Shown here: positions 1 through 61,854 of the stretch, one piece after another | Layout of the letters: each line of letters starts with the position of its first letter | Numbering within the stretch: the stretch's first letter is position 1 | Virus record (IMG/VR): IMGVR_UViG_3300031277_000002 | Coordinates: 1-61,854 of that record | Source of the DNA: a virus | DNA length: 61,854 nucleotides | Strand: one strand, 5' to 3' | The notes under the pieces: generated by a model | Database searches by the model: none | The model's input: the letters and a program-made list of their open reading frames with translations, nothing else | What the model was told of the DNA's origin: nothing | Program-made: the position numbers and the translations under genes

Positions 1-1
1 C

Positions 2-1261
2 AGGCCGGGACCAAAACAATTTATTAGTTTGTATGCTGATAGAAAGCATGGAAGAGAAAAAATAAAATATGATCACCCTTTGTTGGAAGATATATTAAAA
101 GAGACAAAAGGAATTATGTGCTACCAAGAAGAAATTATGGAAATATCTCGAACTTTGGCTGGATTTACTTTAGAGGAAGCAAATGTTATAAGAAAAGCTA
201 TGGGTAAAAAAATAGAATCATTGATGATAGAACAGGAGGAAAAATTTAAAAAAGGTTGTAAAAAAAATAATATTGATGAAAAAATTTATAATAAAATATT
301 TGAAGGAATTAAAAAATTTGCTTCTTATTCTTTCAACAAAGCTCACGCTTTAGCTTACGCTATGGTGGCGTATCAATGTGCTTTTTTAAAATCAAAATAT
401 CCTATAGAGTTTTATACAGCTTTGTTAAGAGTTGAAACAAATGATGTTAAAATAGATCATACAATTAAAGAAATGAAAAGTATGGGGATAAAAGTAAAAC
501 CATTAGATATAGAAATAAGTGATAAAAATTTTATAATTAATGATGATGTCGTTTATTATGGTTTTTGTAACATAAAAGGAATAGGAGAAAAGGCAGCGGA
601 AACTATAATAGAGGCTAGAAAGAAAAAACCAATAAAAAATTTTAAAGATTTTTTGTTGAATGAGCATATAAATAGAAGGGTTTGTAATAAAGGTATAGCT
701 GAAAAATTATTAAAAAGTTTTGTTTTTGGTAATAATTTTGAAGATAAACTTGAATTCTTAAAATGGTTTAATGATTCAAAACTTAAAAACAAAAAAGATT
801 CTTTGGAAAAAATATACAAAAACACAAAAAAGGGTTTTATATATTTGAGAGATGCGAATGAATTAAAAATAGAATATTTGACTGATGTAGAAAAAGTAAA
901 ATTAGAAAAAGAAATGTATTCTGCTAATTTAAGGCTTTCTCCGTTTGAGATAAATGGTAGAGAAGAAAAAATAAAAAAACTTGAAAAAAATAAAAAATCA
1001 GGAACATTTAAGAGTGGTTTTGAATATAAAACAGTTTTATTTAAAAACATAATAACAAGAAAAGATAAAAATGGAAACACTATGGCTTTTTTAGATATTG
1101 AGGATTTAAATGGCATTATTAAAAATGCGATAATATTCTCTAGTAATTTTGATAATAAACAATTAAAAGACGGTGTTTTTTGTGTTACCGGATCAGAGAG
1201 TGATAAATTTATTATAGATTCTTATAAAAATATTGATAATTTGTTTAAAAAACAACAATAA
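2..1261 (+). CDS. dnaE: DNA polymerase III alpha subunit (C-terminal part, 5' truncated by window)
   Basis: Replicative DNA polymerase of the bacterial C-family. The frame is open from base 2, where the family motif RPGP..FI is read, so the gene starts before the window. Visible family blocks are RKHGR, YQEEIMEIS..LAGF (fingers), FNKAHALAYAMVAYQ, a helix-hairpin-helix (GFCNIKGIGEKAAETI) and a C-terminal OB-like segment ending in a short tail. The palm catalytic aspartates lie upstream of the window. A phage carrying a PolC/DnaE-type enzyme instead of a PolA or PolB enzyme fits a large genome with its own replisome. The last codons and the stop overlap a class I promoter. Confidence 0.93.
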   Translation, partial: RPGPKQFISLYADRKHGREKIKYDHPLLEDILKETKGIMCYQEEIMEISRTLAGFTLEEANVIRKAMGKKIESLMIEQEEKFKKGCKKNNIDEKIYNKIFEGIKKFASYSFNKAHALAYAMVAYQCAFLKSKYPIEFYTALLRVETNDVKIDHTIKEMKSMGIKVKPLDIEISDKNFIINDDVVYYGFCNIKGIGEKAAETIIEARKKKPIKNFKDFLLNEHINRRVCNKGIAEKLLKSFVFGNNFEDKLEFLKWFNDSKLKNKKDSLEKIYKNTKKGFIYLRDANELKIEYLTDVEKVKLEKEMYSANLRLSPFEINGREEKIKKLEKNKKSGTFKSGFEYKTVLFKNIITRKDKNGNTMAFLDIEDLNGIIKNAIIFSSNFDNKQLKDGVFCVTGSESDKFIIDSYKNIDNLFKKQQ

Positions 1262-1272
1262 AATCGTATATT
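1243..1272 (+). promoter_or_regulatory. Class I phage promoter
   Basis: GTTTAA, 18-base spacer, then CG-TATATT. It is one of 14 copies of the same motif in the window and overlaps the end of dnaE. It would drive the remnant gene and the radical SAM/peptide pair. Confidence 0.6.
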
Positions 1273-1281
1273 TAAATATAA

Positions 1282-1422
1282 AAAAACTATGTATTTAAGA
1301 TACATCATAATTTTTATTTTGATTTAACTGAATGTAATTATTGGAGTAATGGAGATAATGTTTTTGTTAAACTTTTACCTACAGATGAAAAAATAATTGT
1401 AGAATTTTTTAATGAGGAATGA
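1282..1422 (+). pseudogene. Truncated paralogue of the 24659-24910 gene
   Basis: The reading frame is open but has no start codon in frame. It reads YVFKIHHNFYFDLTECN then VFVKLLPTDEKIIVEFFNEE, which matches the C-terminal half of the 83-residue protein at 24659 (HYVVKISSNCYLDLTDGN and VLVKLLPPCEKVTVEFFNEE). The N-terminal half is missing, replaced by the class I promoter. Interpreted as a decayed duplicate; function of the family is unknown. Confidence 0.6.
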
Positions 1423-1437
1423 GAATAGGGGTAATAT

Positions 1438-2289
1438 ATGTTTGAAAAAAATTGTTGTGATGGAATTTATAATTCGTTTGACATTCATTTTACAAGCGCT
1501 TGTGACAATAGATGCAAGCATTGTATAGACTCAAAATTTAAAGGGATTGGAATAAAGACCCCAGATATTAAGGCAATAACTAATACAATTATAAAAAATC
1601 AAGATGGATATGATGATGTACTGTTTCTTGGTGGTGAACCATGTCTATATTTAAATGAATTAATTGAATGTGTTGAGGTTTTAAAAGAAAAAACAAATTT
1701 AAAATTATTTGTAACTACAGCAGTTCCTAAAACTTGTTATGATAATTATGAAGAGTTTGAATATTTAATATCAATAATAGATGGAATAAACCTGTCGGTT
1801 CAAAGCCATAATGAAAAAATGGCCGATAATATACGATGTACTAAATCTAAATATGACAGACAAAAATTTTATAGTTGGTTGCCAATGAAAGAAAAAATTC
1901 GTATAAATCTTAATATAGTAAAGCCATATCTATATACTAAAAAAGATATAACAGAGTGTCTTTTGCATTATGATAAAATGGGATTTAATTCAATCAAACT
2001 ATCTGAAATACAACACGGAAAAGATTATTATGTTTCTTTTGAAAAAGTATTCGGATTACATTATGGTTCTGCTTATTTTAATGGGTGCCAAAAATATATA
2101 GATACATCAAAAATAATTCCAGGAATGAAGACACCATTATTATTAAAAAGGTCTTGTTTTTTATGTGAGGAAACATTAAAGGCGAATTTTTTAGACGCGG
2201 TAAAGGTTGTTCAAAAAATATGGAATCAGCCTAAAAATAAATATGCTGTTGTATACAGTAATGGATTATTAAGTAAAGGATGGATATAA
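1438..2289 (+). CDS. Radical SAM enzyme
   Basis: A 283-residue protein with the radical SAM cluster motif CDNRCKHC (C22, C26, C29) and the SAM-binding GGEP at about residues 66-69. Known for the family: a [4Fe-4S] cluster cleaves S-adenosylmethionine to a 5'-deoxyadenosyl radical. Additional cysteines near the C-terminus (GCQKY at about 217, SCFLCEE at about 238-244) could bind an auxiliary cluster or a substrate; this is inference. It is longer than anaerobic RNR activase (NrdG, about 160 residues) and no class III RNR gene is nearby. The stop is one base from the start of a 36-residue Cys/His-rich peptide gene, the layout of a RiPP maturase and its precursor. A strong RBS (AGGGG) precedes the ATG. 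Confidence 0.85.
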   Translation: MFEKNCCDGIYNSFDIHFTSACDNRCKHCIDSKFKGIGIKTPDIKAITNTIIKNQDGYDDVLFLGGEPCLYLNELIECVEVLKEKTNLKLFVTTAVPKTCYDNYEEFEYLISIIDGINLSVQSHNEKMADNIRCTKSKYDRQKFYSWLPMKEKIRINLNIVKPYLYTKKDITECLLHYDKMGFNSIKLSEIQHGKDYYVSFEKVFGLHYGSAYFNGCQKYIDTSKIIPGMKTPLLLKRSCFLCEETLKANFLDAVKVVQKIWNQPKNKYAVVYSNGLLSKGWI

Positions 2290-2290
2290 T

Positions 2291-2401
2291 ATGTTTACAA
2301 AAATGTTGAGAAAAATTGTTGCGAAAATTAACAGAGAAAGACATCATAGTGGGCATTGTGATAGTGACGATAGTGGTAGTGGACATTGTGATTATTATTA
2401 A
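2291..2401 (+). CDS. Candidate RiPP precursor peptide (36 aa) next to radical SAM gene
   Basis: Starts one base after the radical SAM stop codon, with AAAGG-type RBS inside the end of that gene, so translation is probably coupled. The N-terminal half (about 17 residues, MFTKMLRKIVAKINRER) is basic and amphipathic, like a leader. The C-terminal half is a low-complexity Cys/His/Gly/Ser/Asp segment containing SGHCD twice and ending in two Tyr. Such a bipartite form next to a radical SAM protein is typical of ribosomally made, post-translationally modified peptides. No known precursor family was recognised. It could also be a metal-binding peptide; no transporter or protease is adjacent. Confidence 0.6.
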   Translation: MFTKMLRKIVAKINRERHHSGHCDSDDSGSGHCDYY

Positions 2402-2417
2402 ATAACAGGAAAATAAT

Positions 2418-2477
2418 ATGCCAAAAAAATATATAAGGAATAAAAAAAGAGGAAAATATGAAAAAAAAATTGTCTGA
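2418..2477 (+). CDS. Possible 19-residue basic peptide
   Basis: ATG preceded by an AGGA-like site; the frame reads MPKKYIRNKKRGKYEKKIV and overlaps the next gene by 20 bases. It is too short to assess and may only be a leader to the next gene. Confidence 0.2.
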   Translation: MPKKYIRNKKRGKYEKKIV

Positions 2478-2979
2478 TAAAAAAGGAAAAGTTGTAGTAA
2501 CTTCAGAAATTCCAGATGAATATAAAATTTTAAACATTATAGTAAACGGAAGAAATATTGTATTGAATATTGATAATATTCTTACTATAGCCAATTTGCA
2601 TAACGAATCTGAAGTTTTAAATTCTATGAATAAAGCATGCAGTTACTATCATTCTTTTTCCAGGATTGAATCAGATCTACAAACTTTGATTATTGATTGT
2701 GAGAAAAAGTTCAAAATTTGGATGTCTATTAAGAAAAGTGAATATAATTCAAAAGATTTTAATTCTGAATCTGCAAAAGAAAGAGCCGTAATAACTGATT
2801 ATGAAGAAGATTATTTAAAAAAGACAAACAAAATTGAAAAATTAAAAAGTTATGAAAAACAATGTTCCATTGCTAAAAAAGCTATGGAAAAACATGTTGA
2901 TATGATTAGGTCAATCGGTAAGATTGTCCATGATCAGAAATCAGATCCAAAAAACACATCTGATTCTGACGAAATTTAA
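2458..2979 (+). CDS. Putative recombination mediator, UvsY-like
   Basis: A 173-residue, mostly helical, charged protein (RIESDLQTLIIDCEKKFKIW then long Lys/Glu helices). It precedes the ssDNA-binding protein and the UvsX recombinase. The helical layout with an early hydrophobic stretch resembles T4 UvsY, which loads UvsX onto gp32-coated ssDNA. Sequence similarity by eye is weak, so the call rests mainly on context. RBS AGAGGA precedes the ATG. The C-terminus is Ser/Asp-rich. Confidence 0.45.
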   Translation: MKKKLSDKKGKVVVTSEIPDEYKILNIIVNGRNIVLNIDNILTIANLHNESEVLNSMNKACSYYHSFSRIESDLQTLIIDCEKKFKIWMSIKKSEYNSKDFNSESAKERAVITDYEEDYLKKTNKIEKLKSYEKQCSIAKKAMEKHVDMIRSIGKIVHDQKSDPKNTSDSDEI

Positions 2980-2994
2980 AAGAAAGGAGAAGTT

Positions 2995-4026
2995 ATGCCA
3001 AAAAAATCATTAGCAAATGAGAATGATACCGCAGAAGTTAATAGAGTGATAGAGAGAAATTCTAACTCTAAAAAAATTATCAAAATTGAAAACAAAGCTT
3101 ATATAAGAATTATGTCAATTGAGTATAATACAGAGTTTGTTCATTTTATAGACAAAAAGCCTTATGTTTGTCTTGGTGACTTTTCAAAGGATGAAGGATA
3201 TGCTCCTAAAAAATGTCCAGCTTGCGCAAGTGTAGAAAAAAAATGGAATCAGTACAATGAAGCCAAAAAAGAAAAAAAAGAAAATTTAATGAAGAAAATA
3301 CTAGATGAGATAAATGATATTCAAACTCAACATCAAACAGCTATGGGGGCCGTTAAAGGGAATATAACAACAGAAGAGAACGAAGATGGAGAATTAGAAT
3401 CTAGGATTGTGTGGGAAAAAGAGGCTAAATGTTTACTTTTATCTTCAGCTCAGTGGAGAAAATTAACATCATCTATTTTTGAAGATTATGAATATATGAA
3501 ATCTTCAAAAGATATCATTAATAGAAGTTTGTTGTTTGTGAAAAAATCAAAAACAAACAAAAAAACAAACAATAAATATTCAGAAATAGAAATCAAACCT
3601 TCAAAGAAAAAAAGTGATCCTCCAGAAATTGAAAACGAATTGCCCGATTTAGAAGAGTTTTTTAATCATGTTTCAAGAGAAGAAATGGAAGATTTATTGA
3701 ACGAAGGTTCTGAAGAAAGTAAAAACCTGAAAGAAATTGACGAAGATCTCGAACTTGACCAAGAAGAAGAAAAACCAAAAAAGAAAAAATCAGGTTCCAA
3801 AAAAACAACAACTAAATCAAAAAAGAAAACCACGAAGAAAAAGGAAGAAAAGTACGAAGATTTAGAGGATGAAGATGAGGACGATGACGTTCCTGATTTT
3901 GTAAAAGACTCTGACGAAGATTTAGAAAAAACAACTGAAGAAGAAGATGATGATGACGATGATTTCGATGATGATCTTGATTTTGAAGACGATGAAGATT
4001 ATGACGATTTCGATGACGAAGATTAA
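2995..4026 (+). CDS. gp32-like single-stranded DNA-binding protein
   Basis: A 343-residue protein with a basic N-terminus, a central part with Cys59, Cys74 and Cys77 (CPAC) that suggests a structural zinc site as in T4 gp32, a Lys-rich linker around residues 255-285, and a very acidic tail of about 55 residues dominated by Asp and Glu. Acidic tails of phage and bacterial SSBs recruit partner replication proteins. It sits between the UvsY-like and UvsX genes and is followed by a clear terminator, suggesting it ends an abundant transcript. RBS AAAGGAGAAG is strong. Confidence 0.75.
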   Translation: MPKKSLANENDTAEVNRVIERNSNSKKIIKIENKAYIRIMSIEYNTEFVHFIDKKPYVCLGDFSKDEGYAPKKCPACASVEKKWNQYNEAKKEKKENLMKKILDEINDIQTQHQTAMGAVKGNITTEENEDGELESRIVWEKEAKCLLLSSAQWRKLTSSIFEDYEYMKSSKDIINRSLLFVKKSKTNKKTNNKYSEIEIKPSKKKSDPPEIENELPDLEEFFNHVSREEMEDLLNEGSEESKNLKEIDEDLELDQEEEKPKKKKSGSKKTTTKSKKKTTKKKEEKYEDLEDEDEDDDVPDFVKDSDEDLEKTTEEEDDDDDDFDDDLDFEDDEDYDDFDDED

Positions 4027-4044
4027 AATCGAAAAGTATTTTTT

Positions 4045-4072
4045 AAAGCCCACTTTAATTAGTGGGCTTTTT
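4045..4072 (+). terminator. Rho-independent terminator after SSB gene
   Basis: Perfect 10-bp stem AAAGCCCACT / AGTGGGCTTT with a 6-base loop followed by T residues, 19 bases after the SSB stop. Confidence 0.9.
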
Positions 4073-4088
4073 GTTATAAGGAAAAAAT

Positions 4089-5378
4089 ATGGGAAGACCT
4101 AAAAAAAATAAAACATCAGAAGATGTAAAAAAAAGTTTTAAGAATGACAGTTCCAATAATTCAAACATATCTCAGAATATGGGTTATGATCCCGGCAATG
4201 CTCCAGAAATGTTTGTTAATAAAAATAAGCCAAAAAAAACAAATAACAAAACTACAAAAACAAAAAAACAAGACCCTTTTGAATATATTAAAAAAAAGTA
4301 TGGAGAAGGTAAAATTTTTTCTTTGCCTGAAAAAAATGAAGGATATAATCCAAAAGATTTTATAAATTCTGGCAGCATGTGTCTTAATTATATAATGACT
4401 GGTGACTATAGATGTGGATTTCCAAAAAATAGGCCCATAGAGCTTTCAGGAAGAGAAGGGGTATGTAAAAGTACTTTGGCGTTAACTGCATCTAAATATG
4501 CAACCAGGAATAAAAAAATGGTTTTATATTCGGACGCAGAGAATGGGTTAAACGAACATTATGCAAAACAGTTAAAAATAAATAGAGATTATTTTCATTT
4601 CTTCATATCTGATAACATGGAAGAAGCTTTTGAAATATCCGAAGATCTTCTTTCTAACTTTGATTATGATATGTTTGTTTTTGATTCTATAGGCGGGTCA
4701 AGACCAAAATCATACATGGAAGGTGATTATTCTGATAAAAATATAGGATCACACGCAAAATTAACAGGAAAAGGTGTTTTAAGGTTAGGAAAAATTTGTA
4801 TTCATAAAAACACAGCAATGGTTTTAATCAACCAAATAGGTGATTCTAATTTTGGAGGATTTGGACCAACTTCTGACACAAAGGGCGGAAAAACTCTTAA
4901 ATTTCAATTGTGGATTAGAGTTGAGTTAACAGCACCTAGGGGAGGAAAAGTAGAAGAAAAAATAAAACAAAAAGGAACGTTAGATGATGTAATTGATGTT
5001 GAAAAAAATAAAGAAGAGGACGCAGAAGATGGTAAAAAGAAAAAGTCTATTTCTAATACTATAGAAACAGGAACTATAATAAGAGCAAAAACAATTAAAA
5101 ATAAATTTTTTGTTCCTTATAGAACATGCAGGCTTAAATTAATATATGGGAAAGGTTTTGATAAAAAATTTGATTTTCTTGAATATTTAGACATGCATGG
5201 GTTGGCAAAGAGGGATGGAAAAAAGAAAATTATTTACAATAAAAAAGGCATGCTTAATTCTTCTTTTTGGAAAAAATATAAAGAAGATGATGTTTTTAAA
5301 AAGGAAATTTGGGAGAAAATAGAAAATCATAGAAAATCACTTCAAATGATTGAAGAGGATGAAAGTTTTTTAGATTAG
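4089..5378 (+). CDS. UvsX/RecA-type recombinase
   Basis: A 429-residue strand-exchange ATPase. The Walker A is GREGVCKST at residues 121-129; the second glycine of the usual GxxxxGK is Cys here, as it is also replaced in T4 UvsX. Walker B is YDMFVFDS at about 193-200, followed by NQIGD. About the first 65 residues form an Asn/Lys-rich, probably disordered extension absent from short RecAs, with a Lys/Glu-rich insertion at about 300-325. It would act with the upstream SSB and UvsY-like protein in recombination-dependent replication and repair. RBS AAGGA. Confidence 0.9.
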   Translation: MGRPKKNKTSEDVKKSFKNDSSNNSNISQNMGYDPGNAPEMFVNKNKPKKTNNKTTKTKKQDPFEYIKKKYGEGKIFSLPEKNEGYNPKDFINSGSMCLNYIMTGDYRCGFPKNRPIELSGREGVCKSTLALTASKYATRNKKMVLYSDAENGLNEHYAKQLKINRDYFHFFISDNMEEAFEISEDLLSNFDYDMFVFDSIGGSRPKSYMEGDYSDKNIGSHAKLTGKGVLRLGKICIHKNTAMVLINQIGDSNFGGFGPTSDTKGGKTLKFQLWIRVELTAPRGGKVEEKIKQKGTLDDVIDVEKNKEEDAEDGKKKKSISNTIETGTIIRAKTIKNKFFVPYRTCRLKLIYGKGFDKKFDFLEYLDMHGLAKRDGKKKIIYNKKGMLNSSFWKKYKEDDVFKKEIWEKIENHRKSLQMIEEDESFLD

Positions 5379-5399
5379 TTTTTAAAACTGGAGAAAAAC

Positions 5400-5678
5400 A
5401 TGTGTAAATATAAATTTAAGATTCCAGAGAAAATAAAAGAATTTAATGATAAATTTTTATACCCAGATAAAGATAAATTAATAAATAAAGTGTTATTAAA
5501 ATATTATAAAAAACATCCAATAAAGTTTAAAAATATGTTAAAAAATGCAAGGGTTGAATTAAAAAGAAATAAAAATGGAATGTTTGTTGAAAATTATTAT
5601 TATAAAAATGAATTAATATGTTCATGGAATTATAATCTGGATTATATAAGAAATCATGGAGATTTGTATATTTTTTAA
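5400..5678 (+). CDS. Hypothetical protein (92 aa)
   Basis: Small basic protein rich in Lys, Tyr and Asn, between the recombinase and the Mre11-like gene, with RBS TGGAG. No recognised domain; no membrane segment. Position suggests it belongs to the recombination operon. Confidence 0.6.
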   Translation: MCKYKFKIPEKIKEFNDKFLYPDKDKLINKVLLKYYKKHPIKFKNMLKNARVELKRNKNGMFVENYYYKNELICSWNYNLDYIRNHGDLYIF

Positions 5679-5693
5679 ATAAGGGGCAAAACA

Positions 5694-6839
5694 ATGAAAG
5701 AAATAATTACGGCTGATTGGCATATTGGACAAACTTCTGATAGTTTTGTTGAAGATAATGGACAAGAAAGATCTATCAATGAAACAGAAAAACAAATGTA
5801 CTGTATTTTGGATTATGCAATAGAAAATAAAATAAAAAAAATAAATATACTTGGTGACATATTTGAAACTCAAAATCCAATAGCTAAACATAATGAAATT
5901 TTTAATAAATTTTTAAAAAAATGTAACAGTTTAGGGATAGAGGTTATTTTAGTTGCTGGAAATCATTGCCAAAATAATTCAGGAGGAGTTTCTTCTATAT
6001 CTCCTGTAAAAAAAATGAATTTTGAAAATATATCTGTTTTCGATGAAAAGATAGATAGTTATACATTTGGTGACATTAATTATATAATAATACCACATTT
6101 AACAAAAAAACAAATGGGAATAGAGAATATAAAAAACTATGAATCTGGTCAAAAAAAATATATAAAAGATGAGGTTTTGAAAAAGATAAAAAAAGATAAA
6201 AAAAATATTATTTTTACTCACATTCATATAAAAGGCGGAGTTATAGGGTCAGAACAAAAAAGATTGAGGGGTGGAATAAATATATTTCCAAAAATATCTT
6301 CAGGTAAAATAGATTTTATTTTTTCAGGACATCTTCATTCTTATCAAACAATTAAAATGGAAAATATAAATTGTTTTTATCCTGGATCAATAACCAGAAA
6401 TGATTTTTCTGAATGCAAAGAGGATAAAGGTTTTATAGTATTTAATAATGAAAAATTGAGCGTTGATTTTGTTAAATTAAAAACAACTGATTATAAAGTT
6501 GTAAGAATAAATTTGATAGAAAAAGGAAATATAAACCTTAACGAAGAAAAAGTAAAAAAATCTGTAAATAAAAAAATAGTTAAAATTGTAATAGATATTT
6601 CTGAAGATAATAAAAAAAGAATAAACTTAGAAGATATAATTAATATTTTTTCTAAATACTGTTTTGTAGCAAAAACCGAAGTAAATGTTATAAAAAAAGA
6701 AATTAAAATTTCAGAGATAAAGTCATATAATCCAATAAATGTTTTTAAATCTCATATAAAAAACAATGTAGAAAACAAAGAGCAAAGAATTTTTGTTTTA
6801 AACAAAGGTGTAGAAATTTTGACGGAGTTGTATAAATGA
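5694..6839 (+). CDS. Mre11/SbcD-like exonuclease subunit (gp47 type)
   Basis: A 381-residue metallophosphoesterase. Metal-binding motifs in order: DWH (8-10), GDIFE (54-58), GNH (89-91), THIH (175-178) and GHLH (212-215). In the family these bind two Mn ions and carry out 3'-5' exonuclease and endonuclease cleavage of DNA ends in complex with the Rad50/SbcC ATPase, whose gene lies downstream. The last 25 bases of the gene are part of a 35-bp sequence repeated just before the Rad50 gene, implying the pair was once directly adjacent. Confidence 0.9.
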   Translation: MKEIITADWHIGQTSDSFVEDNGQERSINETEKQMYCILDYAIENKIKKINILGDIFETQNPIAKHNEIFNKFLKKCNSLGIEVILVAGNHCQNNSGGVSSISPVKKMNFENISVFDEKIDSYTFGDINYIIIPHLTKKQMGIENIKNYESGQKKYIKDEVLKKIKKDKKNIIFTHIHIKGGVIGSEQKRLRGGINIFPKISSGKIDFIFSGHLHSYQTIKMENINCFYPGSITRNDFSECKEDKGFIVFNNEKLSVDFVKLKTTDYKVVRINLIEKGNINLNEEKVKKSVNKKIVKIVIDISEDNKKRINLEDIINIFSKYCFVAKTEVNVIKKEIKISEIKSYNPINVFKSHIKNNVENKEQRIFVLNKGVEILTELYK

Positions 6840-6846
6840 AAATAGA
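6812..6846 (+). repeat. 35-bp direct repeat, copy 1
   Basis: Starts AGAAATTTTGACGGAG and runs through the end of the Mre11-like gene and the first codons of the methyltransferase. It is identical to 7976-8010. The two copies bracket the methyltransferase gene. Confidence 0.95.
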
Positions 6847-7963
6847 TAACTTCATTAAAATGAATTTATTTTCAAATCAAATAATTAATGGTGATGCAAA
6901 ATTGGTTCTTACTAAATTAAAAGATTACTATTTAAATGAAATAAAATGTATTTACATCGATCCACCCTATAATAATGGTGATATATATAACCATTATAAT
7001 GATAAAAAATCTCATGAGGATTGGATTAATGAATTAGAAATTATATTAATAAATTTAAAAGAATTATTAACAAAAGATGGAAGTTTATGGATTTCTATTG
7101 ATGATAAAAACATGCATTATTTGAAAGTTCTTGCAAATAAAATTTTTGGTTTTAATAATTTTATTCACACAATTGTCTGGCAACATAGAACAACAAGAGA
7201 GAACAGAAATATATTTTCAAATAATCATGAATATATTCTTATTTATTCAAAATGTCGTGATTCATTTAAAAAAAGTAGAAACAAAATAATTAACAAAAAT
7301 AACAACTTATCAAGATTTAAAAATTATGACAATGATCCAAGAGGTCCATGGCAATCTGTAACAGCTCATGTACAAGATGGACATGCTGTAAGTTCACAAT
7401 TTTATGAAATTACAGCTCCTAATGGTAAAATTCATCAATTACCTAAAGGTCGTTGTTGGGTCTATTCAAAAGAAAAAATGAAAAAAGAAATTCAAAACAA
7501 TAATATATGGTTTGGAAAAAATGGTACTGGAGTACCTCGTATTAAGTATTTTAAGAAAAAAGATTCTCATTTAGTTACGCCAGAAACTCTTTGGCTTTCA
7601 GAAGATGTTGGAACGACAACAAAAGCAAAAAAACATATTTTAAAATTATTGGGGAAAGATGATATTGTGTTTGATACTCCAAAGCCTGAAGAATTACTTA
7701 ATAGAATTTTAAATATAGCAACTAATGAAGGAGATATTATTCTTGATTGTTTTCTTGGATCAGGAACAACAGCGGCAACTGCGCATAAAATGAATAGAAA
7801 ATATATTGGTATAGAAAAGAATAAAAATGCAGCCCAATACGCTTCTTCTAGGATAACTAAAGTAATTAATGGTGAAGATGGAGGAATATCTAAACTAGTA
7901 AAATGGAAAGGTGGTAATAGTTTTTCATCATTTATTCCATTTGAAAACTTGAATAAAAAATAG
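6836..7963 (+). CDS. DNA adenine N6-methyltransferase (beta-type)
   Basis: A 375-residue DNA methylase. Catalytic motif IV is DPPY at residues 43-46, followed late in the protein (about 302-312) by the SAM-binding LDCFLGSGTT; this IV-before-I order is the beta class, common in type III and orphan adenine methylases. No restriction gene is adjacent, so protection of phage DNA or regulation is the likely role (inference). It interrupts the Mre11/Rad50 gene pair. The start ATG and first codons (MKI) lie in the flanking 35-bp repeat, so its translation start seems borrowed from the Rad50 gene. Confidence 0.9.
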   Translation: MKIDNFIKMNLFSNQIINGDAKLVLTKLKDYYLNEIKCIYIDPPYNNGDIYNHYNDKKSHEDWINELEIILINLKELLTKDGSLWISIDDKNMHYLKVLANKIFGFNNFIHTIVWQHRTTRENRNIFSNNHEYILIYSKCRDSFKKSRNKIINKNNNLSRFKNYDNDPRGPWQSVTAHVQDGHAVSSQFYEITAPNGKIHQLPKGRCWVYSKEKMKKEIQNNNIWFGKNGTGVPRIKYFKKKDSHLVTPETLWLSEDVGTTTKAKKHILKLLGKDDIVFDTPKPEELLNRILNIATNEGDIILDCFLGSGTTAATAHKMNRKYIGIEKNKNAAQYASSRITKVINGEDGGISKLVKWKGGNSFSSFIPFENLNKK

Positions 7964-7975
7964 AATTTAAAAAAA

Positions 7976-8010
7976 AGAAATTTTGACGGAGTTGTATAAA
8001 TGAAAATAGA
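7976..8010 (+). repeat. 35-bp direct repeat, copy 2
   Basis: Identical to 6812-6846. Here it supplies the GACGGAG ribosome binding region and the first codons of the Rad50-like gene, but no longer encodes the Mre11 C-terminus. Confidence 0.95.
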
Positions 8011-10090
8011 AAAAATAATTTTAAAAAATTTTCAATCATTTAAAGAATCTGATGTTGAATTATCAGGAATGAATGTGATTTCTATAGTTGGAAAATATAA
8101 AGGGGAAGAAAGAAGAAGTAATGGATCAGGAAAGAGTACTGTTTTAGACGCTATTTCTTATTCTTTATATGGAAAATCGAGAACAAAAAGAGAAGATGAT
8201 CTTATTAGAGAAAATCAGGATAACATGGAGGTTGAATTATTTATAGAATTAAACAAAAATGAAAAAATGAGAATTGTTAGAGGCAAATTAAAAAACAAAG
8301 GTTATCTTAATTTGTTCATAAATGATATAGATAAAACTTCTGGAAAAATCGAAACTCAAAAAATAATAGAGAACAAAATAGGAATGGATTTTGATTTATT
8401 TGCTGCCACGGTTTTTTTTCAGCAACATGAGTCTGATCAGTTTTCCGGGTCTACACCAACAGAAAGAAAAAATTATTTAAAAAAATTATTAAATCTTTCA
8501 ATTTATGATAAGGCTTATAGAAAAAACTCAGAAGAGATGAAAAAAATTGATGAAGAAATTTCAAAAATAAAAGGTACTATTGATTATTTAAAAGACCAAG
8601 TAGAAAAAATAAATATTAAAGATATCAGTAATCAACTTCTTATTCTTAAAAAAGAATATGATGAATCAATAGGATTTATTAAAAAATTAAATATAAAAAA
8701 AGAAAAGATTCAAAAAGAAAACCAGGAAAGGGTCCAGGTATACGAAAAATATAAAGAAACTAAAGAATCTGTTGAAGAGATTATTGATGAAATTGAAGAT
8801 ATAGATAATGATATAGATAGTTATGATTCGTCTCTTAAAGAATCAGAAGGCGCGTTAAAAATAATTAAAATTTCTTTGGCGACTTACAGCGAAATAGATG
8901 AAAATCAATTAGAGAAAATAAAACTATCAGGTGAAGAAAATAAAATTAAAATTGGAAAATTAGAATCTTGTATAGATAATAATAAAAAAGAAATAAATAA
9001 ACTAAATAAACAAAAAGAAGATATTGCTAATGAAGCAATATGTTCCAGGTGTAATACTAAACTTTCTTTTGAAAAAAAGAAGGAATTTTCAGATGAAAAA
9101 GACAAAGAAATAAGTAAACTAATTTTAGAAAATGATAAAGCGTTGGTGGAGATAAAAAGTATAGAAAAAGTTTTAGAATGTGATAGAGAAAAATATAAAA
9201 AATTAAAAAATCAACTAAATCAAAAAGCAAGCCTTGAAATTGAAGAAAAATCAAAACAAACAGAGATTAAAAGCGTTAAAGAAAATATAAAACAGTTAAA
9301 AACTTCTTTAGAAAAATATAGAGATAAATTATCAAAAAGTGAAGAAAAGTTAAAACAACTAGAAACCAAATTAAAAGATTTTGGAGAAAATAATAATTAT
9401 GAAAAAACAATTAATGATTTAAAAAGACAAATAGAAGATAATGAAAACGACAAAAACACCCTTTTAGGAAAAATAAAAGAACATGAAAGTTTGATTAATA
9501 ATTATGAATCTCAAAAAAAATCATATAAAAACAAAAAATTAAAATATAAAAAATTAAAGTGGGAATATAATTGTCTAAATATTTTGAAAAACGCATTCGG
9601 CAAGAACGGGGTTTCTTCGGATGTAATAAAAGAATCTTTAGAAGAGATATCCAGGGAGGCCAACTTAATACTAAAAGAAATAAATAATGGAGAATATAAA
9701 ATAGTTTTTGAAACAATAAAGGAAAACAAAGATAAAAGTGTATCAGATTCTCTGGATATTTATGTTGAAAATAACCGGGCGTTAAGACTTTATGAGTCTT
9801 ATTCCGGGGGCCAAAAATCAATTATAAATTTTTCAATAAGAATGGCTTTGTCTAAAATTTTAAGTAAATTGAACAATGTAGCATTCGGAATGGTTTGTTT
9901 GGATGAAGTTTTTGGACAACTTGATAGTTTCAATAAAGATAAAATGATTGATGTAATTAATTATTTAAAGCCAACATTTTTCCAAATATTAGTTATATCA
10001 CATTCTGATTTGAAAGAAAGTTTTGAAAATAATTTAGTTATAGAATTTGATAAAAAAAACGGAATAAGTGAGTTTAAGGGGTTTGTATAA
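8000..10090 (+). CDS. Rad50/SbcC-like ATPase (gp46 type)
   Basis: A 696-residue SMC-type protein. Walker A NGSGKS at residues 41-46, then two long Lys/Glu-rich coiled-coil arms separated by a zinc hook CSRC (C348, C351), an ABC signature SGGQKS at about 602-607, and Walker B with catalytic DE at about 635-636. With the Mre11-like nuclease it processes DNA ends for recombination-dependent replication. Shorter than cellular Rad50, as usual for phage gp46. The stop overlaps the next start. Confidence 0.93.
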   Translation: MKIEKIILKNFQSFKESDVELSGMNVISIVGKYKGEERRSNGSGKSTVLDAISYSLYGKSRTKREDDLIRENQDNMEVELFIELNKNEKMRIVRGKLKNKGYLNLFINDIDKTSGKIETQKIIENKIGMDFDLFAATVFFQQHESDQFSGSTPTERKNYLKKLLNLSIYDKAYRKNSEEMKKIDEEISKIKGTIDYLKDQVEKINIKDISNQLLILKKEYDESIGFIKKLNIKKEKIQKENQERVQVYEKYKETKESVEEIIDEIEDIDNDIDSYDSSLKESEGALKIIKISLATYSEIDENQLEKIKLSGEENKIKIGKLESCIDNNKKEINKLNKQKEDIANEAICSRCNTKLSFEKKKEFSDEKDKEISKLILENDKALVEIKSIEKVLECDREKYKKLKNQLNQKASLEIEEKSKQTEIKSVKENIKQLKTSLEKYRDKLSKSEEKLKQLETKLKDFGENNNYEKTINDLKRQIEDNENDKNTLLGKIKEHESLINNYESQKKSYKNKKLKYKKLKWEYNCLNILKNAFGKNGVSSDVIKESLEEISREANLILKEINNGEYKIVFETIKENKDKSVSDSLDIYVENNRALRLYESYSGGQKSIINFSIRMALSKILSKLNNVAFGMVCLDEVFGQLDSFNKDKMIDVINYLKPTFFQILVISHSDLKESFENNLVIEFDKKNGISEFKGFV

Positions 10091-10716
10091 TGATAAAATA
10101 TATTAAGTATTTTTTTTATATTATTGAACACAAGTTTAATGTAGGAATTGAGTGTTTTAATATGGGTTTATATTGGCATGCATTTACTCATGATTTAAGT
10201 AAATTTTTACCAGATGAATTTTTCCCTTATGCTAATTGGTTTTATAGTGAATATGGATTAAATTGGAAAAAAAATAGTAAACAAAATAGTAAACAAAGTA
10301 TAACTCATCATTTAGATAATAATTCTTTTTTTTTATCAAAATTAGTAAAAAGAAATTGGATAAGAATTTTAAAATTAAACTCTAAACTAGAAAGTGATTT
10401 TAATAAAGCTTGGGAAAAACATAAAAAAAGAAACAAACATCATCCAGGATGCCCAAGTCATTTAATGCTTTCTTTTGGTCAAAAAGAAGATATTCTTAGC
10501 CATAATGGAGGAATTTGCGAAGGAGTAAGGAATATTTTAAATTCTGATAAAGCTATTTTTGATATGTCAGAAAAATATATAAAACAAATGGTATGTGATT
10601 TGAAAGGAATGTCTCGAAAATTTGGCGGTACAGCAAAAGAGTATTATGATAAAAACAAGAATGATTTTAAATTATCAAAACAATCAAGAAAAAAACTAGA
10701 AGAGTTGTTACAGTGA
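10090..10716 (+). CDS. Conserved phage protein, DUF5662-like
   Basis: A 208-residue protein with HAFTHDLSKFLPDEF near residue 30 and KHKKRNKHHPGCP near 115, then a DMSEKYIKQMVCDLKG segment. The HD-like histidines and the RNKHH motif recall DUF5662 phage proteins, whose function is not established. The pattern could be a metal site. Overlaps the Rad50 stop by one base, so it is part of the recombination operon. Confidence 0.6.
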   Translation: MIKYIKYFFYIIEHKFNVGIECFNMGLYWHAFTHDLSKFLPDEFFPYANWFYSEYGLNWKKNSKQNSKQSITHHLDNNSFFLSKLVKRNWIRILKLNSKLESDFNKAWEKHKKRNKHHPGCPSHLMLSFGQKEDILSHNGGICEGVRNILNSDKAIFDMSEKYIKQMVCDLKGMSRKFGGTAKEYYDKNKNDFKLSKQSRKKLEELLQ

Positions 10717-11024
10717 TAGATAAAAAAAGAGATTCTAGGTGGTCAGTTGCAGTAAGAAAAAAATATTTTAAAAGGTGTCCTCATTGTGGAAAATTTCCTG
10801 ATGGTGGAGTTCATCATATAATTTCAAGAAGCAACACAAATACAAGATATGTTTTAGAAAACGGTATTTTAACCTGTTTTAAATTTCATAGAGATTTTGA
10901 AAATATAAACAAAAAAGATAAGTTGATAAAAATGTATATTGGGGAAGAAATTTATAAAAAGCTTAAAGATTTATCAAGAGGAAAGATTTCTTTAGAAGAG
11001 TCTGGATTTACGGAGATAGAATGA
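10713..11024 (+). CDS. HNH endonuclease-like protein
   Basis: A 103-residue protein starting at GTG, overlapping the previous stop. It carries a zinc pair CPHC, then GVHHIISRSNTNTRYVLEN and LTCFKFHRDFE, the His-His / Asn / Cys-His pattern of an HNH nuclease. Lacking the NUMOD DNA-binding repeats of homing enzymes and sitting in the recombination operon, it may process recombination intermediates, but this is inference. Confidence 0.75.
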   Translation: MIDKKRDSRWSVAVRKKYFKRCPHCGKFPDGGVHHIISRSNTNTRYVLENGILTCFKFHRDFENINKKDKLIKMYIGEEIYKKLKDLSRGKISLEESGFTEIE

Positions 11025-11896
11025 AAAATACAATAAAAATAGAAGATAAGTTAAAATTTGACATATGTATAATAGATGCTATGAATTATTGTTTTAAGTA
11101 TTTTTTTTCATATAAAAACTTATTTGATAAAAAAAATAGATGGACTGGCCTTTATTATGGGTATTTTAATTTATTATTTAGGTTAAAAAAAGAACATCCT
11201 GCAGCAAAGATAATAATAGCCTGGGACAGAACTCCCTCAGTAAGGTTAAAACTTGATGAATTTTACAAAGCAAACAGAGAAGATAAAAAAGATAAAATGG
11301 CTAAAGAAATGATACATCTTAGAGTAATGTTATCTATGTATGGAATAACGCAATTATATGCAAACGGATACGAGGCTGATGATGTTATATGCAAGGTTGT
11401 AAAGGAAAATAAAAATAAAAAAATATTAATATATTCTTCTGATAAAGATTTATTTCAATTGTTAACAGATAATGTTTTTATATCCAGGAAAAAGGGTCCA
11501 AAATTTCCAGAAAGAATTTATTCAAAAGATGAAATAGAAGAGGATTTTAATATAATAATAGAAAATTATACTCTATACAAAGCAATAATTGGAGATATGG
11601 GAGATAATGTTGTTGGAGTTTATGGAATAAATAAAAAAGAAACAAAAAGGTTCGTTGATTTTGTAGATGGTGAAGTTTCCAGAATTTATTCCATAAAAAA
11701 TTTAAATAAATTTAATAAAATAAAAAGAAAAATTATATTAAATTTTGCTCACATAGAAAATAATTACGATTTGGTAAAACTTTATGATGATTTTGAATTT
11801 CAGGAAATAGAAGTAAAAAAAGATTTAAACAGGCTTAAGAAAAAGTTTGAAGATTATGGATTAAAACAAGCTTTAAAAAAATTAGAAAAGGAATAG
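11021..11896 (+). CDS. 5'-3' exonuclease / flap endonuclease
   Basis: A 291-residue FEN-family nuclease. It shows IIAWDRTPSVR, YKANRE, the acidic cluster GYEADDVICKVV, SSDKDLFQLL and GDMGDNVVGVYGI, the metal-binding aspartates and helix-hairpin-helix typical of T5/T4 5' nucleases and the PolA N-terminal domain. Role: removal of RNA primers and flaps during lagging-strand synthesis. Overlaps the previous gene by four bases. Confidence 0.9.
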   Translation: MKNTIKIEDKLKFDICIIDAMNYCFKYFFSYKNLFDKKNRWTGLYYGYFNLLFRLKKEHPAAKIIIAWDRTPSVRLKLDEFYKANREDKKDKMAKEMIHLRVMLSMYGITQLYANGYEADDVICKVVKENKNKKILIYSSDKDLFQLLTDNVFISRKKGPKFPERIYSKDEIEEDFNIIIENYTLYKAIIGDMGDNVVGVYGINKKETKRFVDFVDGEVSRIYSIKNLNKFNKIKRKIILNFAHIENNYDLVKLYDDFEFQEIEVKKDLNRLKKKFEDYGLKQALKKLEKE

Positions 11897-11898
11897 CA

Positions 11899-13371
11899 AT
11901 GCCGAAAGACATAAAAATAATTAAGTCTGAAAAAGATAATTATACTGAAGAACAAAGATTAATAATTAATCAAAAATACAAAAGAGGAGATATTATTAGG
12001 GTAAATGCAGGGCCGGGAGTTGGTAAAAGTTTTTCTTTGAAAGAGTTTTCTAAAAAAAGACAAAAAAGAAGAATTTTGTATTTAGCTTTTAACAAGTCAA
12101 TTCAAACGGAGGCTAGTAAAAAATTTCCAAGAAATGTAACGGTTAAAACATCACATTCTTTAGCTTATAAAAAATACGGGTTTAGTTTACAACACAAGTT
12201 ATCTTTTTCAGATTTAAAGCCATTAATGATTTCTAATTATTTTAATATTGGTAATAATTTTAAAGCTATGCTGGCTTATGAACTAGTAAAGGGGTTTATT
12301 CATTCTAAAGATTTTGAAATTAGTATTGATCATTTGCCTGAAAATTTAAAAAGTTTTATTGAAAAAAAGAATATTTCTTCAGAAGAAATTTTTGATTATT
12401 CTGTAAAGTTATGGGATTGCATGATAAACCCAAATAATGAAGATATACAGTGTACTCATGATACGTATTTAAAATTATATCAATTATCAAAACCACGTTT
12501 AGATTATGATTATATATTGATAGATGAATGCCAGGATACAGATTTATGTGTGTTTGATATAATAATGAGACAAGAAAGAGCCGTCAAAGTTTTTGTTGGT
12601 GACGAAAATCAGAGCTTGTACTCGTGGAGAGGCGCAAAAAATTCTATGAATTTTATTCAACCTGATTACGATTTCAATTTAACCAAGTCTTTTAGGTTTA
12701 AGCAAGATATAGCTGATATGGCTAATCAAATAATAAAATTAAAAAACGCAAAAATAAAAATAAAAGGAAATGAAAAAGTAGAAGAAAGTCAATGTAAAAA
12801 TATAGCTTATATAGCAAGAACAAATTCAGGAGTTTTTTCTATGGCTATAGAAACTCCAGGAAAATTGTATTTTGTTGGTGGACTTCAGGGGTATACTTTT
12901 AATAAAATTTTTGATGCTTATTATTTATGGACAAATGAAAAGCACAAAATAAAAAACCCTTTTGTTAAGGAATTTGAAGATTTTTCTGAATATATAGAGT
13001 ACGGAGAAGAGGTTATGGACGTAGAAGTAATGTCAACCTCAAGGTTAATAAGAAATTACGGAAGAAGGCTTCCTGGATTGCTGTTTGATATAAAAAATAG
13101 AACAACTAAAAAAGAAAAAGAAGCTGATTTGATTTTAACTACCGCTCATAAAGCAAAAGGGTCAGAGTGGGACCAAGTATTAATTGCAGAAGATTATTAT
13201 CCTATTTTTGATGAATCGGGAGAAGAGTTAAATCAAGATTTAATAAAAAATCATGAAGAAATAAATTTGTTTTATGTAACAATAACCAGGGCAAAAACAG
13301 ATATTTCTTTAAATAAAGAATTATTTAAATTTTTTAATATATTTAATAAAAAAAAGGAGTGTTTAATATGA
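11899..13371 (+). CDS. SF1 DNA helicase (UvrD/Dda-like)
   Basis: A 490-residue superfamily 1A helicase: Walker A GPGVGKS at 38-44, motif Ia LAFNKS, Walker B LIDECQDTD near 208, motif III VGDENQSLYSWRGA, motif IV SFRF, motif V TAHKAKGSEWD and motif VI LFYVTITRAK. The compact size resembles T4 Dda or phage UvrD-like helicases for replication restart and recombination. Its final codons overlap the next ATG (ATGA). Confidence 0.92.
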   Translation: MPKDIKIIKSEKDNYTEEQRLIINQKYKRGDIIRVNAGPGVGKSFSLKEFSKKRQKRRILYLAFNKSIQTEASKKFPRNVTVKTSHSLAYKKYGFSLQHKLSFSDLKPLMISNYFNIGNNFKAMLAYELVKGFIHSKDFEISIDHLPENLKSFIEKKNISSEEIFDYSVKLWDCMINPNNEDIQCTHDTYLKLYQLSKPRLDYDYILIDECQDTDLCVFDIIMRQERAVKVFVGDENQSLYSWRGAKNSMNFIQPDYDFNLTKSFRFKQDIADMANQIIKLKNAKIKIKGNEKVEESQCKNIAYIARTNSGVFSMAIETPGKLYFVGGLQGYTFNKIFDAYYLWTNEKHKIKNPFVKEFEDFSEYIEYGEEVMDVEVMSTSRLIRNYGRRLPGLLFDIKNRTTKKEKEADLILTTAHKAKGSEWDQVLIAEDYYPIFDESGEELNQDLIKNHEEINLFYVTITRAKTDISLNKELFKFFNIFNKKKECLI

Positions 13372-13802
13372 TTATTTTTCCAAAAGATTTTAGTTCGGAA
13401 GAAGGAAGAAAAAAAGTTGATATTATGAAAATAATAGCTACAGCAAAGGGTATTCCAGTAGAAACTATTGAAAAAGATAGGAATCAGCATTTAAATTTTA
13501 AGGATGGAAGTCCGTTTTATTTAGCTGCTTCCATGCTTTTAGAAAACTTTGATATTAGTTATAAAAAAATGGAAAAAGCTGAAGATAAGCAAGAGGGAAG
13601 CGACACAGAAGATTTGGTAAAAAGTTTGTCTCATTTGTGTGATACGTGTAAAAATGATCCTAAAGAGTGTTGCTCTGAAACCAGAAGTGTTGCTTCAGGT
13701 GTTATACCGGAAATAACAGAAAAATATAAGGATTATGTTGTTGAGTGTGAAGATTATTCAAAAAAATCAAAAAGAGGTAGGAAAAAGAATGGATCAAAAT
13801 AA
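13368..13802 (+). CDS. Hypothetical Cys-containing protein (144 aa)
   Basis: The ATG at 13368 has AAAGGAG nine bases upstream and overlaps the helicase stop; an upstream in-frame GTG has no better signal. The protein has CDTCKNDPKECC near residue 90, possibly a zinc or redox site, and a basic C-terminus (KKSKRGRKKNGSK). No family recognised. Confidence 0.65.
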   Translation: MIIFPKDFSSEEGRKKVDIMKIIATAKGIPVETIEKDRNQHLNFKDGSPFYLAASMLLENFDISYKKMEKAEDKQEGSDTEDLVKSLSHLCDTCKNDPKECCSETRSVASGVIPEITEKYKDYVVECEDYSKKSKRGRKKNGSK

Positions 13803-14019
13803 TTATCCAGGGGTAGGAGAATTTTGTAGAGTTTGTGGGAAAATAATAACCCAAGAGGATTGTGAAGAACATAAAAATAATAGACCGATGAAGATGTTTC
13901 CTATTCCTGGATACATTCATAGAAAATGTAAAATACAAACAGAAAGTAATTTAATTAACAATTCTTTTAATCATGAAAGTTTAAACGATCAGGTAAATAG
14001 GATAAAAAATGAAAGATGA
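13789..14019 (+). CDS. Small zinc-ribbon protein (76 aa)
   Basis: Start chosen at the ATG after GGTAGGAAA, overlapping the preceding gene. CRVC near residue 13 followed by C..H and HRKC suggests a zinc finger. Function unknown; lies at the end of the replication operon. Confidence 0.6.
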   Translation: MDQNNYPGVGEFCRVCGKIITQEDCEEHKNNRPMKMFPIPGYIHRKCKIQTESNLINNSFNHESLNDQVNRIKNER

Positions 14020-14269
14020 TTTGAAAAAATTAAAAGAAATATTATCATCTAAAATTATATATGCCATAGATAAAACAGAAGATAACAAAAAGTATAATTT
14101 TATAATTTTATTTATTAATCCAGAGAAAAGGGTTCCGGGTCATATAGTTTTAGAAGTTGACAAAAACGACAAAGTGTTTAAAAAAGAATTTAAAAAAATA
14201 TTAATAAAAAAATTTAATACAATAAAAAAAGGATATAACAATTGGAAAAAAATTATTAAAAGTTATTAA
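14009..14269 (+). CDS. Hypothetical protein (86 aa)
   Basis: Lys-rich small protein overlapping the previous gene by 11 bases. Alternating hydrophobic strand segments (YNFIILFINP, GHIVLEV) and a basic helix at the end. No family recognised. Confidence 0.55.
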   Translation: MKDDLKKLKEILSSKIIYAIDKTEDNKKYNFIILFINPEKRVPGHIVLEVDKNDKVFKKEFKKILIKKFNTIKKGYNNWKKIIKSY

Positions 14270-14274
14270 AAATT

Positions 14275-14304
14275 GTTTATTTTGTATATTTTTTGTCGTA
14301 TATT
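14275..14304 (+). promoter_or_regulatory. Class I phage promoter
   Basis: GTTTAT, 18 bases, CG-TATATT, immediately after a gene end and 19 bases before a new start codon. Confidence 0.65.
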
Positions 14305-14322
14305 TAAAATAAAGGATAAAAA

Positions 14323-14469
14323 ATGGAATTTTATTGTAAAAAATGCAAAAAGTCTTTTAAGAAAAAAGTTAAAAATTATTTAAATTACAACTGCCCTTTT
14401 TGCGGGTCAATAAGTCCAAAGAAAAATTTTTCTATTTTTTTTAAAAATTTACCTACTATTAAAAATTGA
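14323..14469 (+). CDS. Small zinc-ribbon protein (48 aa)
   Basis: ATG follows AAAGGA. The protein has paired CxxC knuckles (YCKKC at about 4-8 and CPFC at about 29-32), the form of a zinc ribbon, with a basic body. First gene after a class I promoter. Could bind nucleic acid; unproven. Confidence 0.6.
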   Translation: MEFYCKKCKKSFKKKVKNYLNYNCPFCGSISPKKNFSIFFKNLPTIKN

Positions 14470-14484
14470 CCAATGGAATAAAAA

Positions 14485-14976
14485 ATGCCATATACTTTAG
14501 ATTTTAAAAATAAAAATGAGTTAAATGTTTTGTTTGATTCGTTAAAAAATATAAAAGATAACAAAACTATAAATATAATAAAAAAAAGAATAGAAAAAAG
14601 AATAAACAGAAAAAAAATAAAATCATCCAGTGCAAAAAATAAAGGTAGGAATTTACAATATTATATTTGTGAAAAAATATCAGAAATTTTTAATATAAAA
14701 TTTGATCAAAATAATGATCAGTGTGATATAAGATCCAGGGAAGGAGGTCAACACGGAACAGATATTATATTAAGGGGAGAAGTTTATAAAAAATTTCCAT
14801 TTGATATAGAGTGTAAAAATAACGAATCACCATCTGTTAAAAGTTGGATTTCTCAGGCTAAAAAAAATAACAAAAACAAAAACAGACATTGGTTATTATT
14901 CTGGAAATGTAAAAAATTTAAACGACCTGTTGTTATAATGGATAGTGATATTTTTTTTAATTTTTTTAAGGATTAA
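14485..14976 (+). CDS. PD-(D/E)XK nuclease, possible Holliday junction resolvase
   Basis: A 163-residue protein with a basic N-terminal half and GRNLQYYICEKIS, then QCDIRSREGGQHGTDI and FPFDIECKNNES. The D...ECK pattern plus the leading E/Q helix is the PD-(D/E)XK nuclease signature seen in archaeal-type Hjc resolvases and many phage nucleases. Located just before the terminase, where a junction-resolving enzyme would clear DNA for packaging; the exact role is inference. Confidence 0.7.
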   Translation: MPYTLDFKNKNELNVLFDSLKNIKDNKTINIIKKRIEKRINRKKIKSSSAKNKGRNLQYYICEKISEIFNIKFDQNNDQCDIRSREGGQHGTDIILRGEVYKKFPFDIECKNNESPSVKSWISQAKKNNKNKNRHWLLFWKCKKFKRPVVIMDSDIFFNFFKD

Positions 14977-14980
14977 CTAT

Positions 14981-15499
14981 TTGAATATAAAAGAAATAAA
15001 AAAAACAAATAAATTTAACAAAAAACAAATAAATTATTTAGAAAAAAACAAATTAGTCATAGTAAAAGAAAAAGATTATAATAAGTTTAAATCTATTAAT
15101 TATAAAAGGCCTATCCAAATTATTTCAGAAAAAATATGTTCTTTCATATATTCAGAGATGGAAGAAAAATTGAAAGTATACAAAAAAGAAGAAGTAGAAA
15201 ATTTATTAGAAAAGACGAAAAAAGAAATAATTTATTACATAGAGTCTTTTATGGATATGGTTTATGTTTACGATCCACAAATAAAAAAATCTAAATTAAG
15301 TAGAAAAGAAGATAGAAGAAAAATATTAGAAAGGGTAAAAAGATATAAAATATGGGAAGTATTTTACGAACATCACGGTAAAAAAATAATATCTGAATCT
15401 GATTTGGTTTTAAACAAACTAAAAGCTAGAAAAATAATTAAAGACCTTTCAGAAAAAAACAAGAAAGATTATAAAATTATGGAAAGAAAAATAATATAA
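14981..15499 (+). CDS. Hypothetical protein upstream of terminase (172 aa)
   Basis: Start assigned to TTG at 14981, ten bases after AAGG; an in-frame ATG further upstream lies deep within the preceding gene. The product is basic and mainly helical with a Glu/Lys coiled-coil-like centre. Its position directly before the large terminase subunit would suit a small terminase subunit, but no helix-turn-helix is evident. Confidence 0.5.
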   Translation: MNIKEIKKTNKFNKKQINYLEKNKLVIVKEKDYNKFKSINYKRPIQIISEKICSFIYSEMEEKLKVYKKEEVENLLEKTKKEIIYYIESFMDMVYVYDPQIKKSKLSRKEDRRKILERVKRYKIWEVFYEHHGKKIISESDLVLNKLKARKIIKDLSEKNKKDYKIMERKII

Positions 15500-15502
15500 T
15501 TA

Positions 15503-17878
15503 ATGGATTTAGATAAATTTACTGGGAACATAATAGATTTAATTCAATCTGATGATGATATAATCAAAAAAGAATCTCAAGACATATTCTTTTCAATGAA
15601 AAACAGAATAAAGGATTTCATAGAATTTTCTAAAGGATCTGGAGATATGAAAACCTTTGTTGAAGAAAATCGGGTAATTTATGGCAGAAATTTTTCATAT
15701 GAAGATGCAAAAATAAGCATGATGCTTGGGGATGAAGATAAAAAAAATTTAAAATTAAACAAAGATAGCCAATTAGTTAAGGCTCCTAGAATATATTTAA
15801 ACCAATATCAAAATGACAAAACAAAAGACAAATCTACGATTAAATGTAGGCAATGTCTTCCTGGATTCACGTTTGTTATCGTTATTAACGATAGACAAGA
15901 AAGGGAATTTAAAACAATCAAATCCTTGTATTTAAAGAATTATAGAGGAAAAATTCTTTATAATAAAGATGGAGAATATGCAGTTGCGAGAGTTTTAGAT
16001 GTTTGGAATTCTGGAAAAAAAGATATATTAGAGATAGAAACGGTTACTGGACAAAAATTAAAATGCTCTACTTTACATAAAGTGTGGCTACCTCAAAAAA
16101 AAATGTTTATTTGTGCCAACCTTTTAAAAAATGATGATTTTTTAAATGTATATTATGAAAAAAATAGCATAAACAGTAAAATTAAAAAAATTAAAAAATC
16201 TAAAAAAGAAAATACTTATGATTTGTCAATATCAGATAAAGATTATCATAATTTTTATGCGAATGGAATTTTAGTTAGCAATTCAGAAATGACAGAAAAT
16301 GAAATAAATGAAAATATTTATTTGTCAGTATCAAGGCCATATACAAATGTTAGGCACATTTTTCCAACTTCAGGAATGGCTCAAAAAATATCAAAAGAGA
16401 AAATAAGCGTAGCTATAGAAAAATCTCCAAATTTAGCAATTCATCTAAAGAGGCCTTATAACTTATTAAGTAAGGCTTTCAAAAATGGGAGTTTTTACAC
16501 AATTGATTCTTCGTGGACAGATTATCAAGGAAGGGGTCCAAGCTCAGATAAATTAACTTTTGATGAATATGAAAGTCAAAATCCTCAAATAGAGGATATT
16601 TTTTCTGAGTCAACTTCTCATAGTGAATTAGGTAAAAAAACTAGAATATCAACTCCTGTTTTTCCGAATTCTGGCATTGACCTTATGTTTCAAAAAGGGT
16701 GTGGATATACTTGGCATATTACTTGCCCTAACCCAAAATGTAAAAAAGAACAAATTTTAGAATTTCCTGATAATATAATTAATTTTTTTGAAATAGGTGG
16801 AGGTATAAGTACAGTAAGTGAAAATTATTTAAAAAAATTAAATAAAGTTTATCTCGGTTGTAAATTTTGTGGAGCATATATAGATAGAACAACGCAGGTT
16901 TATATAAAAAATTCAAGATGGATACCAGAAAGACCTCATTTGATTCACGATAGAGCTTCTTATAGAATAACTTATATGATGTTACCATGGAAAACAGGAA
17001 AAGAAATATTGTATAAGTACCACACTTTTAGATTTGTTCATCAGTTTTGGAATGAAATAATGGGATATGCTTATTTGGATAAAGAATCTCAAATAACAAG
17101 AGAAATATTTGAACAATGTATTGACCCGAGTTTTGTCAATACATACCAAAGACTCGGAAATGCAAAAAACGTAAGTGTTGGGATAGATTGGGGTACAGTT
17201 TCATGGGTAACAGTTGTGGCAAACAATTTTCTTCCCGAGCAAAAAAATCCAAAAGTGATATATGTGGAAAAAATAGATGATGAAAGTTTGAAAAAAAATG
17301 GATATTCCGCTGCTCAACAAACAGATCATGCAAAAAGAGTATGTGACATAATAAAATTTTTTAAGGCCAGGATTGTTGTTAATGATGCAAACGGAATAGG
17401 GGTTGATAGGAATTCTTATTTGGTTAGAAAATTTCCTACTAGAGCTTATGGATGTTTTTACGATACAGACGAAAGAAAAAAACAAAAGGCAAAAAAGAAT
17501 TTAATTAAACCAATGTGGAACGAAGGACAAAAAACAGTAACTGTTTCACGGGTTGGGTCCTTTAAAAATTTACTTCAGAGATTTGAAGAAAAACAGTTGA
17601 AAATACCAAAGCTTGATCCATCTGTAGAAGAGTTTATTCAACATTTGGCAAATCTTGTTGTTGAAAGATATGAGGACGAAAACACTGGAGCTTTATATGA
17701 AGTGATAGGGAAAACCGGACCAGATCACCTGGGTCACTCAACAAATTATGCATTAATTGGGTTTGAGAAGATAGTCAACATTGATAGAGAAAATTCAGGG
17801 TCCGGAATAATAACAAATCCAAATAAAATAAATGAAGATATTTTAAAGCAATTAAAAAAAGTACAACAACCTTATTAA
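15503..17878 (+). CDS. terL: Terminase large subunit with intein
   Basis: A 791-residue precursor; removing the intein (residues 118-260) leaves 648 residues. The host protein resembles lambda gpA-type terminases: R/K-rich ATPase start KCRQ then (after the intein) SEMTENEIN, aligned with the KSxQxGxSE-type P-loop of that family; FPTSGMAQKISKEKI; ISTPVFPNSGIDLMF; two zinc-like CPNPKC and CKFC pairs; and the nuclease start VGIDWG near residue 560. It packages DNA into proheads by ATP hydrolysis and cuts concatemers. The intein splits the ATP-binding motif, a classic insertion point. Glycine of the P-loop appears replaced by Glu. The portal gene is over 30 kb away. Confidence 0.9.
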   Translation: MDLDKFTGNIIDLIQSDDDIIKKESQDIFFSMKNRIKDFIEFSKGSGDMKTFVEENRVIYGRNFSYEDAKISMMLGDEDKKNLKLNKDSQLVKAPRIYLNQYQNDKTKDKSTIKCRQCLPGFTFVIVINDRQEREFKTIKSLYLKNYRGKILYNKDGEYAVARVLDVWNSGKKDILEIETVTGQKLKCSTLHKVWLPQKKMFICANLLKNDDFLNVYYEKNSINSKIKKIKKSKKENTYDLSISDKDYHNFYANGILVSNSEMTENEINENIYLSVSRPYTNVRHIFPTSGMAQKISKEKISVAIEKSPNLAIHLKRPYNLLSKAFKNGSFYTIDSSWTDYQGRGPSSDKLTFDEYESQNPQIEDIFSESTSHSELGKKTRISTPVFPNSGIDLMFQKGCGYTWHITCPNPKCKKEQILEFPDNIINFFEIGGGISTVSENYLKKLNKVYLGCKFCGAYIDRTTQVYIKNSRWIPERPHLIHDRASYRITYMMLPWKTGKEILYKYHTFRFVHQFWNEIMGYAYLDKESQITREIFEQCIDPSFVNTYQRLGNAKNVSVGIDWGTVSWVTVVANNFLPEQKNPKVIYVEKIDDESLKKNGYSAAQQTDHAKRVCDIIKFFKARIVVNDANGIGVDRNSYLVRKFPTRAYGCFYDTDERKKQKAKKNLIKPMWNEGQKTVTVSRVGSFKNLLQRFEEKQLKIPKLDPSVEEFIQHLANLVVERYEDENTGALYEVIGKTGPDHLGHSTNYALIGFEKIVNIDRENSGSGIITNPNKINEDILKQLKKVQQPY
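15854..16282 (+). other. Mini-intein within terminase (143 residues)
   Basis: Begins with Cys (CLPGFTFVIV, block A), has block B LKCSTLHKVWL with the TxxH-type Thr and His, and ends with blocks F/G (YDLSISDKDYHNFYANG, ILVSN) before a Ser +1 extein residue. No LAGLIDADG or HNH homing domain lies between, so it is a mini-intein. The penultimate residue is Ser, not the usual His. Confidence 0.92.
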
Positions 17879-17883
17879 AAGTT

Positions 17884-17913
17884 GTTAAAAATAAACAAAA
17901 TAAATCGTATATT
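17884..17913 (+). promoter_or_regulatory. Class I phage promoter
   Basis: GTTAAA, 18 bases, CG-TATATT, directly after the terminase stop; the -35 half deviates from the consensus by one base. Confidence 0.5.
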
Positions 17914-17920
17914 TAAATAA

Positions 17921-18025
17921 GAATTAAACTTAAGCAAAGAAGATATTAAAAAATATTGGAAATCGAACACAAAATTGTTAAAAAATGATATTAGATTGAT
18001 TGATTGGAGCAAAGATGAAAATTAA
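17921..18025 (+). pseudogene. Start-less ORF fragment
   Basis: An open frame without a usable start reads ELNLSKEDIKKYW and ends RLIDWSKDEN, overlapping the start of the next gene. It looks protein-like (charged, no repeats) and may be the C-terminal remnant of a deleted gene. Confidence 0.3.
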
Positions 18026-18338
18026 AATACCCGAAAATTTTAATGAAATAACAATTAATGAAGATGTTATCAAATATTGGATAAATCGTTCAAAAAACGC
18101 TAAATATTTGTTTATCGGTTACTTTCTTTTTGGTTGGAAAATTAAATTTAATAAAAATTTAGATAAAGAGTACCTGAGAGAAGTTAAAAGATTTTTTTAT
18201 TTTTGGCTAAACTGCTATACGTTATCATTAGAAGAAAAAAGTAATTTATGTAGTTATATTTTAAGTTTTATAGTTTTGCCAGGGAAGATAAATAAAAGAA
18301 TTTTTAATAAAATAAAAGGAATTGTTGATGATAATTAA
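18015..18338 (+). CDS. Hypothetical protein (107 aa)
   Basis: ATG at 18015 follows TTGGAG by five bases and is preferred over an in-frame TTG at 18000. The protein is rich in aromatic residues (YLFIGYFLFGWKIKF, RFFYFWLNCY), possibly membrane-associated but with charged residues throughout. No family recognised. Confidence 0.6.
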   Translation: MKIKIPENFNEITINEDVIKYWINRSKNAKYLFIGYFLFGWKIKFNKNLDKEYLREVKRFFYFWLNCYTLSLEEKSNLCSYILSFIVLPGKINKRIFNKIKGIVDDN

Positions 18339-18939
18339 AAATATTTGTGTTTATAATATGTATCCTGCAATTTTAGGGATAAGAAACGCTTTGAAAAGTA
18401 AAGATAAAAGTGATAGTATTAGAATGATTGATTCTAATTATGTTAATTGTGTATCTTATAATCATTGTATAATTGGTTCGGAAGATGAAAAACTAATAAA
18501 AAAATTATTAAAAGGGAAGATTGCTCATCAAGAACGAAAGTTTATGAGACAAATTTTAATATCAATGGATATTAAAGGGCCTTTATATTGGTGGAAACAT
18601 TTTGATACTTATAAGGTAGGTATAGTTGCAAATAGTGAAAGCACAATGCATACTTTATTAAAAAGAACTTTATGTAAAAATGATTTTGTAGAAGGGGTTG
18701 ATTTCCAGAATATAATACGTGTTAATAAATATATAATAAATAAAGATTTTATAAACGCAAATAGAAATTTGCCTCATTCTTATTTACAAGAAAGACATAT
18801 AACTTGTAATTATGAAAATATTTTAAATATATATACAAGTAGAAAATATCATAAATTAGAAGAATGGAAAGAGTTTTGTCGTGTGATTAGAAGCCTTCCT
18901 TATTTTGGTTTATTAATAGAAAAAGAGGTAGATAAGTGA
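18328..18939 (+). CDS. Conserved phage protein (possibly ThyX-like fold)
   Basis: A 203-residue protein; ATG at 18328 has AAAGGA seven bases upstream. Features are HQERKFMRQI, PLYWWKHFDTYKVG and VANSESTMH, then a C-terminal EEWKEFC.VIRSLPYF. This pattern is known to me from uncharacterised Firmicutes phage proteins; some positions recall FAD-dependent thymidylate synthase, but the ThyX signature RHR..S is absent, so an enzymatic role is unproven. Its 3' end is immediately followed by a homing endonuclease gene, after which an alternative copy of the C-terminus occurs, so the current C-terminus was probably supplied by the insertion. Confidence 0.6.
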   Translation: MIIKNICVYNMYPAILGIRNALKSKDKSDSIRMIDSNYVNCVSYNHCIIGSEDEKLIKKLLKGKIAHQERKFMRQILISMDIKGPLYWWKHFDTYKVGIVANSESTMHTLLKRTLCKNDFVEGVDFQNIIRVNKYIINKDFINANRNLPHSYLQERHITCNYENILNIYTSRKYHKLEEWKEFCRVIRSLPYFGLLIEKEVDK

Positions 18940-19481
18940 AAGAAATATGGAAAGATATTCCTGGATATGAAGGATGTTATCAAGCAAGTAATTTGGGAAA
19001 TATTAAATCATTAAATTATAATAAAACTAAATTTTCAAAAAATTTAGTTTTAAATAAACAACATGATGGGTATGTAAGAGTAACATTAAATAATAAATCT
19101 TATCCTGTTCATAGATTAATAGGAATTACTTTTATACCTAATATTTTTAATTATCACGAGATTAATCATATAAATGGCATAAAAAATGATAATAAAGTTG
19201 TAAATTTAGAATGGTGTACTAGAAGTATGAATACAATTCATGCTATAAAAACAGGTTTACAAAGACCTATAAAATATACCGATTCTATACGAAAAAAGTT
19301 ATCTATAGGTAAAATAGGATCTAAAAATCCAGCATCAAAATTAAAAAAAGAAGATATTATATTTATATTAAAAAATAAAAAAAATTATACTGCCAAAGAA
19401 ATTGCTAAAATGTTTAATATTTCTTCATATTATGTATATGATTTGTGGAGAAAAAAAAGAAAAACTTGGAAACATATTTAG
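18936..19481 (+). CDS. HNH homing endonuclease with NUMOD4 domain
   Basis: A 181-residue protein overlapping the previous stop. N-terminal NUMOD4-type start (EIWKDIPGYEGCYQASNLGNIKS), then HNH motif (YPVHRLIGITFIPN, EINHINGIKNDNKVVNLEWC), and a C-terminal helix-turn-helix (TAKEIAKMFNISSYYVYDLW). Homing nucleases of this type cut alleles lacking the insertion and spread by repair. It is placed exactly at the 3' end of the upstream gene. Confidence 0.9.
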   Translation: MKEIWKDIPGYEGCYQASNLGNIKSLNYNKTKFSKNLVLNKQHDGYVRVTLNNKSYPVHRLIGITFIPNIFNYHEINHINGIKNDNKVVNLEWCTRSMNTIHAIKTGLQRPIKYTDSIRKKLSIGKIGSKNPASKLKKEDIIFILKNKKNYTAKEIAKMFNISSYYVYDLWRKKRKTWKHI

Positions 19482-19483
19482 AA

Positions 19484-19522
19484 ACATTACCTTATTTTGA
19501 TCTTTTGATCAAAGGAGAATAG
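19484..19522 (+). pseudogene. Orphaned original C-terminus of the 18328 gene
   Basis: Read in frame this stretch gives TLPYFDLLIKGE and a stop, matching the current end SLPYFGLLIEKEVDK of the gene upstream of the endonuclease. It also carries the AAAGGAG site for the next gene. Interpreted as the displaced native 3' end. Confidence 0.65.
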
Positions 19523-19524
19523 TA

Positions 19525-19896
19525 GTGATAACTTTACAAGAATTTTATAGTAATGCTTGGAAATGGAAAATAGGACAAAAAGAAACAATTTTTAAAAGAA
19601 CTAATAAGTTAACAATACAAGAATTATATGAGACTCAATGGGATACTTTTTTTGAACAAGCTATGAGAAATAGATTAGTAATGGGTGGATTAAGATATGG
19701 AGATATTAGAGATCAAAATAATTGGGATTATACAGGATATCTTTTATTCAAATTAGGAATGTATAAAAAAACAGGAAATACTGAATTTTTAGTGGATGTA
19801 GCTAATTTAGCTTTGCTGGAGTTTAAAAATGGGAGACACTCAAATAAACATTGGAGTCCAGTAGATACAGATAAACATAACGTTAAGAAAAAATAA
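19525..19896 (+). CDS. Conserved hypothetical phage protein (123 aa)
   Basis: GTG start ten bases after AAAGGAG. Helical protein with RNRLVMGGLRYGD, WDYTGYLLFKLGMYKKTGN and LVDVANLALLEFKNGRH. The pattern of acidic helices with a GGLRYG loop is reminiscent of all-alpha NTP pyrophosphohydrolase-like proteins, which would fit nucleotide metabolism, but the match is only suggestive. Confidence 0.6.
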   Translation: MITLQEFYSNAWKWKIGQKETIFKRTNKLTIQELYETQWDTFFEQAMRNRLVMGGLRYGDIRDQNNWDYTGYLLFKLGMYKKTGNTEFLVDVANLALLEFKNGRHSNKHWSPVDTDKHNVKKK

Positions 19897-19961
19897 AATA
19901 AACATTTTTTATATATTAAATTACACCTATAACTTTTAATGGAAATAACGAAAATAAAAAG

Positions 19962-20126
19962 ATGTCAATTTATGAACAAAAATTATTTGATTTGGTTGAA
20001 AAGGCTATTTCTCCGGATCCTTCTTTGGTTATGAATCCAGGTCATATTAATCAAGAAATAAATAATCAAAATAAAGAAGTTTTAAAAAATAATAGTTTTC
20101 CAAAACAAAATTTAAATGGGAATTAG
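19962..20126 (+). CDS. Possible small protein (54 aa)
   Basis: ATG with a weak upstream purine run. Reads MSIYEQKLFDLVEKAISPD, an amphipathic start, then an Asn-rich tail. May be a genuine short gene or an N-terminal fragment of a decayed one, since the following 270 bases look degenerate. Confidence 0.35.
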   Translation: MSIYEQKLFDLVEKAISPDPSLVMNPGHINQEINNQNKEVLKNNSFPKQNLNGN

Positions 20127-20398
20127 GTTAATTATGATAATATTTTAGATGGTCTCACTGAGGGGGGGGTTAAAAGAATGAGTATTTTAAAAAATTTTGT
20201 TGCGATTGAATGGGTTACACTATGTTAATTGGAGAAACTTTTAAATGTAAAGACGGTTGTATTTATACTAAAGTTAACAACTTGGAACGTTAGAAAAGCT
20301 GGGGAAACTTCCCTGGAGAATAAGGTTATATTTAGAAATAAGAAATGGAATTTTAAAACCATTATCTTTGAAAGAATTAAGAAGTTATAGGGAAAAAT
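20127..20398 (+). other. Degenerate intergenic stretch
   Basis: No intact gene. It holds short open fragments (for example MLIGETFKCKDGCIYTKV at 20223-20294), a run of eight G at about 20163-20170 and a small GGGGAA/TTCCC hairpin near 20307. Looks like remnants of deleted small genes upstream of the ligase; the last bases include AGGGAAAA as the ligase RBS. Confidence 0.4.
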
Positions 20399-21682
20399 AT
20401 GCAAAAGATAATTGAAATAATAAATGAATTAAATAAAACCACTAGCTCAAACAGAAAAAAAGAAATATTAAAAGAAAATAAAAACAATGAAGAGTTTAAA
20501 AAAATTCTTTATTGGACATATAATCCTTTTATAAAGTTTTTTGTATCATCTAAAAATTTAATAAAAAATAAAGATTTAAACAATGTTTTTGAAATATATA
20601 ATGTTTCTTTGGATGAACTATTAACAAAAATGTCTAATAGGGAAATAACCGGGCATGAAGCTATAAAAAAATGTTTATGTTTTTTGAATAATAAAAGTAA
20701 AGAATATAAAGAATTGTTTTATAAAATTATAGATAAAAATTTAAAATGCAGAATTGATTCAAAATTAATAAATAAAGTAATTCCTGGGTTTATTCCTGAG
20801 TTTTCAGTTGCTTTGGCCATATCTTTAGAGAAATACAATAAATTTCAAATAAGTGAAAAATATTATGTATCGAGAAAAATGGATGGCCTAAGGTGCGTAT
20901 CGATTATAGATGAGGATGGAAATGTTGATTTGTATTCAAGAACTGGTCAAAAATTTAACACGATGGATGTTTTAAAAAAAGAAATAGAAAAATTAAATTT
21001 AAAAAACATTGTTTTAGATGGAGAATGCTGCTTAGTTGATGAAAAAGGAAAAGAAGATTTTTCTGGAATGATGAGGGTGTGGAACAGAAAAAACTATATC
21101 ATAAAAAATCCAAAATATTTAATTTTTGATTACTTATCTTTAGATGATTTTAACAACAAAAAATCAAAAGAAATATTCTCAGAAAGAATAGAAAAATTAA
21201 ACAAAATAGATTTAAAATCAAATAATTTAAAAGTTATTAAACAAATTTTTTTGAAAGATGAAAAACATCTTTATGTATTAAAAGAGCAGGCAAGAAAAAG
21301 AAAGTGGGAAGGTCTCATATTAAGAAAAGATACAATTTATAAAGGCAAAAGGTCAAATGATATATTAAAACATAAATTATTTAAAGACGGCGAATTTAAA
21401 GTATTAGATATTAAAACTGGAAACATAAGACATATTGTTAGTGGAAAAGACACAGAAGAAAAAATGGTATCTGATTTAATTATAAATTATAATGGAGAAG
21501 AAGTAAAAGTTGGTTCCGGATTATCTATGGAACAAAGGGTTGATTGGTTTTTTCATCCAGAAAAAATTATAAACAAAATTATAACTGTAAAATATTTTGA
21601 AGTAACTGATAACATTAAGGGGACAAGTTCTTTAAGGTTTCCTACATTAAAGGCCGTTCATGGTGAAAAAAGAACTGTTTAA
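20399..21682 (+). CDS. ATP-dependent DNA ligase
   Basis: A 427-residue ligase. Adenylation motif KMDGLR with nucleotidyl Lys160, motif III-like LDGECCL, motif IV WEGLILRKD, and motif V HKLFKDGEFKVL, followed by an OB domain. T4 gp30-like in size. It seals nicks in replication, recombination and repair, matching the flap exonuclease encoded at 11 kb. Confidence 0.92.
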   Translation: MQKIIEIINELNKTTSSNRKKEILKENKNNEEFKKILYWTYNPFIKFFVSSKNLIKNKDLNNVFEIYNVSLDELLTKMSNREITGHEAIKKCLCFLNNKSKEYKELFYKIIDKNLKCRIDSKLINKVIPGFIPEFSVALAISLEKYNKFQISEKYYVSRKMDGLRCVSIIDEDGNVDLYSRTGQKFNTMDVLKKEIEKLNLKNIVLDGECCLVDEKGKEDFSGMMRVWNRKNYIIKNPKYLIFDYLSLDDFNNKKSKEIFSERIEKLNKIDLKSNNLKVIKQIFLKDEKHLYVLKEQARKRKWEGLILRKDTIYKGKRSNDILKHKLFKDGEFKVLDIKTGNIRHIVSGKDTEEKMVSDLIINYNGEEVKVGSGLSMEQRVDWFFHPEKIINKIITVKYFEVTDNIKGTSSLRFPTLKAVHGEKRTV

Positions 21683-21705
21683 AAATCAATAAAAAATCGT
21701 ATAAT
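21677..21705 (+). promoter_or_regulatory. Class I phage promoter
   Basis: GTTTAA, 17 bases, CG-TATAAT at the end of the ligase gene; the next ATG lies 17 bases past the -10. Confidence 0.65.
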
Positions 21706-21721
21706 TAATAAAGGATAAAAT

Positions 21722-21922
21722 ATGAGAGAAATAAAAATAGTGTTTGAAAATAATAACCCTTGTTCGTATCAAGAGTGTGAAAATAGCTTATCTAATCCGT
21801 GTCCATGTTGTAAAAGATACGCATCAAAAGGAAGAGTTATTTTAAATTTGTTTGAATATGCAAATGATTTATTATATTTTACTAAAAAATGGAGAAAAAA
21901 CTATGACAAGAGTAATTCTTGA
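21722..21922 (+). CDS. Small Cys-rich protein (66 aa)
   Basis: ATG after AAAGGATAAAAT. Contains CSYQEC and NPCPCCKRYAS, enough cysteines for a zinc site; charged C-terminus. Overlaps the next gene by 20 bases. No family recognised. Confidence 0.6.
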   Translation: MREIKIVFENNNPCSYQECENSLSNPCPCCKRYASKGRVILNLFEYANDLLYFTKKWRKNYDKSNS

Positions 21923-22232
21923 ATCACCTTATGCTGGAGATATAGAAAGAAATATCAAATATGCAAGGATGTGCGTTAGGGATTCTTTAATGCGTGGAGA
22001 GTCGCCAATAGCTTCTCATTTATTGTATACACAGGAAGGTATTTTAAATGATGATTTTCCGGAAGAAAGACAAATTGGGATAGATGCAGGTTTAGCGTGG
22101 AAAGGTGTAGCTGAAAAACATATTTTTTATATCGATTATGGTATGAGTTCTGGAATGAAATATGGATTACATTATGCTACTAAAAACAAAATTTCTGTTG
22201 AATATAGGAGAATTTTACAATTAAAGAGATAA
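21903..22232 (+). CDS. DUF7768-like phage protein (109 aa)
   Basis: ATG at 21903 with GGAGAA upstream. The N-terminus VILESPYAGDIERNIKYARMCVRD, then ESPIASHLLYTQEGILND and YIDYGMSSGMKYG, is a conserved pattern of small phage and bacterial proteins related to the nucleoside deoxyribosyltransferase fold. Substrate unknown. Confidence 0.7.
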   Translation: MTRVILESPYAGDIERNIKYARMCVRDSLMRGESPIASHLLYTQEGILNDDFPEERQIGIDAGLAWKGVAEKHIFYIDYGMSSGMKYGLHYATKNKISVEYRRILQLKR

Positions 22233-22234
22233 AA

Positions 22235-23065
22235 ATGAAAAAAGAATTGTCGATTTATTTTAAAGAAATAAATAAAAACAAAACATTAACCAATAATGAA
22301 ATAAAAAATCTTTTCATAAAATTAGAAAAAGAAAAAAATGAAAATAAAATATTAAATATAAAAAATAAAATAATAAAATCTAATTTAAAGTTAGTTGTTT
22401 TTTTTGCAAAAGCTTATAAATCAAAAAGGGTAGATTTTTTTGATTTAATTCAAGAGGGAAATCTTGGATTAATTCATGCTGTAGATAAATTTGATTATAG
22501 AAAAAATATAAAATTTTCAACGTATTGTTTTTATTGGATAAGACAAAAAATTTTAAGATATATAAAAAAAGATTTAAATGTAATTAAAATTCCTATTTGG
22601 GTTATTGAAAAAATTGACACAATTATAAAAAAAGAAAAAGAATTTTTTGATATATTTGGCAGGGAGCCAAGTATTAATGAATTATCTGATTTTTCTAATT
22701 TAGATGAGGGTTTAATAGTAAAAACAAAAGACACAATAAAAGGAAAAAGAGAAATTTCAAGTTTAGATTATTCAGAAAAAGATTGCGGCAGAGCTGTTAT
22801 AGAAACAATTATTGATGAAAAAGAGACTGTTTATGACGTTTTAGAAAAAAAAGAGTTGGGTGATATTTTAAAAAAATCAATAAATGAATTACCAAAAAGA
22901 GAAAAAAGAATTATTCAGTTAAGGTATAATAAGCTAAATGAAAAAATAAATTTCGGTGAAATAGGAGAAATTTTAGGTTTATCTTATGAAAGAATAAGAC
23001 AAATCGAAAGTAAGGCTTTAAATATATTAAAAAACAAAAAAAGAATAAAAGAATTTTGGAGTTAA
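22235..23065 (+). CDS. RNA polymerase sigma factor (sigma-70 family) A
   Basis: A 276-residue group-3/4-like primary-type sigma factor. Region 2 (LKLVVFFAKAYKSKRVDFF, DLIQEGNLGLI, FDYRKNIKFSTYCFYWIRQKI), region 3 (FFDIFGREPSINELSDFS) and region 4 (LPKREKRIIQLRY then GEILGLSYERIRQIESKAL) are all present; region 1.1 is absent. It should redirect host RNA polymerase to phage promoters. A second sigma factor is at 43965. Region 2.4 differs between the two, suggesting different -10 preferences. Confidence 0.92.
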   Translation: MKKELSIYFKEINKNKTLTNNEIKNLFIKLEKEKNENKILNIKNKIIKSNLKLVVFFAKAYKSKRVDFFDLIQEGNLGLIHAVDKFDYRKNIKFSTYCFYWIRQKILRYIKKDLNVIKIPIWVIEKIDTIIKKEKEFFDIFGREPSINELSDFSNLDEGLIVKTKDTIKGKREISSLDYSEKDCGRAVIETIIDEKETVYDVLEKKELGDILKKSINELPKREKRIIQLRYNKLNEKINFGEIGEILGLSYERIRQIESKALNILKNKKRIKEFWS

Positions 23066-23066
23066 A

Positions 23067-23225
23067 ATGAAAGTATTGTTTAAAATTTTACAGACAATAG
23101 GAGCTATTTTTTTAGCAGTAGTAATTTCAGTTATTTTACAAATAGTTGGATTTAAATTTATGTGGGAGCAGGTTATTGTGATATTCCTTCTATTCATGTT
23201 TATTTATAGAAGTGACACAAAATAA
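23067..23225 (+). CDS. Small membrane protein (52 aa)
   Basis: Starts immediately after the sigma gene with TTGGAG upstream. Two hydrophobic segments (about residues 5-27 and 31-45) predict two transmembrane helices with a short charged tail RSDTK. Could be a holin-like or superinfection protein, but nothing specific supports this. Confidence 0.6.
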   Translation: MKVLFKILQTIGAIFLAVVISVILQIVGFKFMWEQVIVIFLLFMFIYRSDTK

Positions 23226-23275
23226 TAGAAAAAGTTGTATCATAGTTAAAAAAATTTATTAAGGAATAAATTATT

Positions 23276-23599
23276 ATGAGTTTTATAACAAAGTATGCAA
23301 AAGAAGATGAAGATAATTTTAATTCTCATATATCTGAAGAAATAAAAGATAAAATAAACAAAAAACAAGTAATTTCTTTAGAAGAATATAAAGAAATGAG
23401 AATTAACGGTTATGAGCAAAAAAGAATTTTACCTTTATTATCAGATGATGCATTTATATGGCATATTAAAAATGCGATAAAAAATAGAGGATATAATGTA
23501 AGTAGTTTACAACTACCAGATCATTATGACCATTATTTATCTACTGATGGTATTGATGAACTATTGAAAAGATTTGTGTTTGCAACTGGAGGGAAATAA
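23276..23599 (+). CDS. Hypothetical protein (107 aa)
   Basis: ATG preceded by AAGGAATAAATT. Acidic N-terminus and helix-rich body; no recognised motif. First gene of a cluster of short overlapping genes to 24.4 kb. Confidence 0.55.
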   Translation: MSFITKYAKEDEDNFNSHISEEIKDKINKKQVISLEEYKEMRINGYEQKRILPLLSDDAFIWHIKNAIKNRGYNVSSLQLPDHYDHYLSTDGIDELLKRFVFATGGK

Positions 23600-23601
23600 A
23601 A

Positions 23602-23787
23602 ATGGATAAAGAAAAACCAACCTATAAACAAATTAAATTTTTAATGGCTATTGAAAAAGAATTAGATATAAGGTGTGAAGGAACAACAAAAGAAGAAGTA
23701 AGTAAATTTATATCTAAGCATATAGATGAATTCAATCACAGTAAAGCTGACCATAAAGAAGAATATAATTATTGGAGAGATAAATGA
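23602..23787 (+). CDS. Small protein with TxKQIKFL motif (61 aa)
   Basis: Begins MDKEKPTYKQIKFLMAIEKE followed by GTTKEEVSKFISKHIDE. This short helical pattern occurs in many phage and plasmid proteins of unknown function that may bind nucleic acid. Overlaps the next start. Confidence 0.55.
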   Translation: MDKEKPTYKQIKFLMAIEKELDIRCEGTTKEEVSKFISKHIDEFNHSKADHKEEYNYWRDK

Positions 23788-24089
23788 AAATGGGAACAAT
23801 TACAAAAATTAATACAAAAAAAGAATTTATTGAAAGTGTATATTCTATGGAAAATCCAATTTTAATACGTGGTTCTTGTGATACAGGCTTATTAGGTTCT
23901 TGGTATATGGTGAAAGATGAGAAAAAAAAATGTTCAGTGATATTACCTGGAACAAAATTATCAAACAAAGAATATCAATTAGGACAAACTGAAAAATTTT
24001 TTGAACGAGAAATAAAATTATGTATAAAATATAAAAATTGGATGTATGAAGTTTTTGGAGATCATTATAGGGTAGAATATAGAGAGTAA
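23784..24089 (+). CDS. Hypothetical protein (101 aa)
   Basis: Starts ATGAAAATG at the previous stop (two possible starts two codons apart). Contains PILIRGSCDTGLLGSWYMV; mixed alpha/beta composition. No family recognised. Confidence 0.5.
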   Translation: MKMGTITKINTKKEFIESVYSMENPILIRGSCDTGLLGSWYMVKDEKKKCSVILPGTKLSNKEYQLGQTEKFFEREIKLCIKYKNWMYEVFGDHYRVEYRE

Positions 24090-24110
24090 ATTAAAAGGAA
24101 TGAGGAAAAA

Positions 24111-24440
24111 ATGAAAACATATATTTCAAATAGCATGATAAAAGATTTAGAAAAATGTATAAGTATTAAAAAAACAAAAAATAGATTCGGATTTCAATCA
24201 AGATCATATTTTATAGATAAAGAAAAATTAGAAAAATTAGATTGGTGTGGTTTAGACTTTGAAAAAACATATTTAGAAAATTACAAGAATAACTTAGCCG
24301 AAAAATTTTTTGATTCAATAATACAATTATTTCAGGGAAACGATAAATTATGTGAGTTATTAAATATCAATTGGGGGAATAGTATAACAGACGGTATAAT
24401 TAAATATTTTAAAAAAATAACAAAGGAGTCAAATAAATGA
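24111..24440 (+). CDS. Hypothetical protein (109 aa)
   Basis: ATG after AATGAGGAAAAA. Lys-rich, no motif recognised; ends with an ATGA overlap to a 20-residue frame. Confidence 0.5.
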   Translation: MKTYISNSMIKDLEKCISIKKTKNRFGFQSRSYFIDKEKLEKLDWCGLDFEKTYLENYKNNLAEKFFDSIIQLFQGNDKLCELLNINWGNSITDGIIKYFKKITKESNK

Positions 24441-24499
24441 AATTGACTGAATGTGAATATTGGGAACCAAGACAAAAAGAAAATTTGGAAATGGAGTAG
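24437..24499 (+). CDS. 20-residue peptide or gene remnant
   Basis: Overlaps the previous stop (ATGA) after GGAGTC. Reads MKLTECEYWEPRQKENLEME; the LTECEYW segment resembles LTECNYW of the truncated gene at 1282-1422, so this may be a fragment of the same family. No structure can be argued for such a short peptide. Confidence 0.25.
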   Translation: MKLTECEYWEPRQKENLEME

Positions 24500-24658
24500 A
24501 ATAAAAATAAATAGTGAACTATTAGAATGAATTTAATAAAAAATTAAAATAAGTATTGAGGTATAGAAAATTAAAGTATGGACAATTGACCAAGTTTTTA
24601 AGATTTTATTAAATTTGTCAGTGTAAAAACTTATATAAAACAATAAAGGAGTATATTT

Positions 24659-24910
24659 GTGTTTAGAATTAGAATTACAGATAAAACAGAAGATCAAGAA
24701 ATTATTAAAATGACTGACATTCCTTATAATTCAGTGGCTATAGTTGTAAATAACGAAGATGGTTTTAACGGCCATTATGTAGTTAAGATAAGTAGTAATT
24801 GTTATTTGGATTTAACTGATGGTAATTGTTTGGATCATGCGATTTATGTTTTAGTTAAGCTTTTACCTCCATGTGAAAAAGTAACTGTAGAATTTTTTAA
24901 TGAGGAATGA
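24659..24910 (+). CDS. Hypothetical protein (83 aa), member of a decaying family
   Basis: GTG start with AAAGGAG nine bases upstream. Predicted beta-rich: YNSVAIVVNNEDGFNGHYVV, CYLDLTDGNC, VLVKLLPPCEKVTVEFFNEE. The C-terminal half is duplicated in the start-less fragment at 1282-1422. Function unknown. The 160 bases upstream contain no gene. Confidence 0.55.
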   Translation: MFRIRITDKTEDQEIIKMTDIPYNSVAIVVNNEDGFNGHYVVKISSNCYLDLTDGNCLDHAIYVLVKLLPPCEKVTVEFFNEE

Positions 24911-24968
24911 AGGCAATGGAACAAACAATAAAAAATAGTTTATAATCATAATAGATAAGGAACAAAAA

Positions 24969-25163
24969 ATGAAAGTAACGTATTTTGAACCAAACCATTT
25001 ATTGAGAAATTATTATAAACAGAAAATAAATAAACTTATAGATTTTTATTACAAAACATATAAAACTAAAGTAAAGATATTATCTGTAGATGAAATTGGA
25101 AATGTAACTTATATAATAAATAACAAAGACATTCCTAACATAAAACAAGGAAAATTAAAATGA
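24969..25163 (+). CDS. Hypothetical protein (64 aa)
   Basis: ATG after AAGGAACAAAAA. Small basic protein, with a final four-base overlap to the next gene. A weak TATAAT-containing stretch near 24942 could be a host-type promoter, not conserved elsewhere. Confidence 0.5.
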   Translation: MKVTYFEPNHLLRNYYKQKINKLIDFYYKTYKTKVKILSVDEIGNVTYIINNKDIPNIKQGKLK

Positions 25164-25903
25164 AGCTTGACAAAGAGGGAAAAAAGAGAGCTCTGAAGGC
25201 TGCCAGGGAAGAAAAAAAAGAGCTACAAAGTATAGTATCTAAAGAAATGCTTTTTGATAAACTAATAAAAAAACAAAGAAAAAATTCAGTGTTGGTCGCT
25301 AATCAATCAATAGAAGGTTGGAAAAAATTATTAATCAAAAACAATGGGACTGCGGTTATAAGGTGTCAAGCAAAAATTAAGAAAAATGGAAAAGTCCTTC
25401 AGTGTGGAAGGTTCGCGATGTCTGGGCAAATTGCGTGTAAAACTCATACAGGTGGAGAAAAAATTGCCAAAAAAGAAATAAGAAAAATAAAAGAAAGCCT
25501 GGGTATATATTCAGGTGCTGGTATACAAACATTACAGAAAGAATTAAAAGAGATAGAAAATTTAGAACCGGAACAATTCCAGGATACAACAGAGGAGCTG
25601 AAACTTGGAATAGCTTTACTCAGGAATTATTTAAAAATGAATGATGATGAAAAAGTGGCAAAGGCCCCCGGTACTCTTATGTTTTTAATTGGAGAAATAG
25701 CAAGGTTGAAAAAAGAACATTGGGAAATTAAACACGCAAAAAACGTATCATTTACGAAAGAACAGGTTATGTTTTTGTTTAATCAATTTTACCTCATCTT
25801 AGTAAAGCTGGTAAAAGATATGGATTTGTTGAAAGATATTTCATTAGAAATGGATAAGGTTGCAAGGCTTGTGGGAAAAGAAGGATTCAAAGAAATAAGT
25901 TAG
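25160..25903 (+). CDS. HGG-type zinc-binding protein, possible terminase small subunit
   Basis: A 247-residue helical protein with a central knuckle CQAKIKKNGKVLQCG...C.TH.GG near residues 75-110, followed by an acidic helical part with NYLKMNDDEKVAKAPGTLMF. The C..C..C.TH(T)GG pattern resembles the HGG-type zinc motif found in some phage small terminase subunits and DNA-binding proteins. It is nearly 8 kb from terL, so assignment is tentative. The second half (IARLKKEHWEIKHAK) is helical as in small terminases. Confidence 0.45.
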   Translation: MKLDKEGKKRALKAAREEKKELQSIVSKEMLFDKLIKKQRKNSVLVANQSIEGWKKLLIKNNGTAVIRCQAKIKKNGKVLQCGRFAMSGQIACKTHTGGEKIAKKEIRKIKESLGIYSGAGIQTLQKELKEIENLEPEQFQDTTEELKLGIALLRNYLKMNDDEKVAKAPGTLMFLIGEIARLKKEHWEIKHAKNVSFTKEQVMFLFNQFYLILVKLVKDMDLLKDISLEMDKVARLVGKEGFKEIS

Positions 25904-25904
25904 T

Positions 25905-25933
25905 GTTTATTTATTTAGAAAATGTCGTATAAT
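25905..25933 (+). promoter_or_regulatory. Class I phage promoter
   Basis: GTTTAT, 17 bases, CG-TATAAT, with the next ATG 27 bases downstream of the -10; an exact match to the consensus. Confidence 0.7.
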
Positions 25934-25960
25934 TAATAAACAAAACACGGGAGTAAAACA

Positions 25961-26212
25961 ATGATTATATTTAAAAATAATGGAAATGATTTTTCTGCTT
26001 ATAATGAAGCTATTAAATGGTGTGACGAAAATGGATATTCTTACGGCAGTATGTGCGGAGATTTTCCAATTGGTATAATAAAAGGAGATTATTATATAGG
26101 AAAGTGGAGAAATTTAAACAATAAAGCAAAAAAACGACTAGATGGAGAAATGAAATCAAAAGATTTCAGAAAAGGTGATGTTTATATTGGTTTAAGAATT
26201 AAGAGAATTTAA
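25961..26212 (+). CDS. Hypothetical protein (83 aa)
   Basis: ATG after ACGGGAG. Reads MIIFKNNGNDFSAYNEAIKW then CGDFPIGIIKGDYYIGKW. The first codons share 24 identical bases with the start of the methyltransferase at 28415. No family recognised. Confidence 0.55.
   Translation: MIIFKNNGNDFSAYNEAIKWCDENGYSYGSMCGDFPIGIIKGDYYIGKWRNLNNKAKKRLDGEMKSKDFRKGDVYIGLRIKRI
25970..25993 (+). repeat. 24-bp repeat shared with methyltransferase start, copy 1
   Basis: TTTAAAAATAATGGAAATGA plus TTTT; identical at 28421-28444. Encodes FKNNGNDF in both genes. Confidence 0.85.
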
Positions 26213-26230
26213 AAATAAAAAGGATAAAAT

Positions 26231-26515
26231 ATGTCAAATTTAAAAATTGACAAAGAAACAGACAAGCTGTTAGATATTTTAGCTAAAGAATTAAAATTTA
26301 CAAAAAAGAATATAATTTTAAACGCTCTTGTTGTTTTTGCCACTATTTATAGCGAAAATAAAAAAGGGAATAATGTTTTGTTTGAAAAAGATAAAATAAT
26401 TAATGTATTTGATAATTTTGGAAACTTAGGTAAAAGTTTGCTAACAAATAGTGATATTTTAAAAATTTTAAATATTGACAAAAAGGAGATAAAAAATGTT
26501 AAATTTAAAAATTGA
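26231..26515 (+). CDS. Ribbon-helix-helix-like protein A (94 aa)
   Basis: ATG after AAAGGATAAAAT. The start NLKIDKETDKLLDILAKE then a helix KKNIILNALVVFATI has the strand-helix-helix rhythm of ribbon-helix-helix regulators. It is paralogous to the next gene (NLKIDKEIKELLDCLGEE), implying a tandem duplication. DNA binding is inference. Confidence 0.5.
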   Translation: MSNLKIDKETDKLLDILAKELKFTKKNIILNALVVFATIYSENKKGNNVLFEKDKIINVFDNFGNLGKSLLTNSDILKILNIDKKEIKNVKFKN

Positions 26516-26723
26516 TAAAGAAATAAAAGAATTATTAGATTGTCTTGGTGAAGAGATTGATTTGCCAAGATTAGAAATAACAAAGAATGCAATTAAAATT
26601 TTTGCTTTTCTTTATGGGAAATATAAAGATGGAGAAAAAACTATATTTAGAGATAAAAAAGGAAATGAGGGTATATTAAAATTTGATGACTTTTTATTTA
26701 GGAGCAAAAAATTAAAGAATTAA
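26496..26723 (+). CDS. Ribbon-helix-helix-like protein B (75 aa)
   Basis: ATG after AAAGGAG; overlaps the previous gene by 20 bases. Shares with it NLKIDKE, a conserved LLD.L..E helix, and a similar spacing to the second helix (TKNAIKIFAFLYGKYKDGE). Probable tandem paralogue; both may be small regulators. Confidence 0.5.
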   Translation: MLNLKIDKEIKELLDCLGEEIDLPRLEITKNAIKIFAFLYGKYKDGEKTIFRDKKGNEGILKFDDFLFRSKKLKN

Positions 26724-27160
26724 AAAAAGCACTTGATTCGCATAACGGAATTAATCAAAATTATATAAAAACAACACCGGAATCGTTAGATTTTCTTCCC
26801 CAATCTTTAGAAAATAATTTAGGAAAAATAACTTTTGATTTTGAACAACTTTTAAAAACAAAAGAGATTGTGTATAGGGATTTAAAAAATAAAAAAGGAA
26901 GATATGGATATTTTTTGGTATCTAAATCTTTTTTAAAATTAAAACCAGACGTTAGATTTTTGTTAAAGAATATAAAAATTTTAAGAACTTATGAGAATTG
27001 GAATAGGGAAGAGTGGGTTGTATTTTTTAAATTTAGATTATTTTCAAAGTATTATTTAAAATTAAAAAAAGTTTATTTAAGGGATGCTCCAGTGGTTATA
27101 TTTAAATTAGGGAAACAAAAATTAAAAAATTCTGAAAAACAATTATTAAGGAGGTTATAA
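26711..27160 (+). CDS. Hypothetical protein with possible ATT start (149 aa)
   Basis: The frame is open from 26702 to 27160 with no ATG near its start. A perfect AGGAG at 26700-26704 stands six bases before an ATT codon, giving KELKKALDSHNGINQNYIK. The only conventional start, GTG at 26870, has no RBS and would drop well-formed upstream protein sequence. Body: FLVSKSFLKLKPD, EEWVVFFKFRLF, basic C-terminus. Either an ATT start or an ATG-loss mutant. Confidence 0.5.
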   Translation: MKELKKALDSHNGINQNYIKTTPESLDFLPQSLENNLGKITFDFEQLLKTKEIVYRDLKNKKGRYGYFLVSKSFLKLKPDVRFLLKNIKILRTYENWNREEWVVFFKFRLFSKYYLKLKKVYLRDAPVVIFKLGKQKLKNSEKQLLRRL

Positions 27161-27161
27161 T

Positions 27162-27341
27162 ATGAAAGTATCTTATTTTAAATGTGATAGGTGTGGAAAA
27201 AAAATGAATGAAAGAATATGTACTATAGATATTTTTAATCATTCTGTAAAATCTGATCCTGATGTTGATTTGTGTGAAAGATGTTTGAAACTTTTAAAAA
27301 GGTTTTTTAATAACAAAGATGTAAAAGGGACAGGAAATTAG
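27162..27341 (+). CDS. Small zinc-ribbon protein (59 aa)
   Basis: ATG after AAGGAGG. Two CxxC pairs (CDRC near 8 and CERC near 42) give a treble-clef or ribbon-type zinc site, as in rubredoxin-like phage proteins. Function unknown. Confidence 0.6.
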   Translation: MKVSYFKCDRCGKKMNERICTIDIFNHSVKSDPDVDLCERCLKLLKRFFNNKDVKGTGN

Positions 27342-27343
27342 AA

Positions 27344-27598
27344 ATGAGTAATAATAGATTAACCTACAGACAATTAAGAAGAAGAAAAGAATTTCATAAA
27401 ATAAATGAAATACGCGAGAATTTAGAGTGGGCGGATGTTTTAGAAAATAATCCTGACTGGAAGCCAATTCACCATTGTGACTGTTTTGGTAATTTAATAA
27501 AAATAGAAACTGGGTGGACCAAAAGAACATATTTCCCAGACATTTGGTATTTATTTGAATTATTAGAATGGGCAAGAATGAAAAGATACACATTATAG
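27344..27598 (+). CDS. Hypothetical protein (84 aa)
   Basis: Starts two bases after the previous stop (GGAAATTAGAA upstream). Basic N-terminus RRRKEFHK, Trp-rich centre and HHCDCFG. No family recognised. Confidence 0.55.
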   Translation: MSNNRLTYRQLRRRKEFHKINEIRENLEWADVLENNPDWKPIHHCDCFGNLIKIETGWTKRTYFPDIWYLFELLEWARMKRYTL

Positions 27599-27604
27599 AA
27601 ATTT

Positions 27605-27633
27605 GTTTATAAAACAAAAAAACATCGTATAAT
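27605..27633 (+). promoter_or_regulatory. Class I phage promoter
   Basis: GTTTAT, 17 bases, CG-TATAAT; perfect consensus, followed by a small gene with TTG start. Confidence 0.7.
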
Positions 27634-27657
27634 TAATAAATATTTAGGAGCGGAATA

Positions 27658-27822
27658 TTGAAAATAAAATATAAAACAGATGGTAGATTGTGTAAAACTT
27701 TTTGCCCAGACAAAAAAAATAAGGCAAAAGTAAGCAGTTTTTCTTGTCATAATTGTGATTATTTTGTATCTGATGATGCAGAAAAGAAAATAGTTGAATG
27801 TAGTTTTAAAGATAATAAATAA
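27658..27822 (+). CDS. Small Cys-rich protein (54 aa)
   Basis: TTG start nine bases after AGGAG. Reads MKIKYKTDGRLCKTFCPDKK, then CHNCDYF and VECSF, five or more cysteines in a zinc-like arrangement similar to the 93-residue protein at 39343 (MKIKYLNENGTIGTKCP). The two may be paralogues. Confidence 0.5.
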   Translation: MKIKYKTDGRLCKTFCPDKKNKAKVSSFSCHNCDYFVSDDAEKKIVECSFKDNK

Positions 27823-27829
27823 TGAATAA

Positions 27830-27919
27830 AAAACAAGACGGGCAAAAGAAAAACAAGCACTAAGAAATGGTTTTGATGTTCCAATGTTTAAGAAAACAGA
27901 CGTTTGGGATTGTAATTAA
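27830..27919 (+). pseudogene. C-terminal gene remnant
   Basis: Open frame without start reading KTRRAKEKQALRNGFDVPM and ending FKKTDVWDCN. Protein-like, but no RBS or start. Likely decayed. Confidence 0.25.
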
Positions 27920-27946
27920 ATATTTAAAAAACAATTAAATAAAAAT

Positions 27947-27975
27947 GTTTAAAATAAATAAAAAAGTCGTATATT
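27947..27975 (+). promoter_or_regulatory. Class I phage promoter for the tRNA/structured RNA cluster
   Basis: GTTTAA, 17 bases, CG-TATATT; the tRNA begins 13 bases after the -10. Confidence 0.65.
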
Positions 27976-27987
27976 AGTAATAATGGT

Positions 27988-28070
27988 GGTGCAGTCACCT
28001 AGCGGCGAGGGTAGCGGTCTGTAAAACCGTGACGTAAGATACATCGATAGTTCGAGTCTATCCTGCACCA
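27988..28070 (+). tRNA. tRNA-Tyr (GUA)
   Basis: Acceptor stem GGTGCAG/CTGCACC, D-arm ACC...GGT, anticodon stem GCGGT/ACCGT with loop CTGTAAA (anticodon GTA), long variable arm as expected for tyrosine tRNA, T-arm GATAG-TTCGAGT-CTATC, discriminator A. CCA is not encoded. A single tRNA immediately follows a class I promoter. Confidence 0.93.
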
Positions 28071-28079
28071 ATTTTTTAT

Positions 28080-28230
28080 AATTACTATATGGCTTATAGT
28101 GTAAGAGCTGAGTAGCAATCATTCTTATGCGGAGTGACATGCCGTACGGAATAGCCTCTTACAAAATGGAAATGGTATCGCTATAAGTTTAATATTTTGA
28201 AGTGTCAAAAATATTATCTCTATAGTAATT
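28080..28230 (+). ncRNA. Structured RNA module E
   Basis: Closed by AATTACTATA (28080-28089) and TATAGTAATT (28221-28230). Inside are two nested helices, CTTATAG (28093-28099)/CTATAAG (28181-28187) and GTAAGAG (28101-28107)/CTCTTAC (28156-28162), plus an AT hairpin AATATTTT/AAAATATT at 28191-28215. No protein frame. Resembles a multi-arm folded RNA but is not a canonical tRNA. Confidence 0.6.
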
Positions 28231-28241
28231 ATTTTATTTAT

Positions 28242-28375
28242 AGTTGCTATGTGGCGGATAGGAAGCGCTAGGGAAAAGGGTTATAGTGAAAATAATATTT
28301 AAGTACCTATAATTTGAGCTCATCCCGACTCGTAACGCATGAGGCAATGTAAGTTCGAATCTTACCATAGCAACT
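28242..28375 (+). ncRNA. tRNA-like RNA module F with 3' T-arm
   Basis: Closing helix AGTTGCTATG (28242-28251)/CATAGCAACT (28366-28375). Immediately inside lies GTAAG-TTCGAAT-CTTAC (28349-28365), a canonical T-arm placed where it belongs next to the acceptor. A D-arm-like GCG-GATAGGAAG-CGC is at 28254-28268. Between them about 80 bases (with TTATAG/CTATAA pairing) replace a normal anticodon arm. Not a standard tRNA; an intron-containing or tRNA-mimic RNA are options. Confidence 0.6.
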
Positions 28376-28414
28376 GTTTTTTATAATTTTTATGTAAATC
28401 GGTGGAGTAAAATA

Positions 28415-29311
28415 ATGACATTTAAAAATAATGGAAATGATTTTATTGATACGAAATACCCAACAAATAAAAATGCTATTATATATAATGGCTCCTGTTT
28501 AGATTTTGTCAAACAAATACCGGGCAAAGCAGTGAAATTAATAATAACATCGCCGCCTTATAATATTGGTAAAGAATATGAAAAAAAAGTAAATTTAGAT
28601 AATTATTATAATGAACAAGAAAAAATTATTGATGAGTGTGTGAGAATTCTTGATGATAATGGGAGTATTTGCTGGCAAACAGGGAATTATGTCAATAAAT
28701 CAGAAATTATTCCATTAGATATTTTATTATATCCAATATTTAAAAAAAACGAACTGAAATTACGTAATAGAGTAATATGGCATTTTGGACATGGTCTACA
28801 TTGTTCAAAAAGATTTTCAGGTCGATATGAAACAATCATGTGGTTTACAAAAAATGATGAATACACATTTAACTTAGATGCAGTAAGAGTTCCACAAAAA
28901 TATCCCAATAAAAAATATTTTAAAGGTCCAAATGCAGGAAAATTATCTTGTAATCCATTAGGGAAAAATCCTAGTGATGTATGGGAGATTCCAAATGTGA
29001 AAAATAATCATGTAGAAAAAACAATTCATCCCTGCCAATTTCCTGTTGAACTAGTAGAAAGATTTGTATTAGCATTAACAAATGAAGAAGACTGGATTTT
29101 TGATCCATATTTAGGAGTAGGAACCTCAATTATAGCGGCAGTTTTAAATAGCAGGAAAGGAATGGGTGCTGAAATAATGGAAGAATATATCAATATAGCT
29201 ATCAAAAGAGTTGACCTTGCTATAAATGGAAATTTAAAAACACGTCCCATTAATAAACCCGTTTATGATCCTCATGATCCAAAAAATAATCTTAATTTTG
29301 AAAAATGGTAA
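28415..29311 (+). CDS. DNA N4/N6 methyltransferase (beta-type)
   Basis: A 298-residue methylase. SPPY (catalytic motif IV, TSPPYNIGKEY) near residue 47 and SAM-binding FDPYLGVGTS near residue 230; the order is that of beta-class amino-methylases. The S-P-P-Y form is found in both N4-cytosine and N6-adenine enzymes. It is not related closely to the one at 6836. The first codons (TFKNNGNDF) share 24 bases with the gene at 25961, suggesting the start was copied at insertion. RBS TGGAGTAA. No restriction partner is visible. Confidence 0.88.
   Translation: MTFKNNGNDFIDTKYPTNKNAIIYNGSCLDFVKQIPGKAVKLIITSPPYNIGKEYEKKVNLDNYYNEQEKIIDECVRILDDNGSICWQTGNYVNKSEIIPLDILLYPIFKKNELKLRNRVIWHFGHGLHCSKRFSGRYETIMWFTKNDEYTFNLDAVRVPQKYPNKKYFKGPNAGKLSCNPLGKNPSDVWEIPNVKNNHVEKTIHPCQFPVELVERFVLALTNEEDWIFDPYLGVGTSIIAAVLNSRKGMGAEIMEEYINIAIKRVDLAINGNLKTRPINKPVYDPHDPKNNLNFEKW
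28421..28444 (+). repeat. 24-bp repeat shared with 25961 gene, copy 2
   Basis: Identical to 25970-25993; lies in codons 3-10 of the methyltransferase gene. Confidence 0.85.
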
Positions 29312-29349
29312 TATTATAAATTTAAGAAAAATTAAAAGGAGCATTATAG

Positions 29350-29637
29350 ATGATGACAAATTGTTTTTATTGCGGAAAAGAAATATTAAGCGAATGTGAT
29401 GAAGTTGTAATTGGAGCCGGAAAAAACAAAAAAGGAGAAACTGATTATTTGTTATATTGCGTTGACTGCACTGAAACGGTTAAAAAATTGAAAAAAGAAA
29501 ACGAACAATTAAAGCAACAAATTATCGATTTAAAAAAATGTTCTATTTGTATTCATGATGAAGGCTTTGATAATGAATGTGAACATTTTCAAAATAATAC
29601 TTGTGAAAATAAAGAAAAATGGGAGTTAGATGAATGA
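29350..29637 (+). CDS. Zinc-ribbon/coiled-coil protein (95 aa)
   Basis: ATG after AAAGGAGC (a second ATG follows immediately). CFYCGKEI at about 5-12 and CVDC at about 37-40 form a ribbon; then a coiled-coil KKLKKENEQLKQQIIDLKK, then a second cysteine set (CSICIHD, CEHF, C). Could be a small nucleic-acid-binding regulator; unproven. Confidence 0.6.
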   Translation: MMTNCFYCGKEILSECDEVVIGAGKNKKGETDYLLYCVDCTETVKKLKKENEQLKQQIIDLKKCSICIHDEGFDNECEHFQNNTCENKEKWELDE

Positions 29638-29810
29638 AAACAATAAAATATTTAGAATCAGAAAACGAAAAGCTTCTTGAAGCTTTAACTCAAACAACAA
29701 AAACAATTGAAAAAGTTTTAGGTGATAGTAAATCAATTGTTGATATGAGGCTTTATCAGCAATTTAATAAAAATTTAGTTTTAATTAAACAAATAAAGAA
29801 TGGAAAATAA
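29634..29810 (+). CDS. Small helical protein (58 aa)
   Basis: ATGA overlap with the preceding gene. Heptad-like helix LESENEKLLEALTQTTKTIEKVL suggests a coiled coil, possibly a partner of the coiled-coil zinc protein upstream. No family. Confidence 0.55.
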   Translation: MKTIKYLESENEKLLEALTQTTKTIEKVLGDSKSIVDMRLYQQFNKNLVLIKQIKNGK

Positions 29811-29843
29811 TTTATAATAAATAATTAAAGGAGCAAATAAATA

Positions 29844-30548
29844 ATGAGTTACACAAAGAAACAAAAAAAATGGATTAAAAAACACGATGTAAGAGTCGGT
29901 GATTTTGTAATGCATGCAAGTAAAGGTATAGTAGAAATAAAAAAAATAAATGATTATATAATAGTAATTAATAATGAGTCTAAATTACCAAATTATCCAT
30001 ATTATCACGCTAATTATATGTTATGTAAAAAAGTCACAGACTTAAAAGAACTCGCTCCGTTTTATATAGAAATTGAAAACGGAGAACAATCCAGAAAAGC
30101 CCAAGAAATTTGTTTCAGTCATGGAATTGAAAAAGATGAATTTCATTCAGGAACACTTTTTATAAGAAATAGAAATTGTAAGATATATTGTTTACAGTTT
30201 AGCGGAACGTATTATAATTTCTATGAAAGAGAAGAATCAAGACAGTTAACATACGAACAATTACTAAGATTTGAAAAGAAACCAGAAGAAAAAGAACCAA
30301 AATATGGATTATATAATGAAAATGCTTTTAAAGATGTTATAAATATTGCAATGAATTCTACATATTTTACAGCCGATTGTTTAAAAAAAGAAACCTGTGG
30401 TGATTGGATACCAAATAAAGAAAATATTCAATTTTCTGAATTATTAAAAGAACAGGATAAAGTAAATAATGATTTATATAAAAATTGTAGAGTTCCTGTT
30501 ACTTATGGAGAATGGTTAAACAAAATAGGGAAAAGGGTTGAGGTATAA
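29844..30548 (+). CDS. Hypothetical protein (234 aa)
   Basis: ATG after AAAGGAGC. N-terminal part has a KOW/Tudor-like flavour (VRVGDFVMHASKGIVEIKKI) that is seen in phage proteins of unknown role. The rest contains FSHGIEKDEFHSG and QLTYEQLLRFEKK. Function unknown. Confidence 0.6.
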   Translation: MSYTKKQKKWIKKHDVRVGDFVMHASKGIVEIKKINDYIIVINNESKLPNYPYYHANYMLCKKVTDLKELAPFYIEIENGEQSRKAQEICFSHGIEKDEFHSGTLFIRNRNCKIYCLQFSGTYYNFYEREESRQLTYEQLLRFEKKPEEKEPKYGLYNENAFKDVINIAMNSTYFTADCLKKETCGDWIPNKENIQFSELLKEQDKVNNDLYKNCRVPVTYGEWLNKIGKRVEV

Positions 30549-30602
30549 AGTGGAAAATATTATAGATAAGAAATGGAAAAATTTAATAATTTATAAATAA
30601 AT

Positions 30603-30631
30603 GTTTATTTTAGTAAATAAAGTCGTATATT
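30603..30631 (+). promoter_or_regulatory. Class I phage promoter
   Basis: GTTTAT, 17 bases, CG-TATATT, 51 bases before the next ATG. Confidence 0.7.
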
Positions 30632-30681
30632 TATATAAGGTATTCTTGTAAAAGAATAATAAATAAAACTTTGGAGTAATT

Positions 30682-30855
30682 ATGAATAATATTAAATTAC
30701 AGAGAAGAAGAAAAAACGCATTAAATAGGCTTGAAAATCAGTTAGTATCAAACAAAAAGTCTACAAAAGCTGGGACGGTCCAGTTAACTGATCATGATAA
30801 AAAAAGAATCAAATCTGAAATTAAAATTCTAAAAGAAAAGTTAAATATAAGTTAG
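30682..30855 (+). CDS. Small basic protein (57 aa)
   Basis: ATG after TTGGAGTAATT. Arg/Lys-rich helix NIKLQRRRKNALNRLENQL, then TKAGTVQLTDHDKKRIKSEI. Charged helical protein, possibly nucleic-acid binding; no family. Confidence 0.6.
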   Translation: MNNIKLQRRRKNALNRLENQLVSNKKSTKAGTVQLTDHDKKRIKSEIKILKEKLNIS

Positions 30856-30866
30856 GTCGGAAAATT

Positions 30867-30953
30867 TTGAATAATAATAAAAAGTTTGTTTTATTTTATT
30901 TAATAATTTTTTTATTTGTTGGGGAATTGTTATGGCAAATTAACACGGCTTAA
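30867..30953 (+). CDS. Possible tiny membrane peptide (28 aa)
   Basis: TTG start with weak AGGTCGGA upstream. KKFVLFYLIIFLFVGELLW forms one hydrophobic segment. Its stop codon lies in a terminator, so the mRNA ends just past it. May be a lysis- or exclusion-type peptide, or fortuitous. Confidence 0.35.
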   Translation: MNNNKKFVLFYLIIFLFVGELLWQINTA

Positions 30954-30968
30954 TTGCCGTGTTTTTTT
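30942..30968 (+). terminator. Rho-independent terminator
   Basis: AACACGGC/GCCGTGTT 8-bp stem, 6-base loop, then six T residues. Confidence 0.9.
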
Positions 30969-30991
30969 ATTTATTAATAAAGGAGATTTAA

Positions 30992-31240
30992 ATGAAAAAA
31001 ATAATTTTAGAAAAAATATTTAATAAGCTTAAAAGTTTAAATTATGAGTTTGTAAATAACGTTTCAATACCATACATAAAGGTTGCCGATTTACAAATAA
31101 GCGGATTTATTATAACAGAAAATGAATTAAAATATAATTATGATTTTATATTTCCTGTAAAGGCGCAAACAGGAAAAATATTAAAAATGACTTTAAATGA
31201 ATTGTTGATGTATCTTGAAAAATGGAGTGAAATAATATGA
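30992..31240 (+). CDS. Hypothetical protein (82 aa)
   Basis: ATG after AAAGGAGATTT. Basic amphipathic N-terminal helix then beta segments (IPYIKVADLQISGFIITENEL). Overlaps the next gene. Confidence 0.55.
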   Translation: MKKIILEKIFNKLKSLNYEFVNNVSIPYIKVADLQISGFIITENELKYNYDFIFPVKAQTGKILKMTLNELLMYLEKWSEII

Positions 31241-31491
31241 AAATAATAAATGACAACAATGAGGAAATAAAAATAGAAGATGTTGAAATATTAAAAGGTG
31301 AAAAAAATAATATGAATAAAAGAGATATAAATATATCAATTATATTATTAAAAGATTGCTACAGGAATTATCATTATTATCCGGTATCTCACATAATATC
31401 TTTTGAACGATATTATGAAGAAGAGTTAAAGATGTTGGAAAAACATACAGGTAAAACCAGAGAAGAAATATTAAGGGAGGTTGTTGGATGA
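31237..31491 (+). CDS. Hypothetical protein (84 aa)
   Basis: Overlaps the previous stop with ATGA. A second in-frame ATG after AAAGGTGAAAAAAAT (31312) could be the true start, giving 59 residues: NKRDINISIILLKDCYRNYH. The C-terminus has KHTGKTREEILREVV, a short helical motif. Confidence 0.45.
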   Translation: MKIINDNNEEIKIEDVEILKGEKNNMNKRDINISIILLKDCYRNYHYYPVSHIISFERYYEEELKMLEKHTGKTREEILREVVG

Positions 31492-31694
31492 ATTTAGAAG
31501 AAATAAAAAAACGTATCAATGAAATAGAGGTTATAGGGGATGATTATACTGGAGATTCTCATAGAATGGAAGATGATTTATATAAAGATTTTATTATTTA
31601 TGTTTCTAAAAATAAAAAATATCCAGAATTGCAAAAAATGGCAAAAGAAATATTAAAAACAGAAAATATAAATTTTCCTAGATGGTATGAGTAA
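31488..31694 (+). CDS. Hypothetical protein (68 aa)
   Basis: Starts at ATG with AGGGAGG upstream, overlapping the previous stop. Acidic, helical (NLEEIKKRINEIEVIGDD, YPELQKMAKEIL). No family. Confidence 0.55.
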   Translation: MNLEEIKKRINEIEVIGDDYTGDSHRMEDDLYKDFIIYVSKNKKYPELQKMAKEILKTENINFPRWYE

Positions 31695-31706
31695 TAAAGT
31701 AATAAA

Positions 31707-32555
31707 ATGAAGTGTCCTATATGCAGTAAACAAACAAAGAAATTTGTATTTGAAAAACCAAAGGAAAAGTTATTTCAGTGTAGTGATTGTAATTTTAACT
31801 TCCGTTTGACTTTTCAAAAGATTGAGATAAGCATATCAGGGAAAAAATACATTTTTGATTATTTAGAAAGAAATTATAACAAAAAAAAATTAAAAGAAAA
31901 ATTAAAAAAAATACAAGTATCTATAAACTCATTAAGAGTTTTATCAGGGAAAAATAAAATAAAATATAAACCAATTCTTAAAAAAAGATGTAGCGAATGT
32001 GGAAAGATAAAATTTATAAACAGGTTTTACAACGCTAGAAATAAAATAAAAAGACCTATTTGTAAAATATGCACCAGGAAAGAATATAAGAAAAAGTATT
32101 ATAAATATAATAATTTAATTAAAAACAAATACTATGGAATAAATAAAAAACAAGAAGAACAATTTGATGCACGGCTGTCATTTTCTTTAGAAGAATTTAA
32201 AAAATGGTTAGAAGAAAATAATTATAAAACGTTTTACAAAACTTCTTTGGTTAACATTAATGACAAAAGATATAAAATATGTATTTTAAGAAAAAATCTT
32301 AACAATAGATATTGTCTTGATAACATGGAAATTGTTTTTCAAAAAGATATTCCCAAAAAAATACATCTTGGTAAAATATCACAAAAAAAATTTCAAAAAT
32401 CAGTAATTCAAATGAAAGATGGGAAAATAGTCCAAATATGGGACTCAGCTTCAAAAGCTGCTAGGAGTGTTGAAAGGTTTAGACAGTCTGGTATAAATTT
32501 AGCATGCAATGGAAAAAGAAAAATTCATGCTGGATATGAATGGAAATATTTTTAG
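31707..32555 (+). CDS. Homing-endonuclease-like protein with NUMOD1 domain
   Basis: A 282-residue protein. An N-terminal ribbon (CPIC..CSDC), a second knuckle CSECGKIKFINRFYN..C.IC, a central region ending RYCLDNMEIVF like the HNH C-terminal part, and a C-terminal NUMOD1-type module QMKDGKIVQIWDSASKAARS, GINLACNGKRK, AGYEWKYF. NUMOD modules bind DNA in homing nucleases. The HNH histidines are not conclusive, so it may be degenerate. Confidence 0.65.
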   Translation: MKCPICSKQTKKFVFEKPKEKLFQCSDCNFNFRLTFQKIEISISGKKYIFDYLERNYNKKKLKEKLKKIQVSINSLRVLSGKNKIKYKPILKKRCSECGKIKFINRFYNARNKIKRPICKICTRKEYKKKYYKYNNLIKNKYYGINKKQEEQFDARLSFSLEEFKKWLEENNYKTFYKTSLVNINDKRYKICILRKNLNNRYCLDNMEIVFQKDIPKKIHLGKISQKKFQKSVIQMKDGKIVQIWDSASKAARSVERFRQSGINLACNGKRKIHAGYEWKYF

Positions 32556-32584
32556 TTTATTAATAAGTAATAATGTCGTATATT
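32555..32584 (+). promoter_or_regulatory. Class I phage promoter
   Basis: GTTTAT at 32555, 18 bases, CG-TATATT ending at 32584. The next start codon (32603) lies 19 bases further. Confidence 0.65.
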
Positions 32585-32602
32585 TATTTAAAGGAGTTAA
32601 AA

Positions 32603-33019
32603 ATGACAGTAACAAGATTAGCAGTAGAATTAGTAATAGAAATACACAATAAATATTTAAAAGTATTTTCAAAAATAAAAGAATATTTAGAAAATAACAG
32701 TTTTGGTGAATTTTATTTTGACGTTTGTTATGATCAAATATATTTACAAACTGATTTTAGTAAATATTATAATTATAATGACGATTCGCATTATGAAATA
32801 TTACCATTCTCCATGCTTTATGGATTGTTGGAAGATTTTTTTTACAAAAAAGAAATTGAAATAACATACCATTATTCTATTCAAAGAAATAAATATAAAT
32901 ATTTTATATATTCAAAAAAAGAAAATAAAGAATATTATGATATTGTTTGGTATAAAAGAAATGAAGCAAAATATCAGGCGATTTTAAAGGCTTGTGAAAT
33001 ATTGGAAGGAAGATTATGA
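32603..33019 (+). CDS. Hypothetical protein (138 aa)
   Basis: ATG at 32603 after AAAGGAG; an upstream in-frame start would lie inside the promoter. Tyr/Phe-rich protein (FGEFYFDVCYDQIYL, ITYHYSIQRNKYKYFIY). Paired by overlap with the lipase-like gene. Confidence 0.6.
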   Translation: MTVTRLAVELVIEIHNKYLKVFSKIKEYLENNSFGEFYFDVCYDQIYLQTDFSKYYNYNDDSHYEILPFSMLYGLLEDFFYKKEIEITYHYSIQRNKYKYFIYSKKENKEYYDIVWYKRNEAKYQAILKACEILEGRL

Positions 33020-33855
33020 AACAAGACAAATTGGATGTATTAGAAAAAGCATTTATTTGCAGTGATGTATATGAAAATTCTATTGATGAGTATTTAGAGT
33101 CAATAGAAGAAAAAAAATATATTATTCATCATTCAGAATTATATATTTTTAACAACATAACGTTTGGTGGTATGGGGTCTTATATATTAAAATTACCATA
33201 TAATTATATTAAGGAAAAATGGAATTTAAATAAAAATTATTTTATCAACGAAGACAATGGATTTTATTCTGCTTTGTATTTCAATAATAGAACAAAAAAA
33301 TACATTATTGCTTTTAGAGGAACTGAGGGAAAGAAAAGGCTAAACGGAAAAATAAATGAAGAAGCTGTTAAGGATTGGAATAAAGGAAATATTCCCCAGA
33401 TATTTGGATTAACGTCTAGTCAATATTTAAGTGCTTTAAGTTTGGTAACAGAAATGGAAAAAAGAAATATTGATTTTGAAATGACCGGGCACTCACTCGG
33501 AGGAGGGTTAGCGGCAGCAGCTACAATGTTAACAAAAACAAAAGGAACAATTACGTTTAATTCTGCAGGACTCCACAAAAATACAGTAAATAAATATTTA
33601 AACAAAAAACTAAATTATAAAAAAGGTAAAAAGTTAATTACTAATTATTTTGTCCAGGGGGAGGCAGTAACAATGGCTCAAAGGTTTGGTAAATTATTTT
33701 TAACAATTTTGGCTCCTATTTTTGGGCCATTGGCTTATTTTATCTTGCCGAACGCTATAGGAAGGTTTGTTAAAATAAAATGTTATAATAAAAAGAAAAC
33801 ACCTATCCAGAGGCATCAAATGTCCCAGGTAATAGAAAATTTAATAATTAGTTAA
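33016..33855 (+). CDS. Lipase class 3-like alpha/beta hydrolase
   Basis: A 279-residue protein with the serine hydrolase elbow GHSLGGG at residues 158-164 (Ser160), preceded by YIIAFRGTEG and DWNKGN as in Lipase_3 / DUF2974 proteins, and followed by FNSAGLHKN. No signal peptide; a hydrophobic segment near residue 235 (LFLTILAPIFGPLAYFILP) could be membrane-embedded. A membrane-active esterase in a phage might damage the host membrane or act in interference between phages; this is speculative. Confidence 0.75.
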   Translation: MKQDKLDVLEKAFICSDVYENSIDEYLESIEEKKYIIHHSELYIFNNITFGGMGSYILKLPYNYIKEKWNLNKNYFINEDNGFYSALYFNNRTKKYIIAFRGTEGKKRLNGKINEEAVKDWNKGNIPQIFGLTSSQYLSALSLVTEMEKRNIDFEMTGHSLGGGLAAAATMLTKTKGTITFNSAGLHKNTVNKYLNKKLNYKKGKKLITNYFVQGEAVTMAQRFGKLFLTILAPIFGPLAYFILPNAIGRFVKIKCYNKKKTPIQRHQMSQVIENLIIS

Positions 33856-33865
33856 GGAATAAATA

Positions 33866-33991
33866 ATGTTAAGTAAAATTAAAACATCTATTGGATTATA
33901 CAAAAAAGATATTAAACGTTTTAAAAACGGATCAGAAAAAGAAAAGAAAGATATTTTAAAACAAAGGTTTAGAACGAACTTTGTTGGATAA
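33866..33991 (+). CDS. Small basic peptide (41 aa)
   Basis: ATG after AAGGAATAAATA, just downstream of the lipase gene. Lys-rich, no hydrophobic segment. Possibly an accessory peptide; nothing recognised. Confidence 0.45.
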   Translation: MLSKIKTSIGLYKKDIKRFKNGSEKEKKDILKQRFRTNFVG

Positions 33992-34013
33992 TTATAATAA
34001 AGGAGTAAAATAA

Positions 34014-34466
34014 ATGACTAGTAAAGAAAAAATAAAAGAATTAAAAAATAGTATTATAAATGCTGAAGAAAATATTAAACAAGCAAAAGAACAGATTGAG
34101 CAATTAAAAAAAGAAAATGATTTTGAATTTCCTAAATATTTAAAAAGTTATGAAGAATGGATAAAAATGATTAATGATACGGGTAGATATTTACCTTGGC
34201 GTTTATATGGTATTTTAAAATTTAAAAAACAATATGCATCATTAAAGATTCAATATATTGCTGATAAACTTAATGGTGATTGGAAAGTTGATTTTAATGA
34301 CTATGATCAAGAAGTATGGTCTATCTATTATGATATAGAGATTAAAAAATATCAATTTTATTCAACGTGGAATAAATTTATAGGTGAAATATATTTCAAA
34401 TCTGAAGAATTAGCTAAAAAAGTATTAGAAATAATGGGCCAAGAAATGGAATATTTGAAAGGATAG
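34014..34466 (+). CDS. Conserved phage protein with coiled-coil start (150 aa)
   Basis: ATG after AAAGGAGTAAAA. N-terminal coiled coil (about 40 residues of K/E/N heptads), then FPKYLKSYEEWIKMIND and ADKLNGDWKVDFNDYD, a pattern common in phage and prophage proteins of unknown function. Confidence 0.6.
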   Translation: MTSKEKIKELKNSIINAEENIKQAKEQIEQLKKENDFEFPKYLKSYEEWIKMINDTGRYLPWRLYGILKFKKQYASLKIQYIADKLNGDWKVDFNDYDQEVWSIYYDIEIKKYQFYSTWNKFIGEIYFKSEELAKKVLEIMGQEMEYLKG

Positions 34467-34469
34467 TAT

Positions 34470-34883
34470 ATGAAAAAACAAAGAAAAGCACATTGGATTG
34501 AGATTAGTTTAAAACATACTGATTATTATTGGGAAAAAAGAATAGCTGTTGATTTAGAGTGTAATCCAATTTTATGTGTTCATCCAGACTATGAAAAAGA
34601 ATATTTAAATTGGGAAAGTTATTGTACTATAAGGTGGCACCACCAATGGCGTGAAATAAAAGAACCAGAATATGTTCCATATGAAACAATGGAGGAGTGT
34701 TTTGAAGACCTTAAAGATGTTTGGGTTAGGTATAAAAACACACCTGGCTCCGTGAATAAAATAATCCAGTTTCATTCTTTAACCAATACGTGTAAACTTA
34801 ATGATTGGAATTATGGTATGGTAAGTTTATTTCACAATTTTGAAAAATTAGATGGCACACCGTGCGGAAAATTAAAGGAATAA
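34470..34883 (+). CDS. Hypothetical protein (137 aa)
   Basis: Starts four bases past the previous stop, RBS GAAAGGATAG. Trp-rich segments (WRWHHQ-like: CTIRWHHQWREIK). No family recognised. Confidence 0.55.
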   Translation: MKKQRKAHWIEISLKHTDYYWEKRIAVDLECNPILCVHPDYEKEYLNWESYCTIRWHHQWREIKEPEYVPYETMEECFEDLKDVWVRYKNTPGSVNKIIQFHSLTNTCKLNDWNYGMVSLFHNFEKLDGTPCGKLKE

Positions 34884-34895
34884 GAGGTATAAAAA

Positions 34896-35078
34896 ATGCA
34901 TACAGTTGAAAAAAATATTATAAAAAATTGTCAAAAAGATTTAAAAGAAATTCAAAATGTTTTAGATTATTTTCCAGAAAATTTAACAAAAGAGCAAAAA
35001 ACAAGTATGGCTTATGATTTAATAAAAGTTTGTGAAAATATAATGTATTTGTGTAAATTATTAAGAAAAGAATTATAA
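34896..35078 (+). CDS. Hypothetical protein (60 aa)
   Basis: ATG with AAGAGGTA upstream. Helical small protein with three cysteines. Unknown function. Confidence 0.5.
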   Translation: MHTVEKNIIKNCQKDLKEIQNVLDYFPENLTKEQKTSMAYDLIKVCENIMYLCKLLRKEL

Positions 35079-35088
35079 AGGTTTTAAA

Positions 35089-35583
35089 GTGAAAATAACA
35101 AGTGATTTATTAAAATGTGCGGTAATGTCTTATTATAGATTTAATAGAGGTTATATTTCCGCTGAAGAGGTTTTTATTGATTACGGAAGAGCTGATGTTT
35201 TGGTTGATACCGGGAAATCTATTAATGAAATAGAGATAAAAATATCAAAACATGATTTAATGGTAAAAGAATTAGAAAAGCTGAAACATAAATATGAACT
35301 TAAAAGAAAAATAAATAAATTTTATATTTGCGTTCCAGATTATTTAAAAGATTGTGCAACTGAATTTATACAAAAAGTAAATAATAAATACGGATTGATT
35401 ATTTTTAATGTAGATATTTTTGAAAAAAGTAAAACATACTGGAGAATAAAGGAAAGTTTGGAAATAGTAAAAAGAGCAAAAAATTTAAATGACAAGTATA
35501 ATGAAAAATATAAAGAAGATATAGTAAAAAGATTATCATCAAAAGTAATTAATGATTTACAAACTAAAATACTGGGGCTATAA
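35089..35583 (+). CDS. PD-(D/E)XK nuclease-like protein (MmcB type)
   Basis: GTG start after AAAGGTTTTAAA. A 164-residue protein with YRFNRGYISAEEVFIDYG, GRADVLV and NEIEIKISKHDLMVKELEK. The R/AD...E-I-K-x-S pattern matches MmcB-like members of the PD-(D/E)XK nuclease superfamily. Could be a repair nuclease; small C-terminal extension follows. Confidence 0.65.
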   Translation: MKITSDLLKCAVMSYYRFNRGYISAEEVFIDYGRADVLVDTGKSINEIEIKISKHDLMVKELEKLKHKYELKRKINKFYICVPDYLKDCATEFIQKVNNKYGLIIFNVDIFEKSKTYWRIKESLEIVKRAKNLNDKYNEKYKEDIVKRLSSKVINDLQTKILGL

Positions 35584-35601
35584 ATGATTAAATCAAATTA
35601 T

Positions 35602-35631
35602 GTTTAATTTAGTTTAATAACGTCGTATATT
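35602..35631 (+). promoter_or_regulatory. Class I phage promoter
   Basis: GTTTAA, 18 bases, CG-TATATT. Confidence 0.65.
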
Positions 35632-35653
35632 TAAACAAATACGGAGGTAAAAT

Positions 35654-35905
35654 ATGAAACTAAATGTTCCACTAGATTTGTATAAAGGTCAAATTATATT
35701 CTATATTCAAAATGAAGATGTATTTGAAGTAATGAATGAAACAAAGTGTAATAATTCTGGCAATATAATACCAAAAGGAAAATTTTTAACAATAAAAAAA
35801 GCAAATCAGGATTTCGTTGGCGCTAATGTTATATTAACTGATAGTTATAACAAAGAATATAGATTAACTGATTGTAATTTCATAAACTTGAGGAAAGTTG
35901 TATGA
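35654..35905 (+). CDS. Hypothetical protein (83 aa)
   Basis: ATG after ACGGAGGTAAA. Predicted beta-barrel-like small protein (KGQIIFYIQNEDVFEV, GKFLTIKKANQDFVGANV). Overlaps the next start. Confidence 0.55.
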   Translation: MKLNVPLDLYKGQIIFYIQNEDVFEVMNETKCNNSGNIIPKGKFLTIKKANQDFVGANVILTDSYNKEYRLTDCNFINLRKVV

Positions 35906-36555
35906 GTAATTTATTTATTACAGATTTTAATATAGTTAAATCGGCTGAGAATCTTGACAGGCAGAGACTTTTTTCATGTATATACGAAAACATACACGGA
36001 TTAGCTTCTATGTTAGGGTGTGTTGATGACCTTAAATTATCTGATGCGGCTAAAAAGAAGGCTTATAATTTAAAAAACAAGGTACAATTTAAGTTATGGG
36101 TTGATTATGAACAATTTTTGCTTTATTATATTGTTGTTTATTACTCTATTTGGCATAAAAAGTACTCAAAAAAAGAAAAATTTGAGGAAACGGTAAATTA
36201 TTACAATATTTTAAAAATTGTTGAAAAAATGGAAAATTTAGGAATAATAAGCGGGAAACGTGCGCATCGTGATGGATTTTTTATTTCAGATATAAGAAAG
36301 TATGTTTCCTGGATAACACATGATTTATTGAATACTCATAAATCAAATTTAATCAGAAAAGAGATTGAAAGAGAAAATAAACTAAAAAAAGATGCATTGA
36401 CAATTTCATGTATGTATTTAAACGGTAATTTTAATAAAGATATTTATAATAAAAAATGCAATAATCTAACTAAAAAACTTTCTTTTCACTACCGTGATAT
36501 ATGGCCTTGGTGTAATCCAGATATAAAAATGCATTTTAACTGGAGAGATAAATGA
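35902..36555 (+). CDS. Pyrimidine dimer DNA glycosylase-like protein
   Basis: A 217-residue protein starting SNLFITDFNIVKSAENLDRQ, which resembles the start of the Pyr_excise family (MNLF.T....ECARNLDDKR), whose T4 member excises UV-induced thymine dimers. Later features are SDAAKKKAYN, HPHD-like KRAHRDGFF and FHYRDIWPW. The alignment is by eye only; catalytic residues are not certain. Confidence 0.5.
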   Translation: MSNLFITDFNIVKSAENLDRQRLFSCIYENIHGLASMLGCVDDLKLSDAAKKKAYNLKNKVQFKLWVDYEQFLLYYIVVYYSIWHKKYSKKEKFEETVNYYNILKIVEKMENLGIISGKRAHRDGFFISDIRKYVSWITHDLLNTHKSNLIRKEIERENKLKKDALTISCMYLNGNFNKDIYNKKCNNLTKKLSFHYRDIWPWCNPDIKMHFNWRDK

Positions 36556-36674
36556 GTTTATATAGAATAATAATGGCAATATTTGTTTCATTTTTAGTTT
36601 TATTATCTAAAATTATTTTATATTTATTGGTTAGTATTTTTTTCATATTTAAAATTACAAAAAGGGAAAAATAA
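36552..36674 (+). CDS. Small membrane protein (40 aa)
   Basis: ATGA overlap with the preceding gene. Almost entirely hydrophobic (VSFLVLLSKIILYLLVSIFF) with a basic tail KITKREK; one transmembrane helix. Function unknown. Confidence 0.55.
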   Translation: MSLYRIIMAIFVSFLVLLSKIILYLLVSIFFIFKITKREK

Positions 36675-37358
36675 ATGGAAAAAAAAGGAAAAGATTTTAC
36701 TTCAGCAAGTAAAGAGGATAATGTATATACTCCATATTCTATGGTTGCACAATTATTATTAAATGAAAAATTTGATTATAATAAAAGATTTTTAGAGCCG
36801 TGTTGTGGAAAAAATATTCACCCTGTAGTTGATGTTTTAACAAAACAAAAAAGTAATATTGATATTGATTATTTTGATATTAACTTTGTTGGAGAAAAGT
36901 GTAAAAAAATAGATTTTTTAAAAACAAAAATGTTTGGAAATATAGATTATATAATAACAAATCCTCCTTATTCAAAATTAGATAAATTTATAACAAATGC
37001 AAAGGAAGTGGCAAAAGAAAAATTTGCATTCCTTTGTAAACTAACTCATTTAGGCGGGGTTAATAGATTTAGAGTTGAAACATTTACGGATGAAAATTAT
37101 CCATTAACAAAAATATATTTATTTACCAGGCAAGCTAACATTAAATTCACAAATGATGAGCAAGAAAGACGCGGATATATGCCATATATAAAATTAAGAA
37201 AAGATGGGAAATACCCCGCAGGTATGTATTATTTTGTTTGGTTAATTTTTGAAAAAAATAATACAAATAAACACTTATTAGATGGCCCAATATTTAATTG
37301 GATTAATAATGATGATTATATTTTAAGGAAAGATAAAAGTGGCAAAAAGAAAAAGTAA
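36675..37358 (+). CDS. Adenine-specific DNA methyltransferase-like protein
   Basis: A 227-residue protein: FLEPCCGKN (SAM motif I), acidic FDINF, and the catalytic TNPPYSKLDKF (motif IV), the motif I-before-IV order of alpha/gamma methylases. Compared with full-length enzymes it is short, lacking an obvious target-recognition domain. C-terminus is Lys-rich. Directly follows the membrane peptide gene. Confidence 0.8.
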   Translation: MEKKGKDFTSASKEDNVYTPYSMVAQLLLNEKFDYNKRFLEPCCGKNIHPVVDVLTKQKSNIDIDYFDINFVGEKCKKIDFLKTKMFGNIDYIITNPPYSKLDKFITNAKEVAKEKFAFLCKLTHLGGVNRFRVETFTDENYPLTKIYLFTRQANIKFTNDEQERRGYMPYIKLRKDGKYPAGMYYFVWLIFEKNNTNKHLLDGPIFNWINNDDYILRKDKSGKKKK

Positions 37359-37548
37359 TCAAAAAAAAGAATTAACAATGCCAACATTCATAAAAAAAGG
37401 AGATAAAATTAAATGTCCTTATAAAACTTGTGATGCTGGGGAGGGGTTAACTCTTAGACAGGTTTGTTACCTCGGAGGAAATACTAAAAATAAAGAATGT
37501 AAAAATAAAATAAAGAATGTAAAAATAAAGAAAAGAAATGGAAAATAA
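37339..37548 (+). CDS. Small basic Cys-containing protein (69 aa)
   Basis: GTG start overlapping the previous gene by 20 bases with AAGGA upstream; an ATG at 37378 is an alternative. CPYKTCDAGEGLTLRQVC then a C-terminal Lys-rich segment encoded by two near-identical AAATAAAGAATGTAAA repeats (KECKNKIKNVKIK). Zinc binding possible. Confidence 0.5.
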   Translation: MAKRKSNQKKELTMPTFIKKGDKIKCPYKTCDAGEGLTLRQVCYLGGNTKNKECKNKIKNVKIKKRNGK

Positions 37549-37705
37549 GATTATGAGAAAGAGCCACTTTCTTATTTCTGTACCGTGTTGTGAAAATTGT
37601 ATAAATTCAAAAGAGTATGTAAGAAACAAAATAAAGTGTGAAATGAAAAAATATAAAATCTTAGATAAATGTTTCTATTGTAAGAATCATAAATTTAAAT
37701 ATTAA
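37538..37705 (+). CDS. Small Cys-rich protein (55 aa)
   Basis: ATG overlapping the previous gene by 11 bases. Contains CCENC near 17-21 and CFYC near 45-48, a zinc ribbon arrangement. Function unknown. Confidence 0.55.
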   Translation: MENKIMRKSHFLISVPCCENCINSKEYVRNKIKCEMKKYKILDKCFYCKNHKFKY

Positions 37706-37717
37706 AATGGAGTAAAA

Positions 37718-38308
37718 ATGGGGAAAGTATTAATTGCTTGTGAAGAGTCTCAAGCAGTAACAATTGAAATGAGAAAAATAGGAATAGATGCTTATTCGTG
37801 CGATATATTACCCTGCAGTGGTGGACATCCAGAATGGCATATTCAGCAAAATGTGATTAAATTATTAAAAGAAAAGTGGGATATGGTTATTGCCTTTCCT
37901 CCATGTACTGATCTTGCAGTTTCGGGAGCTAGATGGTTTGTGGAAAAAAGAGCAGACGGAAGACAACAAAAATCAATTGATTTTTTTCTAAAATTTACAA
38001 ACCTTACTTGTAAATGGGCTATAGAAAATCCGATCGGTATAATGTCTAATAATTATAGAAAACCAGATCAAATAATCCAACCTTGGCAGTTTGGGCATGG
38101 AGAAACAAAAGCTACGTGCTTGTGGCTAAACGGATTGCCGCTATTACAACCAACAAAAATAGTGTCTGGAAGAGAACAGCGGATCTGGAAAATGCCTCCG
38201 GGACAAGAAAGGTCAAAATTAAGATCAAAAACATACCGGGGGATTGCGGAAGCAATGGCGGTTCAGTGGGGAAAATTAATATTAGAAAATGGAGTAAAAA
38301 ATGGTTAA
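37718..38308 (+). CDS. C5 cytosine methyltransferase-like protein
   Basis: A 196-residue protein starting KVLIACEESQ, with SCDILPCSGGHPEWHI and the motif AFPPCTDLAVSGARWF (PPC, the C5-methylase catalytic motif) plus WAIENPIG (ENx). Short homologues in phages are often annotated as cytosine methylases, though a target-recognition domain is missing. Follows TGGAG. Confidence 0.7.
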   Translation: MGKVLIACEESQAVTIEMRKIGIDAYSCDILPCSGGHPEWHIQQNVIKLLKEKWDMVIAFPPCTDLAVSGARWFVEKRADGRQQKSIDFFLKFTNLTCKWAIENPIGIMSNNYRKPDQIIQPWQFGHGETKATCLWLNGLPLLQPTKIVSGREQRIWKMPPGQERSKLRSKTYRGIAEAMAVQWGKLILENGVKNG

Positions 38309-38483
38309 CAAAAGAACTGAAGAGTTATATAATAATATTTTAAAAGCATATCCAGGAGGAATTTCAAAAATAGATGAGAATGAAATATTAGATAGATATC
38401 TTCCTGATTATTTTGAGCACGAAATAAGAACAGCTTTGTTTAAAGCAAAAGAAGATTTGTGTGATTTTGATTTATTAAAATAA
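38301..38483 (+). CDS. Hypothetical protein (60 aa)
   Basis: ATG with TGGAG upstream, overlapping the methylase by eight bases. Acidic helical protein (EILDRYLPDYFEHEIRTAL); no family. Confidence 0.55.
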   Translation: MVNKRTEELYNNILKAYPGGISKIDENEILDRYLPDYFEHEIRTALFKAKEDLCDFDLLK

Positions 38484-38485
38484 TT

Positions 38486-38514
38486 GTTTATTTTTAAATA
38501 AAAGATCGTATATT
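38486..38514 (+). promoter_or_regulatory. Class I phage promoter
   Basis: GTTTAT, 17 bases, CG-TATATT, right after a stop codon. Confidence 0.7.
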
Positions 38515-38532
38515 TTTTATTTAGGAGTGTAA

Positions 38533-38859
38533 ATGAAAAAAACTTATAAAGCTGACCTTATAAACAAAATAGTTTTTGAATATGATTTTGTAGAAGAAAC
38601 TAAAAATATAATAACTTATATTAAAGATAAAACCCCTTTTATGAAATTTATATGTACTGAAGAAAAAAGACATCCGACATATTGTCATTTTGATAACTAT
38701 GAGGATGCTATTCAATGTTTAATTGATAATGAGAAATTAAACATAACTTTTTATAAAGAAAGATTAAAAAGCGCAAAAATTAACCTTGATAAAATTTATG
38801 AAAATAAAAGAAATTATTTAAAAAAGAAAGGGGAAATTAATGATACAAAAACTTCCTGA
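38533..38859 (+). CDS. Hypothetical protein (108 aa)
   Basis: ATG after TTAGGAGTGTAA. Charged, mixed; includes a Tyr-His segment HPTYCHFDNYEDAIQCL. Overlaps the dUTPase gene. Confidence 0.55.
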   Translation: MKKTYKADLINKIVFEYDFVEETKNIITYIKDKTPFMKFICTEEKRHPTYCHFDNYEDAIQCLIDNEKLNITFYKERLKSAKINLDKIYENKRNYLKKKGEINDTKTS

Positions 38860-39346
38860 TTTTACTTATGTTACTTATGAAGATTTATGTAACAAAATAA
38901 ACGAAATAATCGAAAGAGATAACCTGTTAGTAAAGGTAAAGTTGGAAAAAGACGCAATTCTTCCAGAAAGAAAATCAGAAGGGGCAGTTGGTTATGATAT
39001 TTGCAGCAATGAAGACGTTTGGATCAGCCCAGGAAATTGTTGGCCTATAAAAACAGGAGTTTATTTAGGGCTTCCTGAAGGTTATGAGTGTCAAATAAGA
39101 CCAAGAAGCGGGCTATCACTTAAAAAAATAACAGTAAACAATTCTCCAGGGAGTATAGATTGTGATTTTAGAGGAGAATTGAAAGTTATTTTGATAAATC
39201 ACTCACTAGAAAACTTTCATGTAGAAAAAGGAATGAGAATTGCCCAACTAGTATTTAGTAGAGTATTGAACACTGTTTTAATAAAAGTAAAAAAACTTAA
39301 CAAAACAAAAAGAGGGAATAAAGGATTTGGGAGTACGGGATTATGA
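38840..39346 (+). CDS. dut: dUTPase
   Basis: A 168-residue deoxyuridine triphosphatase with all five family motifs: GAVGYDIC, RPRSGLS, NNSPGSIDCDFRGEL, GMRIAQLV and RGNKGFGSTG. It hydrolyses dUTP to dUMP and pyrophosphate, limiting uracil in phage DNA and feeding thymidylate synthesis. An N-terminal extension of about 30 residues precedes motif 1. Confidence 0.95.
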   Translation: MIQKLPDFTYVTYEDLCNKINEIIERDNLLVKVKLEKDAILPERKSEGAVGYDICSNEDVWISPGNCWPIKTGVYLGLPEGYECQIRPRSGLSLKKITVNNSPGSIDCDFRGELKVILINHSLENFHVEKGMRIAQLVFSRVLNTVLIKVKKLNKTKRGNKGFGSTGL

Positions 39347-39624
39347 AAATAAAATATTTAAACGAAAACGGAACAATTGGAACAAAATGTCCTCATGGAG
39401 TTAAAGTTTCAAAAGTTTTGCCTGTTACTGTATATACTGGAAGTACTCATTGCATTAAAAAATGTAATAAATTTCAAAAAATTGAAAATGGATATGTATT
39501 TTGTAAAGATAATAAAAAAGTAAATAATAATAACGAAGAACAAAAGTATGAAAAAATTTTTAATAACAAAGAAAGTAAAGTAATAACAGATAGTGACATT
39601 GTTTTTTTAACAGATAATTTTTAA
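39343..39624 (+). CDS. Cys-rich hypothetical protein (93 aa)
   Basis: Overlaps the dUTPase stop. KIKYLNENGTIGTKCPHG, then STHCIKKCNKF and FCKDN: a zinc-like cysteine set similar in start to the 54-residue protein at 27658. Asn-rich C-terminus. Confidence 0.5.
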   Translation: MKIKYLNENGTIGTKCPHGVKVSKVLPVTVYTGSTHCIKKCNKFQKIENGYVFCKDNKKVNNNNEEQKYEKIFNNKESKVITDSDIVFLTDNF

Positions 39625-39639
39625 TTTTTTTAAAAAAGT

Positions 39640-39668
39640 GTTTATTTTTTTAAAAACCGTCGTATATT
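39640..39668 (+). promoter_or_regulatory. Class I phage promoter for noncoding RNA region
   Basis: GTTTAT, 17 bases, CG-TATATT. It points into 870 bases with no gene. Confidence 0.7.
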
Positions 39669-39674
39669 TAAAGT

Positions 39675-39933
39675 GTAAGTTAAAAAGCTTTTTGACATAT
39701 TTAAACCAAAGCAGGCTTTATATTCCTGCTTGTTTCCTGCAGCCAATCAGGTTGACCTAATGCCATGGTAATCCGAGAAAAGATCATAAAATGCGGATTA
39801 CTATAATGTTCCCAGATTAGGTAACAATAAAACACAGTATATGCCCATTCTGGGTAACAATCCTACAAAAATAGGTTGGTCCCTATACCAATACACTACT
39901 GAGCCGGACTGTAAAAACCAGTAGTGTTTTTTT
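39675..39933 (+). ncRNA. Structured noncoding RNA A with own terminator
   Basis: Approximate limits from the promoter to the terminator. Helices: ACCTAAT (39755-39761)/ATTAGGT (39816-39822) enclosing GTAATCCG (39768-39775)/CGGATTAC (39794-39801), then a CCTA/TAGG hairpin near 39862, and the terminator stem. No reading frame of note. A discrete RNA of roughly 260 nt. Confidence 0.6.
39893..39933 (+). terminator. Rho-independent terminator of RNA A
   Basis: ACACTACTG (39893-39901)/CAGTAGTGT (39919-39927) followed by six T. Confidence 0.88.
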
Positions 39934-40062
39934 AAAAATTTAAAATATAAAAAAAGAAGGGTGGTGGTTATGTTTATCAATTAAACAAATAATATAATAA
40001 AAATAATACCAGCAGAGATTAATAGTAGATAAAAAGTTTAATTTTGGGGATATTAAAAAAGT

Positions 40063-40126
40063 ACAACCCTGCTTAATCGAAGTCCTAAGTTCCTACTTGG
40101 GAGGTTATTAGAGATGGTGGGGTTGT
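40063..40126 (+). ncRNA. Structured RNA module B
   Basis: Closing helix ACAACCC (40063-40069)/GGGTTGT (40120-40126); internal hairpin CCTAAG (40084-40089)/CTTGGG (40096-40101). Preceded by a weak promoter-like GTTTAT-N15-TATAAT at 39972-39998. GC content is higher than surrounding DNA. Confidence 0.5.
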
Positions 40127-40133
40127 TTAAAAT

Positions 40134-40215
40134 GTTGCTATGGTAAGATACCGGACCGCATTCCTCACCCCCCTTTCATATCCGGTGAGGAATAAACCTG
40201 TAATGCCATAGCAAC
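40134..40215 (+). ncRNA. tRNA-like RNA module C
   Basis: Closing helix GTTGCTATGG (40134-40143)/CCATAGCAAC (40206-40215) with internal 9-bp helix ATTCCTCAC (40160-40168)/GTGAGGAAT (40185-40193). The closing helix has the same sequence as modules D and F. Confidence 0.6.
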
Positions 40216-40224
40216 AACTTTTAT

Positions 40225-40333
40225 AGTTGCTATGTGTCAGCACCAATGCGCAAGGGATAGCTTAAGAAGTATAACGCCTGAACAACGGGGAGGTCGTGAA
40301 GCTCACGACTTGTAGGGTTATACCATAGCAACT
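40225..40333 (+). ncRNA. tRNA-like RNA module D
   Basis: Closing helix AGTTGCTATG (40225-40234)/CATAGCAACT (40324-40333). Directly inside is a 7-bp helix GTATAAC (40269-40275)/GTTATAC (40317-40323), the position of a T-arm, which encloses a 9-bp hairpin AGGTCGTGA (40291-40299)/TCACGACTT (40303-40311). No TTCRA loop, so not a canonical tRNA. Confidence 0.6.
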
Positions 40334-40479
40334 ATTTTTGATAGTAATTATTTAGGGAATTAAAAAACCATGTAAGTGTGATTTTATAATTAGCCAAATT
40401 ACCAGTTATTTGCGCCGTATTTATAATAGCCCTACACTAGTTTTTATTATCCTTTTCTTTATTCATGTTATATAACTTA

Positions 40480-40521
40480 AACGGGGCACAGTACGTTGTA
40501 TTTTTGTCCCGTTATTTTTTT
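40480..40521 (+). terminator. Rho-independent terminator ending the noncoding region
   Basis: AACGGGGCA (40480-40488)/TGTCCCGTT (40505-40513), a 9-bp stem with one G-T pair and a 16-base loop, followed by a T run. It separates the RNA cluster from the next operon. Confidence 0.82.
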
Positions 40522-40535
40522 AAACGGAATATAAA

Positions 40536-40871
40536 ATGAAAACAACAATTGAAGTAATAGAAGAATATAATCAAGATTGGTTCGTATATACAAAAAAAAT
40601 AAAACACAAAAAAGAAATTTTTAATATAGATCAATCAATAAAAGGTTTTATAAATAGATTTGGATTGTTAAATAAAAAATTATTAATATCAGACAAAGAA
40701 ACTAAAAATTATGACTTTGTTTTAGAATATACTAATAAAAATGATATTGATTTTTCAAATGTTTATTATTGTTGTAATTATTTAGAACTAGTTTTCTGCA
40801 AAGAAGATTTTTATAAAATATTTAAAAATGAACCAAAAGAAATTTTTATTAAAGTATTGGAGCAAAAATGA
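40536..40871 (+). CDS. Hypothetical protein (111 aa)
   Basis: ATG after AACGGAATATAAA. Acidic, beta-rich (DFSNVYYCCNYLELVF); no family. First gene after the RNA cluster. Confidence 0.55.
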   Translation: MKTTIEVIEEYNQDWFVYTKKIKHKKEIFNIDQSIKGFINRFGLLNKKLLISDKETKNYDFVLEYTNKNDIDFSNVYYCCNYLELVFCKEDFYKIFKNEPKEIFIKVLEQK

Positions 40872-41140
40872 AAAGAAAAGATGTTTTTGAGTTAATTAAT
40901 GAAGAAAGGGAGTATCAGAAAGAAAGATATCCTAAAACAGTCAAAACTGATCCAACCCTTTCTACTTCAGATTGGTTGATAATAATTAAAAATTATATTA
41001 GAGAGGCTGAAAATCATATTCACCTTTTAGATAAGCCTTCTGCTAGGGAAAGTATTAGAAAAATTGCTGCAATATGTGTAGCTTGTATGGAACATAAAGA
41101 AACAAAAAGTAGAAAAATAAAAACTATTGAGGAGAAATAA
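40868..41140 (+). CDS. Possible all-alpha NTP-pyrophosphatase-like protein (90 aa)
   Basis: Overlaps the previous gene. FELINEEREYQKERYP, then LSTSDWLIIIKNYIREAENH and ESIRKIAAICVACMEH: the acidic helix layout suggests MazG/DUF-type helical pyrophosphohydrolases, but metal ligands cannot be assigned with certainty. Confidence 0.45.
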   Translation: MKRKDVFELINEEREYQKERYPKTVKTDPTLSTSDWLIIIKNYIREAENHIHLLDKPSARESIRKIAAICVACMEHKETKSRKIKTIEEK

Positions 41141-41304
41141 TGTTAAAAAATAAAGAAATTTTAAAATTGTTAGAAAAAAATACAGAAGCGATTAGAAACT
41201 TTTATGAAGACGCAAAACAAAGGTTGTCGTTTGAAGAAATGGAACAGCTTGACGGAATTATATATGATTGTCAAAAAATAATGGAAATTGTTGAAAAAAA
41301 TTAA
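41140..41304 (+). CDS. Small helical protein (54 aa)
   Basis: ATG overlapping the preceding TAA by one base with GAGGAGAAATA upstream. Helical, charged (EILKLLEKNTEAIRNFYED). Unknown function. Confidence 0.5.
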   Translation: MLKNKEILKLLEKNTEAIRNFYEDAKQRLSFEEMEQLDGIIYDCQKIMEIVEKN

Positions 41305-41321
41305 ATTTTTTTATAATTTTC

Positions 41322-41350
41322 TGGATTAATTAAACAACATGCACTATAAT
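41322..41350 (+). promoter_or_regulatory. Class II phage promoter with leader hairpin (copy 1)
   Basis: TGGATT, 17 bases, TATAAT in the conserved block ATTAATTAAACAACATGCAC before the -10. Downstream leader has a TAAGG/CCTTA hairpin (41358-41376 region) and the RBS AAGCTTGGGAGGCTT. The same promoter plus hairpin occurs at 44855 and 45934; the promoter alone recurs at 56751. Confidence 0.75.
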
Positions 41351-41402
41351 TATTAATGTAAGGCATTTAATACCTTAACATAAAAAGCTTGGGAGGCTTA
41401 AT

Positions 41403-41630
41403 ATGAGTATAAATGGTATAGTAAAGGGTAAAAAAATAAATTATAGGTTTCATAACATGAGTGGAGAACCTATAGTTATAGATGTAAAAAATAATGGTAA
41501 TGTATTAATAATTAGAGACACGCGAGTTTTTCTTGTGGGAGATGTAATCAGAGTTAAATTATTGCCTGAAGATAAATTTTATCAGGTAATGGAACAAAAG
41601 GGATGTTATATTACTTTATGGTCGAATTAA
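41403..41630 (+). CDS. Hypothetical protein (75 aa)
   Basis: ATG after TTGGGAGG. Beta-rich (VKGKKINYRFHNMSGEPIV, VLIIRDTRVFLVGDVIRVK). No family recognised. The first gene of a class II transcript leading to the peptidase. Confidence 0.6.
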   Translation: MSINGIVKGKKINYRFHNMSGEPIVIDVKNNGNVLIIRDTRVFLVGDVIRVKLLPEDKFYQVMEQKGCYITLWSN

Positions 41631-41631
41631 A

Positions 41632-41763
41632 ATGATAGAAAATGAATCTTTAAATCGTCTTCATTTAGTTGAAGATATAATGTATTTAGTTAATACATAT
41701 CCAGAAATAAAAAAAGTAAAAAGATTTTTATCACAACTTGGAATAAAGGATAAGAAATTATGA
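41632..41763 (+). CDS. Small helical protein (43 aa)
   Basis: Starts two bases after the previous stop. Reads MIENESLNRLHLVEDIMYLV, amphipathic helix. ATGA overlap to the M23 peptidase gene, so probably co-translated. Confidence 0.5.
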   Translation: MIENESLNRLHLVEDIMYLVNTYPEIKKVKRFLSQLGIKDKKL

Positions 41764-42626
41764 AAACAGAAACAAAAAAACACATATTAATGCTTTATAT
41801 GATAGTCGCCGGGTTAACTCTTCAGTTAATTATCACGAATATATGTTTTATTCCAAACATATTAAAACTTGAAAAAGAAAACAAAGAGTTGAAAGTAGAA
41901 AACGAAAAACTATCAAGAAATGTAACAAGATTTGAAATTGATCAAAAGTTAAAAATAAATCTTATTCAAAGGCGTGTTACCTGGATTCACAAATTTTTAA
42001 AATCAATGTATCCAGGGTATGATTATCAACAAAAATTTGATGCTGCAGTTGACTCTATGGACAAAGAAGATTTTAATAAAAAATTAAAAGAAATGCCTAT
42101 AGATTTGTTGTCAGCATATGTAGATAATTATTTGATTAAAGAGCATGGTATAAAAAATTATAAACTTATTTCACCTGAGTTTATATACCCAATAGAGCCT
42201 GATAATGCTTATGTCACCCATAAAAATTATGAGTTTGGGATGTGGCATCCTTTAGAAGGAATTCATTCTGGAACAGATATTAACAATAAAGAAAAATCAC
42301 AAGTTTATTCCATTCATGAGGGGGTTATATGGAAAAGTTATTATGATAAATATGGAGGTAATACCATTGAATTAAAATTCGAAATAAAAAATGAAAATGA
42401 AAAAGAATATTATTTTGCAAGATATAGACATGTTACTAATATTTACGTAAAAAAAGGACAATTTGTATCGAAAAAAGACATAATAGCTAGTATCGGAAAT
42501 ACTGGACAATGGTCATTTGGTAGTCATTTACATTTCGAGTTATGGAAATATGAAAATGGAAAATGGATAAACATTAACCCGTTTATGAATGGTACTTATG
42601 GAAACAAGTGGAAAGAAAGAAATTAA
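41760..42626 (+). CDS. M23 family peptidase (LytM-like), membrane-anchored
   Basis: A 288-residue protein with one N-terminal membrane segment (about 9-32), a coiled-coil linker, and a C-terminal M23 domain: HSGTD (H169, D173) and GSHLHFE (H256, H258), the zinc ligands that cleave peptide bridges in peptidoglycan. Could act in lysis or entry. Transcribed by a class II promoter with two small proteins. Confidence 0.85.
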   Translation: MKTETKKHILMLYMIVAGLTLQLIITNICFIPNILKLEKENKELKVENEKLSRNVTRFEIDQKLKINLIQRRVTWIHKFLKSMYPGYDYQQKFDAAVDSMDKEDFNKKLKEMPIDLLSAYVDNYLIKEHGIKNYKLISPEFIYPIEPDNAYVTHKNYEFGMWHPLEGIHSGTDINNKEKSQVYSIHEGVIWKSYYDKYGGNTIELKFEIKNENEKEYYFARYRHVTNIYVKKGQFVSKKDIIASIGNTGQWSFGSHLHFELWKYENGKWININPFMNGTYGNKWKERN

Positions 42627-42680
42627 ATTAAAACGAAAACAATATCATATTATGAGTTAATGGAATATAAAAAGTAAGGA

Positions 42681-42800
42681 ATGACTAATAAAGAAATAGG
42701 TGAAATTGTCGGTGTTACAGCATGTTGTATTAGTCAGCGGGTTAGTTATAATAACAACATAGAAGCAGCAAAGTATATAGTTTATCATAGAAAAAATTAG
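42681..42800 (+). CDS. Small helix-turn-helix-like protein (39 aa)
   Basis: ATG after AAGGA. TNKEIGEIVGVTACCISQRV fits a helix-turn-helix of about 20 residues, with little else. May be a DNA-binding micro-regulator, or the remnant of a homing-nuclease C-terminal HTH. Confidence 0.45.
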   Translation: MTNKEIGEIVGVTACCISQRVSYNNNIEAAKYIVYHRKN

Positions 42801-42821
42801 AAACCTTATGATGAAAAAGTA

Positions 42822-42851
42822 TTTTATTTTTTATTGTTTTTGTCGTATATT
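42822..42851 (+). promoter_or_regulatory. Class I phage promoter (weak -35)
   Basis: TTTTAT, 18 bases, CG-TATATT. The -10 matches perfectly, the -35 has one mismatch. Confidence 0.5.
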
Positions 42852-42870
42852 TATTTAAAGGAAAAAAATT

Positions 42871-43401
42871 ATGATACTATCAGGAAAAGAAATTTATAAA
42901 AGGTTAGGTAATGATATAATAATTTACCCATTTAACAAAGAACAATTGAATCCAAATAGTTATAATTTAAAGCTTCATAACGAATTATTAATTTATAAAA
43001 ACCGCGATTTAGATATGAAAAAGAAAAACAAGCTTTTTTCAACAAAAATTACAGAAAAAGGACTTCGTCTTAGGCCTGGAATTTTATATTTAGGAAGAAC
43101 TGAAGAATATACAAGAACTAATAATTTAGTTCCTGTTTTGTCTGGAAGAAGTTCTATAGGAAGGCTTGGGGTTTGTATACACATAACAGCGGCTTTTGGA
43201 GATATTGGATTTAAAGGATATTGGACCTTGGAAATAACTTGTGTTCAACCTATATGGATTTATCCAAATATTGAAATTTGCCAAATTTATTATCATCAAA
43301 TACTCGGAGAGTTTGAAAAATATTCAGGAAAATATCAGGATAATAAAGAAATACAAGGAAGCATGTTATATAAAGATTTTAAAAAGGGGAGCAATTTATG
43401 A
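42871..43401 (+). CDS. dCTP deaminase-family protein
   Basis: A 176-residue protein with LSGKEIYKRLG, LNPNSYNLKL, SGRSSIGRLGVCIHITAAFGD.GFKGYWTLEI, and QIYYHQI. This is the trimeric dCTP deaminase/dUTPase fold; the central block holds the active-site residues. It would convert dCTP to dUTP (or dUMP if bifunctional), supplying the dUTPase encoded at 38840 with substrate for dTTP synthesis. Confidence 0.88.
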   Translation: MILSGKEIYKRLGNDIIIYPFNKEQLNPNSYNLKLHNELLIYKNRDLDMKKKNKLFSTKITEKGLRLRPGILYLGRTEEYTRTNNLVPVLSGRSSIGRLGVCIHITAAFGDIGFKGYWTLEITCVQPIWIYPNIEICQIYYHQILGEFEKYSGKYQDNKEIQGSMLYKDFKKGSNL

Positions 43402-43712
43402 TAAACATTTTTTTAAATTTGTTTTACCAATTTGTTTATTTTTACAATTTTAATAACGATAACATGTTTTTTAAATTTATTATAGTATTAATAATTTGGA
43501 CTTTTTATTTATTTCTTTATGTTGTTTTTTGGGCTCATTCACGTAACGAATGCAATAAACAACTAGAAAAATTTTATTTTATAAAAAAAGTAATTAAGGA
43601 CGAAATAAAAAAAGTTAAAAATTCTCAAGGAAAATCAGTACATTATAAAACAAAAAAAGAAGTTAAAATTAATACTTTAGAATGGTTGTTAAAACAAATA
43701 AATGAAAAATGA
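43398..43712 (+). CDS. Membrane protein (104 aa)
   Basis: ATGA overlap with the deaminase. Two hydrophobic segments (roughly 4-18 and 23-46) then a charged cytoplasmic part (KKVIKDEIKKVKNSQGK). Possibly superinfection-related or holin-like; unproven. Confidence 0.6.
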   Translation: MINIFLNLFYQFVYFYNFNNDNMFFKFIIVLIIWTFYLFLYVVFWAHSRNECNKQLEKFYFIKKVIKDEIKKVKNSQGKSVHYKTKKEVKINTLEWLLKQINEK

Positions 43713-43917
43713 TTTAAAAGAAGAAATAAAAAGTTTAAAGCCAATCATAAAACTTGCAATGAAATATAAAGCATTGCAAGTTTCTTTTTTTATAAACAAA
43801 AACATGTTTAATCGGGTAAAAAAATATTTTGAATTTAATGGTTTTTCAACAAATACAAATAAATATGGTGAATTAGTTATTAACTGGAAACACAGAAATT
43901 TGTTAAAAAACAAATAA
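43702..43917 (+). CDS. Hypothetical protein (71 aa)
   Basis: Overlaps the previous gene. Basic and helical (LKEEIKSLKPIIKLAMKYKA) with a beta end. Its 3' end carries a class I promoter. Confidence 0.55.
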   Translation: MKNDLKEEIKSLKPIIKLAMKYKALQVSFFINKNMFNRVKKYFEFNGFSTNTNKYGELVINWKHRNLLKNK

Positions 43918-43931
43918 AATAATCGTATAAT
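43902..43931 (+). promoter_or_regulatory. Class I phage promoter
   Basis: GTTAAA, 18 bases, CG-TATAAT, upstream of the second sigma factor gene. Confidence 0.55.
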
Positions 43932-43964
43932 TAATTGTATTATTTTTGTGGAGAAAAAATTATT

Positions 43965-44849
43965 TTGAAAAAAGAAAAAAACATAATTGATATATATAGA
44001 GACTCAATAACAAAATATGAAAAATCAAATAAAAAAATAACAGAAGATGAAGAAAAAAAGTTAATAGTTTTGGCCCAAAATGGATCAAAAAAAGCTTTAA
44101 ACATAGTTGTAAAAAATAATTTAAAATTAGTAATTTTTTTTGCAAATAAATATAGTTATAGAAATAATATAAAAATATATTTTGATGATTTAGTTCAGGA
44201 GGGAAACCTCGGGCTGATAAAATCAATAAAAAGGTTTGACGCAACAAAAAATATAAAATTTTCAACCTATTCTTCTTTTTGGATAAAACAAAAAATTTTA
44301 AGATATATAAAAAATCAACCATTTAATAATTGCCCATTTAGGATTCCTGTTCACGTTGTAGAAAAAATTATTAAATTTAAAAAAATAAAAAACGAACTTT
44401 TTGTAAAACTTGGGAAAGAACCAACTATACAAGATTTGGCTGATCATACAGGGAAAGACGTATCTTATGTTACAAAAATTTTTGATTATTTATATTCAAC
44501 ACTGTCAATTGATCAAGACAATTCTAATGATTGCGCATTACAAGAAATATTGAATTTGAAATCTGAATCTATAATAGAAGATGAAAAAAACGAAGATGTT
44601 AATGATATAATATATAAAAACCAATTATTGGAAATAATTAATAACGATTTTCCAAAAATATTAAGCGAAAAACAAATAGAAATAATAAAAATGAAATTTG
44701 GAATTTATTATGGGAAAAGTTATACACTTGACGAAATTGGACACCATTTTAAAAACACTAAAGAAGGAATAAGAATGATATTAAAATTTTCTTTTGAAAA
44801 GATAAGAAAAAATAAAAAATTATCAGAAAAACTTAAAGATTTTTTATAA
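43965..44849 (+). CDS. RNA polymerase sigma factor (sigma-70 family) B
   Basis: TTG start at 43965 with GTGGAG upstream; the in-frame TTG at 43935 has no RBS. A 294-residue protein. Region 2 (NLKLVIFFANKYSY, DDLVQEGNLGLIKSI, TKNIKFSTYSSFWIKQKI), region 3 (KIKNELFVKLGKEPTIQDLADH) and region 4 (LSEKQIEIIKMKFGIYY, LDEIGHHFKNTKEGIRMI). It differs from sigma A at 22235 in region 4, so it may read another promoter class. It lies next to the class II promoter units. Confidence 0.92.
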   Translation: MKKEKNIIDIYRDSITKYEKSNKKITEDEEKKLIVLAQNGSKKALNIVVKNNLKLVIFFANKYSYRNNIKIYFDDLVQEGNLGLIKSIKRFDATKNIKFSTYSSFWIKQKILRYIKNQPFNNCPFRIPVHVVEKIIKFKKIKNELFVKLGKEPTIQDLADHTGKDVSYVTKIFDYLYSTLSIDQDNSNDCALQEILNLKSESIIEDEKNEDVNDIIYKNQLLEIINNDFPKILSEKQIEIIKMKFGIYYGKSYTLDEIGHHFKNTKEGIRMILKFSFEKIRKNKKLSEKLKDFL

Positions 44850-44854
44850 AAAAC

Positions 44855-44883
44855 TGGATTAATTAAACACAATGCACTATAAT
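44855..44883 (+). promoter_or_regulatory. Class II phage promoter with leader hairpin (copy 2)
   Basis: TGGATT, 17 bases, TATAAT, then TAAGGTA/TGCCTTA leader hairpin and RBS ACTTGGGAG before the next ATG. Confidence 0.75.
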
Positions 44884-44932
44884 TATTAATGTAAGGTATT
44901 TAATGCCTTAACAAAAACTTGGGAGATATAAT

Positions 44933-45163
44933 ATGATAGTAGTAACAAAAAAAGAACTTATAAGAATAGTAAGAGATGTAATGTCTGGTAGATCAGGTCA
45001 TACTATTGGTAACTTCAGAAGAATTAAAAGAGGCGAATGGGAAGTTGAAACATCAATAGGAAATCAATATCCTTTTGATTCTAATTCTTCAAACTGGGCT
45101 AATTTTAGACATGATAGAAACGAAATGACATTGAAAGAAGCAAAAGAATATATAGATGCATAA
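44933..45163 (+). CDS. Hypothetical protein (76 aa)
   Basis: ATG after ACTTGGGAGATATAAT. Contains IVRDVMSGRSGHTIGNF and YPFDSNSSNWANFRHDRN. First gene of a unit in which a structured RNA follows five bases after the stop. Confidence 0.6.
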   Translation: MIVVTKKELIRIVRDVMSGRSGHTIGNFRRIKRGEWEVETSIGNQYPFDSNSSNWANFRHDRNEMTLKEAKEYIDA

Positions 45164-45168
45164 TAACC

Positions 45169-45276
45169 CTCCCAGGTTGCTTAGGGCCTTCGGGTCCCTG
45201 GCTACCTGGGTAAGTAATGCAGCCAACGGAGTGTCGCAAGCCCTCGTATAATGCAGAGCGTAATTTAACTTGGGAG
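45169..45276 (+). promoter_or_regulatory. Structured RNA switch, copy 1 (SD-sequestering)
   Basis: CTCCCAGGT (45169-45177) can pair either with ACCTGGG (45204-45210) or with ACTTGGGAG (45268-45276), the Shine-Dalgarno of the next gene. Inside the first helix is an AGGGCC-TTCG-GGTCCCT hairpin. GGTTGC (45175-45180) can pair with GCAGCC (45219-45224). It is GC-rich in AT-rich DNA and recurs at 46434. Confidence 0.8.
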
Positions 45277-45283
45277 TAAAAAT

Positions 45284-45457
45284 ATGACTAGATATTTTAA
45301 TAACTATAAAGAAGCGTTAGAGTTTGCTAAAGAATTAAAAATTGATGAGCCTGAATACGCTGACGATGTTCAGGTTTCAGAAACATGTTCTATATCTTTT
45401 GGAATATGGTCAAGAAAAGATTTAGGAAATTATGTAGTAACTAATGAAACAGAATAA
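45284..45457 (+). CDS. Small protein regulated by RNA switch (57 aa)
   Basis: ATG seven bases after TTGGGAG, which is the 3' arm of the RNA element. Sequence MTRYFNNYKEALEFAKELKI, then acidic DEPEYADDVQVSETC. Small acidic protein of unknown function. Expression would depend on the RNA fold. Confidence 0.6.
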   Translation: MTRYFNNYKEALEFAKELKIDEPEYADDVQVSETCSISFGIWSRKDLGNYVVTNETE

Positions 45458-45470
45458 TAAGGGTTGAATT

Positions 45471-45734
45471 ATGAATGCTAATATTATTTATGATGTCATT
45501 AATTATAAAGATGGTTTTGGTAAAGTAATATGCTTAGAATTCATTAATAAAGACAGAAAAGTTGTAAAAAAAATTACTGATGATTATTATGAGGAATATA
45601 AAAGAGATACAAACGGAATAGTTTCTGAATATAAAGATTCAACTGGGTATAGATATAAAATAAAAAAATCTATAAAAGATATAAATAAAGAGTTTTCTAA
45701 CAACATTAAATCTTTTTTGAGAGATTTAAAATGA
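45471..45734 (+). CDS. Hypothetical protein (87 aa)
   Basis: ATG after AAGGGTTGAATT. Predicted beta then helix (DGFGKVICLEFINKDRKVV, EYKDSTGYRYKIKKS). Overlaps the next gene. Confidence 0.55.
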   Translation: MNANIIYDVINYKDGFGKVICLEFINKDRKVVKKITDDYYEEYKRDTNGIVSEYKDSTGYRYKIKKSIKDINKEFSNNIKSFLRDLK

Positions 45735-45928
45735 CAGATATTCAAATAAAAAACTGGAAACATTTTATGAATGATCAAATAGAAGAAATAAAAAAACACA
45801 ATTGGATAGAATCTGAAAAGGCAGGACGAGATGTAAGTTGTGTTTCAAATTATGAATGGATAAACAAGTATGCAAAAAAATTCAAAGATGAATGGTTGTT
45901 AAATCATCCAGATGAAAATTTTTTATAA
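45731..45928 (+). CDS. Conserved small phage protein (65 aa)
   Basis: NWKHFMNDQIEEIKKHNW, DVSCVSNYEWINKYAKKFKDEW. This resembles the small protein at 56594 (FMHDQEIEILKY, WIKKYAKKFRNKW), so the two are paralogues and likely belong to a conserved phage family of unknown role. Confidence 0.6.
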   Translation: MTDIQIKNWKHFMNDQIEEIKKHNWIESEKAGRDVSCVSNYEWINKYAKKFKDEWLLNHPDENFL

Positions 45929-45933
45929 TTTTC

Positions 45934-45962
45934 TGGATTAATTAAACAACATGCACTATAAT
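45934..45962 (+). promoter_or_regulatory. Class II phage promoter with leader hairpin (copy 3)
   Basis: TGGATT, 17 bases, TATAAT; near-identical to copy 1, followed by TAAGGTA/TACTTTA and AAGCTTGGGAGGCTT. Confidence 0.75.
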
Positions 45963-46014
45963 TATTAATGTAAGGTATTTAATACTTTAACATCAAAAGC
46001 TTGGGAGGCTTAAT

Positions 46015-46428
46015 ATGAAATTTTATAAGATTGATGGACATTATACTACATATGTATCAATTGATGATACAATACAAGCGACCGTTGAAGATGCAATTAA
46101 TGCAGATTGGTCATTAGATGATATATATGGGTCATCATTGTACGAATATCTTGATGAAAACGGTGAGTTATTAAAATCAGAACTTGATGAAAATCTTGGT
46201 GATTATATTATTGTTTCATATTGGGATGGTAATAATTGGCAACATGATTTTTATGACAGATGTGAGCTTAAAATAGTAGAAGGCGAAGTAATTTCATTAT
46301 CACATCCTTCACCAGCATATTATTTTAATTATGAAATAGCACTAGAAGATGGTGAAAAAATAAAAGTAACCCAATCAAACATGTCTGGATCATTATCACC
46401 TTATTATAGAGAAGATACAGAAGAATAA
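46015..46428 (+). CDS. Hypothetical acidic protein (137 aa)
   Basis: ATG after TTGGGAGG. Acidic (SLYEYLDENGELLKSELDEN, VEGEVISLSHPSPAYY). Unknown function; followed six bases later by the second RNA element. Confidence 0.6.
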   Translation: MKFYKIDGHYTTYVSIDDTIQATVEDAINADWSLDDIYGSSLYEYLDENGELLKSELDENLGDYIIVSYWDGNNWQHDFYDRCELKIVEGEVISLSHPSPAYYFNYEIALEDGEKIKVTQSNMSGSLSPYYREDTEE

Positions 46429-46433
46429 CAACC

Positions 46434-46540
46434 CTCCCAGGTTGCCTAGGGCTTTCGAGCCCCGGGCTATCTGGGTGAGTAATGCAGCCGACGGCGGTCA
46501 CAAGCCCGCGCGTAATGCAGAGTGAAAAATAACTTGGGAG
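46434..46540 (+). promoter_or_regulatory. Structured RNA switch, copy 2 (SD-sequestering)
   Basis: CTCCCAGGT (46434-46442) can pair with ATCTGGG (46469-46475) or with ACTTGGGAG (46532-46540), the RBS of the next gene. The hairpin is GGGCT-TTCG-AGCCC here, whereas copy 1 has a C-G-closed version: a compensating change. Core AGTAATGCAGCC and CAAGCCC...TAATGCAG blocks are shared with copy 1. Confidence 0.8.
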
Positions 46541-46547
46541 ATATAGA

Positions 46548-46703
46548 ATGGAACAATTAAATGAATTAAATGAAAAATATACAAATAATCGTATTGTTGC
46601 ATATCGAATTATTGATTCTATTGATAAATCAGATTTACTTGATTTATCATATGATGAATTATTGTGTCTTGCAAAATCAATTGTTGATGAAATTTATAAT
46701 TAA
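46548..46703 (+). CDS. Small protein regulated by RNA switch (51 aa)
   Basis: ATG seven bases after the TTGGGAG arm of the RNA element. Helical acidic protein MEQLNELNEKYTNNRIVAYR then SIDKSDLLDLSYDEL. It occupies the same position relative to the RNA as the gene at 45284, though the proteins do not look alike. Confidence 0.6.
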   Translation: MEQLNELNEKYTNNRIVAYRIIDSIDKSDLLDLSYDELLCLAKSIVDEIYN

Positions 46704-46803
46704 CCCTGATGAGTCTTTGAAAATTAAGACGAAACACGCTTTTAACCAAGCGTGTCGGTTATATAAATTAAAAGTTTGGGAATTAATTTTTGGAGAAAAT
46801 TAA
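46687..46803 (+). CDS. Possible small basic protein (38 aa)
   Basis: Overlaps the end of the preceding gene without a clear RBS. Reads MKFIINPDESLKIKTKHAFN then ACRLYKLKVWELIFGEN. A perfect 8-bp hairpin (ACACGCTT/AAGCGTGT, 46734-46755) lies inside. Could be read-through coupled or spurious. Confidence 0.3.
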   Translation: MKFIINPDESLKIKTKHAFNQACRLYKLKVWELIFGEN

Positions 46804-46857
46804 CCTCTAATGATTTTAGTTTCATTAGATAATAAAACAAAATACGGGAGTAAAATA

Positions 46858-46998
46858 ATGTCAAACAAAAAAGGACAATTAAATTTAACATTAAAAGAGA
46901 AAGCAAAATGTGACGCAATTAGAGATATGCTGGATGATGGTTTTATTAACCTGCCAGAATTAAGTATAGAAACTTTATTAAAAATAATTAAAAAATAA
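46858..46998 (+). CDS. Small protein (46 aa)
   Basis: ATG after ACGGGAG. Reads MSNKKGQLNLTLKEKAKCDAI then helical tail. Chosen over an upstream in-frame ATG without RBS. No family; last small gene before the head cassette. Confidence 0.55.
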   Translation: MSNKKGQLNLTLKEKAKCDAIRDMLDDGFINLPELSIETLLKIIKK

Positions 46999-47092
46999 GT
47001 TTTAAAATTATTAAAAATGTATTAGGATTAAAATAAGTAAAAAGTTTAAATCCTTCCTTTAATGATTTTAAAACAAAAAAAGGAGTAAATTT

Positions 47093-47584
47093 TTGGAAAC
47101 TACTGTACAAAAAATGATAGAAATGTCTTCTGTTTTTGAAATAATTGAAAACGAAAGTTATAGCCAAAATGAAGGAAAAATTGATCCAAATATAGGTTAT
47201 GCTATTTCAAAAAACAAAAGGCTGTTTTTTCAATCAATCACAAAAAATAAAAAATTTGTTGAAAATCTGGAGCAATTTAACAAGTTTGTTGTAAAAAAAC
47301 AAAAGGTTGAAAAACAAATTAAAGAATTAGAAGGCAAAAATTCAAATCTTAAAAACAAAAAAGAGATAGAAAGTAATAATATTTTAATCTCAGAAAAGAA
47401 AAACCAAATTGAAAAATTAGAAAATGAAAACAAAAATGTTATTGAAACAAACACAAAAGGGTTGACAAAAAAAGAAACCATAGATGGGGATCTTTATAAA
47501 TTTAATTTAAAAAACCTACCAAAACTTAAACAATCTGTAATTGATTACTTGATTGATAACAACCTAATAAATAGTAAATATTAA
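47093..47584 (+). CDS. Coiled-coil protein (163 aa)
   Basis: TTG start seven bases after AGGAG. N-terminal segment with IDPNIGYAISKNK, then a long K/E/N-rich coiled coil (residues about 55-125), and a C-terminal PKLKQSVIDYLIDN. It directly precedes the terminator and the portal operon, so it could be a head or assembly factor, but nothing confirms it. Confidence 0.6.
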   Translation: METTVQKMIEMSSVFEIIENESYSQNEGKIDPNIGYAISKNKRLFFQSITKNKKFVENLEQFNKFVVKKQKVEKQIKELEGKNSNLKNKKEIESNNILISEKKNQIEKLENENKNVIETNTKGLTKKETIDGDLYKFNLKNLPKLKQSVIDYLIDNNLINSKY

Positions 47585-47595
47585 TTAAAGTCATA

Positions 47596-47628
47596 AAAGA
47601 TACCAACCTTCTCGGTATCTTTTTTTAT
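47596..47628 (+). terminator. Rho-independent terminator before the head cassette
   Basis: AAAGATACC (47596-47604)/GGTATCTTT (47614-47622) plus T run. Confidence 0.9.
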
Positions 47629-47655
47629 TTTTATATTTTTTATTTTGTTGTAAAA

Positions 47656-47678
47656 TGTTATAATATAAAAGTATAAAG
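47656..47678 (+). promoter_or_regulatory. Candidate late promoter (copy 1)
   Basis: TGTTATAATATAAAA then GTATAAAG, 19 bases before the portal gene. The same TGTTATAW...GTATAAAG pair is found at 58212, before the prohead protease. Not similar to class I or II motifs. Confidence 0.45.
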
Positions 47679-47696
47679 CTTTTCGGAGAAATTTCA

Positions 47697-49268
47697 ATGG
47701 ATTATACCAAAACAAATAGTTTTGAAGGATATATAAAAAATAGGAACATTATAACTAATTATCAAGATGTAAATAGGTTAATAAAATCTATGAATAAAAA
47801 CAATTCTCTTGGTTCTATAAACCCACCTAAAGGTATTTTTGAGCCGGACCCTATGTATAACCATCATTCTGTAGATCCAAGGGGGTTAAGGCAAAAATAT
47901 TACAAATTAACATATAGAATATTAAGAGATATTGCTTCGAAAGTTGCTCCTGTTATAGCAGTTCACACATTAAGAACAATGCAAATAAGACCGTTTAGTT
48001 TTAGGTCATATAATTCTGATGAAACAGGATTTTGTGTAAAACTCAAAGATAAAAAAGCTACTCCAGATAAACAAGAAAAAAAAGAAATAGAAGAAATAGA
48101 GGAATTCTTTCTAAATACGGGATTCAAAGATTTTCAAGGAGCGGGAGAAAGAGAAGATACGATTCAGGAAATCAATGAAGCTCTTACTAGAGAATTATAC
48201 ACTATAGACCAAATTGGGATATCATTAAGAAGAAATAGAAAAGGAAAATTACTTGATTTCTGGCTATTAGATGGCGCAACAATAGTGAGAACAATGAAAA
48301 ATGTAGGATTTGATGGGGATAAAAAGATAAAATTTGTTCAGGAAATAGAAGGTCATATTGTAGAAACTTTTACTGATGATGATATAATTTTTTATTATTC
48401 AAACAGATTGACAGATATTTACAGAAAAGGGTATGGGTTTTCATATCTTGAACAATGTGTTGATGTTATTACATCTTGGGTATTTGGAATGTCTTATAAT
48501 AAAGAATTTTTCAATACTTCAGCACAACCAAAGGGAATTCTTTCTTTTGAAGACGAAGATGCAGATCAATTAGATATAGAAGAGTTACAAAGGCAGTGGA
48601 TATCCATGTTTCAGGGCATTAAGGGAATGTGGAAAACGCCATTTCTTACTCACAAGGCAAAATGGCAAAATATTTCACCATCTAATAGAGATATGGAGTA
48701 TAATGAATATCTTCAGGTTCTTTCTTCGTGGATTTTTGCAATTCATGGAACAGATGCTCAAGAAATAGGATTAAGATTAAATCAAGCTCAAAATGTATTA
48801 AATGAGAATCAAGAATCAAAAATTGCTTTTTCTAAATCAAGAGCCTTAAGAGATTTATTATTTTCTTTATCAACTATTTATAATAAAATATTACAAAGAG
48901 TTCCAGAGTGGGATAAATACCAATTAGTGTTTACCGGATTAGAAGCTAAAGATCAAGCAGCTGAAGAAGATGTAAAATCAAAAGCAGTTAAAACAAGAAA
49001 AACAGTAAATGAAATAAGAGCAGAAGAGGATGACCCACCTTTAGAATATGGTGATATTATATTAGACCCTCAATATATTCAATATATTCAATATGCTCAA
49101 TCTCAACAACAAATGAAACAACAATCAGAACAGGGAATTAATGACCAAACACAAACACAAGAAAATAATAATACAGATAACCAGGAACCAGATTTTGAAA
49201 TAAACGAAGGCGACTTGGAAGAAATAAATAAATCAAAAAATGATGATTTTATAGAAATAATTTTATAA
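47697..49268 (+). CDS. Portal protein
   Basis: A 523-residue portal. Features: DGATIVRTMKN, FTDDDIIFYYSNRLTDIYRKGYGFSYLEQCV, YNKEFFNTSAQPKGIL and PKGIL.FEDED. The order of a central clip/stem region and a Gln-rich, acidic C-terminal tail (from about 450) is typical of HK97-type portals. It forms the dodecameric channel for DNA packaging. A possible processing motif RLIKSM lies at residues 28-32. First gene of the head operon. Confidence 0.9.
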   Translation: MDYTKTNSFEGYIKNRNIITNYQDVNRLIKSMNKNNSLGSINPPKGIFEPDPMYNHHSVDPRGLRQKYYKLTYRILRDIASKVAPVIAVHTLRTMQIRPFSFRSYNSDETGFCVKLKDKKATPDKQEKKEIEEIEEFFLNTGFKDFQGAGEREDTIQEINEALTRELYTIDQIGISLRRNRKGKLLDFWLLDGATIVRTMKNVGFDGDKKIKFVQEIEGHIVETFTDDDIIFYYSNRLTDIYRKGYGFSYLEQCVDVITSWVFGMSYNKEFFNTSAQPKGILSFEDEDADQLDIEELQRQWISMFQGIKGMWKTPFLTHKAKWQNISPSNRDMEYNEYLQVLSSWIFAIHGTDAQEIGLRLNQAQNVLNENQESKIAFSKSRALRDLLFSLSTIYNKILQRVPEWDKYQLVFTGLEAKDQAAEEDVKSKAVKTRKTVNEIRAEEDDPPLEYGDIILDPQYIQYIQYAQSQQQMKQQSEQGINDQTQTQENNNTDNQEPDFEINEGDLEEINKSKNDDFIEIIL

Positions 49269-49281
49269 AGGTTAATTAATT

Positions 49282-52200
49282 ATGACTAAATTAGTGTTTT
49301 TTAAATCAGCTAGAGATTTTCCTATAGGCCATATAAGTGTAACAAAAACAGGACAAAAGATTAAAAAGGTTGCTCCCGGAAAATGGGTTCAAATTTCTGA
49401 AAAAAGAGAAAACAAAAACGTACAGGGCTTAACCATAAAAAACGGTTTTTATTTTGACGGAAAAACAAAAATAACAAACGATTATGAGAAAGCAAAAAAA
49501 TATATACAAAAAAAAGAAGAAAATAAACCAGCTTTCCAAAAAAAAGAAAATAAAAATATATCAATAGGTGATACCATAAGAGTCAAAGCTAATGCAAAAA
49601 AAGACGGAATAAGGGAAACCAAAGGGAGGGGGATAGTTGCAAAAGTTAAAGAAATTAAGGATGGAATTGTAAAAATAATAGATGATACAGGAAGAATGTT
49701 TCAGGTCCAGCAATCTTCATTAGAGTTTGCAAAATCTGGAATAATAGTCAATTATTTTGATTTAATTAAATCTGAAGAATTAAAAATTGGAATTAAAGTA
49801 GAAAAAGAACATGCAAACACGGTTAAAAAAATAAAAGATAAAAATTTAAACGAGCATGAATCAGCTAAACTAATTGCAAAAGATCATATTAAAGAAGCAA
49901 AAGATAAAGGATATGATTATTATAAACGATTATTAGTTATGGAAAATTTAGAAGATTATAAAGGTATAGATAAAAAAATAATTGAATATATCAAATCTAA
50001 TAATTTTATAAAAGACGAAAAAGGAATTCATGAATTTGCGAAAAAACTAAAAATTAACCAGCATAAACTAGAAGAGAGAATTTATGCAATATTAAAAGAC
50101 GTAGTTGGAAACAAAATAAAAAAATCATCTAATTTTGTTTTCAGTTTATTTAAATCAAGAGACGATAAACTTGAAAAATTGAAAAAATTTTTAATTAAAA
50201 TTTTAGAAAATAATGTTGAAAAATCTTTAGTTTTTGGTTTTTTTGATTTGATAAAGGCAGGAAAAGGCTATTCAGTTGGGACTATAAGAAGTTGGAAGGA
50301 AAAAAAATTCATAAAAGTGTCTCCCGGGAAATGGAGAAGGTTTTATGAAGGAGAGAGTAGAGGACAAAAACAGTCAATATCTTATATAAAAAAACAAATT
50401 GAAAAAGCAGACTCTATCTCAGAATTGGCAAAAATAGTTTTTGAAAATAGAAAAAGATTCACAAATTTAGATGGGTCTTATCATAAAATTGTGAACCAAT
50501 TACTTGAATTAGCAAAAAACAAAAAAAAGGACAAAAAAAATGGTAAAATTAGAACAACAAATAACACAGGCAGAAGCTATGTTGATGGGGGTAAAAAAAA
50601 TGGAAAAGAACAAAAAACTTTATCAAAATCAGAAATTAAAACAGTTAGATCCGATATTACACAAAGAGCTAAAAGTAATGAGATACCCGAAGATATTGGA
50701 AGAAATTTAAACAAACATCAAAAAGATGCAATTAATTTAATATTAGAAAATTATAAAAAAAATAAAGGATTTTTGCTAGCAGACGGGACCGGAGTTGGAA
50801 AAACCAGACAAGAAATAGCTTTAGCAAAAATACAATTGGATAAAAATAAAAAAACATTAATTGTAACTGAAAATAAAAGAATAATAGAAGATGCGTTTAA
50901 AAAAGACGCAAAGCCATTTAATATTGATTTAAATTATATTGAAAATAAAGAAAATATAAATGATAAAAAAATAAATATTACAACATACGACAAATTAAAA
51001 AACATTTCAGAAGAATCTTTTGACCAAATAATATTTGACGAGTCTCATAACTTAAAAAATTATACATCACAAAAAACAAAAAATGGATTAAATTTAATAA
51101 AAAAATCTAAAAATGTATTGTTAGCAACAGCTACTCCTCTTGATAAACCTGAGCATGTTGGATATATAGCTTCTGGATTAGGGTTAAATTATTTTAAAGT
51201 AATGAAAGATTTAGGACAAAAAGAAAAAGAGGTAAATATAGGATACGGAAAAACAATAAAAGTTTTTGAAAGAGAAGTTTCTAAATTAGAAGAATTATAT
51301 AGAATAGGTAATTTTTTTGATAAATTAACAAATTATGGAAATATGATTAAAAGAGAAGTATCTATGGACAACGTTAATTTAAACATTATTGACATAGATG
51401 TTTCAAAAAAAGAAAAAGAAATTTTTGACAATTTATATGAAAAATTCGAAAATCATATAAGCAGCGTTCCAAAAAAAGAAAAAGGGATAGCGACCGCTAC
51501 AGGTTTAATGGCTTTAAGAAGGGTAAATGAGGATTTTAAAATAAATAAAGCATTAAACGAAATAGAAAATGATATAAAAAACGGGAAAAAAGTTGTATTG
51601 TTTGCCACCAGGGTCAACAAATCAGATATTTCCTTTGGTGGTGAAAAAAAAGTTAATTCTTTTGAAAGTGAAGGAGTATTAAATAAAATAAACGAAGAAT
51701 TAGAAAAAAAAGGAATAAAGGTATCAAAATTATATAAACATGACAACAAATCAAAAGAAGTTAGAGAAAAAAAATCAAAAGAAGCAATAGACAAATTTCA
51801 AAACGGGGATAATCAGGTAATAATAACGACTCCTCAGTCTGGAGGAACTGGATTAAATTTAGATGATAGCAAGGGTAATAGTCCAAGATCTGTTATTGTA
51901 TTAACTCCCCCATTTTCTGCAAATGATGTTGTACAAATGTTGGGTAGAGTTAATAGATTAACAACAAAAAGCAAAGTAGATGCAAAATTAATTTATATAA
52001 AAAATAATCCTGTAGAAGATTGGAATAAAGGTATAATAAATACAAAATTAAAAAGACTTGGAGCGTCTTCAAAAGGAGATTACGAAAATATAATTTTAGA
52101 CAATAAAATTGATAATGGGTTGATAGACAATTTAAGCGACAGTGAAATTAAAAATATTACAAAAAATAATATAGCTTTGCCAGAAAATCAAGATTTTGTA

Positions 52201-52917
52201 ATGGAGTCTTTAAATAAAATAAACCCAAATTATAAAGAAAAAAAAGAAAAAGTTGAATATATAAAAAATATTGATCATTTTATTTCAATATTGCCAAAAA
52301 AAGAAAACGGAAAAATAGATTTTTCCAAACCATTACCTAACCCTAAATATAATTTTGGTAAAAACAAAGGAAAGACAATTAATAGTGATTTATCTTATTT
52401 AAAATGGGTTTTTAGTACCGCCGGGTATTATAATATAGATTTTAATAAAATAAATTTTTTAAAATCATTTAAAATAATTTTTCGTGTAAATAAAAATTTA
52501 TTATTAAAAACCGTAGCTGGTATTGAAAAATATTATAATAAAATTTATGGACCGGGTTCTTATTCTAAAATTCCTGTTAGCAAAAAAACAAAAGAAAGTG
52601 AAAAAAAATTTGATATAAACGTAAGCCCTAAAGAAAGGTCAGAATATTTATCATCAGAAGATCATGAAAGATATGTTAAAGCCAAAAAAAAACTTGCTAA
52701 TTATGCAGGAACAAATACCCATTATGGAAAAGGTATAGTTTCTCAAGTTAAAAAAAAATTAAAAAATAAAAAAGAATATATGAAAAATCAAAAAGATAAA
52801 AAATTTGAAAAAGTAATGAGAGAATTTTATGATGGAAAATTAAAAGATAGTTCCGGAAAGCTAGTAACTGATAAAAAGAGAGCTATAGCAATAGCATTTT
52901 CAGAAAGTGGAAAATAA
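49282..52917 (+). CDS. Polyvalent head-associated protein with SF2 helicase domain
   Basis: A 1211-residue protein. Order: FPIGHISVTKTGQKIKKV domain near 12, a DUF5661-like helical segment (EHANTVKKIKDKNLNEHESA at about 175), a second SVGTIRSWKEKKFIKVSPGK domain at about 333, then an SF2/SNF2-type helicase: Walker A GTGVGKT near 502, DESH near 587, LLATATP, TTPQSGGTGLN and motif VI QMLGRVNRL near 885. Near 1030 is FGKNKGKTINSD, and a DUF6496-like end (KVMREFYDGKLKDSSGK). Known polyvalent proteins of phages and plasmids combine such modules and are thought to enter the host with DNA. Several KS motifs suggest cleavage in the head. Confidence 0.8.
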   Translation: MTKLVFFKSARDFPIGHISVTKTGQKIKKVAPGKWVQISEKRENKNVQGLTIKNGFYFDGKTKITNDYEKAKKYIQKKEENKPAFQKKENKNISIGDTIRVKANAKKDGIRETKGRGIVAKVKEIKDGIVKIIDDTGRMFQVQQSSLEFAKSGIIVNYFDLIKSEELKIGIKVEKEHANTVKKIKDKNLNEHESAKLIAKDHIKEAKDKGYDYYKRLLVMENLEDYKGIDKKIIEYIKSNNFIKDEKGIHEFAKKLKINQHKLEERIYAILKDVVGNKIKKSSNFVFSLFKSRDDKLEKLKKFLIKILENNVEKSLVFGFFDLIKAGKGYSVGTIRSWKEKKFIKVSPGKWRRFYEGESRGQKQSISYIKKQIEKADSISELAKIVFENRKRFTNLDGSYHKIVNQLLELAKNKKKDKKNGKIRTTNNTGRSYVDGGKKNGKEQKTLSKSEIKTVRSDITQRAKSNEIPEDIGRNLNKHQKDAINLILENYKKNKGFLLADGTGVGKTRQEIALAKIQLDKNKKTLIVTENKRIIEDAFKKDAKPFNIDLNYIENKENINDKKINITTYDKLKNISEESFDQIIFDESHNLKNYTSQKTKNGLNLIKKSKNVLLATATPLDKPEHVGYIASGLGLNYFKVMKDLGQKEKEVNIGYGKTIKVFEREVSKLEELYRIGNFFDKLTNYGNMIKREVSMDNVNLNIIDIDVSKKEKEIFDNLYEKFENHISSVPKKEKGIATATGLMALRRVNEDFKINKALNEIENDIKNGKKVVLFATRVNKSDISFGGEKKVNSFESEGVLNKINEELEKKGIKVSKLYKHDNKSKEVREKKSKEAIDKFQNGDNQVIITTPQSGGTGLNLDDSKGNSPRSVIVLTPPFSANDVVQMLGRVNRLTTKSKVDAKLIYIKNNPVEDWNKGIINTKLKRLGASSKGDYENIILDNKIDNGLIDNLSDSEIKNITKNNIALPENQDFVMESLNKINPNYKEKKEKVEYIKNIDHFISILPKKENGKIDFSKPLPNPKYNFGKNKGKTINSDLSYLKWVFSTAGYYNIDFNKINFLKSFKIIFRVNKNLLLKTVAGIEKYYNKIYGPGSYSKIPVSKKTKESEKKFDINVSPKERSEYLSSEDHERYVKAKKKLANYAGTNTHYGKGIVSQVKKKLKNKKEYMKNQKDKKFEKVMREFYDGKLKDSSGKLVTDKKRAIAIAFSESGK

Positions 52918-52965
52918 TTGATTAATAATTAATAAAAAAGAAGTATATTTAATAAAGGATTTTGT

Positions 52966-54231
52966 ATGGATTATAATATTTTTGAAGAAGATTTTTTTAA
53001 ATCTAATGTTTTAGGTGAAAATGGATTACTTTTAAAGTCTGAAAATAATTATTCAAAATTAGATCAGATAAAAAAATTTTTAATTTCAATTTTAAATGAT
53101 AAATTAAAAAAATCATTTGAAAATTTATTTTTTGGTATGAATGAAGAGTTGTTAATTAAAGGTAAATCATATCCAGTTGGAACAATTAGAGAATGGCAAG
53201 GAAAAAGATTCAAAAAAATTTCTAAAGGTAAGTGGATGCGTTCATACTCTGAAGGTGAAAAAAGCACTGGAGAAAATATTGCAATAGCAAAAACAATTAA
53301 AAAGATTCAAAATGCAAAATCTATTTCAGAATTGGCTCAGATCGTCAGAGATAACAAAAGCAGATTTGAAGGAAAAGATGGTAAAATTCACCCAACCGTA
53401 AAACAAATTTTAGGTATTGCAAAAGAAAAAAAATTAGCTAAACAAGGTGAAACGAAAGAAAATATTGAAAAAGAAGCAGTAGAAAATACATTAAACAGTT
53501 TAAAGAAAAAAGGCTATACAAAAGCAATAATAAATGATAAAAATGAAATATTTCTTATAAACAAAAACAAAAATGATTCAATGTTAATGCCAGATGTATA
53601 TAAAACAAAACATAGAGATTTGGTAGAAAAAATTTTCGGTAAAATAGAAAAAGGAGAAATAAAAGAAAACAAACCTAATTTATCAATTAATGAACGTGCC
53701 CAAAAGATAAAAGAAAAAAAAGAAGACTTTAAAACAAAAGAAGAACTTTCTAAAAAAGTTAGAGATAAAAATGGCAACGTTGTTACTATAAAGCAGTTTA
53801 TTGAAAACATTTTTGATAAAGGATATGATAAATATTCAGAAAAAAAAGTTGGAATTAACATTGTTGGAAGGCTGGAAAATAAAGATGGTATGTTTTATGA
53901 TTTTAAAAAGAAAAGCGAAAAGGAATATGCTAAAAATATAGCAAGTCAAAAAAATAAGGAGGAAGGATCGTTAAATTCTTTTGAAAAAAGATGGAAAGAT
54001 TTGACAAAAAACAATTTACCAATGGAACTTAATCCTTTTGTAAGAGTAATAAAAGAATCAAAAAGTAAAGAAGAAGCGCTTTATAAAATAAAAAACATGA
54101 AAAACGTTCCTTTTCATACATCGAAAATGTTTAGAGAAAAATATGGCATAAAAAACGGCAAAAAAGTAGCAACAGTAGAAGAGGCTTTTGATGGTCTTTA
54201 TAAAGACGTTAAAAATAGAGAAAAGAATTGA
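52966..54231 (+). CDS. Polyvalent-like head companion protein (421 aa)
   Basis: ATG after AAAGGATTTT. Carries the same domain as the previous protein (SYPVGTIREWQGKRFKKISK then SISELAQIVRDNKSRFEGK), aligned with SVGTIRSWKEKKFIKV and SISELAKIVFENRKRF there. The C-terminal half has DKGYDKYSEKKVGINIVGRL and FHTSKMFREKYG. Has two early processing motifs (FFKS, LLKS). Likely a helicase-less paralogue packaged in the head. Confidence 0.65.
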   Translation: MDYNIFEEDFFKSNVLGENGLLLKSENNYSKLDQIKKFLISILNDKLKKSFENLFFGMNEELLIKGKSYPVGTIREWQGKRFKKISKGKWMRSYSEGEKSTGENIAIAKTIKKIQNAKSISELAQIVRDNKSRFEGKDGKIHPTVKQILGIAKEKKLAKQGETKENIEKEAVENTLNSLKKKGYTKAIINDKNEIFLINKNKNDSMLMPDVYKTKHRDLVEKIFGKIEKGEIKENKPNLSINERAQKIKEKKEDFKTKEELSKKVRDKNGNVVTIKQFIENIFDKGYDKYSEKKVGINIVGRLENKDGMFYDFKKKSEKEYAKNIASQKNKEEGSLNSFEKRWKDLTKNNLPMELNPFVRVIKESKSKEEALYKIKNMKNVPFHTSKMFREKYGIKNGKKVATVEEAFDGLYKDVKNREKN

Positions 54232-55874
54232 AAATAAAATTTAAAGAGAATAAATTATTATCTAAAGAAAACTTCAAAGAAACATTATTAAAAGCTTTAA
54301 AAAATCTTTCAGACTACGAGATGTCTGAATTTTTATTTGAAAAAGAATTTCAAAAAGCTTATATAAAATTTATGGAAGAGGTTGTCGATTCTATAATCCA
54401 GGGAATAGCGTTAAAAATAAATGTTGAACCTAAAAATATAAAAAAATCTTACAAATTTAAAAATTTAACCCTTTTAAAAGCCTCTAATGGAATGATTGAT
54501 GAAGATTCACTATTGCTTAAAAGTTTGTGGGAAAAACTAAAAGAAAAATATACAAAAGCAATTAATATATTTAAAAAATTCTTTTTTAATAACGGAAAAC
54601 CTTTGGAACCAATGAAAATTAAAGATAATGTGAATTATAATCCAGAAACAATGAATATATTAAAAGATAAACAGTGGAATAATATTGAAAACGGAATAGT
54701 TGATTATCTTAAAGATACAATAAAAAATCCTGAAGAAGAATTTACGATAAGAGCCGGAATGTTTGGGTTATTAAGAAAGAAAATGGATGATGAAGGAATA
54801 TCCATAGATGATCAGAAAAAAATGTCTTATGATGATTTAGTTGAAAAATTTGGAACCAAAATAAATGATACTGAAAAAATAAAAAAAGAATTAATAAAAG
54901 AGAAACAGTTAAAAGAATCTATAGAATACGCAAAAAATCATGCAGCAGAATATTTATCTATAAAAGACGGAGAGTTAAAAAATAAACTAGTTAAAATGAT
55001 GAGAAAACAAATAGTTGGTGGGTTAGAGGATGGAATATCCAAAGAAGAAATGATAAGTCGTTTGTATTGGATTGACCCTGAAGATGAGTTAGGAAAAAGA
55101 TTTAATGACGATACGATTGCTGCATGGAACAGAGACCTTAGGCGGATTGTTATATCAGAATTTTCTTATGCATCTAACAATGGTTATTTAGCTGCAAACA
55201 AAGATGATGTAAAAGACGGAGGAAAAGTATATTTTGTTTTTAATGGTCAATATAATCCACAAGAAAAACCAAACAGGCCTTGCAATTTATATCTAGGGAA
55301 AATAGGCGTATTGGTTGATAATCCTCAATCAACAGAAGATACGAATGATACTTTTGCTGATTATGCAATATGGTATGGCAAAAATAATGTAGGAAGAAAA
55401 GAAAAAGAATGGTGGTTTTGTATCCCGGTCCACTGCCACTGTACTCATTATTGGGAAAGAATTAATCCAGAAACGCAAAAATATAACGAAGAAATAGGAA
55501 AAATAGAGTATAAAACCGATGAAGTAAAAAAATCAACAGAAATATCCATCGATAATATTGACTGGAAACAAATAAAAGCAAAACCAATTGAAGAACAATT
55601 GCCAGAACTGATTAAAAAAGTAAAAACAGAATTAAAAATAAATTTTCCAATTATCGTGAGGTTATATAAAGAACACGAAGAAGGGAAAGAAATTAGAAGT
55701 CTTCATGATGAAGGAATTATTATTATATATGAAAATAGTCCAGATCCAATTTTGGATTTTTATCACGAATTGGGGCACTTGTATTATCATATTTCAGAAG
55801 TTGAAAAAAATAAAAGTTTAATAAGTTTATTAAATAATATTAAAAACAAAATAGAACAGGAAAATAAAAAATGA
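54228..55874 (+). CDS. MuF-like head morphogenesis protein with HELGH motif
   Basis: TTG start overlapping the previous stop. A 548-residue protein; central region IAAWNRDLRRIVISEFSYAS..NGY and CIPVHCHCTHYW is characteristic of phage MuF/gp7-type head proteins. The last 100 residues have a different domain: FPIIVRLYKEHEEG, then FYHELGHLYYH (His-Glu-Leu-Gly-His at about 513-517), a zincin metallopeptidase motif. C-terminal effector domains are common in MuF proteins; whether this one is active is unknown. Confidence 0.75.
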   Translation: MKIKFKENKLLSKENFKETLLKALKNLSDYEMSEFLFEKEFQKAYIKFMEEVVDSIIQGIALKINVEPKNIKKSYKFKNLTLLKASNGMIDEDSLLLKSLWEKLKEKYTKAINIFKKFFFNNGKPLEPMKIKDNVNYNPETMNILKDKQWNNIENGIVDYLKDTIKNPEEEFTIRAGMFGLLRKKMDDEGISIDDQKKMSYDDLVEKFGTKINDTEKIKKELIKEKQLKESIEYAKNHAAEYLSIKDGELKNKLVKMMRKQIVGGLEDGISKEEMISRLYWIDPEDELGKRFNDDTIAAWNRDLRRIVISEFSYASNNGYLAANKDDVKDGGKVYFVFNGQYNPQEKPNRPCNLYLGKIGVLVDNPQSTEDTNDTFADYAIWYGKNNVGRKEKEWWFCIPVHCHCTHYWERINPETQKYNEEIGKIEYKTDEVKKSTEISIDNIDWKQIKAKPIEEQLPELIKKVKTELKINFPIIVRLYKEHEEGKEIRSLHDEGIIIIYENSPDPILDFYHELGHLYYHISEVEKNKSLISLLNNIKNKIEQENKK

Positions 55875-55978
55875 TTAATTGTTTAATATGCAAAAAAGAA
55901 GATATTAATAAATTTGACTTTAAAATTTTTGGATTATTTTTAAATAATATTAAAAATCAGGAATTATTAAATGTATAA
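55871..55978 (+). CDS. Short peptide (35 aa)
   Basis: ATGA overlap with the previous gene and eight-base overlap with the next. Reads MINCLICKKEDINKFDFKIF, with an NCLIC pair. Possibly a zinc knuckle fragment; function unknown. Confidence 0.35.
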   Translation: MINCLICKKEDINKFDFKIFGLFLNNIKNQELLNV

Positions 55979-56597
55979 ACAACTTTTTAACAATTCTCAT
56001 ACTTATTCAGATATTAAAGAAATATTTGCAACTATTTTTAAATGGTATTTTGCTGGAAAAACTATAAATAATGCATATATGGAAGCATTAAAAAAAGAAT
56101 GCCCAGAAGGGATTGAAATAATAAAAATTATAGAAAAAAATAATTTAAAAAAATCAGAATTAAAAGATTTTGATTTATTAAAAAATGATAAAACTAAATT
56201 GAGAATGGAATATGAAGGAATTCCGATAAATATAGAGTGGTTAAAAGGAGAAGTTAGAACTTATCCAGGAAGCCCATATAAAAATCTAATGAATAAACAT
56301 CATTATGGATATGTTAGAAATACTGATAGCCCGGACGGGGAGGACATAGATGTTTATGTTCATATTCCAATTAAAAAAAATGCACCAATTTATATGTTAA
56401 ATCAATTACATGCAAATGACGAATTTGAAGGAGAATTTGACGAACATAAATTTATGATCGGATATCCATCTAAAAAAGCAGCGGAAAACGCATATATAGA
56501 AACTATGCAAAAAAATATGTGCGGTTCGTTAACCAAAATATCTTTAAAAAATTTTAAAGAAAATATATTGCCGTTTTATAAAAAGGCTAAAAGATGA
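55971..56597 (+). CDS. Inorganic pyrophosphatase-like phage protein (polyvalent module)
   Basis: A 208-residue protein: IEWLKGEVRTYPGSPY, HHYGYVRNTDSPDGEDIDVYV, LNQLHANDEFEGEFDEHKFM and SKKAAENAYIETM. This pattern is the InPase-like module found fused to MuF or portal-associated proteins and in phage polyvalent proteins, as a stand-alone gene here. The DSPDGEDIDVYV acidic cluster would bind metal. Role in the head unknown; it may hydrolyse pyrophosphate or a nucleotide. Confidence 0.72.
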   Translation: MYKQLFNNSHTYSDIKEIFATIFKWYFAGKTINNAYMEALKKECPEGIEIIKIIEKNNLKKSELKDFDLLKNDKTKLRMEYEGIPINIEWLKGEVRTYPGSPYKNLMNKHHYGYVRNTDSPDGEDIDVYVHIPIKKNAPIYMLNQLHANDEFEGEFDEHKFMIGYPSKKAAENAYIETMQKNMCGSLTKISLKNFKENILPFYKKAKR

Positions 56598-56758
56598 ACG
56601 AAAAAGAATTTCATTGTTTTATGCATGATCAGGAAATTGAAATTCTTAAATATATAAAAAATAAAAAAGATAAACAAAAGTTTTTAAACGTTTGGATAAA
56701 AAAATATGCAAAAAAATTTAGAAATAAGTGGACAAAAAAACACAAAACTATAGATTAA
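56594..56758 (+). CDS. Conserved small phage protein (54 aa), paralogue of 45731
   Basis: ATGA overlap with the previous gene. HCFMHDQEIEILKYIKN then WIKKYAKKFRNKW, similar to the 65-residue protein at 45731. It lacks the Cys-containing middle part. Confidence 0.55.
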   Translation: MNEKEFHCFMHDQEIEILKYIKNKKDKQKFLNVWIKKYAKKFRNKWTKKHKTID

Positions 56759-56778
56759 TAAAATTAATGTACTATAAT
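56751..56778 (+). promoter_or_regulatory. Class II-like promoter (copy 4)
   Basis: TAGATT, 16 bases, TATAAT, with ATTAAT at the start of the spacer and ATGTAC before the -10, matching the class II block with small differences. No leader hairpin follows. Confidence 0.5.
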
Positions 56779-56812
56779 TAATAATATATTAATTTTATTT
56801 AAAGAGGTAAAT

Positions 56813-57298
56813 ATGAAAAGATTTTTATTAACTATTTTAATTATTTTTGTTTCTTTTAATTTATTTTCTGAAGTTATTATTTTTTCTGTTTGGGATCAGG
56901 AAAATCAAGTTTTTAGATTAACCCCTGCTTATTTGGATTGTAAAGTTTATTTTTATGATAATTCTTATTTAATTAATTGTGAATTTGCGGTACAAAATGA
57001 AAACGATATAAATTATTTTAGCGTTCCCTATCCTTTATTAAAAAATGCTATAACAAATTATGAAAAATTAGGAATTGATGAGGAGAATAAGGCATACGAA
57101 TTAGTTAAACCTTTTCCTTTTTCAAATGATAATGTAGTTGGATTTTTTTCAAACAATATTAATTCCCAGTCTTATTTGTTTATAATGGGCTTTTACAAAA
57201 ATTTAAAACAACTGTCATTGTTTCCAGATGATGTTCAAAAATTAAAAAAATTTATAGATAATAGTGCAAAAAAAATAATAGAGGATCAAAATGGATAA
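56813..57298 (+). CDS. Probable secreted protein with signal peptide (161 aa)
   Basis: ATG after AAAGAGGTAAAT. N-terminal KR plus hydrophobic core FLLTILIIFVSFNLF then Ser-Glu looks like a signal peptide cleaved near residue 19-20. The rest is beta-rich (VIIFSVWDQENQVFRLT). It could be periplasmic or a virion component with a leader. Overlaps the next gene. Confidence 0.6.
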   Translation: MKRFLLTILIIFVSFNLFSEVIIFSVWDQENQVFRLTPAYLDCKVYFYDNSYLINCEFAVQNENDINYFSVPYPLLKNAITNYEKLGIDEENKAYELVKPFPFSNDNVVGFFSNNINSQSYLFIMGFYKNLKQLSLFPDDVQKLKKFIDNSAKKIIEDQNG

Positions 57299-57635
57299 TC
57301 TAAATGCGAAAATGGTGGAATACCAATCTGCCGCAATGAAAGTAAATAAATTAGAAAGTTTGATAAATGATTTTTTTATTTCTCTATCTAAGAGAGAAGA
57401 TGCAAAAATCGATAGATGCTCAGATTATGGAGAAAGGTCTATTAATATAATTATTCCGTTTGATGAAATTAATCTTAATCTTATTGACAAAGAAAAATTT
57501 GAAAAAATAAGAGAGATAATAAAGGAACACAGAAAATTAAGAAATATGCAAAAAAAGATAGAAAGAGAAATAAACGAACTAAATTCAGTAACAAATGTTT
57601 TAAAAAGCGACATAGATAATTATGATTTTTATTAA
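57291..57635 (+). CDS. Coiled-coil protein (114 aa)
   Basis: N-terminal helix NAKMVEYQSAAMKVNKLESL and a C-terminal coiled coil HRKLRNMQKKIEREINELNS. Overlaps its neighbours on both sides; no family. Confidence 0.55.
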   Translation: MDNLNAKMVEYQSAAMKVNKLESLINDFFISLSKREDAKIDRCSDYGERSINIIIPFDEINLNLIDKEKFEKIREIIKEHRKLRNMQKKIEREINELNSVTNVLKSDIDNYDFY

Positions 57636-57996
57636 AGAAAATATTTATAAAAAAATAATTAATCTTAAAAAAGAATCTTGTGGTTTTATTTTTGGAAAAA
57701 ATTGTGTTGATAATTTTTATTTAATGAAAAATAAATCATCAAAAAAAGATGAATTTAAAATAGGACCACTTGGTTTTTTATTATTTATTTTTAAAAATTT
57801 TTTTAAATTATTAAAGTGTAATCACTTTATTGTTTTCCATGTTCATAGTTTATCAAAAAATTTATCACAAAAAGATAAAAAAAATATGATATCTGGAATA
57901 TTATACGCAATAGTTTTTAAAAATAATATTAATTTATATATAAAAAACAAAAAAATATATTATCTTGGAACAGTTAAAGTAAAATGCAAAAAATGA
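57622..57996 (+). CDS. JAMM/MPN-type metallopeptidase-like protein
   Basis: A 124-residue protein with Glu18 (KKESCGFIFG), HVHS (H73, H75) and SQKD (S82, D85), the pattern E...HxH...SxxD of JAMM zinc peptidases, seen in tail assembly protein K-like phage proteins. A hydrophobic segment around 50-65 is unusual. Context in the head operon points to a processing role, unproven. Confidence 0.6.
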   Translation: MIFIKENIYKKIINLKKESCGFIFGKNCVDNFYLMKNKSSKKDEFKIGPLGFLLFIFKNFFKLLKCNHFIVFHVHSLSKNLSQKDKKNMISGILYAIVFKNNINLYIKNKKIYYLGTVKVKCKK

Positions 57997-58184
57997 AAAA
58001 TATAAAATTTGATTGCCCTTTTTGTGGTAAAACTCTTATAGAAAGCAATCAAAAAAGCTTTTCACCTAGAGACCTTATTATAAAATCAAAATTAGTTTTT
58101 TTAAACGAAGACGGAAAAATTCTTTGTAAATGTGTATGTAAAAAAGTAGTATCCCTTCCTTTAAACTTCAACAAAAAAAAATAA
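57984..58184 (+). CDS. Zinc-ribbon protein, Com-like (66 aa)
   Basis: CPFCGKTL at about residues 11-18 and CKCVC at about 47-51 give a zinc ribbon like the Mu Com translational regulator. Starts inside the previous gene. Function as a translation or transcription regulator is inference. Confidence 0.5.
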   Translation: MQKMKNIKFDCPFCGKTLIESNQKSFSPRDLIIKSKLVFLNEDGKILCKCVCKKVVSLPLNFNKKK

Positions 58185-58211
58185 AAATATAATTTATTTT
58201 TTAAAAAAATA

Positions 58212-58232
58212 TGTTATATTTTAGGTATAAAG
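58212..58232 (+). promoter_or_regulatory. Candidate late promoter (copy 2)
   Basis: TGTTATATTTTAG then GTATAAAG; shares both halves with 47656-47678. The GTATAAAG end overlaps the start of a long hairpin. Confidence 0.45.
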
Positions 58233-58294
58233 ACAGATAAGTCTAATTATTTATAATTACGTTTATAAATTTTTAGACATATCTGTCTTTTTTT
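58229..58294 (+). terminator. Terminator-like hairpin at start of capsid transcript
   Basis: AAAGACAGATA-a-GTCTAA (58229-58246) pairs with TTAGAC-a-TATCTGTCTTT (58273-58290), 17 of 18 positions, followed by T residues. It may terminate upstream transcripts while the overlapping promoter starts the capsid transcript. Confidence 0.7.
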
Positions 58295-58311
58295 GTTTGG
58301 AGAAAAAGCAA

Positions 58312-59184
58312 ATGAATATAAATTATAATTACCCAGCAACGTTAATCAAATCTGGCAAAGAAAGCAACGGAAGAATACCTATTGAAATAGTACCTTCTCA
58401 GCCGTCTATAGATAGGGTAAATGACAAAATAGTATTAAAAGCATTTGAGGACGCTAGAGATTCTTTTTTAGATGAAGGAATTATTGATTATGACCATCAA
58501 TCAGTGTTAGGAAAATCAAAATTAGAAAAAGCTCAAGCAATAATAGGAGAACCTGAAGATTTATATATTAATTTAAATAAAAAAATTCCAATATGTAAAG
58601 CAGCTTTATTCAAAGGAAATGTTTATGTTGACACTGTAATAATGCCAGCTTTGGAAAATGATGGAAAAGTTTTTGGAGCCTCTGTAGGTGGAAAAGTATT
58701 AAGAAAATCTTTTGAAACCGACCCAGAAACAAAAAAAGAAATAAATAAAATTTCTAAAATATTGTTAAAACATATAGCAATCACACCCAGGCAAAATGCT
58801 GTACATCCAGAAACTTCTGTAAAATTATTAAAATCATTTGGAGAAGATTTTGAATTAATTTTAGATAATTTTGATGGTTTTTTAAAATCATTTTCTGATA
58901 AAGATTTTTTAGCAAAAACGCTAATGGCGGGGTCAGCAACAAATATTTCTAATATGTCAGGCGGACAAGTAATACAAAAGCAATCTTTAGAGGGTGTAAA
59001 TTACGGAAAAATAAAATCAGCTTTGCCATTTATTTTGGACGGATTAGGCAATATTTTTGAAAAAAACAAATCTTTTGATGATTGGGAAAAATATCTTATT
59101 TTTAGAGGATTTTCTAAAAAAGAAGCTATGGAAATTATTCGGCTTTTAGCTGAAAATAAAGCTAAAATTGTTGAATTAATATAA
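58312..59184 (+). CDS. Prohead protease
   Basis: ATG at 58312 follows TTTGGAG by ten bases; an upstream TTG overlaps the RBS. A 290-residue protein with DYDHQSVLGKS (catalytic His likely), then PEDLYINLN, MPALENDGKVFGASVGGKVL (Ser in GASVGG likely the nucleophile) and KHIAITP. Family: serine proteases that cleave scaffold and head proteins during maturation. Own LIKS and LLKSF motifs suggest self-cleavage. Precedes the scaffold and capsid genes as usual. Confidence 0.8.
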   Translation: MNINYNYPATLIKSGKESNGRIPIEIVPSQPSIDRVNDKIVLKAFEDARDSFLDEGIIDYDHQSVLGKSKLEKAQAIIGEPEDLYINLNKKIPICKAALFKGNVYVDTVIMPALENDGKVFGASVGGKVLRKSFETDPETKKEINKISKILLKHIAITPRQNAVHPETSVKLLKSFGEDFELILDNFDGFLKSFSDKDFLAKTLMAGSATNISNMSGGQVIQKQSLEGVNYGKIKSALPFILDGLGNIFEKNKSFDDWEKYLIFRGFSKKEAMEIIRLLAENKAKIVELI

Positions 59185-59205
59185 ATAAAAAATGGAGGAC
59201 ATTAT

Positions 59206-59919
59206 ATGAATAATGATCAAAATAACAATACTAATCCTGGAGATGATGTTCAGGATGTAGATCTTCAAAAATCTCTTGATGAAAATTTAGAGGCTATGAA
59301 TACATTGTTAAAAGCAAAAAACAAAAAAGAATACTCTGAAGAAGAAATTAAAGAAATGATGAAAAACAAAAAAGCAAAAGAGTATATGAAAAAAGAACTT
59401 AAAAATGAAGATGATAACGAAGATGAAGATGATGACGTTAACAAATCTTTTTCTGACGATGGGGCTGAAGTTTTTGAAGCTGATGAATTTTTAAAATCTA
59501 TTGAAAAAAAACTTAATTCTTTAATAAAAAGTGTTAAAGAAATTTCTGAAACAGTTGAAGACCTTCAAAAATCTTTTAACGAAAATCAAGATCTTCAAAA
59601 ATCTTTTGGCGGAGTTTTGAGTTCTCAGTCAGAATTAATCAAATCAATTAATGAAGAAGTTGAAAAAATTGGATCGGCCCCAACTCCAGTAAAAGGTGTT
59701 GTAAATAAATCAGACCTTTTTAAATCAGCTCTTGGTGATAATTTTGAAGAAGAGTCAAAATTACTTAAATCTTCAGTAGGTAAAGTAAAACAAGTTCTTT
59801 TGAAGTCTTTTCAAGATGGAGAAATAAACGGCACTTCAATTTCAAGATGGGAACAATCAGGTTATGATTTAAGCGTTTTTTCAAAAGAAGAAATTGAAAA
59901 AATTGAATCAAAACTTTAA
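59206..59919 (+). CDS. Scaffold-like protein with repeated KS motifs
   Basis: ATG after ATGGAGGACA. A 237-residue, acidic, coiled-coil-rich protein between protease and capsid, the usual position of the scaffold. It holds about eleven Lys-Ser dipeptides preceded by hydrophobic or Gln/Asn residues (LQKSL, VNKSF, FLKSI, LIKSV, LQKSF, LLKSS, LLKSF), far above expectation, as if diced during maturation. Confidence 0.75.
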   Translation: MNNDQNNNTNPGDDVQDVDLQKSLDENLEAMNTLLKAKNKKEYSEEEIKEMMKNKKAKEYMKKELKNEDDNEDEDDDVNKSFSDDGAEVFEADEFLKSIEKKLNSLIKSVKEISETVEDLQKSFNENQDLQKSFGGVLSSQSELIKSINEEVEKIGSAPTPVKGVVNKSDLFKSALGDNFEEESKLLKSSVGKVKQVLLKSFQDGEINGTSISRWEQSGYDLSVFSKEEIEKIESKL

Positions 59920-59955
59920 TAAATTTTTTAATTAAATTAAAAAGGGAGAAATTAT

Positions 59956-61434
59956 ATGAATAATATTTTTAATAACCACGAAGATGCTTTTAGTGGCTAT
60001 GGAGAAAGTTCACAAAAAGAGGTTCAAGATTTAATCAAAGCTCTACAGGCTCAAGAAGGCGTAACAGATATAGCAAACCTAAAGCAAGGTGGAGCTTTAC
60101 AACCACAAAATTTAGAAACAGAGTTGGTGATGTTAACTTTTCAGGACAAACATTTGAAGTTTTACAAAGATATTGGAGTTAACAGAGCTTTTTCTACTTT
60201 GGAAGAATATTCTTCTCAAGATGGTTACGGAACAGAGGGCGGATTTGTTGGACAATTAGAAAACCCAGAAAGTGGAGATCCAGATTTCAAAAGAGAATAC
60301 GCTGTAATAAAATATGTAAGGGAATCATGGCAGGTTTCTGATGTTCTCGCTTATACAAAAACTATAGCAGACGCAGAGATAAAATCTGTTCAAGCTGCAA
60401 TGATGAGAGCGTTAAGAACTATTGAAAGGACTCTGTTTTTTGGAAATTCTTCAACCATTCCTACAAGTTTTGATGGACTTGAATACACAATTACTTCAAA
60501 AGGTGATTCTTATCAGGTTATAGACCTTAGAGGAGCTACAATTTCAGAAGCTAACATGAAACAAGGAGCGGAAATTATTACTGCTAATTACGGTACGCCA
60601 ACTTCCATGTATACATCATTAAGTGTACAAACTACAATTGATCAAATTCTTGGAAACACAACTAATCAAAGGCTTAATATTGAGCAACTTGGCGGAAACG
60701 GTAAAATGGCTCTTGGAAGTTCTGTTTCGTTAATGAGAACAGCATTTGGTAACTTCGATTTAAAACCGGACATTTTTGTTAACCCAGAAGCTGCAGGCGT
60801 TCCTAAAATAAAAAATTCTTCAGGAACAATAGTAGAAGGTGCAACTTCGGCAAAAGCACCAGCAACGCCCTCTTTTGCTTTAGCTGCATCAGGTGTAGCA
60901 GCTACAGGGTCACTTTGGGCCGCATCAGGATCAGGTGGAGCGATTGCAGGAGCATATCAATATAGAGTTTGTGCAATTAACCAATATGGAAAATCAGCAG
61001 CAGCGGTAGCACAATCAGAAACATCAGTAGCCGGACAAAAAATTACAATCACTATTACTCCAGGAGTAGGAGCTTATGCAGCTACAGGTTATGAAATATA
61101 CAGAGAAACAACCCCAGGAAGCGGTGTAATAAAATTAATGAAAGTTGTTGCGGATTCAGGAGCAGCCACTACGGCTCATGACGACTTAAACCTTGATTTG
61201 CCCGGAACATCAAAAGCTTTTCTTATCGATAATACAACTATAGGTGCAGAAAGAACTATGACTCTTTCTCAATTAGCTCCTATGCATAAAGTTCAATATG
61301 CAAAAATCGGTCCTTACAGATGGGGTACTGTAAACATGTATTGTGTGCCAAAATGGTACGCCCCAAAACGTTACGTTATGTTCAAAAACGTTGGTGTTCA
61401 GAAAATAATTCAAAACGAACTAATCAATCTGTAA
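59956..61434 (+). CDS. Major capsid protein with Ig/FnIII-like insertion
   Basis: ATG after AAAGGGAGAAATTAT. A 492-residue HK97-fold capsid protein: N-terminal delta domain ending in DLIKAL (a likely cleavage site after Lys28), E-loop and body (TLEEYSSQDGYGTEGG, ESWQVSDVLAYTKTIADAE, AMMRALRTIERTLFFGNSS), and C-terminal WGTVNMYCVPKWYAPKRYVM. Residues about 298-415 form an insertion rich in Ala, Gly, Ser and Thr with FnIII-like AYQYRVCAINQYGKSA and TGYEIYRETTPGSG, likely exposed on the capsid surface. A strong terminator follows. Confidence 0.9.
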   Translation: MNNIFNNHEDAFSGYGESSQKEVQDLIKALQAQEGVTDIANLKQGGALQPQNLETELVMLTFQDKHLKFYKDIGVNRAFSTLEEYSSQDGYGTEGGFVGQLENPESGDPDFKREYAVIKYVRESWQVSDVLAYTKTIADAEIKSVQAAMMRALRTIERTLFFGNSSTIPTSFDGLEYTITSKGDSYQVIDLRGATISEANMKQGAEIITANYGTPTSMYTSLSVQTTIDQILGNTTNQRLNIEQLGGNGKMALGSSVSLMRTAFGNFDLKPDIFVNPEAAGVPKIKNSSGTIVEGATSAKAPATPSFALAASGVAATGSLWAASGSGGAIAGAYQYRVCAINQYGKSAAAVAQSETSVAGQKITITITPGVGAYAATGYEIYRETTPGSGVIKLMKVVADSGAATTAHDDLNLDLPGTSKAFLIDNTTIGAERTMTLSQLAPMHKVQYAKIGPYRWGTVNMYCVPKWYAPKRYVMFKNVGVQKIIQNELINL

Positions 61435-61450
61435 AAGATTCAAAAAATAA

Positions 61451-61482
61451 AAACAGGGAAGTTTTTTCTTCCCTGTTTCTTT
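61451..61482 (+). terminator. Rho-independent terminator after capsid gene
   Basis: AAACAGGGAAG (61451-61461)/CTTCCCTGTTT (61468-61478), 11 bp, 6-base loop, T tract. Confidence 0.92.
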
Positions 61483-61495
61483 ATAAGGAAATAAA

Positions 61496-61774
61496 ATGAA
61501 AATTCCAGTATTAACAAAAAATGATTATTATGATTGGGGCCAAAACAAACAAGATTATTTAGTAGGTGATGGAGAGGTAAAAAGTGAAAAAAGTGTATAT
61601 TTTATTTCTGATGTATTAGGAACAGATGTAACTATATCAGATAAAGATAGTAACGCTTTGTTTACTGTTTCTAATTATTCTTTTTCAAAACCTCTTAGGT
61701 TGGAAGGTGGATTTGAAGCTTCAGGAACTAACACTTTTGTAGTTTATCACACTGTATTAAAAGGTGCTATTTGA
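61496..61774 (+). CDS. Small beta-rich protein after capsid (92 aa)
   Basis: ATG after AAGGAAATAAA. KIPVLTKNDYYDWGQNKQDY, then VYFISDVLGTDVTISDKD and GGFEASGTNTFVVY. Beta-rich, capsid-adjacent, consistent with a decoration or head-stabilising protein, not proven. Confidence 0.6.
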   Translation: MKIPVLTKNDYYDWGQNKQDYLVGDGEVKSEKSVYFISDVLGTDVTISDKDSNALFTVSNYSFSKPLRLEGGFEASGTNTFVVYHTVLKGAI

Positions 61775-61776
61775 TA

Positions 61777-61854
61777 ATGGAAATTAAAAAATATTTATTT
61801 ACATCAGAAGAGCTTTCCAAATATACTTTTGACTCAGATAAAATAAATGTAATT
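61777..61854 (+). CDS. Partial ORF at window end
   Basis: ATG two bases after the previous stop (TGATA), no clear RBS. Reads MEIKKYLFTSEELSKYTFDS and continues beyond the window. Confidence 0.5.
   Translation, partial: MEIKKYLFTSEELSKYTFDSDKINVI

Follow-up and report, generated by a model that had tools for sequence, protein, structure and literature searches.

A putative orphan methyltransferase gene probably inserted between phage gp47 and gp46 with duplication of their junction

The window analyzed here, the whole 61,854-base stretch of DNA, is a single viral record with no further contigs. At the locus of interest, a gene for a gp47/SbcD-like nuclease and a gene for a gp46/SbcC-like ATPase are separated by a predicted orphan DNA methyltransferase gene, and a perfect 35-bp direct repeat flanks the latter (Table 1). 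The TGA stop codon of gp47 overlaps the methylase start in an ATGA, and the methylase stop is followed by only 12 nt before the second repeat copy, an arrangement that leaves little room for a promoter or terminator of the methylase's own.

Table 1 Features of the gp47-methylase-gp46 locus
Feature	Coordinates	Strand	Evidence or content
gp47/SbcD-like (Mre11-type) nuclease gene	5694..6839	+	PF00149, phrog_100, and TIGR00619 sbcd above cut-off; 47% identity to gp47 of G009, the nearest relative found
35-bp repeat, copy 1	6812..6846	+	Last 24 nt of the gp47 CDS plus 11 nt (ATGAAAATAGA) starting the methylase
Predicted orphan DNA methyltransferase gene, 375 aa	6836..7963	+	PF01555, PADLOC MTase_III, identity to bacterial homologs
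A/T-rich spacer, 12 nt	7964..7975	+	Between methylase stop and repeat copy 2; from sequence
35-bp repeat, copy 2	7976..8010	+	Noncoding remnant of the gp47 end; serves at present as the leader with the ribosome-binding site (GGAG, 7988-7991) and as the first gp46 codons
gp46/SbcC-like (Rad50-type) ATPase gene	8000..10090	+	PF13476, phrog_77 (5e-76); 36% identity to gp46 of G009

What is the gene that separates gp47 from gp46? Its product matches PF01555 (5e-49, 167.6 bits), PADLOC MTase_III (1e-92), and phrog_67, and its DPPY motif (residues 42 to 45) lies before FLGSGTT (residues 306 to 312), which is the beta-class order. On these matches, we assign it as a beta-class N6/N4 DNA methylase with a type III Mod-like core. 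No cognate restriction gene lies near it: it is flanked by gp47 and gp46, the window proteins scanned gave no match to a restriction family, and no D12 methylase was recognized in the window. Because the phage kept one methylase, its role is most likely antirestriction; the enzyme would methylate phage DNA and thereby block cuts by a host restriction system of like specificity.

The first-pass annotation had reported an identical 35-bp sequence on both sides of the methylase gene, and its coordinates were right: AGAAATTTTGACGGAGTTGTATAAATGAAAATAGA occurs as two exact copies, the match between which ends at both edges and cannot be extended by even one base on either side. No third copy is present in the window, even with 3 mismatches allowed. 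In 100 Markov-simulated gp47-gp46 regions, the longest direct repeat had a mean length of 14.8 nt and a maximum of 18, and the expected number of 35-mer pairs is ∼1.6e-10. Since the simulated longest repeat never exceeded 18 nt, a chance origin of the 35-bp repeat is excluded. A longer, decayed duplication running past the 35 bp was considered and rejected: 27 of the next 48 nt match, but the excess runs on into native methylase sequence, and this level of matching is reached by 6 of 1,225 gene-start pairs in the same phage.

The two copies hold different parts of the neighboring genes, as had been proposed. Copy 1 retains the last 8 codons and the stop of gp47, with the ATGA overlapping the methylase start, while copy 2 provides the GGAG, an 8-nt spacer, and the ATG of gp46, whose N terminus is intact (MKIEKIILKNFQSF). 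When the flanks were joined in silico at a single repeat copy, with the methylase and the other copy removed, gp47 ended in ...KGVEILTELYK* and overlapped gp46 (MKIEKIILKNFQSF) by ATGA, both frames being intact. Between the repeats (6847-7975) lie only the methylase open reading frame (ORF) and the 12 spacer nucleotides.

Several other repeats were observed in this phage. A second methylase gene (28415-29311) has a start region that is duplicated from another part of the genome (25961-25993 versus 28411-28444), and its first codons (FKNNGNDF) are common to an unrelated small gene at 25961, with 25 nt exact and 34 nt at 91%. Two further DNA methylases are encoded at 36675-37358 and 37718-38308 (phrog_799 and phrog_757), which brings the phage to four overall. 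A 107-nt leader at 41300-41406, 44833-44939, and 45912-46018 precedes three small genes as a repeated expression module, and it contains a TATAAT-like box, a AAGGTATTTAATACCTT hairpin, a GGGAGG ribosome-binding site, and an ATG. A 22-nt exact repeat, TGTCGTATATTTATTTAAAGGA, lies just upstream of gene starts at 32574-32595 and 42841-42862 and is perhaps a common promoter or leader. Positions 1288-1422 and 24776-24910 are 81% identical over 135 nt; the latter covers the C-terminal portion of a small gene (24659-24910), and the former is an apparently truncated copy, flanked by DnaE and a radical SAM gene (1438-2289), that is possibly the scar of another insertion. The phage also carries two paralogous RNA polymerase sigma factor genes (22235-23065 and 43935-44849) whose DNA is 78% identical over 139 nt.

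Related phages were sought in several scans, all of which depend on short conserved patterns, so that relatives can be missed. Single-protein scans with the methylase, gp46, and RecA returned no relatives, gp46 and DnaE alignment scans returned distant phages only, and a gp47 alignment scan of genome contigs returned nothing. An alignment scan with the major capsid protein (MCP) yielded five relatives, of which only IMGVR_UViG_3300032893_000017 (G009; 97,318 bases) includes the gp47-gp46 region; it is the nearest relative found, with 61% identity to the window in MCP. The alignment of the two gp47 proteins runs to a few residues from the stop (KGVEILTELYK in the window versus KGKEIIEKCL in G009), and that of the gp46 proteins starts at Met1 (MKLLECELKNF in G009). 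From these alignments, native gp47 coding sequence makes up the first 24 nt of the repeat, and native gp46 codons make up its last 11 nt. With both halves native, the 35-mer could have formed only where gp47 abutted gp46, and the two genes must once have been adjacent. By this comparison, the 35-mer copies an ancestral overlapping gp47-gp46 junction, which is the strongest evidence for an insertion with duplication.

The first-pass annotation had named a methylase in all relatives, or a repeat conserved in phages lacking it, as contrary to its reading. In G009, there is no methylase match, the 35-mer is absent, and no repeat longer than 13 nt is found at the gp47-gp46 site; on this evidence, not all relatives carry the methylase, and in this relative the 35-mer is not a conserved element. 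The methylase is thus missing where the flanking genes are syntenic, as expected of a moron. The G009 site is occupied by a 59-amino-acid ORF and a class 3 lipase gene (PF01764) between gp47 and gp46. G009 is too distant to show the original site and has other cargo there, and the collections scanned yielded no close relative whose site is empty; the state before insertion is therefore reconstructed rather than seen.

Where did the methylase come from? Over its full length, it is 57 to 60% identical to its four closest homologs, which are bacterial and come from a Saprospiraceae metagenome-assembled genome (MAG) (L191), a Bacillota MAG (L192), Natronincola (L193), and a Methylococcaceae MAG (L194). 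The best end-to-end phage matches reach ∼30 to 35% identity, and ∼44% is reached locally, over part of the protein only. In all four bacterial loci, the homolog adjoins two genes, one for a D12-type methylase and one for a PLD-type protein, and the PLD-type protein weakly matches an NgoFVII-type restriction enzyme domain in the 3 of 3 loci scanned with Pfam. These loci look like a putative two-methylase restriction-modification operon, as judged from gene content. That the methylase is a late, foreign insertion is supported by its absence from the nearest relative found and by its identity to the bacterial enzymes. On this evidence, the gene is foreign to the phage, and its ultimate descent from a bacterial restriction-modification operon is part of the explanation that we favor. 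Base composition and codon usage were uninformative as marks of foreign origin, since neither GC content nor codon usage of the gene is atypical for this phage; the fit implies either an AT-rich source or time to adapt.

We think it probable that an orphan antirestriction methylase gene was inserted by illegitimate recombination that duplicated the gp47-gp46 junction. An AT-rich tailed phage would have acquired a single methyltransferase gene of ultimately bacterial restriction-modification operon descent, and this gene would have entered where gp47 and gp46 overlap by the 4-nt ATGA. Illegitimate recombination, by end-joining or template switch, would have reentered phage DNA 35 bp upstream of the point of exit and so duplicated the whole junction in one event. 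Copy 1 would end gp47 and start the methylase by translational coupling, and copy 2, formerly coding, would now be the leader that starts gp46. We infer that the strand exchanges took place in this order. An insertion that did not duplicate the junction would harm one of two overlapping genes that the phage needs, so selection can explain the survival of the form that we observe. The insertion appears to be recent, since the 24 noncoding nucleotides of copy 2 show no drift.

The methylase is likely, not certain, to have borrowed its start codon and codons 2 to 4 from gp46. In the Methylococcaceae homolog, K-I-D has the spacing from the conserved core that M-K-I-D has in the window methylase, and the incoming gene may have had a ATGAAAATAGA-like start of its own and recombined there by microhomology. 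If the first codons are the methylase's own, the part that was certainly copied shrinks to 24 nt. The start-codon region is a plausible contact point for recombination. For T4-like phages, recombination of a "semilegitimate" kind at translation initiation regions has been put forward (PMC4177764), and T4 intron homing provides a documented case of illegitimate repair at microhomologies (PMC2988022). In the literature searched, which covered a minority of subscription journals, there was no direct precedent for junction-duplicating insertions in phages.

The first-pass annotation had proposed an insertion by recombination with duplicated ends, as for a mobile "moron" that leaves both neighbors intact and borrows their start codon. 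The duplicated junction and the intact neighbors, with the gp47 end in copy 1 and the gp46 start in copy 2, bear out the first part of this proposal; mobility as an element of its own is not supported by an insert that holds a single gene and no recognized transposase, integrase, or homing endonuclease. The insert has no GIY-YIG, HNH, or LAGLIDADG match and so is not a homing endonuclease cassette, and its borders have no matching inverted ends. A transposon or insertion sequence was rejected on the same grounds, as the methylase ORF is all that the insert encodes. The usual target duplications of transposons are shorter than 35 bp.

Could the same arrangement have arisen in another way? The methylase might have displaced an earlier cargo between gp47 and gp46, with crossing over at the 35-mer or at start-codon microhomology. 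The site evidently turns over, as G009 and many other phages hold different genes here, but the 24-nt gp47 tail directly before the gp46 start in copy 2 requires an ancestor or intermediate with an abutting junction, and a swap of old cargo would leave no such tail unless the duplication already existed; we consider this replacement rather improbable. Somewhat harder still to credit is a reversible cassette, in which phage recombination would delete the methylase precisely at the repeats and a circle carrying one 35-mer could reenter the empty junction, making the methylase an on/off accessory gene. The repeats are perfect, loss at that point restores the ATGA pair exactly, and RecA-like, gp46, and gp47 recombination proteins are among the products of the phage's genes. 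However, no empty variant was found in the viral contigs scanned, and the 35-bp repeats fall short of the ∼50 bp cited for efficient recombination in T4 (PMC4177764).

The repeat spans a Shine-Dalgarno site and start codon, and the phage has other repeated leaders (the 107-nt family), as would fit a conserved regulatory or start-associated element placed independently before both genes, like those of cluster K mycobacteriophages. Yet the window has only the two copies, in copy 1, 24 of the 35 nt belong to the gp47 coding sequence, and the 35-mer is absent from G009 and is matched exactly nowhere else among 2.9 million viral contigs; this explanation is largely refuted and very improbable. It is extremely improbable that the locus is an assembly artifact, in which two sequence variants were joined at a common 35-mer. 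The record is an uncultured viral contig, but contig formation needs both the gp47-methylase and the methylase-gp46 junctions in reads, and the neighboring frames and the methylase are intact in a biologically sensible join.

We also surveyed 51 nonredundant measurable junctions among loci carrying both gp47 and gp46. Thirteen were compact (gap of <40 nt), with ATGA overlaps in L077, L113, and L127; 15 had 70 to 142 nt and 23 had 175 to 1,572 nt between the genes. None of the surveyed junctions held a methylase. Directly upstream of gp47 in L082 (positions 805-2217), from another large phage (IMGVR_UViG_2595698906_000001), lie the two ORFs of a split methylase that belongs to the same broad family. 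Cargo at the same position as the window methylase and the G009 lipase included RecA (L087), a 3'-5' exoribonuclease-like protein (L049), a ferritin-like protein (L059), an HNH endonuclease with NUMOD4 (L085), and otherwise unnamed ORFs. These are different genes from the methylase, and only L066 and L074, relatives of Staphylococcus phages, show a comparable though shorter start-site repeat, of 17 to 18 bp, that spans the Shine-Dalgarno site and ATG and flanks an inserted ORF of ∼125 amino acids. Flanking repeats in the other insert-bearing loci measure 6 to 10 nt, lengths that are judged by comparison within this set only, as a wider background estimate is confounded by homologous loci. The L066/L074 repeat is a weaker, possible parallel, as part of it overlaps constrained sequence.

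How does the locus compare with known systems? Like orphan antirestriction methyltransferases of phages such as the Vequintavirus adenine methyltransferase and the Campylobacter phage type III Mod-like enzymes, it has, in a phage replication region, a single type III Mod-like/N6_N4 gene that lacks a cognate nuclease. Unlike them, it lies between gp47 and gp46 with the junction duplicated, and its product is ∼30% identical to theirs and far closer to the bacterial proteins. It shares with the putative bacterial operon of PLD-type nuclease, D12, and Mod-like methylase a full-length Mod-like protein, including the C-terminal GGISK...W...GG motif, whereas the phage keeps this methylase only. As with morons and other cargo genes, a lateral gene has been added between two conserved genes with no harm to either; in contrast to morons, the methylase appears to use its neighbors' translation signals by coupling and leaves a 35-bp duplication. 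The repeat resembles the start-associated sequences of cluster K mycobacteriophages (PMC3203893) in spanning a ribosome-binding site beside a start codon but differs from them in having two copies, mostly coding in one, and no genome-wide family.

Methylases are encoded by more than a third of gut phages and are mostly close to bacterial ones (PMC10477858). Captured methylases are ordinary and common in phages; what is unusual here is the intact duplicated translational junction. In phage genomes, where genes are tightly packed and frequently overlap, it is a puzzle how new genes enter without breaking old ones. This locus would keep a readable scar of one solution, in which the overlapping junction was duplicated and the extra copy became the start signal of the next gene, and it links a bacterial restriction-modification methylase to phage capture. 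The gp47-gp46 overlap could even be a general phage landing site for accessory genes, where entry by recombination duplicates the overlapping start, harmlessly and in a precisely reversible manner while the repeats stay identical; we hold this to be unlikely, and if it were true, reversal would fall to the phage's own recombination system. Our data suggest gp47-gp46 as a recurrent cargo site that is open to systematic survey.

Follow-up and report, generated by a model that had tools for sequence, protein, structure and literature searches.

Gene layout and two copies of one RNA

The window, i.e. the whole stretch of virus DNA analysed here (61,854 bases), holds two diverged copies of one RNA, at 45169-45276 and 46434-46540. 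Both were present as described in a sequence-only reading of the same DNA, and were found independently as direct repeats (repeat families D2 and D4). Each copy follows the same order, consisting of the stop codon of an upstream gene, at most 5 nt, CTCCCAGGTT, a hairpin, a conserved block, AACTTGGGAG, and the start codon of a downstream gene (45284 or 46548). The features of the two copies and of their flanking genes are as follows.

44933..45163, + strand: ORF upstream of copy 1, 76 aa; stop codon 5 nt ahead of CTCCCAGGTT
45169..45178, + strand: copy 1, 5' arm CTCCCAGGTT, comprising the anti-Shine-Dalgarno (anti-SD) arm and the 5' side of the near hairpin
45171..45210, + strand: copy 1, hairpin abutting the predicted cut site (CCCAGGU ... 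UUCG ... ACCUGGG)
45215..45260, + strand: copy 1, putative twister core UAA-UGCA-GCC...GUCGCAAGCCC...UGCA-GAGCG (Rfam twister-P1, model R1)
45267..45276, + strand: copy 1, AACTTGGGAG, comprising the SD of ORF 45284-45457 and the 3' side of the outer helix
45284..45457, + strand: ORF downstream of copy 1, 57 aa, with no family above chance
46015..46428, + strand: ORF upstream of copy 2, 137 aa, with a weak match to DUF7456; stop codon 5 nt ahead of CTCCCAGGTT
46434..46443, + strand: copy 2, 5' arm CTCCCAGGTT
46436..46475, + strand: copy 2, hairpin abutting the predicted cut site
46480..46524, + strand: copy 2, putative twister core (Rfam twister-P1, model R1)
46531..46540, + strand: copy 2, AACTTGGGAG, comprising the SD of ORF 46548-46703 and the 3' side of the outer helix
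46548..46703, + strand: ORF downstream of copy 2, 51 aa, with no known family

The near arms, with which the 5' arm closes the hairpin, are ACCTGGG at 45204-45210 in copy 1 and ATCTGGG at 46469-46475 in copy 2.

Identification of a twister core

Judged from its sequence, the block AGUAAUGCAGCC...UAAUGCAG that forms the 3' half of each copy is a type-P1 twister self-cleaving ribozyme. The Rfam twister-P1 family matched copy 2 with 35.2 bits (E=2.3e-5) and copy 1 with 23.4 bits, neither copy reaching the gathering score of 67.2. A covariance model (R1) built from 43 other viral (phage) twisters, all close relatives of the window being excluded, gave 58.2 bits (E=7e-17) for copy 2 and 46.5 bits (E=6e-13) for copy 1, and matched nothing besides these two copies when the whole window was searched. 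The sequence-only reading was right in proposing a structured RNA. Its statement that the element matches no known class is refuted by the Rfam and R1 matches, and what it had likened to a riboswitch or protein-binding leader is, in its 3' half, a predicted ribozyme. None of the riboswitch families of Rfam matched the region, even at E up to 10.

Rfam matches to Mir-584, snoRNA and CRISPR-DR families were at chance level and were discarded, as were matches to GGGTGAGTAATGCAGCC in bacterial genomes, which showed no excess over chance for 17 bases in 257 Gb.

Among the 43 phage twisters, pairing in P1, P2, P4 and the CNC/GNG pseudoknot held for 91.5-100% of cells, and double changes numbered 97 versus 25 in shuffles; the L1-L4 pseudoknot (CNC with GNG) was paired in 100% and displayed compensatory changes. 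This pseudoknot is also compensated between the window copies (GUCGC/GAGCG and GUCAC/GAGUG, i.e. G-C and A-U), and P4 differs compensatorily as well. The bases of the L2-L4 pseudoknot are present and invariant, and hence offer no covariation to read. On the model of solved twisters, cleavage is predicted at a U^A bond, 45215^45216 in copy 1 and 46480^46481 in copy 2; each of these sites lies in a gap flanked by two small genes.

A hairpin abutting the cut site

The departure from a standard twister lies directly 5' of these cuts, where the usual closing helix P1 is absent and the space is occupied by the hairpin. Of three modelled P1 pairs adjoining the cut, copy 1 forms one and copy 2 none, while other twisters pair in 91.5% of cells. 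The related phage contigs G001 (three copies) and G002 (one copy) carry the same hairpin and core. Compensating changes had been claimed between the two window copies in both parts of the hairpin; that at the hairpin tip (C-G to U-A) stands, while in the lower stem the change is only from G-C to G-U. The test that the sequence-only reading had set for itself, a search for homologues with compensating mutations, was run, and homologues do exist: over six close copies the near hairpin is 92.6% paired and contains two doubly changed pairs. With n=6 only, this pairing is not above a column-shuffle control and is far above slid versions.

Viral twisters as a group tend to have a hairpin set against the cut. 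Across a non-redundant set of 118 of them, the 36-nt segment immediately 5' of the cut had a mean minimum free energy (MFE) of -10.8 kcal/mol (z -1.70), and 75% of sites fell below -8 kcal/mol, versus 12-22% (about 18%) in shifted windows. Control windows shifted by at least 18 nt had a mean MFE of about -5 (z about -0.2), and random windows from other same-strand gaps on the twister-bearing contigs a mean of -5.5, with 22% below -8. Given that 62% of gaps hold some hairpin, it is the position against the cut, rather than the mere occurrence of a hairpin, that is the special feature. A hairpin-plus-UAA pattern returned many matches in viral contigs that are not twisters. The distance from hairpin end to cut is 3 nt (median) in viral twisters, and TTTT occurs at only 4 of 117 sites, so that few of these look like terminators. 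An intrinsic terminator was ruled out, there being no U run after the hairpin. Viral twisters are intercistronic and in sense orientation, with an SD and start codon no more than 80 nt downstream in 67 of 109 cases versus 13 antisense.

A neighbouring hammerhead and other RNA elements

A second candidate ribozyme lies just downstream of copy 2.

46679..46761, + strand: hammerhead ribozyme, RAGATH-1 type, predicted cut 46756^46757

Its RAGATH-1 score of 36.4 bits (E=8e-4) is below the gathering score of 56.3, and its core and stems II and III can be read directly from the sequence. A 30-nt core recurs without mismatch in 51 stretches of viral contigs, and the crAss-like phages cr272_1, cr131_1 and cr53_1 share exact matches of 32-35 nt with the hammerhead. 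Because the hammerhead core lies 5' of its own cut, the upstream product would already end in stem III. Twister cores lie 3' of their cut, and an added hairpin is therefore needed to cap their upstream product. The window twisters and the hammerhead would thus both leave an upstream message ending in a hairpin.

Several further elements were observed in the vicinity. In phage G002 (L163, about 1525-1575) a hammerhead lies directly before the homologue of window gene 41403, and the window gene itself has a promoter-like leader at the corresponding place; gene gaps appear to swap leaders and ribozymes with one another. The leader is a 107-nt repeat with a small hairpin and a CTTGGGAG SD, present in three copies (41300-41406, 44833-44939 and 45912-46018), of which that at 44833 overlaps the end of a sigma-factor ORF (43935-44849). 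A DUF3800-VIII RNA at 40063-40126 (57.3 bits, above gathering) also contains CTTGGGAG. Two tandem non-coding stretches at 40133-40337, which gave no Rfam match, are each closed by the same GUUGCUAUG/CAUAGCAAC stem; their core, TGTCAGCACNAATGCGCAAGGG, was found among viral contigs only in the two related phages.

An outer helix over the Shine-Dalgarno sequence

The 5' arm CUCCCAGGUU can pair either with the near arm or with the SD segment AACUUGGGAG, about 90 nt on, and the two pairings are, as had been proposed, mutually exclusive, since both use the same arm. The far arms AACTTGGGAG contain the SDs of ORFs 45284 and 46548, and the arm can thus bury the SD of the following gene. The arm-SD duplexes have predicted energies of -17.1 and -17.5 kcal/mol, which were equalled by 1 of 5000 and 0 of 5000 shuffled arms.

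This outer SD helix is not universal among the close copies. It is strong in three of the six (-17.1 to -17.5) and weak (-4.6 to -10.6) in the remaining three (L001a, L001b and L005), in which it is effectively lost, and the six reveal neither covariation nor compensatory change in it. Furthermore, CTTGGGAG is also the SD of three leaders lacking a cis arm (41403, 44933 and 46015), and the arm pairs about equally well or better with these armless SDs elsewhere in the phage. Taken alone, these observations would lead us to read the SD helix as incidental.

Its recurrence elsewhere suggests otherwise. Using swapped-partner controls, a contiguous outer helix was found at p<=0.05 in 4 of 7 P1-poor twisters with a hairpin at the cut (the window and L009, both among the four, are relatives) versus 2 of 51 P1-bearing twisters; these p-values are suggestive only, as the contiguous-helix test was a second choice, run after a free-duplex swap test that was too loose (2 of 12 P1-poor twisters at p<=0.05). 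In L143 an outer helix of UCUCCCAGU with GCUGGGAGG, and in L144 one of 14 bp over AAAAGGGGAAA, can cover the SD of the next ORF. Beyond the ribozyme, these two have almost no nucleotide similarity to the window, apart from one weak 66-nt match in L143. L046, a distant relative of L144, has a weaker outer helix (p 0.13), and L223-L225 supplied no clear further case. In eight further phage twisters, an SD-like sequence lies buried within an ordinary P1. Based on the recurrence in P1-poor twisters of unrelated phages and the placement of SD-like sequences inside P1 elsewhere, we take the SD helix to be a displaced P1 that is probably, though not certainly, functional.

Proposed mechanism and alternative explanations

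We consider it somewhat more probable than otherwise that each copy is a twister lying between co-transcribed small genes, with P1 replaced by the hairpin and the outer helix (CUCCCAGGUU/AACUUGGGAG), whose cut splits the mRNA and frees the SD. The outer helix could enclose hairpin and core in the manner of a displaced P1. Self-cleavage, if it takes place in vivo, would divide the polycistronic mRNA between the two small genes, leaving (i) an upstream message that ends in the hairpin and GAGU with a cyclic phosphate, and (ii) a downstream message that begins with the folded core and a 5'-OH. The hairpin-capped 3' end of the former should resist 3' exonucleases. The anti-SD arm would stay on the upstream piece and be recaptured there by the near arm, and as a consequence of its removal the cut should leave the SD free. 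A counterpoint to such gating of the SD is that the near hairpin, being the earlier of the two to be transcribed, should have the kinetic advantage. More tentatively, these RNAs may represent a subclass of phage twisters in which P1 lies outside the hairpin and buries the SD, such that cutting acts as a one-shot translational switch that activates the downstream gene and yields a protected upstream 3' end.

A serious alternative, which we regard as possible and yet lean against, is that the ribozymes serve purely in mRNA processing and end protection, complementarity to the SD being incidental because CTTGGGAG is the common SD cassette of this phage. The generality of the hairpin among viral twisters, the absence of the SD helix from 3 of 6 close copies, the occurrence of the same SD without an arm, and the similarly hairpin-ended (stem III) 5' product of the neighbouring hammerhead are all consistent with this explanation. 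Against it speak the recurrence of an SD-covering outer helix in P1-poor twisters of unrelated phages and the SD-like sequences inside P1 in eight other phage twisters.

It is improbable that the two copies are degenerate, inactive twister remnants kept as structured spacers. Loss of P1, Rfam scores below gathering, and an extra U beside P4 in copy 1 could be taken as signs of decay; however, copy 2 keeps all invariant core bases, the pseudoknot and P4 differences between the copies are compensated, and the variant core of copy 1 is identical in another phage (L009). It is very unlikely that the element is, as the sequence-only reading had envisaged, a riboswitch or leader whose two folds open and close the SD in response to a ligand or protein. 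In favour of this, the exclusive folds are of comparable predicted energy, and minimum-energy folding (pseudoknots ignored) gives copy 1 the SD helix and copy 2 the near hairpin. Against it, the conserved block separating the arms is a full twister core and no Rfam riboswitch aptamer, and nothing besides that core is conserved.

Comparison with known systems

Both twister and hammerhead ribozymes of bacteria show enrichment near each other and in the neighbourhood of certain genes, above all those of Mu-like phages, the reason being described as unknown (PMC10085705). An optional "P0" stem of twisters is named in reviews, and one review, citing Kosutic 2015, gives P1 as dispensable for cleavage (PMC6154101). 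The literature searched yielded nothing relevant on any SD-related or intercistronic role of a phage ribozyme; as subscription journals lay outside its coverage, novelty of the hairpin is not proven. A hairpin at most viral twister cuts and an SD-burying helix in several suggest testable jobs for phage twisters, namely the making of mRNA 3' ends and the freeing of ribosome-binding sites.

With type-P1 twisters (RF03160) the window copies share the U^AA site, P2, P4, the GUCNCAAGCCC loop, the GAGNG strand and the pseudoknot pairing, as well as a location near gene boundaries in phage. They differ from that family in lacking P1 at the cut, in place of which they have a hairpin and an SD-including outer helix, and in their sub-gathering Rfam score. 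The hammerheads of phages, including the RAGATH-1 type (RF03152), are likewise intercistronic self-cleaving RNAs, one of them in the same gene cluster, whose upstream product would end in a hairpin, but their fold is unrelated and their core lies 5' of its own cut. A parallel to the proposed role is offered by phage twisters with an SD inside P1 (L003, L004, L006, L052 and others). There too the strand 5' of the cut can bury the SD of the following gene, from which cleavage would separate it; in those twisters, however, the SD helix is the ordinary P1 adjoining the cut.
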